Source of the DNA: Rubritalea profundi
GTDB taxonomy: Bacteria > Verrucomicrobiota > Verrucomicrobiia > Verrucomicrobiales > Akkermansiaceae
Length of the DNA: 34,494 bases
NCBI RefSeq assembly: GCF_002954445.1
Contig: NZ_MQWA01000001.1
Coordinates: forward strand, 573,322 to 607,815
Direction of reading: 5' to 3'
Numbering within the stretch: the stretch's first letter is position 1; every line of letters starts with the position of its first letter. Below the pieces are notes generated by a model that worked only from the letters and a program-made list of their open reading frames with translations, ran no database searches and was not told the origin of the DNA. Position numbers and translations under genes: made by a program. This document shows, one piece after another, positions 1 through 34,494 of the stretch.

Positions 1-3000
1 GGGGGTGGGGGCTTTGTCGGCTCCTTCTAGCGTCTGGATGTAGTGCCAGATTGCTTCGAATTGCTTGCTTGCATCGCCGTCGAAGAAGTTGGCATTGAGT
101 GCTTTTTTCTTATCGACGGTGTACTTCGGCATGATGGTGAGTGGGCTGAAGCGTTGAGGCCAATGCATCCAAGAATCATAGTAGCCGGGGCGGAGACGTT
201 GTCCAGAGAGTTGGAGGTTGGGTCCCTGGCCTTCGAACGCTTGGAGGGCTGGAGTTTCGCCGGCGGCGTGGCAAGCGACGCAGCCATAGCCGGTGAGCCC
301 GACGATTTTCTTGCCAGTTTCGACGAGTGACGCATGGGCATCGGGTCTCGGGGAGGATTGGACCATGCCGGCGCGATAGGCGATTCCTTTGGCTAGTAGG
401 TGTGAGTGGTGTGCGAAGCCTGGCATGCGGGCTGTCATCCATGGGCGAACTTTGAGGGTTTCACCTTTGAAGAGGGATTCGAGCCAATCGGTCCTGAGTT
501 TTTCACCTGCGAGTGTGATGTCGGGCAGTTTGTTCTCTCCCGAGTGACAGGTTGCGCATTGGAAGCGTTCCATCGCGCGGGATGCGTATTCGTGAGGAAC
601 GAAGCGGCGGAGTGAGTTATAGTTTCTGTTGCCGCCAACGTTCTTAAAGGCGAGGAGTGCTTGTTTGTCATCGAGGCTGAGGCCTAGTTCCGGTGCATTT
701 CCTTCTTCTTCTGATAAGCAGCCGTGCTCCATCCATTCGGTGTTCCACATTTTCCTCAGCCCTTTGGCTGCGAATTCATACTTCTCCTTTTTGTCGGGTT
801 GATGGCAGGTTGCGCATCGGTTGGCGACGATGGATTTTCCTTTTGCGGCATTGCCGAAGGTGGCTTGAAGGGGCTTGGGTCGTTTGGATTCTATCCAAGC
901 CGCAATGTCAGCAGCTTCCTGCGGTGTGAGTCGGAGATCGGGGATGGTGGTGAACTTGGCGTGTTGGCTTGGGTTAAGCAGGATAGCCTGGAGACCTCCA
1001 CGGGTGAGTTGGACGGATTTTGTGAATTCCTCAGCCCATGGCGTGAAGTGGAGCTTTTCAATGAGAGATTTTCCATTCTTCGGATCACCGGTCAAAGCGG
1101 GCAGCTCTTTGTCTTTCAGAGTGGCAAGGAAGGCTGCGATGTCATTGGCTTCGTCGGGTGCGACACTTGGGCAATTATCTTCGGGTTTCTTAACCCATTG
1201 CTCAAGCCAGCCTTGGTGCATGCGGTTGCCGATGTTGTTGAAATCGGGGAGGGTTTCGAAGAGTTCAGGCATTGATGCATCTGACTTTAAATCATTATTC
1301 TCATCGGTGTGGCATTTCACGCAGTTGGCAGCGGCGAAAAGATTGCGTCCTTTGCGGGCCTTGTCCTTGGCGGCTAGCATGGAGTTCGAAGTGTAGCGGT
1401 AGGCCGAGGGGCTGACTGGTTCCCAGATGAAATCGGACCCACTCCAGAGGAGACGGATTTGGCTGGTGCCTGATTTAGCTTTTTTGAAATGGCAGAACAG
1501 CGCTTGAGGGCCGGCTTCGAGGTCGAGCGGGGGAGACTCTAGAGGGAGGTCGCCCTCAATGACTTTCTTGCCATTAATTTTGAGGCTGGCCCAACCATGA
1601 CCTTCCAGGCGGAATGCTCTTTTATCACGAGAATCGATGACGACATCTCCCTCGAAGACCGCCTGTGATGAGTTGATTAAAGAGGTGATTGTGCTCTTGT
1701 TCTCAACTGTCATGGCAAGTCGATCGACAACAAGAGCGTCGTCAGCAGCACCTCTCGAAGAGCTAAGAATGAGTCCTTGTTCTCCGAGCGCTTCTTTTTT
1801 GATGACGGGGAGATTGGCGAGATCGAGCCCGTGTTTATCAAATGTTGGACGAAGTTTGTGGATGGTGTTCCAGATGGTTTCCTTGAATTCCTTTTTGTTC
1901 GCGCTGGCGAGGTCCATGCGGATTTCCATCTGCATGGCTGGAGTCATTTTGGGGATGTAGAGGAAGACTGATTTGCCATCCTTCAGGAGCTTGGCTGCGC
2001 GTACTTCGACCGCGTCGACTTGATTGACCGAGCCCTTTGAAGGGGTAGAAAGGGCTTCCTTGCGAGCGGAGAGATCTTTATCGTCGACCGAGAACCTTCC
2101 AGAACCATACTGCGGGCCCCAGACGTAATCCCATTTGCTGATGGAGTAGCGGCGGGGATCGTTTGCGACTGAGGGGTCTAGTTTTTCGCTGAACTCGATG
2201 CGCAGTCCATTGGCGTGCGCTTCAAGTTTTTGGGGGACGGGCTTTTCGTCTGAGACCAAACGAATGCGCTGGAAGCCGGTTCCGCCATTGGTCTGCCATC
2301 CGCGGAATCCGATGACGAAGAGTTGTCCGGATTTTGGATGGAATCGTCCACGCATGCCGGCGGTGGTGAGATCGATGGGAAGTCGATAGACGCCGCCTTG
2401 AACCTGGCCGTCGACCTCGTCGATCAAGCTTCGATAAATCGAGCTTTTTCCATAGGAAAAGTGGAGCATATTCCCAGCGTGATTTGACCATGATCCGTCG
2501 GCTGGAACCCAGACTTGGCTACCGCTGGAGTTGTCAACGTAGTAGGGGAGCCAGCAGAGAGGCTTTTCGTAATCGGTCGGCATTCCGGGGAGATTGCGGA
2601 CGAAGTTTCTACCGTCCCACTCGCTGGGAACGACGCCATGGAAGCTGCTTCCATCGGGCTTGCTCCAGGTGATTTTGCAACGTGGAACGTAGCTGCCTTC
2701 GTTCTCGCCTGTGGTGATTTCGCCATTGGGACCGATGCCAATTCCGCCGGGAGCACGAAGTCCCCAGGCCATGCGTTGCATCGTTTTCCCATCGGGGCTG
2801 ACCTTAAGGATGGTGCCGGTATGCTCGGTGGGATCGGAGAATCCGCGACCACCTGCGAGGACGGGGGCTGCCTTGGTGAAGCAGAAGTTACCGTCTTTGT
2901 CGGTCTGCAGGTCGAAGGCAAATTCGTGGAATCCGGGGGTGATGAGGATGTCGTTGTTAAAGCACTCGTAGAAGTCGGCTTCACCATCGTTGTTGAGGTC

Positions 3001-4164
3001 GTGTAGGCGGGTGATTTGATCGCGTCCGTGGGTGTAGATGATGTCATCGACAATTTTGAGACCGAGTGTTTGATAGAGTCCAGAGGCAAAGCGCCGCCAG
3101 GTGATTTTTGAGAGGTCACCATCAATGCCCTCGGCGATCCAGACGTCGCCATTCCATGTGGAGCAGGCCGCGCGTTTGCCGTCGGAGAAGAAATCGAAGC
3201 CACCGAATCGGATGTTAGATTCCCACGGGTTTTCTTTGGGTAGGGGGATGTCATCGGCGGCATAGCCAGCAGTGCTGGTAGATGCGCGGCCTTTGACAGT
3301 GACAGATTCTGGAAAGAGAGCTGGGCCGCCTGCAGTGAGGGGGCCGGGGCCACGGTGATCTGGGAGGTCGACTTTCTTTCCTTTCGGGGAATAGATGAGG
3401 TCAAATTCTCCCTCGGCTCCTTTTTTAAGAGCGAGCAGAATACGGCCTGATGGCTGCGTCTTTAAAGTGATCCCAGCTGGAGTGCCGAGATCAGCGAAGC
3501 CGTCTAACGAGAGTTCTATGTCGCGGCCGCCTTCGAGCGGGTCAAGAATCAGCAGTTCGACGTCCTGCTTCATTTTCTCGATTTTGAATGAACGAACAAG
3601 TGCGTCATCGTGAACCCAAGGAGTATCGAGGACTTTGGAGCCGCCAATGGTGTAGCTCAGTACGGTGTTATTCTCGTGTCGGTAGAGTCCAAGGTACTCA
3701 CCTTGCTGGTCGGGGAGGGGGCCATTTTTGGTTTCACGCGGGTCCTGCCAGTTGCCATTTACAGCGACGCCTGGGCCATTTTTTGTGGCGAAGAAGTAGC
3801 TCTTTCGGTCTTCGGGGAGGTAGGAGTTGTCTGAGTGCTTTCCGCTCCACGGAGTTCCCTCGAGCTGGGCCGTTCCTTGGAATCCGGCAACCATGCGTAA
3901 GGTTTCAGTGTCAAAAACAACGCTGTGATCCTCGTCGCGGCCGAGTTTGATGGCGATTCCCTTGAGAACGGCGACGTCGCCCTTTGGTCCAAATCCGAGG
4001 AAGGTGTCACTGATGAATGGACCAGTATCGATGAGATCCCACCAGCTGGCTTTGGGGTTTTCCAGTTTGAGAGCTTGGGTTCGTTCAGCTCTTGTCTCAG
4101 CGATGAGGATCGATGGAGTGAGCGAAATGAGTGCACAAATGGAAAGAGAGCGAAGTAAGTTCAT
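1..4164 (-). CDS. Secreted tetra-haem PVC-type cytochrome with N-terminal sensor/propeller-like region (3' end outside window)
   Basis: An uninterrupted frame of 1388 codons opens at ATG 4164 and is still open at base 1, so the C-terminus is missing. Residues 1 to about 22 form a Sec signal peptide (LLRSLSICALISL, ending AET). Residues about 35-320 resemble the N-terminal region (DUF6797-like) found in large PVC cytochromes. Residues about 330-660 look like a glucose/sorbosone-dehydrogenase-type propeller and carry a calcium-binding-like DLNNDGEADFYE at 389. Four CXXCH haem motifs follow: CVKCH at 948, CATCH at 1117, CATCH at 1203 and CVACH at 1295. The family is thought to act in periplasmic electron transfer linked to polysaccharide or alcohol oxidation; the substrate here is unknown. 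No Shine-Dalgarno is visible. The domain names come from recognition by eye; the haem motifs and signal peptide are direct observations. Confidence 0.85.
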   Translation of the reverse strand, partial: MNLLRSLSICALISLTPSILIAETRAERTQALKLENPKASWWDLIDTGPFISDTFLGFGPKGDVAVLKGIAIKLGRDEDHSVVFDTETLRMVAGFQGTAQLEGTPWSGKHSDNSYLPEDRKSYFFATKNGPGVAVNGNWQDPRETKNGPLPDQQGEYLGLYRHENNTVLSYTIGGSKVLDTPWVHDDALVRSFKIEKMKQDVELLILDPLEGGRDIELSLDGFADLGTPAGITLKTQPSGRILLALKKGAEGEFDLIYSPKGKKVDLPDHRGPGPLTAGGPALFPESVTVKGRASTSTAGYAADDIPLPKENPWESNIRFGGFDFFSDGKRAACSTWNGDVWIAEGIDGDLSKITWRRFASGLYQTLGLKIVDDIIYTHGRDQITRLHDLNNDGEADFYECFNNDILITPGFHEFAFDLQTDKDGNFCFTKAAPVLAGGRGFSDPTEHTGTILKVSPDGKTMQRMAWGLRAPGGIGIGPNGEITTGENEGSYVPRCKITWSKPDGSSFHGVVPSEWDGRNFVRNLPGMPTDYEKPLCWLPYYVDNSSGSQVWVPADGSWSNHAGNMLHFSYGKSSIYRSLIDEVDGQVQGGVYRLPIDLTTAGMRGRFHPKSGQLFVIGFRGWQTNGGTGFQRIRLVSDEKPVPQKLEAHANGLRIEFSEKLDPSVANDPRRYSISKWDYVWGPQYGSGRFSVDDKDLSARKEALSTPSKGSVNQVDAVEVRAAKLLKDGKSVFLYIPKMTPAMQMEIRMDLASANKKEFKETIWNTIHKLRPTFDKHGLDLANLPVIKKEALGEQGLILSSSRGAADDALVVDRLAMTVENKSTITSLINSSQAVFEGDVVIDSRDKRAFRLEGHGWASLKINGKKVIEGDLPLESPPLDLEAGPQALFCHFKKAKSGTSQIRLLWSGSDFIWEPVSPSAYRYTSNSMLAAKDKARKGRNLFAAANCVKCHTDENNDLKSDASMPELFETLPDFNNIGNRMHQGWLEQWVKKPEDNCPSVAPDEANDIAAFLATLKDKELPALTGDPKNGKSLIEKLHFTPWAEEFTKSVQLTRGGLQAILLNPSQHAKFTTIPDLRLTPQEAADIAAWIESKRPKPLQATFGNAAKGKSIVANRCATCHQPDKKEKYEFAAKGLRKMWNTEWMEHGCLSEEEGNAPELGLSLDDKQALLAFKNVGGNRNYNSLRRFVPHEYASRAMERFQCATCHSGENKLPDITLAGEKLRTDWLESLFKGETLKVRPWMTARMPGFAHHSHLLAKGIAYRAGMVQSSPRPDAHASLVETGKKIVGLTGYGCVACHAAGETPALQAFEGQGPNLQLSGQRLRPGYYDSWMHWPQRFSPLTIMPKYTVDKKKALNANFFDGDASKQFEAIWHYIQTLEGADKAPTP

Positions 4165-4332
4165 GAGAATAGTTGGCCTAAAGGTGACGGAGCTGGAGAC
4201 TCAGGTGCCTTTTATCGTTTCTGGCGGATCTACATCCTACCGAGGTTGCTAGGTGTATAATCAATTCAGAATAGGTTCAAGCCTCGGACATCAACTGCTA
4301 GGAATTTGCTTTTTGGCTAAGGTGTTAGGATG

Positions 4333-4360
4333 GGCTGGAATGAGGCTAGAAGCCCCAGCC
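4333..4360. repeat. Small inverted repeat between the cytochrome and Sel1 genes
   Basis: GGCTGG at 4333-4338 is matched by CCAGCC at 4355-4360 and can form a hairpin. No T-run follows on either strand, so it is not a standard intrinsic terminator. It lies in a 249-base gap in which I see nothing else. Confidence 0.35.
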
Positions 4361-4413
4361 ACAGACTGGCTATGACACACTTAGCCTAGCTCGCTGGGTC
4401 TACTTGTTTGGGT

Positions 4414-6000
4414 TCAGTTTTTTTTAGCGGCGGCTTTCTTTGCGTCGGTGAGGCGTTTTTCACCCTCGGTCAACTGCTCGGCAGTCATAATTTTGATGAT
4501 ACTATCGCGGAGTTAGATAGCTAGTTTGCCGACGGGTGTGTTGGATGCGTTGGCGTATGCGGCAGCGGCGCTGGCAGCTGACTCGGCGCAGACGTAGGCC
4601 TCAACGATGTCCTGTTTGCCACCGATGCCCTTTGCCAGAACTTCGGCGTACTTGACCACTCCACCAAGGTTGCCGCCTTTGGCTGAGAGTTCGAAGAGCT
4701 GACGCGCTGCACCGTGGTCGCGTTTGACGCCCATGCCTTTTTCATATATCTCACCGAGGTGTAACTGCGCTTGTCCGTGCCCGGAACGTGCCGCGCGGAT
4801 AAACCAGGCTCCGGCGGCAACGAAGTCCTGCTGCACGCCCCTACCCTGCTGGTAGCGCGTGCCAATCTTGTACTCGGCCGCGACCAGTCCGGCGGATGCG
4901 GAGCGTAGGAGCCAGGGCATGACCTCAGCCTTGAGTTGCGGTCTTACGTCCGAGGTGTCGAGCATGACCGAGAGATCATACATACAGACGGCATGGCCGA
5001 GTTCTGCGTCCTGGCGGTAGTAATCCATCGCCTTGCTCTTGTCCATTTTCAGTCCCCCGAGTCCGTTTTCGTGGAAGGTGGCGAGACTGTAGATGGTAGC
5101 TGGCACTTTTTTGTCAGCCGCTTTGTCGTAGTAGTCGATTGCGGATTTTAATGATTTTTTGCCACCCCAGCCGTTCTCGCTCATTTGTCCCAGGTAATAA
5201 AGGCCGTAGGGGTCACCGAGTTTATCGAGGCGGGAGAACTAGTCGCGTACCTTCGCGTAGTTCTGTTGAGCAGGATTGGAGGCCAGGTAGAATTCTCCGA
5301 GCGCGCGCATGGCTCCGAGATGTTTTGCCTCGGCCGCTTTTTTGAGCCATGATTCGGCGCTTAGTGGGTCAGGCTTGAGCTCGGGTTTGAGCTTGCCGTC
5401 GCGGTAGAGCTGGCCGAGTACGAAGGCTGCATCGGATTTGAAGGAACCGGTGGATTTTGTTGCTTGAGTCAGGTACTCGATCGCCTTGGTGGCATCGGCG
5501 GTGTAACCGTAGCCTGCGAGGTGCGCCAGGCCGAGCCGCAACTGTGCGACCGCTAGGCCTTTACTAGCTAATTGCTCCATCTGCTTGCGGGCGGCGGCAA
5601 ATTCTTCGGGGTCATCGGGCGCGGCGAAGCGCAGGAGCACCAGTTCTTTAGTCGCCTGCGGGTTGCCTTTAGCCGCGGCTTTCTGGAAGTTCTCCTTCGC
5701 GAGTTTGAGGTTTTCCGGAGTTCCTCGGCCTTCGCGGTGCATGATACCGAGTGCCATATAGGCGGTTAATTCGTTACGCTTGGCCGCCAGAGTGAACATC
5801 TTGAAGGCTTGCTCCTGTTTGCCACTTTTTGACAATCGAAAGCCTTCGCTTACTTCTTTAGACGCTTTTTGAGTATCCCCGCTGTCTTTAACCTCTTCGA
5901 GGTTGAAGTTGTCAAAGGCGTAACTAGCCGCGTCGGCGTGCGGGGTGGCTATCAGCAGGGTGACGAACAATAGGAGAACCGAGAGAGAATATTTTTTCAT
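4414..6000 (-). pseudogene. Secreted Sel1-repeat protein gene interrupted by two in-frame stop codons
   Basis: One frame runs from ATG 6000 to TGA 4414-4416 (about 528 codons) with stops at 5239-5241 (TAG) and 4513-4515 (TAA). The start is the ATG that opens a clear signal peptide (MKKYSLSVLLLFVTLLIATP, then HADA). Sel1-type repeats lie before the first stop (TAYMALGIMHREGRGTPEN, AAFVLGQLYRDGKL) and continue in the same frame after it (YGLYYLGQMSENGWGG, AEYKIGTRYQQGRGVQQD, AQLHLGEIYEKGMGVKRD). After the second stop the frame still reads LRDSIIKIMTAEQLTEGE followed by a Lys/Ala-rich tail. Sel1 repeats are alpha-solenoid protein-interaction modules. As written, the longest products are 253 and 223 residues. 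It is probably a recently inactivated gene; sequencing error or stop readthrough are alternatives. Confidence 0.75.
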
Positions 6001-6231
6001 AGTGAGATGTGAGTACGTTTTAAAAACTAGGAGAATGCTTGAGTATGTCGAGTACATTGGCGCGACAGGTGGGATGATTATTCAGATTTTTAACCGCTAA
6101 ATATGCGAAAGAAGGCTTGGGTTGTGGATTCATTTTTAACCACGGAAAACAGGGAGTATTTCCAGGCGAAGCTGTCTCACTGGGTGTTTGGAGTTTACCC
6201 CCGTTGGGGGCTTAGGTACTCGATGGACCGC

Positions 6232-6268
6232 AAAAAACCCACCCCCCGGTGATGGGAAGTGGGGTTGG
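6232..6268 (-). terminator. Probable intrinsic terminator of the lost PEP-CTERM-like gene
   Basis: Read on the minus strand, AACCCCACTTCCC pairs imperfectly with GGGGGGTGGGTT and is followed by a T-run at 6232-6237. It lies about 30 bases downstream of the stop of the PEP-CTERM-like tail, as expected for that gene's terminator. The stem has bulges, so confidence is moderate. Confidence 0.5.
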
Positions 6269-6295
6269 AGTGATTGTTGATTTTCAGATGCCAAA

Positions 6296-6457
6296 TTACC
6301 TACGGCGACGGAGGATCAGAGCGAGTCCACCGAGGCCGAGTTCATCGAGGGCGGGACCATCGGACCCACCCCAATCGAGCCCAGTTAGGGCGACCGGAAG
6401 GCACTGAGCTGAATTAGTAGGATTCAGGCCTCTGAATGAATCTTTGCTCAAAAGTTG
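6296..6457 (-). pseudogene. Orphan C-terminal tail with PEP-CTERM-like sorting signal
   Basis: A minus-strand frame without a start codon is bounded by TGA at 6458-6460 and ends at TAA 6296-6298. Its last residues are a short hydrophobic stretch ending in an arginine cluster (ELGLGGLALILRRRR), which is the typical end of PEP-CTERM/exosortase substrates. The usual Pro-Glu-Pro is absent; the equivalent place reads SDGPALDE. The preceding residues (RGLNPTNSAQCLPVALTG) look coding. This is most simply the remaining 3' end of a deleted or frameshifted exported protein gene. Known of the family: the signal directs attachment to the cell surface or matrix. Inference: the rest of the gene has been lost upstream. 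Confidence 0.6.
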
Positions 6458-6773
6458 TCATACTCTCTTCACAGTTATACTGGATCAATAGTTGTACTCT
6501 TATTCTTTGTATTTGCAGCAAAGCTGATTTGGAGAGGGCGAAATGACACAGCGAGATTAGCTTCGTTGGTTGTCAGTTGCATCGCTCGCTATGCGCCTTC
6601 CTCCCGCCTTGCTGGAATCGAAGTCACTAAGACATCAGCTGTTTGATAGGTCCAGCTTGATCAATGGTGAGAATATTTTTCATCTTCAGATGTCTAATTT
6701 TGCTAGAATTGGCACATAATATTTCAAGTAAAATAAATAGCCAGCCCCGGAGGTCGATCAGTTTTCTAGCGCC
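6458..6773. other. Non-coding stretch
   Basis: This 316-base gap lies between the PEP-CTERM-like remnant and the end of the GMC oxidoreductase gene. A 63-codon TTG-start frame on the plus strand begins at 6455 but has no family resemblance or start signal that I can defend. I see no hairpin with a T-run, no tRNA and no repeat here. Decayed sequence of the lost upstream gene is possible. Confidence 0.4.
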
Positions 6774-8483
6774 TTAGAGATTGCCTTTTTTCATCTCCGT
6801 GACGGCAAAGTCTACCGCCCTTGCGGTGAGGGCCATGTAGGTGAGCGATGGATTCTGGCAGCCGGATGAGACCATGGCCGCACCATCTGTGCAAAAGACG
6901 TTAGGTGCACCCCAAACTTGGTTGTGTTTGTTGAGGACGGATTCCTCTGGCGAGCTTCCCATCCTCGCGGTACCCATCTCGTGGATAGCAAGCCCGATCG
7001 AGGGTTCCCTGTTGTAGGTGCTGATTCCCTTCGCGCCCATTGATTCTAACATCTCCGCTGAATCGTTCATCATATCTTCGCGCATGGCGTGCTCGTTTTC
7101 TTGGAACTCGGCATCGGCGACAACGAGGGGTAAGCCCCATTTGTCGGTCTTTTTCTTGCTGAGCGAGATTCGGTTGTTCTCGTAGGGCAGGCATTCGCCG
7201 AAGCCATACATACCGATCTTCCAAGGACCGAATGAGGTGAGTTCCTTTTTGAAATCCGCGCCAAAGCCAGCGATCGGACGCGACCATCCCTGACGCATGC
7301 CCTCGCCTTGATAGCCGAAGCCGCGGAGGTAGTTCCCTTTCCCAGGTTTCTCGGTGAAATTCCTGTAGCGTGGGATATAGAATCCGCCGGGGCGCCTGCC
7401 GAACTGGACTTTGTCCGCGTGGGTATCGATGTGGCCCTTGGCTCCGACTCCGAGATGGTGGTCCATCAGGTAGCCGCCGAGCGACCCGCTCTCGTCCATC
7501 CCGTTCTGATAGCGATCAGATTTCGAGTTCATCAAGATCGCAGTGGACGCGACGGTGGAGGCATTGAGGAAAATGACTTTGGCAAAATATTCGGTCGTTT
7601 CCAGTGTCACCTCGTCGATCAGGCGCACGCCGATAGCCTTGCCAGCCTTGTCATCGTAGATGACGGAGTGGACGATGGAATGCGTGCGCAGGGTCATTTT
7701 TCCCGTGTTCGCAGCGGCTTTAAGCGTCGCCGACTGGCTGCTGAAATAGGCGCCGAAAGGACAGCCACGAATGCAGAGATTCCGATACATGCACGCCGAG
7801 CGGCCCAGAGCGAGTTGCTCCGGCGTCGGCTTGGTAAGGTGGGCGATGCGGGCGTGGACAACCTTGCGGGTGTCCCATTTCCCCTCCACACCAGCCTTGA
7901 GATCGAGCTCCGGTGGAGTGAGTGCCATCGCTGGCTGGAATATCCCGTCCGGCAGTTGCACCAGTCCATCGGCGTTGCCGCTGATGCCTACGAATTTCTC
8001 CACGTAGCTGTACCACGGTGCTATTTCCTCGTAGCTGATCGGCCATGGGATGGAGATGCCTTCCTTGGCGTTCGCCTCGAAGTCCATCTGGCTGAGGCGA
8101 TAGGTTTGCCGGCCCCACATGACGGAGCGCCCGCCGGTGTGGTAGCCGCGCATCCAGTCGAAGCGCTTCTTCTCCTCGTAAGGATGGTCGATGTCATCGA
8201 CAAAAAGCTGATTCTGCGAAGGTCTAACCGTGTAGCCAGTGCGGCTTTGCTTTTTCTGCTGGGAAATAATTTCCCGGGATGGTTTGTTGAGCCATTGGAG
8301 CTCCCACGGGGCGGAGTTGGTGGTCTTGTAGTCGGTGACGTGTTCGAGCTTGTGACCGCGCTCCAGAACCAGCGTGCTGAGGCCTTTCTCGCAGAGTTCT
8401 TTGGCAGCCCAGCCGCCTGAGATTCCGGAGCCGACAACGATCGCATCATACATGTGTTCCGCTTTTCCTTTGGTGAGACTCAT
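6774..8483 (-). CDS. GMC-family FAD oxidoreductase (gluconate 2-dehydrogenase large-subunit-like)
   Basis: The 569-residue product oxidises an alcohol group of a sugar, polyol or sugar acid using FAD. The nucleotide-binding motif GSGISGG is at residues 18-24 within DAIVVGSGISGGWAAKEL, followed by the acidic strand end LVLERGH. A cysteine-rich segment (CMYRNLCIRGCPFGAYFS) lies in the middle. The C-terminal GMC block has HEMGTARMG followed by VFCTDGAAMVSSGCQNPSLT. There is no signal peptide. The gene starts 23 bases after the stop of the upstream subunit-3 gene, whose product has a Tat-like signal, so export as a hitchhiking complex is likely. The substrate cannot be told from sequence alone. 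An A-rich stretch, not a Shine-Dalgarno, precedes the ATG. Confidence 0.9.
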   Translation of the reverse strand: MSLTKGKAEHMYDAIVVGSGISGGWAAKELCEKGLSTLVLERGHKLEHVTDYKTTNSAPWELQWLNKPSREIISQQKKQSRTGYTVRPSQNQLFVDDIDHPYEEKKRFDWMRGYHTGGRSVMWGRQTYRLSQMDFEANAKEGISIPWPISYEEIAPWYSYVEKFVGISGNADGLVQLPDGIFQPAMALTPPELDLKAGVEGKWDTRKVVHARIAHLTKPTPEQLALGRSACMYRNLCIRGCPFGAYFSSQSATLKAAANTGKMTLRTHSIVHSVIYDDKAGKAIGVRLIDEVTLETTEYFAKVIFLNASTVASTAILMNSKSDRYQNGMDESGSLGGYLMDHHLGVGAKGHIDTHADKVQFGRRPGGFYIPRYRNFTEKPGKGNYLRGFGYQGEGMRQGWSRPIAGFGADFKKELTSFGPWKIGMYGFGECLPYENNRISLSKKKTDKWGLPLVVADAEFQENEHAMREDMMNDSAEMLESMGAKGISTYNREPSIGLAIHEMGTARMGSSPEESVLNKHNQVWGAPNVFCTDGAAMVSSGCQNPSLTYMALTARAVDFAVTEMKKGNL

Positions 8484-8506
8484 AAGTTTTTTTTAATAGG
8501 TAGGAG

Positions 8507-9085
8507 TTAGATGGAGTAGGCTTTCATGCCTGGCTTGAGCGGCATGTCTGGCACCCATTTTCCGGGCACCAAATGGTAGTCGAACGCCTGGGTAGCGCCG
8601 ACCTCGGAGTTCACGTAACAGAACTTGGTAAGCTCCTTGAACTGCTGGAGAAATGTCTGCCTCTGCGGTTTTCCTTGCTGCTCCAGCTTGGCCCGTGTCG
8701 CTTTAGTCTCCTCATCATAAGCCGTAAGAAAAGCCACCTGCTCTTCTGCGCTAAGCTTGTCCAGCCCCTTGCCGTGGTCTTTCGCACAGCGCAGCATGAT
8801 GGCCGCAAGTCCCTCTGTGATGATGAGTTGATCCTCCGGTGTTAGGCAATCTTTTGTGATCAGCTCGATCCAGCCCGGCACCCCTGCCCCGTTTGCCCCC
8901 GGGGTATCCGTCTCCGGGATAATTGCCTCTGCAAGGATGGCCACCTGCTTGCGCTGGGCCGGACGGAAATAGGTGAGGTCGGCGGGGTTGAATGCCTCGC
9001 CGATTCTCGCGAAAGCGCTTTCCGGAAGGGCAACACTGCCTCCCACTGCCATCGCCATGATCTTTAAAAGTTCTCTGCGCTCCAT
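8507..9085 (-). CDS. Gluconate 2-dehydrogenase subunit 3 family protein (Tat-exported partner)
   Basis: The 192-residue product has a twin-arginine-like N-terminus, MERRELLKIMAMAVGGSVAL, with cleavage probably after SAFA. The mature part begins with segments typical of the subunit-3 family (YFRPAQRKQVAILAEAIIPE and TPGANGAGVPGWIELI). In characterised gluconate 2-dehydrogenases this small subunit accompanies the flavin GMC subunit and carries it through the Tat pathway; a cytochrome c subunit is often a third partner but is not adjacent here. It is the first gene of a two-gene operon with the GMC oxidoreductase. No Shine-Dalgarno is visible; the ATG is preceded by CGAAAAAAACT. Confidence 0.85.
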   Translation of the reverse strand: MERRELLKIMAMAVGGSVALPESAFARIGEAFNPADLTYFRPAQRKQVAILAEAIIPETDTPGANGAGVPGWIELITKDCLTPEDQLIITEGLAAIMLRCAKDHGKGLDKLSAEEQVAFLTAYDEETKATRAKLEQQGKPQRQTFLQQFKELTKFCYVNSEVGATQAFDYHLVPGKWVPDMPLKPGMKAYSI

Positions 9086-9507
9086 AGTTTTTTTCGAAAT
9101 GTTAGTTTTGAGGTGTGCCTGAAAGTTAGGCCACCGAAAGGCTAAGTTAAGCTAGGGTGACCGAGTGGTTTTAGAAAATTGGATGTGGGTGGTCAAGTAG
9201 AGAGCGGGCACAAATGGCTGACGAGGTATCGAGCCGAAGGACGGAAAGGGCTCATCCTCTCGCACGAGTGATCCTCGCGACGCTATGCCATTATACCACT
9301 AAGCAAAACCAAAGAGACAAATGTTCTTTTTGAGGGCTTTAGGAAAATGCGCTACGCGGAAACTTTGAGTGCTGGGTGCTTTCTTGATAAATCGGCGTTT
9401 CTCCTCAGTCATGGTGCTGACTTGGGGCTAGAGTGTGCTGAAGTAAAAGCGCTAAATGATTATCAAGGAACCTCCGGCTTTCGTCTCTTTTGAAACTTTA
9501 CTTTATA
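9086..9507. other. Intergenic region with a tRNA-like fragment
   Basis: The 422-base gap contains no credible reading frame. On the minus strand, 9270-9308 reads like a tRNA D-arm (GCTTAGTGGTATAATGGC), followed by short hairpins (GAGCC/GGCTC around 9220-9250). I cannot build an anticodon arm and T-arm with matching acceptor stem, so I do not call a tRNA. It could be a decayed tRNA or an unrelated structured RNA. No clear promoter or terminator was recognised in the rest. Confidence 0.35.
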
Positions 9508-10233
9508 TCACTCAGACTTCTTCAAACTAGCTTGAACTATGGCTCCCAGCACCAAGCCTAAGATGACGATAACGATGATTCCTCCGTTCGCTAAAATCTC
9601 ACCAGGCCTGTTCATTCCGAAGACTGCAGCGATGGTCATGAGCGGGAAAAAGAAGGCTGCTAGTCGGTTGAGTTTTTGAGCTTCCTTAGCAGATTTTTGA
9701 GCATCCTTTGCCTGAGCTACGGCATTTTTAGCAATCATGAAGTCGAGGCTAGATTTAGCATCTTGAAGGAGAAGATCCCCACTGCGTTCCATGTTGACGG
9801 CTTGGTCTCGGATAGAGAGGACTTCTAGGTCATCACGGAGAGCTTTGCGTAGTTCACTGATGACTTGGGCCAAGTGACGGCCAGCGCGAACAATAGGTGT
9901 GGCTTCATCAATCACGGTATGAATTACCACAGCGTCCTATACAGCCTCTAATGATGCGTCGAGCTCCCCTAGACGCTTTTGATAAGAATTTACCAATGTT
10001 CTCAGTTCAGATCGTCCACCAGAATATGGTGACGATTTCCAATTCCCCTGACCATCGTACCAAAACAGAGCGGCTTCGCGGCGCCCTTTGTCTTGAGCAG
10101 TTGGGACGGTGTGCAAAAGGACGAGGATTTCACCGTCCTCAGTGATGAGTCGCTGACGACCAGCCTCTTCACCTACTCGTTGACGAATAGTTGGTGAGAC
10201 GTTCCATGACTTGGGAATAATTGATTTACGCAT
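9508..10233 (-). pseudogene. CorA-like membrane protein gene interrupted by an in-frame TAG
   Basis: A single frame runs from ATG 10233 (MRKSIIPKSWNVSPTI) to TGA 9508-9510, with an in-frame TAG at 9937-9939. Protein-like sequence continues straight across it: ...YQKRLGELDASLEAV, stop, DAVVIHTVIDEATPIVRAG. The C-terminal half has a long, probably coiled-coil helix (residues LEVLSIRDQAVN to KEAQKLN), then a hydrophobic segment ending in GMN (PLMTIAAVFGMN) and a second hydrophobic segment. This is the arrangement of CorA-type magnesium channels, where GMN is the selectivity signature. The N-terminal domain is shorter than in classical CorA. The downstream half could restart at GTG 9930, but then lacks the N-terminal domain. 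Decay, error or readthrough are all possible. Confidence 0.65.
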
Positions 10234-10392
10234 GCTAACAACTTGCATGCTGCAAATAAACAAATTTAAGTCCCCCATCCCACTATAATTTTCGCAAGAA
10301 ATTCTCACTCACTCCCGACCGCCAATGCTTATGAAAAATCTTCATTCACAAATGCTACATCAACAAGAATTCCCCCTTGTCCATCTGGATAG

Positions 10393-12624
<2,232 letters not shown>

Positions 12625-12662
12625 AAGAGCGCTTCCAGCCTCTTTAAGGTAGCTAACATTTT

Positions 12663-12699
12663 CAAATCTCGCACAGCTTCGCCTGCTGCGGGATTTTTT
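12663..12699 (+). terminator. Intrinsic terminator of icd; copy 1 of the repeat flanking the toxin-antitoxin pair
   Basis: ATCTCGCA (12666-12673) pairs with TGCGGGAT (12687-12694) and merges into a T-run at 12694-12699. The loop-side core TTCGCCTGCTGCGG (12678-12691) recurs exactly at 13487-13500 beyond the toxin gene. Confidence 0.8.
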
Positions 12700-12710
12700 A
12701 TCCTAGCTAC

Positions 12711-12739
12711 TTGCAATCACACCAAGCTTAGTTTAACTT
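12711..12739 (+). promoter_or_regulatory. Candidate promoter of the antitoxin-toxin operon
   Basis: TTGCAA (12711-12716), a 17-base spacer and TAACTT (12734-12739) form a plausible sigma-70 promoter. Transcription would begin only a few bases before ATG 12749, so the mRNA would be nearly leaderless. The -10 match is weak. Confidence 0.4.
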
Positions 12740-12748
12740 AGTCTGTAG

Positions 12749-13057
12749 ATGAAAACTCTCAATATCCATGAAGCAAAGACCCATCTGTCTAGGTTGCTCG
12801 ATGAAGTGAATGCCGGGGAAATCATCGTCATAGCTAAAGCAGGAAAGCCGATTGCTAAGCTCGTGCCATTTTCGTCTTCTAAAACAGAACGCACAGGCGG
12901 CACGCTGGCGGGACAGATTTGGGAGGCTTCAGATGCTTGGGAGCCAGACGAGGAACTCAACTCGATGCTCACTGAAGCGCCACTCTATAAATCTGATAAT
13001 TCCTCTTCTTCTACGAGAGTCGCGGAAGGTGAAACTCCATACGGATCTCAACAATAA
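12749..13057 (+). CDS. Type II antitoxin, Phd/YefM family
   Basis: The 102-residue product begins with the typical antitoxin fold MKTLNIHEAKTHLSRLLDEV, then AGEIIVIAKAGKPIAKLVP, the DNA-binding dimer core of Phd/YefM proteins. The C-terminal part (WEASDAWEPDEELNSMLTEA) should bind and block the toxin. It lies 8 bases before the PIN toxin gene in the same operon and very likely represses that operon. The final residues, after PLYKSD (a serine run and then GETPYGSQQ), go beyond the usual family end and may be unstructured. The family assignment is firm. Activity cannot be judged from sequence. Confidence 0.9.
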   Translation: MKTLNIHEAKTHLSRLLDEVNAGEIIVIAKAGKPIAKLVPFSSSKTERTGGTLAGQIWEASDAWEPDEELNSMLTEAPLYKSDNSSSSTRVAEGETPYGSQQ

Positions 13058-13065
13058 GCAAAACC

Positions 13066-13443
13066 ATGCGACTCCTACTCGACTCCCATGCCGCGCTTTG
13101 GTGGCTCAGTGATCCGGAGAAACTCTCGGACGAGGCGAGACTCGCGATTGCTTCCATTGAAAACGAAGTTTACCTGAGCTCAGCTTCCTTATGGGAAATC
13201 CACCTCAAAGCAGGCAAAGGAAAACTCAACATCCCTCCGTCACTTATTGATGCTCTTTCCGAGCAAGAGATTGATGAACTAAAAATCACTTGGAAACACA
13301 CTGAGCGCACACGCACACTTCCCTTGATCCACCTCGACCCTTTTGACCGATTGCTCATAGCCCAAGCCCAGGAAGAAGGCCTCACGCTGGTCACCCGAGA
13401 CGAGTTGATCCAACAATACAAAGTGCCTACCATAAAGGCTTAG
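13066..13443 (+). CDS. vapC: Type II toxin, VapC-like PIN-domain ribonuclease
   Basis: The 125-residue product is a full-length PIN domain. It starts MRLLLDSHAALWWL with Asp6, has Glu44 in SASLWEIHLKAGKGKL, Asp94 in HLDPFDRLLIAQA and Asp112 in LVTRDELIQ. These four acidic residues make the magnesium site of the family, so the enzyme looks intact. VapC toxins cut tRNA or rRNA; the target here is unknown. The gene follows its antitoxin by 8 bases and is probably translated from the same message. It ends with TAG at a length normal for the family, which argues that TAG is a true stop in this organism. Confidence 0.92.
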   Translation: MRLLLDSHAALWWLSDPEKLSDEARLAIASIENEVYLSSASLWEIHLKAGKGKLNIPPSLIDALSEQEIDELKITWKHTERTRTLPLIHLDPFDRLLIAQAQEEGLTLVTRDELIQQYKVPTIKA

Positions 13444-13471
13444 CCCCCAATTTCCAGAATCTAGTAAATTT

Positions 13472-13508
13472 CACATCTCTGCAAAGTTCGCCTGCTGCGG
13501 AATTTTTC
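13472..13508 (+). terminator. Terminator after the toxin gene; copy 2 of the flanking repeat
   Basis: TCTGCA (13478-13483) pairs with TGCGGA (13496-13501), followed by TTTTT at 13503-13507. It shares the 14-base core TTCGCCTGCTGCGG and much of the surrounding sequence with the hairpin at 12663-12699. Confidence 0.65.
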
Positions 13509-13558
13509 ATGGCTGACTTCACACCACACTCTATTTTAGTGTACACTGTTATCCGTGG

Positions 13559-13577
13559 CGGCGGTTCCCAACCGCCG
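13559..13577. repeat. GC-rich palindrome (REP-like)
   Basis: CGGCGGTT and AACCGCCG form an 8-bp stem with a CCC loop. A second partly palindromic element (TAGGCGCCCTA) lies about 35 bases further on. The arrangement resembles dispersed extragenic palindromes, but only one copy is in this window. Confidence 0.5.
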
Positions 13578-13625
13578 GGGCAAGGTCTATGGGTGATCAG
13601 CTAGGCGCCCTACGACTCGGCTAAA

Positions 13626-14171
13626 TCAATTAAAGAAATAGTGACTACCGCAGATGATCACGTACAAGCTAGAAAAGACGAGGGTACTGACAAAGCTAAT
13701 CAACATCATTAGCCAAAATAATGGGTTGAAGAGATCTAACAATCCATAAAGATTCGATGCGGCATCGATCACATCCCGCGAGTCCCAGAGTAAGCCACCG
13801 AGCAGGAGCATCCTGCGTGTCGTTGCCACTGGCCCAATGCCTCTTATCTCCTTCGTATTTTTCCTTTTAGCGAAGCGTTGCCTGAGGATAGAGAATGTCT
13901 CTTTCGATTCTAACAACGTTTCGGGCAAGAGACTCAAACCATCGAGGGTGAACCAGTAGAACACCAATCCAGTCATTGGAAGTACCGTCAACCACAATGG
14001 AACCAGTGACCAGCCCCAGCCCAAAGCCATCGCCCAGTGTAGATAGATAACGGCCATGATTGTCGTCACAGCACACCCCCATATCAGTACAAGTAAAGGC
14101 TTCACGCTGATACGCGCCCCTACTCCAATCATTCCTATTAGCTTTACTAAACCATTATCAGCCTGCGACAT
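13626..14171 (-). CDS. Membrane protein of unknown function
   Basis: I do not recognise this 181-residue protein. It has hydrophobic segments at about residues 24-48 (VKPLLVLIWGCAVTTIMAVI), 50-75 (WGWSLVPLWLTVLPMTGLVF) and 148-175 (LFNPLFWLMMLISFVSTLVF), with a weaker one around 120-130. A positively charged stretch between residues about 95 and 120 (RQRFAKRKNTKE, TTRRM) probably faces the cytoplasm. The gene stands alone between the toxin-antitoxin pair and the SirB1-like gene, on the opposite strand to both. The start ATG 14171 is the first in the frame; MSQADNG gives a plausible soluble N-terminus. Confidence 0.65.
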   Translation of the reverse strand: MSQADNGLVKLIGMIGVGARISVKPLLVLIWGCAVTTIMAVIYLHWAMALGWGWSLVPLWLTVLPMTGLVFYWFTLDGLSLLPETLLESKETFSILRQRFAKRKNTKEIRGIGPVATTRRMLLLGGLLWDSRDVIDAASNLYGLLDLFNPLFWLMMLISFVSTLVFSSLYVIICGSHYFFN

Positions 14172-14346
14172 GTCGATACGCTAACGGCCGAACTTTGAGA
14201 TGCAATCACTTTGCTTATAGCGACTCTAGACCTGCATTCTATCACCTACCCCATCGAAGATCCTCTCCAATCCAATAATTTGACGATAAACTACCATCTG
14301 CAACTCATTTAACGTCAGCACTCAAAACAGTTTACGTCGAGAGTCG

Positions 14347-14375
14347 TTGACCTCGACCCAATCTAGCAGTAAAAT
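14347..14375 (+). promoter_or_regulatory. Sigma-70-type promoter of the SirB1-like/hydrolase operon
   Basis: TTGACC (14347-14352) and TAAAAT (14370-14375) are separated by 17 bases, each matching the consensus at five of six positions. The ATG at 14387 is only 11 bases after the -10 box, so the transcript would carry almost no leader. Confidence 0.6.
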
Positions 14376-14386
14376 ACTAGTTGAAT

Positions 14387-15232
14387 ATGTTGAACGAAGA
14401 TCAATTGCCTCACATGCTCAAATTACTGGATGATGACGAGCCAGCAATTCAGGAAGCACTGCGTGAAGAGTTCTCTGACACCTCTGGTGACCTCAGTAAC
14501 GAACTCGCGGCGCTGGCGATTGATCTAAAACCTGCAGACCAACACCGACTCTCCCTACTACTGCTCCCCGGAAGACGTGAAACACTCATTCAGGAATGGC
14601 GGATACCTCAGGGTGGGGCCGATGCGCTTGATGAAGATTGGGAGAGCTTTGAGGACATGCTGCGTCTCATTTCAGACTATCTCCATGATGGAGTCACCTT
14701 GAGGCCATCTCTGCCTGATATGCTCGATATCATAGCTGAAGACGCTACCGCTGGCCGCCATCACATCTCAGAAAATAAGCTTCGTGTCTGGATGTTTGAA
14801 TCCGGAAGATTTGCCGGTAATAAAGACAACTACTACACCCCAGCAAACAGCGACCTTTGCTGGTGTGCTGAAACAGGGCTAGGTAATCCGATCAGCCTCG
14901 CATTGTTATACATGCTCGTGGCTCGTCGTCTTGATTTGGACGTCACTGGCTGCAACTACCCAGGCCATTTTTTGGCTCGCATCCAGCTAGACTCTCGACC
15001 AGTGTTAGTGGATTGCTTCCACAAAGGCCGCTTAATTTCGGTGGAGGAAATCCTCAGTGAAAACAAAAATATCTCCATCTATGCTAAACAGGCAATTCTT
15101 TCGCAGGCTCCGCTTGGTCACATATTATTACGTATTCTACGCAACTTAGAACACAGCTTCAATAAGCTCAAATACCCGGAAGACGCCAAGATCTTCAAAA
15201 TGATTTTCGAAAGCATGCAACCCAAACCGTGA
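14387..15232 (+). CDS. SirB1-family (transglutaminase-like fold) protein
   Basis: The 281-residue product carries the SirB1/YchA-type core: NKDNYYTPANSDLCWCAE, then GLGNPISLALLYMLVARRL and NYPGHFLARI, with the conserved histidine in PGHF. The N-terminal 120 residues are helical, with acidic stretches. The biochemical role of the family is not settled; it is related to transglutaminase-like proteins but enzyme activity is unproven. ATG 14387 is chosen over the TTG two codons earlier because it fits the promoter spacing. The stop overlaps the GTG start of the next gene (GTGA), indicating translational coupling with an alpha/beta hydrolase. Confidence 0.8.
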   Translation: MLNEDQLPHMLKLLDDDEPAIQEALREEFSDTSGDLSNELAALAIDLKPADQHRLSLLLLPGRRETLIQEWRIPQGGADALDEDWESFEDMLRLISDYLHDGVTLRPSLPDMLDIIAEDATAGRHHISENKLRVWMFESGRFAGNKDNYYTPANSDLCWCAETGLGNPISLALLYMLVARRLDLDVTGCNYPGHFLARIQLDSRPVLVDCFHKGRLISVEEILSENKNISIYAKQAILSQAPLGHILLRILRNLEHSFNKLKYPEDAKIFKMIFESMQPKP

Positions 15233-16101
15233 GAGCCGAATACACACATATCACGGTTGATGAGACTGAGCTCCACCGCATGACTCTGCTTCCCGACGAA
15301 GGAGTCGAGTGCACCGCTGCGTGTATTTTCTCCCATGGTCAAGGTGACTATGGCGAACGGTACCTCGATGTCCTCCACCCATTCACCGACCGCGGCATCA
15401 AATGTATTGTCACTGACCACCAAGGGCATGGCCGCAGTACGGGTAAACGAGGCCACATTGACTCCACTCAATTTATCGACAAAGTCATCGCCAGTAACCT
15501 AGCAGCTACTGGTGACTTACCAACGGGCATCGCTGGCCACTCGATGGGTGGGTTACTCACTCTCCGCCACCTTTCGCTGAGTCTACGAGGGGATCTGCCA
15601 ATACCTGAATTTTGCTGGGTCAATGCGCCACTACTGCACCCCGGAAATGGCCGCCCAGATTGGTTCATTCGCATGGCCAACGTACTCGCTTCTATTACAC
15701 CCAGCGCAACGATCCGCACTGGCGTCACGCCGGAAATGTGCCGACTAGAAGACTCCTCGGCTGGACGCTTACCGAAAGACCCACTTTCACTCGGCCACCG
15801 GCGCGTCTCAATTGGCTGGGGAAGCGAGCTGATCCGGATAGCCAATTTCAGCCAAACTACCCTACTCAATAAGAGCTACAATCAGCCCTTTCTTTTCACC
15901 CAGGGTGGAGCTGACTCAGTCTGCCCTGAGTCCAAAGCCGAGACCTTTTTCACGAAGCTAGATTGGCCCACGATGCAATACCAATGCTTCCCAGGAATGC
16001 TCCATGAAACCTTTGCTGAACCCAAGCGTTTTGAGCTCTTCGAAACTTTGGGTTGCTGGATTGATGCTTACTTTCTAGCGCAACAAAAGACGCACACATA
16101 G
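15229..16101 (+). CDS. Alpha/beta hydrolase, monoacylglycerol lipase-like
   Basis: The 290-residue product belongs to the serine hydrolases of the Hydrolase_4 (monoacylglycerol lipase/lysophospholipase) type. The nucleophile is Ser105 in IAGHSMGG, the acid is Asp229 in TQGGADSVCP and the histidine is His259 in GMLHETF. FSHGQGDYGERY (residues 34-45) gives the HG oxyanion motif and TDHQGHGRSTG (62-72) is the typical second signature. There is no signal peptide, so action is cytoplasmic or on the inner membrane. The start is GTG 15229, overlapping the stop of the SirB1-like gene. Its 3' end overlaps the convergent rhomboid gene by 27 bases (16075-16101). Confidence 0.88.
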   Translation: MRAEYTHITVDETELHRMTLLPDEGVECTAACIFSHGQGDYGERYLDVLHPFTDRGIKCIVTDHQGHGRSTGKRGHIDSTQFIDKVIASNLAATGDLPTGIAGHSMGGLLTLRHLSLSLRGDLPIPEFCWVNAPLLHPGNGRPDWFIRMANVLASITPSATIRTGVTPEMCRLEDSSAGRLPKDPLSLGHRRVSIGWGSELIRIANFSQTTLLNKSYNQPFLFTQGGADSVCPESKAETFFTKLDWPTMQYQCFPGMLHETFAEPKRFELFETLGCWIDAYFLAQQKTHT

Positions 16102-17274
16102 CGCGGTAGACGCCACAAGCACAGCCAGCCCACAGGCGCCAAAGATCCGATCCTTTCTCAAGATATCAGGTCGACTCACTGAGGCACTAGGCGGGAAAAC
16201 GATCAATGCGTAGGCCATTCCAGCGACCAAACCACCAGCGTGAGCGGCATTATCTATAAAACTAAACCCGAGCGCACCCATGACGGCAATCATCACCAAG
16301 CCAGCGAGAAGGCGCTTGCTGGCAGATTGGGGGACGAGTGAACGGTGCAGATTCTCAAAAATCAGCAAGAATCCTAATAAACCTAGAATTCCACCAGAGG
16401 CACCAACGCTCGGGACTTCAGGCATAAAATACACCGCCGCCATGCCGCCAGCAAAAGCTGAGATCACGAACACGAGAATCATATGCGGCCAGCGCGCCAA
16501 CACTTCAGCGCGTCTGCCTAAATAACGTAAAGCAGCAAAGTTCATCAGCCAGTGCACGAGATTCCCATGAACAAGCGGGGCCGTGAAGTAGCGCCACCAA
16601 GGGTCACCACCAGCCACTGTCGATTTTAGTAAGCCCACTCTTGTCACAGTTTCCTGAGCCCAGTTGATTCCCCCACTGCCAAACCACTGAGCAGCACAGG
16701 TCACTACCATTATAGTTAGTAACACAAAGGTGACCGGAGTGAGACACAAACCTAACCAGCTATCAAAGCGGGCGTCAGCAACCTCTTTATCCCAAAAGAG
16801 CTCATCCCTCTTGCCAGCCTTGCGCAGCTCCTTCCAGCCTTCGTACAAAGGAACTAGCCCGAATATCAGTAACATGATCGCCGTGACAGCAACCGTCGGT
16901 GCATTCAAAATCGCTCGCCAATCACCATAGCTATTCTGATAAGCTGCATAGCCAGCCCAAAGAGTTGCAACTCCCATCACCAGCGACAAACGACGGCCAT
17001 CGGTCATGTCATTGCGCGCCCACACCGATCTGCGCTTTACTAAAACCTTACGCAAGCCGACCAGCTCCTCGGGCGCTACCATATAGTCAGATGCTGGTGA
17101 CCAAACGAGGTCAACCCCAAGCTTTGATTTCTCAATCGTCTGGCTCAGCTCCTCCAAGGATTCCGCGGAATGACGTTTCCCCTTGGTATCCTGAAAACCA
17201 AAAACACCAGTTGCTGGCTTTGCTGGAAATGCTTCCGGCCTAGCCCACACTGGTGCTTGTTGTTGCGTAGACAC
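16075..17274 (-). CDS. Rhomboid-family intramembrane serine protease
   Basis: The 399-residue product has a soluble N-terminal region of about 95 residues, which may be a small GYF-2/DUF4339-like domain (VFGFQDTKGKRHSAESLEEL). About six to eight membrane segments follow. The catalytic pair is visible: Ser293 in VGASGGILG and His345 in DNAAHAGGLVAG. The oxyanion region HGNLVHWLMN (236-245) contains the usual histidines and asparagine. It should cleave membrane proteins within or near the bilayer; substrates are unknown. The start is GTG 17274 with a good Shine-Dalgarno (ACGGAGA), 21 bases after the secG stop. Its 3' end overlaps the convergent hydrolase gene. Confidence 0.9.
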   Translation of the reverse strand: MSTQQQAPVWARPEAFPAKPATGVFGFQDTKGKRHSAESLEELSQTIEKSKLGVDLVWSPASDYMVAPEELVGLRKVLVKRRSVWARNDMTDGRRLSLVMGVATLWAGYAAYQNSYGDWRAILNAPTVAVTAIMLLIFGLVPLYEGWKELRKAGKRDELFWDKEVADARFDSWLGLCLTPVTFVLLTIMVVTCAAQWFGSGGINWAQETVTRVGLLKSTVAGGDPWWRYFTAPLVHGNLVHWLMNFAALRYLGRRAEVLARWPHMILVFVISAFAGGMAAVYFMPEVPSVGASGGILGLLGFLLIFENLHRSLVPQSASKRLLAGLVMIAVMGALGFSFIDNAAHAGGLVAGMAYALIVFPPSASVSRPDILRKDRIFGACGLAVLVASTALCVRLLLR

Positions 17275-17295
17275 GTGTTGCGTCTCCGTAATAAG

Positions 17296-17856
17296 TTATT
17301 CCGCTGGAGTCGCTTCAGCAGGTACTGCTGGAGCCGCTTCAACTGCTACAGGAGCTGGATTCGCTTCTTCAGTTGCTGGTGTTTCAACAGGTGCGGACTC
17401 TTCAGTTGCTGGTGTTTCAACAGGTGCGGACTCTTCAGTAGCTGGTGTTTCTTCAGGTGTTGAAGTTTCTTCAGGTGTTGGAGTTATTTCCTCCAAGATC
17501 TTTTTGACTTCCTCAGCTGTCTCAGCATCGTCAGTTTGCTCTTCGGTCTCAGCCTTCACTTCTTTCTCGATGTTTTGACCAGAATTCTGGGCCGCCACGA
17601 GAACTTGTAGAGAAAGTGCGAGTACGAAGAAAAGAGTGCCGAGCCAAACAGTGCCTTTTTGAAGGACATCTGTGGTGCGGGCACCAAATGCTTGATCAGT
17701 CATGCCACCACCAAAAGCGGCTCCAAGGCCCTCTTGCTTTGGACGCTGCATCAGCACAACCAAGCATAGTAGCAGAGCAACTGCTACTATGATAACGAGA
17801 AGAATATTGGTGGCGATTGGCATGAAGCCACTCGCTGCTATAATCATAGAATTCAT
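17296..17856 (-). CDS. secG: SecG translocase subunit with a long acidic repeat tail
   Basis: Residues 1-95 are a normal SecG: hydrophobic segment TNILLVIIVAVALLLCLVVL, then MQRPKQEGLGAAFGGG and a second membrane segment LGTLFFVLALSLQVLVAA. SecG assists protein export through SecYEG. Beyond residue about 95 lies an unusual tail of some 90 residues rich in Glu, Thr, Pro and Ala, containing near-identical 11-residue repeats (EESAPVETPAT). Usual SecG proteins are 70-120 residues. In the E. coli topology both ends are periplasmic, which would place the tail outside the membrane. It is followed by the rhomboid gene, 21 bases on. Confidence 0.9.
   Translation of the reverse strand: MNSMIIAASGFMPIATNILLVIIVAVALLLCLVVLMQRPKQEGLGAAFGGGMTDQAFGARTTDVLQKGTVWLGTLFFVLALSLQVLVAAQNSGQNIEKEVKAETEEQTDDAETAEEVKKILEEITPTPEETSTPEETPATEESAPVETPATEESAPVETPATEEANPAPVAVEAAPAVPAEATPAE
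17366..17464 (-). repeat. 33-bp tandem repeats inside secG
   Basis: Two identical 33-base units occur at 17366-17398 and 17399-17431, followed by a diverged third from 17432. They encode 11-residue EESAPVETPAT-type repeats. Identical DNA units suggest recent duplication and possible copy-number change between strains. Confidence 0.85.
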
Positions 17857-17926
17857 GAGGCGCGGAATATGGTCAGCAACTGGCCGATTGTAAAGCCATG
17901 ATTTACTGAGAATTTAAAGGACTGGG

Positions 17927-18274
17927 TTACTTTCCTAGGCGGATAATTTCGTTCTGCTCATTGCAGACAACTTTTTTCGGCGTGACAGTCTCTTCCGACA
18001 GGCCGAATGCCATGATCGTGATGCGCTCACCCTTACCAATCACGTGCGCGGCGCCGCCATTGAGAATGATTCTCCCAGAGCCAGAAGGACCTGCCTGAGC
18101 ATAGGTTTCTAGTCGCCCACCTTTTGACGCAGAAGTCACCAGAACTTTCTCGCCTTCAATCAGATCCACAGCCTGCATCAGGTCGAGCGGGATCTCGATG
18201 CTGCCTTCATAATCCACCACACCGTCGGTACACATTGCACGGTGGATTTTTGATTTCAAGAAAGTGCGTAACAT
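17927..18274 (-). CDS. panD: Aspartate 1-decarboxylase (pyruvoyl enzyme)
   Basis: The 115-residue product makes beta-alanine from aspartate for pantothenate and coenzyme A synthesis. The start ATG 18274 gives MLRTFLKSKIHRA, the canonical N-terminus with the active-site Lys9 region. The self-cleavage site Gly24-Ser25 is in DYEGSIEI, exactly where the family has it. SGSGRIILNGGAAH (about 72-85) is the second conserved block. An upstream ATG at 18292 would add six residues not seen in the family. It lies in a minus-strand run with pdxA upstream and secG downstream, 70 bases away. Confidence 0.95.
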   Translation of the reverse strand: MLRTFLKSKIHRAMCTDGVVDYEGSIEIPLDLMQAVDLIEGEKVLVTSASKGGRLETYAQAGPSGSGRIILNGGAAHVIGKGERITIMAFGLSEETVTPKKVVCNEQNEIIRLGK

Positions 18275-18353
18275 GACGGCACCAATCACCAATTTAGAAC
18301 TAAAGTCAAATCATTCCGACTAACCGATAAACAGCTAGTTCGTGGTGGCTGCA

Positions 18354-19217
18354 TTAGAGCACCAAGTCACAAGCCAGCTTGATCGCGTGCTCCATTGAGG
18401 AAGAACTGGCGGTGCCTTTTCCGGCGATGCCAAATGCCGTGCCGTGGTCTGGGCTGGTACGTGGCCGTTGAAGTCCAAGCGTGGTATTCACGCCGGTGTC
18501 GAAATCGAGTAATTTCAGAGGTATCAGCCCTTGATCGTGGTACATGCAAAGGACTGCATCATACTCGCCTTTTACCGCTTGGCCAAACACAGTGTCAGCT
18601 GAATGTGGACCAGAAAATTCGGCCACTGGAAATTCTTGATTAAGCCGTGTCACTGCTGGAGCAACAATTTCAATATCTTCGTGACCGAAAGCACCATTCT
18701 CTCCAGCGTGTGGGTTTAAACCACAGACTGCGATCCTTGGAATTTCGATCCCCCTTTGTAGACAAAACTGAGCGAGCAACTTTCCAACTCGGACGATTTC
18801 AGGTGTACTCAGCAAGACCGGAACCTGTGCAAGCGGCACGTGGATGGTCACCAATGCGACTGTCAAGGTTGCCCCAGTGAGGCACATCGCGTGGTTGTCG
18901 CAGGCGAGTCGGTCTGCAAAAAATTCTGTTTGACCGGGAAAGTTGAAACCGAGCTCATGCAAAGCTTCTTTAGCCACTGGTCCTGTAACGATAGCATCAA
19001 TTTCACCGGTTTTCAGCTTCTGGGCGCCTTCTTCAAGCGCATCGAGCGCGGCTTGAGCTGTCTCTAGAGTCGGCTGTCCGAGTGTCACATTTTCCAGCCT
19101 CTTACCGAGAATCTGAAAGTGTACACCCTCGGGGTTCACGAAGTTACCGAGTGCTGCATCGGTGATTTCTGGACCGACACCAGATTGGTCTCCCAGAGTG
19201 ATTCCAATGATTTTCAT
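18354..19217 (-). CDS. pdxA: 4-hydroxythreonine-4-phosphate dehydrogenase
   Basis: The 287-residue product oxidises 4-phosphohydroxy-threonine in pyridoxal phosphate synthesis (DXP-dependent route). It begins MKIIGITLGDQSGVGPEI, the family's opening motif. The three metal-binding histidines are present: His126 (TIHVPL), His170 (NPHAGE) and His227 (MYHDQGL). TLGLQRPRTSPDHGTAF and AGKGTASSSSM complete the active site. The substrate-contacting His of the E. coli enzyme (GHTEFF) is Gln96 here (PGQTEFF); I cannot say how common this is among relatives. At 287 residues it is about 40 shorter than the E. coli enzyme. Confidence 0.93.
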   Translation of the reverse strand: MKIIGITLGDQSGVGPEITDAALGNFVNPEGVHFQILGKRLENVTLGQPTLETAQAALDALEEGAQKLKTGEIDAIVTGPVAKEALHELGFNFPGQTEFFADRLACDNHAMCLTGATLTVALVTIHVPLAQVPVLLSTPEIVRVGKLLAQFCLQRGIEIPRIAVCGLNPHAGENGAFGHEDIEIVAPAVTRLNQEFPVAEFSGPHSADTVFGQAVKGEYDAVLCMYHDQGLIPLKLLDFDTGVNTTLGLQRPRTSPDHGTAFGIAGKGTASSSSMEHAIKLACDLVL

Positions 19218-19283
19218 GACTCAGACCAAGATTTTCGAAGCAAGTAACCTCAACTTCACACTTAATACTTATAACTTCACACT

Positions 19284-19309
19284 CCTAAAATTCGTAATCG
19301 AATTTTAGG
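19284..19309. repeat. Perfect 11-bp inverted repeat spanning the zinc-ribbon stop codon
   Basis: CCTAAAATTCG and CGAATTTTAGG are separated by TAAT, and the stop codon of the zinc-ribbon gene lies inside the stem. No T-run follows on the minus strand, so it is either a 3'-end stabilising hairpin, an operator for pdxA or a weak terminator. Two copies of AACTTCACACT lie next to it at 19251-19284. Confidence 0.6.
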
Positions 19310-19535
19310 CCATATCTTCGACAGTTACCGAAGTTTGCTTACGCGCGCCGAGGTAGATTGCCTGATCAACCACGCGGTTTGGCTCAGAATCAAATCGGTA
19401 ACCATGGCAGTTTGGACAGGTGATAGCAGCGGATCCAACAATCGAGTCACAGCCCTCACAAACCTTGTAAGATGTAGGATTAGATGCGATTTCTTGCGCC
19501 TTTTTCAGGCGATCGTTGCTGACTGATTCTTTCAT
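19305..19535 (-). CDS. Small zinc-ribbon protein of unknown function
   Basis: The 76-residue product has two CXXC knuckles, Cys26/Cys29 (CEGC) and Cys40/Cys43 (CPNC), in SYKVCEGCDSIVGSAAITCP, so a single zinc ribbon is likely. A short charged N-terminal helix (NDRLKKAQEIAS) precedes it. I do not recognise a named family. The gene sits between the rpsT terminators and pdxA. It might bind nucleic acid or a ribosomal or transcription component, but that is only inference from fold and size. Confidence 0.75.
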   Translation of the reverse strand: MKESVSNDRLKKAQEIASNPTSYKVCEGCDSIVGSAAITCPNCHGYRFDSEPNRVVDQAIYLGARKQTSVTVEDMA

Positions 19536-19583
19536 ATCGTGTTGGACACTGATGTGCCACTACCTCAATAGTCGCCTAAAGTG

Positions 19584-19614
19584 AAAAAAGCACAAGTCCA
19601 GTTAGGACTCGTGC
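19584..19614 (-). terminator. Second of two tandem terminators after rpsT
   Basis: GCACGAGTCC pairs with GGACTTGTGC around a TAACT loop, followed on the minus strand by six T (19584-19589). The opposite side also has a run of A/T, so it may act in both directions. Confidence 0.85.
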
Positions 19615-19652
19615 AAAAAAAACGGAGGCCTTCGCTCTGATGCGCCTCCGTT
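19613..19652 (-). terminator. First terminator after rpsT
   Basis: AACGGAGGC pairs with GCCTCCGTT and is followed by a T-run on the minus strand (19615-19622). It lies about 55 bases after the rpsT stop. Confidence 0.9.
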
Positions 19653-19706
19653 CATTAAATAGCTTTTTGCCTGCAAATCGTACTACTTGCCTAAGCAAGT
19701 GTGCAA

Positions 19707-19976
19707 TTATGCAGCTTGAGCAGCTTTGATAGCCTTAGCTGTCTTGCTCTTGAGGTTTGCAGCCTTGTTCTTGTGGAAGATGCTCTTCTTCGCGCATATA
19801 TCTACTGCTGAAGAAAACTGTACGAATGCCTTCGTTGCTGCGTCCTTGTTGCCTTCGACTGCTGCTGCGAGAGAGTTCTTACGGAGAGTCTTTACGCGGC
19901 TCTTGAGTGATGTGTTGATCGCGTTACGTTTGTCGTTCTGACGAACGCGCTTGAGTGCTTGCTTTGTGTTAGCCAT
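19707..19976 (-). CDS. rpsT: Small-subunit ribosomal protein S20 (bS20)
   Basis: The 89-residue product is highly basic and starts MANTKQALKRVRQNDKRNAI, the conserved S20 N-terminus. The C-terminal helix has IFHKNKAANLKSKTAKAIKA, which aligns with the usual HKNKAARKKS region. It binds 16S rRNA early in 30S assembly. ATG 19976 is chosen over an upstream ATG at 20060 because it gives the family's N-terminus and because the upstream one lies within the promoter. The gene is monocistronic, with a strong promoter upstream and two terminators downstream. Confidence 0.96.
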   Translation of the reverse strand: MANTKQALKRVRQNDKRNAINTSLKSRVKTLRKNSLAAAVEGNKDAATKAFVQFSSAVDICAKKSIFHKNKAANLKSKTAKAIKAAQAA

Positions 19977-20028
19977 GATTCTTTGGTAATAAAATTGATT
20001 AAGTTCGGCTTTGCAGGCCGGAGCTGGA

Positions 20029-20056
20029 AAACTAATCATCCAGAGCGCCTTGTCAA
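20029..20056 (-). promoter_or_regulatory. rpsT promoter
   Basis: On the minus strand a perfect TTGACA (20051-20056) is followed 16 bases later by TAGTTT (20029-20034). This leaves a leader of about 45 bases before the rpsT ATG. The -10 match is weak. Confidence 0.55.
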
Positions 20057-20146
20057 GCATTTGAGTCCCACTAGTGCACTTTTTATGAGAATTTCTTACT
20101 TATCTCATCGAGTTGTACTATTGCGCCTCAAAAGGTCAACGGCACG

Positions 20147-20779
20147 CTAGGCTTTATCACTGCCGTCTGCAGTATTTTGCTTTAGAGTTGCCTTCTCCAT
20201 ACGCACATATTCTCGCCCTTTGAGAGTCTGACCGAGAGAAGCACGAATCACTTTCACCTCAGCATTGACACCGATGCGCGAATACAGATCAACAATATCT
20301 TTTGAAGTCATGCGAATGCATCCGTAACTTGCGGCACTGCCAATCCTGCTCTCTTCCGGAGTTCCGTGAATATAAATATAGCGACGAAAGGCGTTCTTAT
20401 TGCGCTTTTCAGTTCCCTTAAGCCAAATGATGCGAGTCACAATAGGATCTCGCCCAGGAGCGTTGGGCGAAATCACCTCACCTGTCGGTCTGCGAGATTT
20501 GAAAACCGCCCCCTGTGGCTGCTTGTAGCCAATTTTTTTCGCCACTTTCATTTTACCCAAAGGTGTTCTCATGCTGCTAGGAGTATCTCCTAGTCCAAAC
20601 TTTGATGTCGAAATTTTATACGACTTCACCGGCTTACCGTATTGAGTCAACAACATGGTCTGATCTTCCACACTCACGAGGATTTTACTCTTATTGATAT
20701 CGAGTGTGCTAGAGCAACTGCTAAGGAGCAGAGCTACGAGCGAAGAAAGAAGCGTGAGTATGCGGAGTGATTGAGCCAT
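20147..20779 (-). CDS. L,D-transpeptidase (YkuD domain) lipoprotein
   Basis: The 210-residue product has a lipoprotein signal ending LLLSSC with Cys22 as lipidation site. The YkuD catalytic signature is intact: His138 in IYIHGTPEE and SYGCIRM with Cys154 and Arg156. Such enzymes make 3-3 cross-links in peptidoglycan or attach proteins to it. The upstream glycosyltransferase gene ends only 9 bases before this start, so the two form an operon. The N-terminal part (KILVSVEDQTMLLTQYGKPV) is the usual first beta strands of the fold. It stops with TAG. Confidence 0.92.
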   Translation of the reverse strand: MAQSLRILTLLSSLVALLLSSCSSTLDINKSKILVSVEDQTMLLTQYGKPVKSYKISTSKFGLGDTPSSMRTPLGKMKVAKKIGYKQPQGAVFKSRRPTGEVISPNAPGRDPIVTRIIWLKGTEKRNKNAFRRYIYIHGTPEESRIGSAASYGCIRMTSKDIVDLYSRIGVNAEVKVIRASLGQTLKGREYVRMEKATLKQNTADGSDKA

Positions 20780-20788
20780 TGAGATAGA

Positions 20789-22315
20789 TTACTTACCTTC
20801 GTCTACGATTGCGTCTTCTTCATTCTTACGGCTGATTGGCATCATGCGGTAAAGTGAAGGAATTGAAGTGTAGAAGAATCCGATCGGGAATGGGCAAAGT
20901 AATACGGCTGTGACGTATTTTCCGTCAACAAAGTTTGAAATTACAACCACAGCAAAGAAAAATGCAAATGCCACCTCAATGATTGGCATCATCGACTTCA
21001 TCGTCTTGTAGCGGCTTGACTTCACTTGGTCAGATGAAACAGATTTTTCACCGATACCATACTTAGGTGTGCGAACAAAGCCTGACTGATGATTACACAG
21101 AGCCTCGATCACAGCCTTAGCATTGTTCACCGACATACCGATACCGAGCGCGAGCAAGATAGGAAGGTAGAAGATTTCTTTATACCAAGTTTTTGGGCGC
21201 AGCGCCTTTTGAGCCATCAAGTAGAACAGTGCCACTGAGACGGATCCAAAGAAGAAAATGGGAACATTAAGAAAATGCTCAAGCCAAGGATAAGTCTGCA
21301 ATATCTCCCACTGCGGATGGCTCTGCTGCTTTGGGTAAAGTAAGAAGCACAGCACTATAAGAAGAAGGTAGGCAAAGTTTGACGTCAAGTGCGCAGTCGC
21401 CTCTAACTTACACTTGAGCGGGTAACCACTCTTCCAAATATCTGCGAGACACTTCTTGCAGCACTGGATTGATCCTTTTGTCCAGCGATGCTGCTGACTC
21501 TTAAATCCATCCATGTCTACAGGAAGCTCAGCTGGAGTCACAACATCCTTGAGGAAAACAAAGCGCCACCCCTTCAGCTGAGCTCGGTAACTGAGATCCA
21601 TGTCTTCAGTCAGAGTATCGTGCTCCCAGCCACCGGCATCTTCAATGCAGCTTTTGCGCCACATTCCACCAGTGCCATTGAATGTGAAAAATCGACCCGA
21701 ACGGTTACGAGCTGTCTGCTCTAGCTCAAGGTGACCGTCGAGGAACATCGCTTGAATACGAGTCAGCATGTTGTACTCGCGGTTGAGGTGCCCCCAACGA
21801 GTCTGAATCATTCCCACCTTGGCATCGGTAAAATGATGAACCGTCTTTAGAAGAACGTCTGGGAGGGGAGCAAAGTCAGCATCGAGGATAAACAGCAGTT
21901 CACCCTTCGCTGTCTTCGTTCCATTTTCCAATGCTCCAGCTTTAAAGCCAGTACGATCAGTACGGTGAATGTACTCAGCATCAAAGCCTAACGCATGCAA
22001 TCGAGCAATCTGTTGTTTACAAATATCGACAGTCCCATCCGTCGAGTCGTCTAAAATCTGAATCTGAAATTTATCCTTCGGATATTCAATCAGAGATACG
22101 TGATCAATCAGGCGCTCAATCACATGCAACTCGTTGAAACACGGCAACTGCATCGTAATTACAGGCAACTCTTCCTCGGGATACTCTCTCAGTGGAACCG
22201 GAATATCCTTCGCATGCTTGAAATACAAATAGAGGGTTGCAAGCTTGTGAAACCCACAGCCAGCAAGGCCTATGAGCACTACAAAGTACATGACATACGT
22301 GATCCAATTCATCAT
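20789..22315 (-). CDS. Processive family-2 glycosyltransferase (cellulose/mannan synthase-like)
   Basis: The 508-residue membrane protein has the four landmarks of processive GT2 enzymes: Asp90 region ILDDSTDGTVD, DXD at 145-147 (ILDADF), TED at 236-238 (LTEDMDLSY) and QQHRW at 274-278. One N-terminal membrane segment (VMYFVVLIGLAGC) and about four to five C-terminal ones flank the catalytic domain. It should polymerise a beta-linked glycan from a nucleotide sugar and move it across the inner membrane. Its closest look-alikes are CslA/mannan-synthase-type enzymes. No PilZ domain is visible. The next gene is an L,D-transpeptidase, suggesting envelope work. Confidence 0.9.
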   Translation of the reverse strand: MMNWITYVMYFVVLIGLAGCGFHKLATLYLYFKHAKDIPVPLREYPEEELPVITMQLPCFNELHVIERLIDHVSLIEYPKDKFQIQILDDSTDGTVDICKQQIARLHALGFDAEYIHRTDRTGFKAGALENGTKTAKGELLFILDADFAPLPDVLLKTVHHFTDAKVGMIQTRWGHLNREYNMLTRIQAMFLDGHLELEQTARNRSGRFFTFNGTGGMWRKSCIEDAGGWEHDTLTEDMDLSYRAQLKGWRFVFLKDVVTPAELPVDMDGFKSQQHRWTKGSIQCCKKCLADIWKSGYPLKCKLEATAHLTSNFAYLLLIVLCFLLYPKQQSHPQWEILQTYPWLEHFLNVPIFFFGSVSVALFYLMAQKALRPKTWYKEIFYLPILLALGIGMSVNNAKAVIEALCNHQSGFVRTPKYGIGEKSVSSDQVKSSRYKTMKSMMPIIEVAFAFFFAVVVISNFVDGKYVTAVLLCPFPIGFFYTSIPSLYRMMPISRKNEEDAIVDEGK

Positions 22316-22371
22316 AACAGTTTGAGGGTATAGTGGATGCGCCGTGGTGAATTACGACATATTCTTGATCT

Positions 22372-22400
22372 GTAATGCACTAAGGACTCTCCATTGTCAA
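22372..22400 (-). promoter_or_regulatory. Promoter of the glycosyltransferase/L,D-transpeptidase operon
   Basis: On the minus strand a perfect TTGACA (22395-22400) is followed 17 bases later by CATTAC (22372-22377). A leader of about 50 bases precedes ATG 22315. Confidence 0.5.
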
Positions 22401-22490
22401 TTCCTACTTACCCACTAGGTATTGGCAGTTATGAGTATTTCTGCACACTTTCATTTGCCAATTGAGCTAGAATTATGCTTATCTAAACCT

Positions 22491-23329
22491 ATGAAATTAT
22501 CAACCCCTTGGGTTCTCGCACTTTCTTCCTTGGTGCTCCTCCCTCTCACCACTCTCGCTCAGAACGAGAATAATAAGGACGCAATTCTCCCCGCAGATCT
22601 CATTGACGACCCACACGTCCGCGAAGAACTTGGAGTCAATGAATTCACAGCTCCCTCCATCCGCTTGATCTTCGATGACCTCGCGCAGCTCGCGCCTCTG
22701 CCCGTCAAGGAAACGAAACACGTGATATCAAAGCGTATGCCGCTCGATAGATCCGACCTCTCTCTAGAAATTGGTTTCCTCATCGCAGAGGGCTTCCTCG
22801 CCGTCCAGAACAAAGCTTTCAACGACATCGAAGGCATCGCCAAAGAACTCAATCGTTATGGCAAGGCACTAGGCGCAGGTGAACGAGTCAACCGTCACGC
22901 AGCTCACTGCTCGATCACGCCAATAACAGCCGACCAGAAAAACTCAAAGCTGAACTCGCAGCTACCCAAAAAGACGTAGAAATAGAACTCGTCCAGCTCC
23001 GTGACGCGGACCTAGCCCACCTCATCTCGCTCGGCGGTTGGGCGCGAGCTCTCGAATGTGCAGCCCTCGCCGTCGATAAAGATTTCACGGAAGAACGCGC
23101 CAACCAACTTTTCCGTGAAGACCTTGCTGACTACTACGAAGTAATCCTCGGCTCACTTGACCCACGTGTCTCTCAGCGTAAACACATCATTGCGATCCGC
23201 AAAATCTGCGAGGAGCTCAAAAATACAATGACTCTCGCAGCCGACGAAGAACCGACAGAAGCCAGGGTGAAAGTCATCCGCGAACAAAGCGCTATGCTAG
23301 CTCTACTCGCACTTTCTCGCGGGAAGTAA
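22491..23329 (+). pseudogene. Secreted protein of unknown function with a one-base frameshift
   Basis: ATG 22491 opens a signal peptide (MKLSTPWVLALSSLVLLPLT, then TLAQ). The frame reads sensibly to about RVNRHAAH at 22907, then turns into SITPITADQKN and stops at TAG 22977-22979. The frame one base back continues as LLDHANNSRPEKLKAELAA and runs with no stop to TAA 23327-23329 (EPTEARVKVIREQSAMLALL, then SRGK). One missing base near 22907 (for example CACCTG become CACTG) explains this. The intact protein would be about 279 residues, mostly helical. I do not recognise a family. Frameshift mutation or sequence error are both possible; no slippery heptamer is present. Confidence 0.7.
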
Positions 23330-23352
23330 TGCTCCAGCTTACGAATTCGCTC

Positions 23353-23380
23353 TTGCAAGTCCCCTCGCCTGTGCTGACTT
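23353..23380 (+). promoter_or_regulatory. Weak promoter candidate for the dehydrogenase gene
   Basis: TTGCAA (23353-23358) followed after 16 bases by TGACTT resembles the candidate toxin-antitoxin promoter (TTGCAA, 17 bases, TAACTT). The -10 element is poor. Confidence 0.3.
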
Positions 23381-23386
23381 AGGGCC

Positions 23387-24210
23387 ATGAACATTTCTGT
23401 GTACGGACTCGGAATCATTGGATCACGCTGTGCTGATAACCTCATCGCCGCTGGCCATCAGGTCATCACTTGGAACCGCACAGCTAAAAAGCGTAACGAC
23501 TCGGTTAACTCACCCGCTGAAGCTGCCTCCAATTCTGAAATTTTATGTTTCTATCTTAAAGATGGATTCGCTTGCCGTGAAACTTTTGAGGCTCTTCGTT
23601 CAGCGCTCACAGACAAGCACACTCTCATCAACCACTCTACGGTTGATTTAGACACTACCGAATGGATGGCTCAACAATGCGCAACACTTGGCGTTGCATT
23701 TCTCGACTGCCCATTCACTGGCTCCAAGGTCGCGGCACAACACGGCGAGTTGGTTTATTACGCTGGCGGCAGCGAAGACTTGATCGAAAAACTCCGTTCC
23801 GTTCTAGATATCACTTCAAAGGAAATCATCCGACTAGGCGACATCGGTGCTGCAACCATCGTCAAAGTAACAACCAATCTTATCTCGGCCTCCACAGTCC
23901 AAGCTCTCTCTGAAGGTATGGCCATAGCAAAAGCTCACGGAGTCGCGCCAGAGACTTTCATCCCAGCAGTACTCTCGAATGCTTGCGGATCGCCACTTGC
24001 CGCGATGAAACTCCCAACAATGGCAAGCGGCGACTACGACACACACTTCTCCCTAGATAACATGCGTAAAGACTCAGTCTTCGCTATCCAACTCGCAAAA
24101 CAAGCGGGCCTCACCACTCCTTGCATCGAAGCCACCTCTGCCGCCATGACTGCTCTCTGTGAAAATGCTGCGCCGACCTCGATTACTCAGCACTCTACAA
24201 ACAATTTTAA
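23387..24210 (+). pseudogene. Beta-hydroxyacid dehydrogenase (HIBADH/GLYR-like), C-terminus frameshifted
   Basis: Residues 1-260 are a complete NAD(P)-dependent beta-hydroxyacid dehydrogenase: dinucleotide site YGLGIIGS (6-13), substrate loop DCPFTGSKVAAQHG (107-120), and catalytic Lys160 with Asn164 in GAATIVKVTTNL. The substrate loop is closest to glyoxylate/succinic semialdehyde reductase types. The frame then leaves the family end near 24168. One base back it reads CADLDYSALYKQF and stops at TAA 24208-24210, which is the normal C-terminus. Restoring one G (AATGCTGC to AATGGCTGC) gives ENGCADLDYSALYKQF. As written, the frame runs on into ygfZ, giving an apparent 547-residue fusion (23387-25030). 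Confidence 0.8.
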
Positions 24211-24214
24211 ACAT

Positions 24215-25030
24215 ATGCAGCCCTACCTACTTCCAGCTGACTCAACGGCATTGTTAGACCGTGCCATTTTTAAACTCACAGGGACCGATGCCGAACGCTA
24301 CCTCAACGGCCAGTGCTCTCAAGACGTACGGCTAGTGACTGAACAAATTGCGCTCTACGCAGTCATTACTAACTTCAAAGGCAAACTCGAGGGCGATTGC
24401 TACATTCGTCGTCACAATGGCGACATCTTCATCGATTGCCCCATCGAACTCCGCGAAAATCTCTTCATGCGACTAGATCGCTACATCATCGCCGACGACG
24501 CAGAGCTGACAGATGTGACTGACGCGTTCGACATACTCCACACGATCGAACCCGCAATAGCAACAGAAAACAGCTGGTCTACCAATCGCTTTGGGCAAGA
24601 CGGCGTTGATCAATTCTTCGCTAAAAGTTCCTCACCTACCGCCACTCTCGATCCCACAGAAATCGAAAAATCTCGCATCAGTCACAAAATTCCACTCTGG
24701 GGAGCCGAGCTCGACAACGACACTCTCCCTCCCGAAGCCTCACTCGAGGCACGCGCCATTTCCTACACCAAAGGGTGCTACACTGGCCAAGAAGTGATCT
24801 CACGTATCCGCTCAGCAGGTAAGACCAACCGCCACCTCGTACTCCTAGAAATTGTCGATTCCATGACTTTTGGATCCCCCTTGCTGTGCGAAGGTGCAAC
24901 AGAAGACAAACCAGCAGGCACCATCACCAGCACCTGTGAAATCAATGGTAAGCAAATCGCTCTTGCATATCGCAAAAGAAAATTCCAAGACATCACACAG
25001 TTCCAAAACGCAAGTGTAGTGACTCCATAG
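24215..25030 (+). CDS. ygfZ: Folate-binding YgfZ/GcvT-like iron-sulphur protein
   Basis: The 271-residue product has the YgfZ signature TKGCYTGQEVISR with Cys188 and an N-terminal GcvT-like domain (FKLTGTDAERYLNGQCSQDV). YgfZ helps folate-dependent maturation or repair of certain iron-sulphur enzymes. The natural start is ATG 24215, 4 bases after the ancestral stop of the dehydrogenase gene; its next residues (QPYLLPADSTALLDRAIFKL) begin the family homology. The same frame is open upstream into the dehydrogenase because of the one-base lesion there. sufE follows after 32 bases, supporting the iron-sulphur role. Confidence 0.88.
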   Translation: MQPYLLPADSTALLDRAIFKLTGTDAERYLNGQCSQDVRLVTEQIALYAVITNFKGKLEGDCYIRRHNGDIFIDCPIELRENLFMRLDRYIIADDAELTDVTDAFDILHTIEPAIATENSWSTNRFGQDGVDQFFAKSSSPTATLDPTEIEKSRISHKIPLWGAELDNDTLPPEASLEARAISYTKGCYTGQEVISRIRSAGKTNRHLVLLEIVDSMTFGSPLLCEGATEDKPAGTITSTCEINGKQIALAYRKRKFQDITQFQNASVVTP

Positions 25031-25062
25031 TCACCACTTCAAATTTCCAATTATCACTCAAC

Positions 25063-25479
25063 ATGAGCATCGCAGATAAACAACAACAGCTCCTCGACGA
25101 ACTCGACCTATTCCAAGACTGGACCGAGCGCTACGAATACGTCATAGGCCTAGGCAAACAACTCCCCGCTATGGATCAGACCCTACTCACTGAAGATCGA
25201 CTCATCAGGGGCTGCCAGTCACAAGTGTGGTTAGAAGCATCCAAAGAAGGAAATAAAATCCGCTTTGTAGCCGACTCCGACTCTCTAATCACAAAGGGGA
25301 TGGTTGCTATTTTCGTCCGCATCTTAGACGACGAATCTGCAGACGACATCCTCACAGCCGATATGAGCTTCATCGATAAAACGGGCCTAAAAGAGCACCT
25401 CGCACCGACACGGGCAAACGCGCTGAACCTCATGGCCAATCAGATGAAGAAGTACGCACTCCTGCTCTCCGCCACTTAG
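25063..25479 (+). CDS. sufE: SufE-family sulphur acceptor
   Basis: The 138-residue product matches SufE over its length. The active-site Cys51 is in RLIRGCQSQVWLEA, and the N-terminal LLDELDLFQDWTERYEYVI is the usual first helices. SufE takes sulphur from a cysteine desulphurase such as SufS and passes it to the scaffold. No other suf gene is nearby, so it works with genes elsewhere. It follows ygfZ by 32 bases and precedes tatD by 9 bases, all on the plus strand. Confidence 0.94.
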   Translation: MSIADKQQQLLDELDLFQDWTERYEYVIGLGKQLPAMDQTLLTEDRLIRGCQSQVWLEASKEGNKIRFVADSDSLITKGMVAIFVRILDDESADDILTADMSFIDKTGLKEHLAPTRANALNLMANQMKKYALLLSAT

Positions 25480-25488
25480 CTCCACGCT

Positions 25489-26343
25489 ATGAGCTCAGAC
25501 TCCACCGCCGTCGTGCCAATCACTGACTCACATTGCCATCTTGCTTCGCATAAATTTTCGCATGCGGAGCTAGAGCAAATCATCCTCAACGCAAAGGCTG
25601 CTGGAATCCACAGGATGGTCACTCTAGCCACCTCGCTAGAGGATTGCCCTAACAACGTCGCCATCTGCGAAACTTTTCCAGAAGTGTTTTGCGCCATCGG
25701 CATCCACCCATGCGATGTCCATCAAACACCAGATAACTATCTCGCTCCACTAACAGAGTTCGCTAGCCACCCAAAATGCGTTGCCATCGGCGAAACTGGC
25801 CTCGACTACTTCCACCCCGCTCCAGAAGGCTGGACTGACGACAAGTACCACCAACGCCAACGCGACTTCCTACACCAGCACTTCCAGTTAGCTAAAGATC
25901 TCGGAAAGAATATCGTCATTCATACCCGTGATAAATCGGGATACCAATCTCTCCACGACTCACTCGATATCTACCAAGAATTCTCCAGTGACGTCCACGC
26001 TGTCTTCCACTGCTTCCTTGGACCATGGGAAAATGCCCAGCGCATTATCGAACTCGGCGGCTATGTTTCCTTCACTGGAATCGCCACCTTCAAATCAGCA
26101 AAAGACTGTATCGCAGCAGCCGTTCAAGCTCCCGCTGGGAGAATGATGGTCGAGACTGATTCCCCTTACTTAGCACCCACCCCACACCGAGGTAAACGCA
26201 ATGAACCAGCATTCACACAGCTCGTGGCTCAGAAGATTGCGGAGGCTCGGGGTGAGTCCATACAGGCATTTTCAACGCATACTGAAATGAGCGTGAACAC
26301 ATTTTTTAACTTTTCTTCTAACATTGAGAAAGATTTATGCTAA
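25489..26343 (+). CDS. tatD: TatD-family metal-dependent DNase/hydrolase
   Basis: The 284-residue TIM-barrel protein has the metal ligands His15 and His17 (TDSHCHL), Glu in IGETGLDYF, His in IVIHTRD, His in VFHCFLG and Asp in METDSPYLAP, all in the usual order. E. coli TatD is a 3'-5' exonuclease, and relatives act on nucleic acids or D-aminoacyl-tRNA. The N-terminus MSSDSTAVVPI is slightly longer than usual. It closes the ygfZ-sufE-tatD run; the 3' end lies about 45 bases before the LysM gene. Confidence 0.92.
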   Translation: MSSDSTAVVPITDSHCHLASHKFSHAELEQIILNAKAAGIHRMVTLATSLEDCPNNVAICETFPEVFCAIGIHPCDVHQTPDNYLAPLTEFASHPKCVAIGETGLDYFHPAPEGWTDDKYHQRQRDFLHQHFQLAKDLGKNIVIHTRDKSGYQSLHDSLDIYQEFSSDVHAVFHCFLGPWENAQRIIELGGYVSFTGIATFKSAKDCIAAAVQAPAGRMMVETDSPYLAPTPHRGKRNEPAFTQLVAQKIAEARGESIQAFSTHTEMSVNTFFNFSSNIEKDLC

Positions 26344-26373
26344 TCTTTCGTTTCTATTATATCGTCTAAATGC

Positions 26374-26379
26374 TAGAAT
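26374..26379 (+). promoter_or_regulatory. -10 box of the LysM lipoprotein gene
   Basis: TAGAAT matches the -10 consensus at five of six positions and ends 7 bases before ATG 26387, so transcription would start at or next to the start codon. The -35 region 17 bases upstream (TTTCTA) is weak. Confidence 0.4.
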
Positions 26380-26386
26380 ACCTGCA

Positions 26387-26827
26387 ATGAAAAATATCAT
26401 CCTCTCAATTGTCTCAATCGCCTCCGCCGCACTCGTATCTTGTAACAACCAAACAGGGAACCCATACGGAGCGCCAGCGGCAAATCAAGCCGCAGCCCAA
26501 GGAGCAAACCCCTACGCGGTACCGCAATCAAACGGAGAAACCGGAAACAATGCCCCCTACCAGGCACTACCGGGCGTAGGCAACACTCTCCCCCCTGCTC
26601 AAGCTCCCGCTTACGGTAATAACTCCTACACGCCACCAATTCCCGCAGCACCAGGCGTTGCAGCCCCCGCTGCTGGATCCACTCTTCCTCACACAGTCGT
26701 CAAAGGTGACAGCCTCTGGAAACTAGCCAGAGACTACGACACAACTGTCGAAGCTATCCGCGCGGCAAATGGTATCTCAGGTAACAATATCCAGCTCGGA
26801 CAAACCATACAGATTCCTAATAACTAG
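26387..26827 (+). CDS. LysM-domain lipoprotein
   Basis: The 146-residue product has a lipoprotein signal (MKNIILSIVSIASAALVSC, lipobox cysteine at 19). A linker of about 75 residues rich in Asn, Pro, Ala, Gly and Tyr follows, then one LysM domain at the end (HTVVKGDSLWKLARDYDTTV, AIRAANGISG, LGQTIQIPN). LysM binds peptidoglycan, so the protein should link the outer or inner membrane to the wall. ATG 26387 is chosen because it gives the clean lipoprotein signal; an upstream ATG in tatD would bury it. A strong terminator follows. Confidence 0.9.
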   Translation: MKNIILSIVSIASAALVSCNNQTGNPYGAPAANQAAAQGANPYAVPQSNGETGNNAPYQALPGVGNTLPPAQAPAYGNNSYTPPIPAAPGVAAPAAGSTLPHTVVKGDSLWKLARDYDTTVEAIRAANGISGNNIQLGQTIQIPNN

Positions 26828-26850
26828 TTCACTAATCTAGAAAATTTGCA

Positions 26851-26888
26851 AAAGGTGACACGTCGAGTACGTGTCACCTTTCTTTTTT
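26851..26888 (+). terminator. Intrinsic terminator after the LysM gene
   Basis: A perfect 12-bp stem (AAAGGTGACACG with CGTGTCACCTTT), a 7-base loop and a T-rich tail ending in six T at 26883-26888. Confidence 0.95.
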
Positions 26889-26915
26889 CACCCCACTAAC
26901 AACAATTTAGTCTCT

Positions 26916-27863
26916 ATGATTGTCCTCCACCAAACACTCCGCTCATTATTCGCAACCCTCATTCTCAGCACCACAGCATTCGCCGAGACTCTTAGTGCTG
27001 AATCATCATCTCAAGAAAAACTAACAGAAGACCTTTTCACCTCCAAAAACTCTGAGGAATTTAACCAAGCACTCGCGCTGGCCACTCAAGCAAAAATCCC
27101 TAAACAAACTCTCCTCGAAGCGCGTTTCATCTACCATGTTGATCAAGCCGACAACCACGCCCTAGCGGAACTTTCCAGAGAACTACTTCCTCTCCAAGAT
27201 TCTTTCAATTCACAGCTCTCACAAATCTTCACGCTCGAGGATGATTGGAAAGCCATCGTAAAATACACCCAGGCTCTAGCCAACCTAGAACAAGGAAACG
27301 CCCAAGCATTCGAGGACAACATTAAAGAAGCTTTTTGGCTCAGCCCACGCCAAGCCTCAGCCTTCGCCCCACATGTTGAACAGTTCAAACTCGAGCTCGC
27401 TATGAAGTCTGTAAAAATCGACTCAGAGCTCACTCAATCAAACCTTTTAGTTTCTCAGAATGAAAAAATAATAGAGCCTAAAAAGGACATCAACATCCTG
27501 TTCTTTTGGTCACCGTGGAGCAGGGAGTTCACTGAAACAGTGGATGACTTCACAGCTCTTTGCTCCGTTGCTAAAAAACACGATATCCTGATCCGCACCA
27601 TTATCGCGGAACAATCAAATGAGGTAAACCAAGACGCCATTAGCTTCATAAAAGAGTCAAAACTCAAAGACTCGGCACTCTGGCTAAAAGAAGATCCAGC
27701 CCTCCATTTATCAACGACTCTGCGCATACAATCGATCCCCACCGTCGTCCTCATAGATAAAAACGGAAAAGTACAATTCAACGGCCACCCCGCATCTCCA
27801 ACATTCTGGACAACTCTGAAGAAATTCCTCCCAAATGCCAAACGCCCCCAATCGGAGCGCTGA
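26916..27863 (+). CDS. Secreted thioredoxin-fold protein lacking the CXXC cysteines
   Basis: The 315-residue product has a signal peptide (LFATLILSTTAFAET). Residues about 30-185 are helical and of unknown family. Residues about 190-310 form a TlpA-like thioredoxin fold: NILFFWSPWSREF, a cis-proline block SIPTVVLIDKNGKV with Pro275, and a terminal helix. The active site, normally W-C-x-x-C, reads WSPWS (198-202), so both cysteines are replaced and it cannot be an ordinary thiol oxidoreductase. A binding or chaperone role is possible. ATG 26916 is chosen because the earlier in-frame GTG lies inside the preceding terminator. The gene ends 20 bases from the convergent prepilin peptidase gene. 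Confidence 0.8.
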   Translation: MIVLHQTLRSLFATLILSTTAFAETLSAESSSQEKLTEDLFTSKNSEEFNQALALATQAKIPKQTLLEARFIYHVDQADNHALAELSRELLPLQDSFNSQLSQIFTLEDDWKAIVKYTQALANLEQGNAQAFEDNIKEAFWLSPRQASAFAPHVEQFKLELAMKSVKIDSELTQSNLLVSQNEKIIEPKKDINILFFWSPWSREFTETVDDFTALCSVAKKHDILIRTIIAEQSNEVNQDAISFIKESKLKDSALWLKEDPALHLSTTLRIQSIPTVVLIDKNGKVQFNGHPASPTFWTTLKKFLPNAKRPQSER

Positions 27864-27883
27864 GCCCCAGCTCGGCAGCAACT

Positions 27884-28987
27884 TCACACTCCCATAGTCT
27901 GAAGATACCATTGCCAGATATCTTGTCCCCAGAACACCCAGAAAAGAGCTCCAGCGATGATGCTTGGACCAAATGGCATCACCTTCCCGAAACCTAGTCG
28001 GTTAAACAGCGCCCAAACAATACTCACTAGACAAGCTGCAAATATTGTAAGTAACAACGACGCTGGCCCAAAACAAGCACCCAGCATTCCCAACAAATCC
28101 ACATCCCCCATGCCCATCGCCTCCCTTGGCACCACAGCCTTACGCGCCTTACCATCCAATGAGCTTAATTTTTCAATAGGAAACACCTCGCCATCAATCG
28201 TGACTTCATTCTCGCGGATAACCACAGTCTCCACCTTTTTCTCAATACCATCCACGCGGACAAATTCAAGATCCTCGATCAAAAGCTTATCAGTCTTACG
28301 GAAAAAAATGTCTGACCAGCCAATGACTTCTTCACCGAAGACAAAACACAATTCCTCTTCATCTGATTCTGGCTCTTTCAGTCTCCAATCGGTCTGCTCT
28401 TCGTAAGCATAGGACTGCTTTCCAAAAGCAAGTTTACCTAACAAAACAACGAACCAAAGACTGACCCATCCTATCGCAAAACCAAAGCCAGACTTCAGCA
28501 AACTACGAGTCCATTCCGTTTCACCCCAAAACTCCGGGTGCCAGGCAGCCATCGCCAAACCCAGAATTGTCCCCGCAATAGTCAACTGCCGAGGAATCAC
28601 CATCAGCTCAATATCAATAGCTGAGATCGCAATAAGAACCGAACTCAACAGCATGAAAAAGACTGCCACCGATGGATCATCAAAATAAAACCAGCATCCC
28701 ACCCAGACCAACGCAGTCAGCAACTCCACAACAAAATAACGTACAGGTATCGAACAATCACATTCGGCACACTTGCCACGCTGTACCAACCAAGTCACTA
28801 AAGGGATGTTCCGCCACATCGGGATCGGGTTTTTACACCTCGGACAAAAACTGCGTTTCGGAGTATTCACTGACAATCCACGAGGCAGCCTGTAGATTGC
28901 AACATTCAAAAATGAACCTATAGCCGCACCTAAAAGTAAAGCGGTGAATCCATATAATGGGTGTGCCCAAGGTAAAAGGAATGTCAT
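27884..28987 (-). CDS. Prepilin peptidase (A24 aspartic protease) with a large internal insert
   Basis: The 367-residue membrane protein cleaves and methylates type IV pilin-like precursors. ATG 28987 is preferred over 29020. The N-terminal methylase-type domain has two CXXC pairs (Cys48/51 in FCPRCKNP, Cys73/76 in KCAECDC). The catalytic aspartates are Asp125 (ISAIDIELMVIPRQ) and Asp295 (MGMGDVDLLGMLG). Between them, residues about 190-288 form a charged, soluble insertion of about 100 residues (YAYEEQTDWRLKEPESDEEE, FVRVDGIEKKVETVVI) not found in the E. coli or Pseudomonas enzymes. No pilin genes are adjacent. It is divergent from the nucleotidyltransferase gene. Confidence 0.92.
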   Translation of the reverse strand: MTFLLPWAHPLYGFTALLLGAAIGSFLNVAIYRLPRGLSVNTPKRSFCPRCKNPIPMWRNIPLVTWLVQRGKCAECDCSIPVRYFVVELLTALVWVGCWFYFDDPSVAVFFMLLSSVLIAISAIDIELMVIPRQLTIAGTILGLAMAAWHPEFWGETEWTRSLLKSGFGFAIGWVSLWFVVLLGKLAFGKQSYAYEEQTDWRLKEPESDEEELCFVFGEEVIGWSDIFFRKTDKLLIEDLEFVRVDGIEKKVETVVIRENEVTIDGEVFPIEKLSSLDGKARKAVVPREAMGMGDVDLLGMLGACFGPASLLLTIFAACLVSIVWALFNRLGFGKVMPFGPSIIAGALFWVFWGQDIWQWYLQTMGV

Positions 28988-29064
28988 AGTCTCGATATTC
29001 AAACTCGACAAACTGAGCAAGCAATCCCCAAATGACCTAAGTACAAAATTTCTTTACCTAAACC

Positions 29065-30378
29065 ATGCCTAACCTTCTCAAAGCTGCTCAAAAAATAGCA
29101 CAAACACTTCACCAGGCAGGACACACATGCTACTTCACTGGCGGATGCGTGCGGGACTCATTGCTCAATAAATCCCCAAAGGACTTCGACATCGCCACCT
29201 CAGCGACTCCCAAACAAGTTCGCAAACTTTTTCCAAAGTCAGATTCCATCGGAGCACACTTTGGCGTGATCCTCGTCAGAGTTCACGGTCTAGCGTTTGA
29301 AGTAGCCACATTCCGCACTGATGGCACTTACACCGATAACAGACGACCTAACTCGGTAACCTTCTCTTCACCACAGGAAGATGCATCTCGACGTGATTTT
29401 ACAGTCAATGGACTTTTCCAAGAGCCCCTTACCGGTGAGATTATAGATTTCGTCAACGGCTCAGCGGATATCGACCAGAAAATAATCCGGGCCATTGGCA
29501 ATCCCGTCGACCGATTTCAGGAAGATGCCCTGCGTCTGATGCGTGCCATTCGCTTTGCCACAAAGCTCGATTTCGAAATTGAACCAGCTACATGGGAGGC
29601 CATTTGTGAAAATGCTCACTTGTTAGAGCATATAGCGATCGAGCGTATTCAAGCTGAGTTCAACCAAATCCTAGTCCACAAAGACCGCGCCCGAGGTCTT
29701 GATTTGATGGTCCAATCTGGCCTCATCCGCCACTGCATACCCGAAGTTTTAGACCTACAAGGCTGTGAGCAACCACCGCAATTCCACCCAGAAGGCGACG
29801 TCTATGTGCACACTAAAATAATGTTAAACATGCTCAGCGGCGAACCCTCCCTCGAACTTTGCCTAGCTGTACTTTTACATGACATTGGTAAGCCCTCCAC
29901 CTATAGCTACAATCCAGAGGAAGACCGCATTCGCTTTAGTGGGCATGACCAAGTAGGAGCCGAAATGGCTGAAGTCATCCTCAAGCGACTCAAGTATTCT
30001 AACAAAACGATCGAAGAAGTCTGTGCAATGGTAAAAAATCACATGAATTTTATGAATGTCCGCTTCATGAAAACTTCAAAAGTGAAACGCTTCATGGCGC
30101 GCCCTACCTACCAACAAGAGATGGAACTCCACCGCGTAGACTGCGGCAGTAGCAACGGCATTACTGAGAACTATGATTTCCTTCGCGCCAAGGAACAGGA
30201 ATTTGCAGCCGAGCCACTCATCCCACCTCCACTCATCTCCGGCAAAGATCTAATCTCACTAGGCTACCCTCCGGGACCAGACTTTAAGCCCATCATAGAG
30301 GCCATCCAGAACGAACAACTCGAAGGCAAACTTAGCACTAAAGAACAAGCTATCGCTTGGCTCTCTGAAAACTATTAA
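29065..30378 (+). CDS. cca: CCA tRNA nucleotidyltransferase / poly(A) polymerase family, with HD domain
   Basis: The 437-residue product has the class II nucleotidyltransferase head: FTGGCVRDSLL, DFDIAT with the two metal aspartates, then RRDFTVNGLF and ALRLMRAIRFATKLDF. An HD-type phosphohydrolase motif follows in the C-terminal half (LLHDIGKPSTY). It either adds CCA to tRNA ends or polyadenylates RNA; these two families are hard to separate by eye. The start MPNLLKAAQKIAQTLHQAGH is the usual first helix. Its stop overlaps that of the convergent lspA by 4 bases (TTAA). Confidence 0.9.
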   Translation: MPNLLKAAQKIAQTLHQAGHTCYFTGGCVRDSLLNKSPKDFDIATSATPKQVRKLFPKSDSIGAHFGVILVRVHGLAFEVATFRTDGTYTDNRRPNSVTFSSPQEDASRRDFTVNGLFQEPLTGEIIDFVNGSADIDQKIIRAIGNPVDRFQEDALRLMRAIRFATKLDFEIEPATWEAICENAHLLEHIAIERIQAEFNQILVHKDRARGLDLMVQSGLIRHCIPEVLDLQGCEQPPQFHPEGDVYVHTKIMLNMLSGEPSLELCLAVLLHDIGKPSTYSYNPEEDRIRFSGHDQVGAEMAEVILKRLKYSNKTIEEVCAMVKNHMNFMNVRFMKTSKVKRFMARPTYQQEMELHRVDCGSSNGITENYDFLRAKEQEFAAEPLIPPPLISGKDLISLGYPPGPDFKPIIEAIQNEQLEGKLSTKEQAIAWLSENY

Positions 30379-31019
30379 CCCTCCACACTATCCTTCTTTT
30401 CCTCAGCCTTGAATGCAGAAAGAAACAGAAGGCTAGCGGCAATACAGATACAGCTATCAGCCACGTTGAATGAAGGCCAACGGTAGTCAATAAAGGGAAT
30501 CGTTACATCAATAAAATCTACAACGTACCCTTCACTTAGCCGGGTCCAAAAGCTTTCCCCCTCATAGCCCTTCAAAAAGAATCCCTGAGTCAATCGGTCA
30601 ATCAAATTGCCAATCACACCAGCAACCAACAGAGGCGCAGACCACTTGGCAATACCCACGAAAACGCCTTTTCTCCAAAGCACGCTGACAACAATCAACG
30701 CGACAAATGGCACAATCAGAAAAACTACCGGAGCCCATGCGCTACCATTGCCAAAGCCAAAGGCAACTCCTTGGTTGTGCACTCTGCTGATGTTAAATAT
30801 TCCGTCGATCACGGGGATCGTATCGACATGATTACTAGCCAACCAATACTTTCCTTGAAATTCCCCACGGGGGAGGAAGTATGGGTACTCTTGGATTGGT
30901 AGATAGGGTTGCTTAAAGTTAAAGACAACCCACCATTTTGTGATCTGATCGATCACAACCAATGGCAATGAAATCTTCAATAGCAATGGAATCAAACGCG
31001 ACATGCTGGAAACCTGCAC
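30375..31019 (-). CDS. lspA: Lipoprotein signal peptidase (signal peptidase II)
   Basis: The 214-residue membrane protein removes signal peptides from diacylglyceryl-modified prolipoproteins. The catalytic aspartates are Asp141 (GNLIDRL) and Asp188 (FNVADSC), with HNQGVAFGF as the usual periplasmic motif. It is longer than the common 160-170 residues because of an insert after the first membrane segment (KQPYLPIQEYPYFLPRGEFQ) and one before the second Asp (FFLKGYEGESFWTRLSEGY). Start M1 or M6 is uncertain. It follows trhO by 21 bases; lnt lies just upstream, so two lipoprotein-maturation enzymes share the run. Confidence 0.93.
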   Translation of the reverse strand: MQVSSMSRLIPLLLKISLPLVVIDQITKWWVVFNFKQPYLPIQEYPYFLPRGEFQGKYWLASNHVDTIPVIDGIFNISRVHNQGVAFGFGNGSAWAPVVFLIVPFVALIVVSVLWRKGVFVGIAKWSAPLLVAGVIGNLIDRLTQGFFLKGYEGESFWTRLSEGYVVDFIDVTIPFIDYRWPSFNVADSCICIAASLLFLSAFKAEEKKDSVEG

Positions 31020-31040
31020 AGCTGAGCAAAAAGGTAAAGC

Positions 31041-31949
31041 TTACTTCACTACTCCTTCGTATTTCACAGTGTAAACTGCACGGCATGCATCAGAGCAACA
31101 ACGCTTACTTTCCGCCTCACAAGCTTCGCAGCAGAAGTGCTGGGCATTGCACTCCTTGTTCCTACAGTTAACATAGCGCTCACTCGGACCACCGCAACTA
31201 ACACAGTGAGACACCACCTCTGGGTTCACGTGGTTGACTGGCACCCCGATGCGCTCATCAAATACATAACACTGACCATCGAAATCTTCACCTTTAACCT
31301 CAGGATCTTTACCGTACTTAACGATTCCTCCATGGAGTTGGCTTACATTTTCGAAACCTTCTTTAACTAAGAAACCACTAAACTTCTCGCAGCGAATTCC
31401 GCCAGTGCAATAAGTTAAAATCTTCTTTCCCTCAAACTTCTCGCGGTTATGACGAATCCACTCAGGCAAGTCACGGAATGCTGGAACCGGTGGACGTATG
31501 GAATTTTTAAATCGCCCCAGATCCCACTCGTAATCATTACGTGCATCGATGATCACCGCATTAGGGTCCTTGATTGCTTCACACCATTCCTTTGGCTCCA
31601 TATAATTACCGGTGCAATCATTTGGAGAAAAATCATCATCACCTAGAGCTAATGTCACAATCTCTTCACGCGCTTTGATCGAGAGCTTGGGGAACACATG
31701 ATCTTGCTCAGCATCGATCTTGAACTCGATAGCTGAGGTCAAATCGTCATTCTCCATTGCTTTCTTATACTTTTGGCAATTCTCAGTCGTCCCGGAAAGA
31801 GTTCCATTGATCCCCTCTTTACCGACGATGATTCGCCCCCTCAACTCAAGCTCTTCACAGAGCTTGCGATGGGAATCGCGGTACGTCTCTGGATTTTCTA
31901 TTTCGACATAGAGGTAGTAAAGAAGGACTTGATACGGAGCGTCTTGCAT
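31041..31949 (-). CDS. trhO: tRNA uridine(34) hydroxylase, rhodanese-related
   Basis: The 302-residue product matches TrhO (YceA). It hydroxylates uridine 34 of certain tRNAs at carbon 5. An N-terminal acylphosphatase-like domain (LLYYLYVEIENP, GKEGINGTLSG) precedes the rhodanese domain with the active Cys181 in LTYCTGGIRCEK. The C-terminal zinc-binding region has many cysteines (CVSCGGPSERYVNCRNKEC and CCEACEAESKRCCSDAC). The family's usual length is about 300-350. It lies between lnt (31 bases upstream) and lspA (21 bases downstream), probably co-transcribed. Confidence 0.94.
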   Translation of the reverse strand: MQDAPYQVLLYYLYVEIENPETYRDSHRKLCEELELRGRIIVGKEGINGTLSGTTENCQKYKKAMENDDLTSAIEFKIDAEQDHVFPKLSIKAREEIVTLALGDDDFSPNDCTGNYMEPKEWCEAIKDPNAVIIDARNDYEWDLGRFKNSIRPPVPAFRDLPEWIRHNREKFEGKKILTYCTGGIRCEKFSGFLVKEGFENVSQLHGGIVKYGKDPEVKGEDFDGQCYVFDERIGVPVNHVNPEVVSHCVSCGGPSERYVNCRNKECNAQHFCCEACEAESKRCCSDACRAVYTVKYEGVVK

Positions 31950-31980
31950 ACGGATTCGGTAGCGTAACCGACTTTGAGAA

Positions 31981-33372
31981 TCAACTCAATTTCCCAAGAC
32001 GCAAGAACAAGATATGCACACCCCTTGCTAGTAAGTAGACAGTCCAAGCACCCGAAATAACCAACATAACCCAAGGAAATAGCCAACCAACACGGGTATA
32101 GACAGTTTCAGAATTTCTCACGGGTAACTTCACACGCATCCAGCCATCCACCATTGGTTCCAGCCTCTGCCGCGGCATCCCATGCGCATCAATCAACTGA
32201 GTAATTCCCGAGCCAGCAGCAACTAACATCCACCGTCCATTCTCAGCAGCTCTATGTCGGAAAAGCTCCGCATGCTGCCAATGCTGACGTTCAGTCCAGC
32301 TCTTAGCATCCAAACTAGGGACTGCGAAAAAAGTAGCTCCATCAGCCGTCATTCTCCTAACCACTCCCTCGTAATCATTATCAAAACAAATCGGTGTTCC
32401 AAACCTCATCCCGCCACTCTCCACCGCCTCAGCTATCTCTCCAGCCCTTCCATCATCAAAAAAATGCACTGGGTGGTTCTTATAATGCACCCCAACCTCC
32501 CCTGTTTCGTTCAGAGTCAGCGCGGTATTATACCAGTAATCCTCGCCCTCAGTACGCGTTCCCACTACAACCACAGCCTTGCGCCTCATAGCTAACTCAG
32601 TCAAGGCCTCCCAAGTATAGCGCGACTCACGCACATCTCGCCCAAATGCATACTCTGGAAATAGAATAATATCCACATCCTCCTCACATTCCTCAATCAT
32701 TCCAAGATAATCTTCTAAGACCCCATCTTCAGACTGCAGAGCTAAGATCCTCACCTTCTTGCCCTCATCACCATTGTCTGGCCTCACCATCAACCAGCTA
32801 CAAATGACTAACACAATCACACCACCTCCCCATTTAGTCAATCCACGTTGACTAAGTAAACTACAGCCAAAAATAATCAAAAAACCCACACCATACACAC
32901 CGACAATTGGAGTCAATAAAGTAGGCCCCAGTCCTACTCCAGGAGTCATCCACGGAAACTTCAGCAGAAACATCTCCGATCTAAAAAATTCTATACCCGT
33001 CCAAAGAACCGCCCCCAAAACAGCCAATCTCAGCGAACCTTTGAAAAGCCTCCCAGCATTGCTAAACAAAAGTCCAAACAAGCCAGTGAAACATGACATC
33101 ACCATAACTAACGGCACTATCATATATGGTGTCGCTGTGAACACCTCAGTCAACCACGATAGAGTTGCCCCATAAAAAATCACCCCATGTAGCACACCAA
33201 TACGCGTAGCGACCTTAGCCGAAGCCCCATTCATTGCTATCAACAATGGCAGCCACGCTACGATCGATAAAAAGTTGAGAGCAAATGGTGGGAAACTCAG
33301 CACTCCTAACAGAGCACTGAGCACAACTAACAAAACCCTCTGAAGCACACTCACATCAGCGATGTTAGACAT
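31981..33372 (-). CDS. lnt: Apolipoprotein N-acyltransferase
   Basis: The 463-residue product has about six N-terminal membrane segments and a nitrilase domain. It adds the third acyl chain to lipoproteins, completing the pathway in which lspA acts before it. The catalytic triad is visible: Glu240 (ILFPEYAFG), Lys298 (VHYKNHPVHFF) and Cys329 (GTPICFDNDYEG). In E. coli the cysteine block is ICYE; here it is ICFD, a conservative change. The early motif GVLSFPPFAL is typical. It is about 45 residues shorter than the E. coli enzyme. ATG 33372 is close to 33 bases from the upstream gene's stop. Confidence 0.92.
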   Translation of the reverse strand: MSNIADVSVLQRVLLVVLSALLGVLSFPPFALNFLSIVAWLPLLIAMNGASAKVATRIGVLHGVIFYGATLSWLTEVFTATPYMIVPLVMVMSCFTGLFGLLFSNAGRLFKGSLRLAVLGAVLWTGIEFFRSEMFLLKFPWMTPGVGLGPTLLTPIVGVYGVGFLIIFGCSLLSQRGLTKWGGGVIVLVICSWLMVRPDNGDEGKKVRILALQSEDGVLEDYLGMIEECEEDVDIILFPEYAFGRDVRESRYTWEALTELAMRRKAVVVVGTRTEGEDYWYNTALTLNETGEVGVHYKNHPVHFFDDGRAGEIAEAVESGGMRFGTPICFDNDYEGVVRRMTADGATFFAVPSLDAKSWTERQHWQHAELFRHRAAENGRWMLVAAGSGITQLIDAHGMPRQRLEPMVDGWMRVKLPVRNSETVYTRVGWLFPWVMLVISGAWTVYLLARGVHILFLRLGKLS

Positions 33373-33405
33373 CGCCGCTGTGGATTACTAGAGAAATTCA
33401 CGCAA

Positions 33406-34383
33406 CTATAGCTCAGCCGTGACACCAATATTGTGAGCCTCTGTGGCTTTGATCACCTCAGCCGAGCACACGAGATCCTGAACCGCATTTCCTACAGATT
33501 TAAAAACTGTCGGTTTCTGTTGTAGCTCTGGCGCGTTTAGCAACTCCCCAATCTCAGGCGGATTGTAATCATCACCAACTAAGCCTGCGTCGCGCATAAG
33601 ACAAATCTCCCCCGCCTCTTTCAAACAAGCAGCCCTCTGATCAACAATCACTGTCGAATTCAGTAAAGTTTCAGCAGAAATCTCAGTCCGCTTTGGCCCA
33701 AGTGAGCCAATAGCATTCACATGCACGTCATCTCCAATTTCATCCCACTCAAACACAGCTTCAGGGCTAGTCGTCGCAGCAGTGATAACATCACACCGCT
33801 TAAGTACCTTTCGATCCGGATTGGCGACTAACTCGCAGCCACCTGCAATATCTACATTCTCACGACAAAAACGTTCCGCGTTCTCAGGATTACGAGAAAA
33901 TACATAAACCGTTTCAAATGCTCGCGCACACAGCATAGCCTCCAACTGGTGACGTGATTGCCCGCCAGTACCAAATAAGGCTGCTACTTTAGCCTCTTTC
34001 TTCGCAAATAGTTCGGTCGCCAAACCCGTTGCTGCCCCAGTCCGTAACGAGGTCAAATACCCAGCTTCCAGAATTGCCACCGGCATTCCGGTCTCAGCAC
34101 GATTTACCACAATAATTCCAGGAGTCACGGGAAGCCCCTTCTCTACATTTCCAGGAAACACAGAAACAACCTTCACACAAAAAATTCCTGAGGCTCCAGA
34201 ATACGCAGGCTTATAAAGTACCGTGCCGTCCTCATTGACCAAAGCCGTTCGCAGCGGGCTGTCCACCGTCCCAGCACTCAATTCAGCATAAGCATCACCC
34301 ATCAACTCAATCACTCTCGGCATTTTTAAAACCGAAGCAATCACCCCTTGGTCAATCAATTTCACATTCATGTAGAAAGCCAT
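33406..34383 (-). CDS. Ornithine cyclodeaminase / mu-crystallin family NAD(P) enzyme
   Basis: The 325-residue product has the family's Rossmann motif (LFGTGGQSRHQLEAM), the N-terminal AYSGASGIFCVKVVSVFP with the conserved Lys, and the TSLRTGAATGLATELFAKKE block. Members include ornithine cyclodeaminase, alanine dehydrogenase, ketimine reductase and tauropine-type enzymes; the substrate cannot be assigned from sequence alone. ATG 34383 and an in-frame ATG four codons on (MNVKLIDQG) are both possible starts. It is the first complete gene of the minus-strand run leading into lnt-trhO-lspA. Confidence 0.88.
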   Translation of the reverse strand: MAFYMNVKLIDQGVIASVLKMPRVIELMGDAYAELSAGTVDSPLRTALVNEDGTVLYKPAYSGASGIFCVKVVSVFPGNVEKGLPVTPGIIVVNRAETGMPVAILEAGYLTSLRTGAATGLATELFAKKEAKVAALFGTGGQSRHQLEAMLCARAFETVYVFSRNPENAERFCRENVDIAGGCELVANPDRKVLKRCDVITAATTSPEAVFEWDEIGDDVHVNAIGSLGPKRTEISAETLLNSTVIVDQRAACLKEAGEICLMRDAGLVGDDYNPPEIGELLNAPELQQKPTVFKSVGNAVQDLVCSAEVIKATEAHNIGVTAEL

Positions 34384-34409
34384 ATGCCAGTCTCAGTCGC
34401 CTAAAAAGC

Positions 34410-34493
34410 CTAGAATTCTCCAACCACAAGGTTTATCACTTTATCCTTTATCCTCTCACCTGTCTCCTCCAGCGCTAGCTGAGTCAGACACCC
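34410..34493 (-). CDS. C-terminal end of an unidentified gene (5' part outside window)
   Basis: A minus-strand frame enters from the right edge and ends at TAG 34410-34412. It reads LTQLALEETGERIKDK followed by VINLVVGEF, a plausible amphipathic end with no stops. It would lie 26 bases upstream of the ornithine cyclodeaminase-like gene in the same direction. Too little is visible to name it. Confidence 0.4.
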   Translation of the reverse strand, partial: GCLTQLALEETGERIKDKVINLVVGEF

Positions 34494-34494
34494 T

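Follow-up and report, generated by a model that had tools for sequence, protein, structure and literature searches.

A repeat-bearing C-terminal tail on SecG of Rubritalea profundi and its relatives, with signs of selection and a short recurrent motif

The secG gene of Rubritalea profundi raises the question of why a small translocon subunit should end in a long, repeat-rich tail, and whether that tail does anything. The gene lies in a 34,494-nucleotide stretch of contig NZ_MQWA01000001.1, referred to here as the window, and the features that matter for the question are the following.

17296–17856, minus strand: secG, 186 amino acids, two membrane helices and a tail (ORF call; PF03840, TIGR00810)
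17593–17805, minus strand: SecG membrane core, residues ~18–88 (hydropathy, charges, AlphaFold2)
17299–17592, minus strand: C-terminal tail, 98 residues, residues 89–186
17485–17592, minus strand: membrane-near part of the tail, residues 89–124 (AlphaFold2 helix with declining confidence; hydrophobic peaks in 97 tails of relatives)
17485–17505, minus strand: KKILEEI, residues 118–124, placed like the family motif KSLxEEL
17299–17484, minus strand: distal coil rich in P, T, E, and A, residues 125–186, with no K/R and 15 D/E
17366–17459, minus strand: 33-bp tandem array, about residues 134–164, 2.8 copies, two of them identical (TRF)
16075–17274, minus strand: rhomboid-family intramembrane protease, downstream of secG after a 21-bp gap (PF01694, 88.4 bits against a cut-off of 22.6)
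17927–18292, minus strand: panD, upstream neighbor of secG (PF02261)

By both family profiles, the ORF at 17296–17856 is an ordinary SecG: PF03840 matches residues 18–85 with 70.7 bits (Pfam cut-off 29.2) and TIGR00810 matches with 70.2 bits (NCBIfam cut-off 30.85). Its function as a part of SecYEG that stimulates export is predicted from this family membership. Hydropathy and charges place helix 1 at residues ~18–36, a loop at 37–67, and helix 2 at ~68–88, with hydrophobic 19-residue windows spanning residues 3–41 and 68–90; the loop carries four K/R and three D/E, and the N-terminus and helices are uncharged. An AlphaFold2 model computed from a shallow alignment of 41 sequences (mean pLDDT 66, pTM 0.36) gave block means of 72–87 in the helices and 61 at residues 41–50. 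Many loci of the family (uncounted) share TTTACAAT, located here at ~17887–17894 (minus strand), some 30 nt ahead of the secG start; it reads as in-frame LYK or LYN ahead of the start methionine. It resembles a -10 promoter element followed by a short leader.

The tail consists largely of glutamate (25.5%), alanine (18.4%), threonine (14.3%), and proline (13.3%), and its charged residues comprise 27 D/E and 4 K/R. In the AlphaFold2 model, a single helix extends over residues 52–123 and gives way to coil. Block pLDDT falls through 74, 66, 61, and 52 over residues 91–130; residues 89–123 are helical at 52–74, and residues 131–186 are coil at 44–54. Judged from this model, the tail is probably disordered. 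Within the distal coil, the 33-bp copies starting at 17366 and 17399 are identical, and a third at 17432 matches at 27 of 33 positions. The exact self-match at period 33 covers 41 nt, the longest among the window slices tested, against a maximum of 13 in 300 dinucleotide shuffles. An antisense ORF across the repeats (17170–17463, plus strand) was discarded as their mirror image. The initial annotation, whose interpretation is partly supported overall, was right that the gene is a real SecG, that it has roughly 90 extra residues (98 after helix 2), and that it contains identical 33-bp DNA units, to which a diverged third copy can be added. The span it gave, 17366–17570, does fall inside the tail but misses its final 22 and initial 7 residues.

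To place this tail among its relatives, we compared SecG across the phylum. SecG matches were found in 52 of 58 relatives, the own genome included, and, phylum-wide, in 281 of 288 genomes; a search of plasmids for SecG gave no match. The loci compared number 212, namely 52 from the genome search, 80 from named contigs (the best 80 of 243, with family membership taken from the contig names), and 80 fetched regions; those from the phylum search are the better-scoring ones, from part of the 281 matching genomes. All 212, from the own phylum or named relatives, encode SecG. After removal of 12 duplicates and six loci cut by contig ends, 194 tails remained, distributed as follows.

Own genus: 8 tails, 61–137 residues, net charge -25 to -13
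Other genera of the family: 22 tails, 70–135 residues
Family genus g3: 14 tails, 54–86 residues, net charge -9 to 0
Same order: 21 tails, 43–300 residues
Same class: 11 tails, 27–99 residues
Same phylum: 51 tails, 25–173 residues
Named contigs (best 80 of 243 loci): 67 tails, 48–329 residues

The comparison of SecG tails across Verrucomicrobiota that the initial annotation had suggested thus yielded tails of 25–329 residues in 194 distinct complete copies, with a median of 90 and at least 60 residues in 157. Long Pro/Ala-rich SecG tails are normal in the sampled lineage. The tail had at first been described as unusual, which does not hold: tails are the rule in the loci examined, and SecG tails have been published elsewhere (PMC9425974). 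Cysteine was looked for in all 194 tails and found in none. The SecG of R. marina (L064) is identical to that of the same-genus genome G010 in its tail and the end of helix 2. A glycine-zipper-like stretch (GALIGGQ or GAAAGG) lies near acidic repeats in L027 (own genus, G002) and L145 (same order, G043), a pattern caught in only these two of the 194 tails.

Tail length varies between close relatives at the species level, which supports in part the variation in length that the initial annotation suggested among strains. It differs in 101 of 111 between-species pairs whose cores agree to 95% or more and whose tails are not identical. The cores of L021 and L022, for example, are identical and their tails measure 135 and 114 residues, differing by three 7-residue units. 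At the upper end, L123, a metagenome assembly named Akkermansia sp., has a tail of 329 residues, most of which is taken up by an 8-residue repeat.

Repeats of this kind allow the amino acids to be assessed for selection. Scanning the 194 tails for DNA arrays chosen regardless of reading frame, we found repeat arrays in 70, with a period divisible by three in every one. If repeats are neutral, one third of the differences between copies is expected at each codon position. Across the 70 arrays, however, mismatches between copies at codon positions 1, 2, and 3 numbered 264, 198, and 764, so that 62% fell at position 3 rather than the expected 33% (bootstrap 56–69%). Position 3 exceeded the mean of positions 1 and 2 in 66 of the 70 arrays, fell below it in three, and tied in one. 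In the tight arrays, present in 25 of the 194 tails, the counts were 23, 25, and 179; without the dominant L123 they were 22, 25, and 100, with 68% at position 3 (57–78%). In L123 itself, 101 of 107 copy differences are at third codon positions. Two tight arrays are exceptions, with no mismatch at position 3: L121 (4/2/0) and L128 (1/2/0). The excess grows with the strictness of array picking, the position-3 share being 0.50, 0.62, 0.72, and 0.77 at mismatch penalties of -0.8, -1.2, -2, and -3. A replacement-to-silent ratio of 0.114 was set aside, as the arrays behind it had been chosen by protein identity and were biased. The R. profundi array contains a single difference between copies, at codon position 3, and is therefore too young to judge selection. 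Across the set, the position-3 excess shows that the amino acids of the repeats matter and says nothing about their role; we conclude that selection preserves these amino acids while the number of copies drifts.

A second sign of constraint lies closer to the membrane. For this analysis the family and named relatives were taken together, giving 97 tails: those of the own genus, of the remaining family genera without g3, and of the named contigs (best 80 of 243 loci). Of these, 31 contain the pattern [KTPS]SLx[EDK][EDQ]L, which appears at most once in any of 500 shuffled sets. KSLSEEL is its commonest reading, and many relatives have the KSLxEELP type. The motif starts after 20–37 tail residues, that is, about 30 residues beyond the membrane. 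Identity is 0.77 within it and 0.17–0.33 in the flanking 7-mers, the former value being inflated because carriers were selected by a regular expression. Its serine and leucine positions use four to six synonymous codons. Hydrophobic residues peak at tail residues 6–10 and 29–40 of the 97 tails and are depleted at 61–80. At residues 29–40 their fraction is 0.216, compared with 0.088–0.142 in shuffles; in the 66 tails lacking the strict motif it is nearly the same, 0.215 against 0.083–0.155. Outside the family, the strict motif was found in 0 of 83 tails; because its carriers are related genera, shared descent contributes to it. The KKILEEI of R. profundi fails the strict pattern, and we infer from its matching distance to the membrane that it is the equivalent of KSLxEEL.

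Another pattern, [ST][ILV][MILV][DE] at tail residues 4–18, is present in 28 of the 83 tails outside the family (for example L043, L049, and L159; no more than 2 in shuffles) and is weaker among the 97 tails of the family and named relatives (11, with no more than 3 in shuffles). The SecG chain of PDB entry 3dl8 (107 amino acids) has a similar GSVVEK after its second helix.

Since repeats and motif are apparently preserved by selection, the tail probably does something. On which side of the membrane it would do so is suggested mainly by E. coli SecG, in which a cytosolic loop connects the two helices (PMC8082313). This topology, together with the acidic tail and the loop charges, leads us to place the tail in the periplasm, its likely location. 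The charges themselves are weak evidence, as the loop has four K/R but also three D/E, and the tail starts positive: its first five residues average +0.31 per residue in the 97 tails of the family and named relatives. This positive start slightly weakens the reading favored below.

Given these features, we tentatively favor a reading in which SecG is extended by a disordered tail, probably periplasmic, whose motif docks a partner and whose selected spacer varies by slippage. Next to the membrane, the first ~36 tail residues would be weakly helical and bear two hydrophobic spots, the more distal of which would be a short linear motif, KSLxEELP in many relatives and KKILEEI in R. profundi. Beyond it would follow a Pro/Ala/Thr/Glu spacer, its length changing by in-frame repeat slippage and its amino-acid make-up held by selection. 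On the side where the channel opens outward, the motif could dock a partner located in the periplasm or the membrane, and the soluble spacer would keep it accessible and unaggregated. If the motif does dock a chaperone, this would be a lineage-specific coupling of export to folding.

Candidate partners are proteins of the PpiD and YfgM types, because both contact SecG in E. coli (PMC9643414) and matching Pfam domains are encoded in the R. profundi genome (two SurA_N_3 and three TPR_21 matches). The SecG residue reported to cross-link to YfgM in E. coli, however, sits in the cytosolic loop (PMC9643414), a point against the docking reading. The best SurA_N_3 protein has 571 amino acids, the best TPR_21 protein 270 (L214:1252–2064, minus strand; G000:C1 near 2050476), and each appears by eye to have a single membrane segment. 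The link to YfgM is loose, since TPR_21 is also found in 7 of 14 control genomes. This YfgM-like protein has a Pro/Ala/Thr/Glu-rich C-terminal tail of its own, so such ends may be a wider habit of R. profundi envelope proteins. The ORF at 26324–26827 (plus strand), perhaps a lipoprotein, has by eye a long Pro/Ala/Asn-rich linker and a LysM-like end, and appears to be another envelope protein with a disordered linker.

The alternative that survives best is that the tail is functionless filler, in which slippage is tolerated because a soluble, disordered end goes unpenalized in the periplasm. Tail length and sequence do vary even where species share an identical core, the repeat units are not the same from one lineage to another, and E. 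coli SecG totals 110 residues. Filler would, however, leave unexplained the position-3 excess between repeat copies, the constrained position of the motif, and the retention of tails across loci, only 8 of the 194 measuring 30 residues or fewer. We regard this explanation as doubtful.

A role for charge, in which an electrostatic or entropic brush of negative residues near the channel exit repels or guides chains or holds cations, appears rather improbable. All eight complete, distinct tails of the own genus are strongly negative, with the charges listed above. Across the phylum, by contrast, net charge ranges from -76 to +13 (median -7); it is -10 or lower in 84 of the 194 tails and neutral or positive in 30, and the tail of L178 has 16 K/R and 3 D/E. 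Strong acidity is a habit of genus and family and no trait of the phylum. The initial annotation had proposed an acidic brush; the neutral and positive tails speak against acidity as the conserved property, and the membrane-near ~36 residues, which hold conserved hydrophobic positions with the repeats lying farther out, speak against a brush.

The gene downstream raises a further possibility, that the neighboring rhomboid protease processes or polices SecG. Rhomboids are capable of clearing orphaned membrane-complex subunits (PMC7232013), and Providencia AarA trims an 8-residue N-terminal extension from TatA (PMC3712462). A rhomboid gene lies beside secG in 97 of the 212 loci, all in the family or named relatives: 8 of 9 own-genus loci (the contig of the ninth ends in secG), 19 of 24 in other family genera, and 70 of 80 named loci (best 80 of 243), compared with 0 of 15 in genus g3, 0 of 21 in the same order, 0 of 11 in the same class, and 0 of 52 in the same phylum, in flanks often of ~1 kb or cut by contig ends and with some named loci repeating genomes of the search. 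In all 97 it is downstream on the same strand, with a median distance of 40 nt between the secG stop and its first aligned codon. The rhomboid protein is matched in 72 of 79 family genomes; the eight genomes of g3 show just weak domain matches (six) or none (two). GxSG and HxGG are present in 88 of the 92 rhomboids that are long enough; the other four have GASG and end before the histidine. The R. profundi protein has an N-terminal region of ~200 residues. The upstream neighbor, panD, adjoins secG in 4 of 9 own-genus loci, 10 of 24 in other family genera, 15 of 15 in g3, and 23 of 80 named loci (best 80 of 243).

Beyond this constant arrangement and the intact protease motifs, SecG N-termini are longer in the family (median 34 residues from the chosen methionine to the loop, against 26 outside), which would suit processing; yet the longer N-terminus also occurs in genus g3, which is without the rhomboid neighbor. 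The rhomboid recognition motif (pattern after PMC2941825) is not enriched, matching 43 of 81 distinct N-termini with the neighbor and 45 of 80 outside the family. Processing or policing of SecG by the protease, on the model of AarA and TatA, seems very unlikely. A more elaborate proposal, in which a selected KSLxEELP-type motif would recruit a periplasmic partner, the repeat spacer would set its reach, and the rhomboid would control SecG through orphan removal or processing, is unlikely as a whole. An annotation or assembly artefact, whether frameshift (the alternative named at the outset) or chimera, has negligible probability: six relatives do have contigs that break off inside the tail, with short repeats at the break in at least four (L024 and L116 possibly represent a single genome), but the frame is continuous, and we reject it because comparable tails are general among relatives, in many genera.

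The length of the tail also bears on SecG topology. Inversion of SecG in the membrane has been reported for E. coli (PMC9437254). That model is disputed. A translocon with a SecG tail of 98 to 329 residues offers a natural test of it: with so long and charged an end, which reaches 329 residues in L123, full inversion in each export cycle would be very hard in these bacteria, and the inversion model becomes testable.

Several known systems can be set beside this tail. In the AarA–TatA pair of Providencia, as here, a small translocon subunit and a rhomboid protease occur together, in our case as gene neighbors; TatA is cleaved, and for SecG the count of recognition motifs gives no support for cleavage. 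TonB and TolA type linkers are Pro-rich, disordered, periplasm-spanning, and anchored in the inner membrane. The SecG tail recalls them in its Pro-rich make-up, probable disorder, and inner-membrane anchor, but lacks a folded terminal domain and ends in predicted coil. E. coli SecG (110 amino acids) likewise has two helices, a conserved loop, and a Pro/Ala-rich tail end. R. profundi SecG has 98 residues after helix 2 alone, compared with total lengths of 65–136 residues for the nine matched structure chains; the alignment of the 136-residue chain resembles that of E. coli SecG with an offset of 26 residues.

The closest precedent is a paper in which SecG figures among the protein families that combine a conserved core with a variable tail (PMC9425974, Table 2). 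It reports a variable SecG tail in all Bacteroidetes, Chlorobia, and some Proteobacteria and Spirochaetes, and its absence in Deinococcus/Thermus and Firmicutes; its variable regions as a class have short repeats, are rich in P, S, T, D, and E, and are predicted to be disordered, with function not known (PMC9425974). Its SecG tails, like those here, join a conserved core to a far more variable end with repeats and length changes. The main text of that paper names no Verrucomicrobiota, the phylum of the present tail, and none of the literature matches listed concerned a SecG tail in this phylum. Variable SecG tails with predicted disorder are therefore already known, and what is new is the evidence of selection, the motif, and the rhomboid neighbor. 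The amino acids of such a variable tail now carry evidence of selection, and the 7-residue segment is the first target for mutation.
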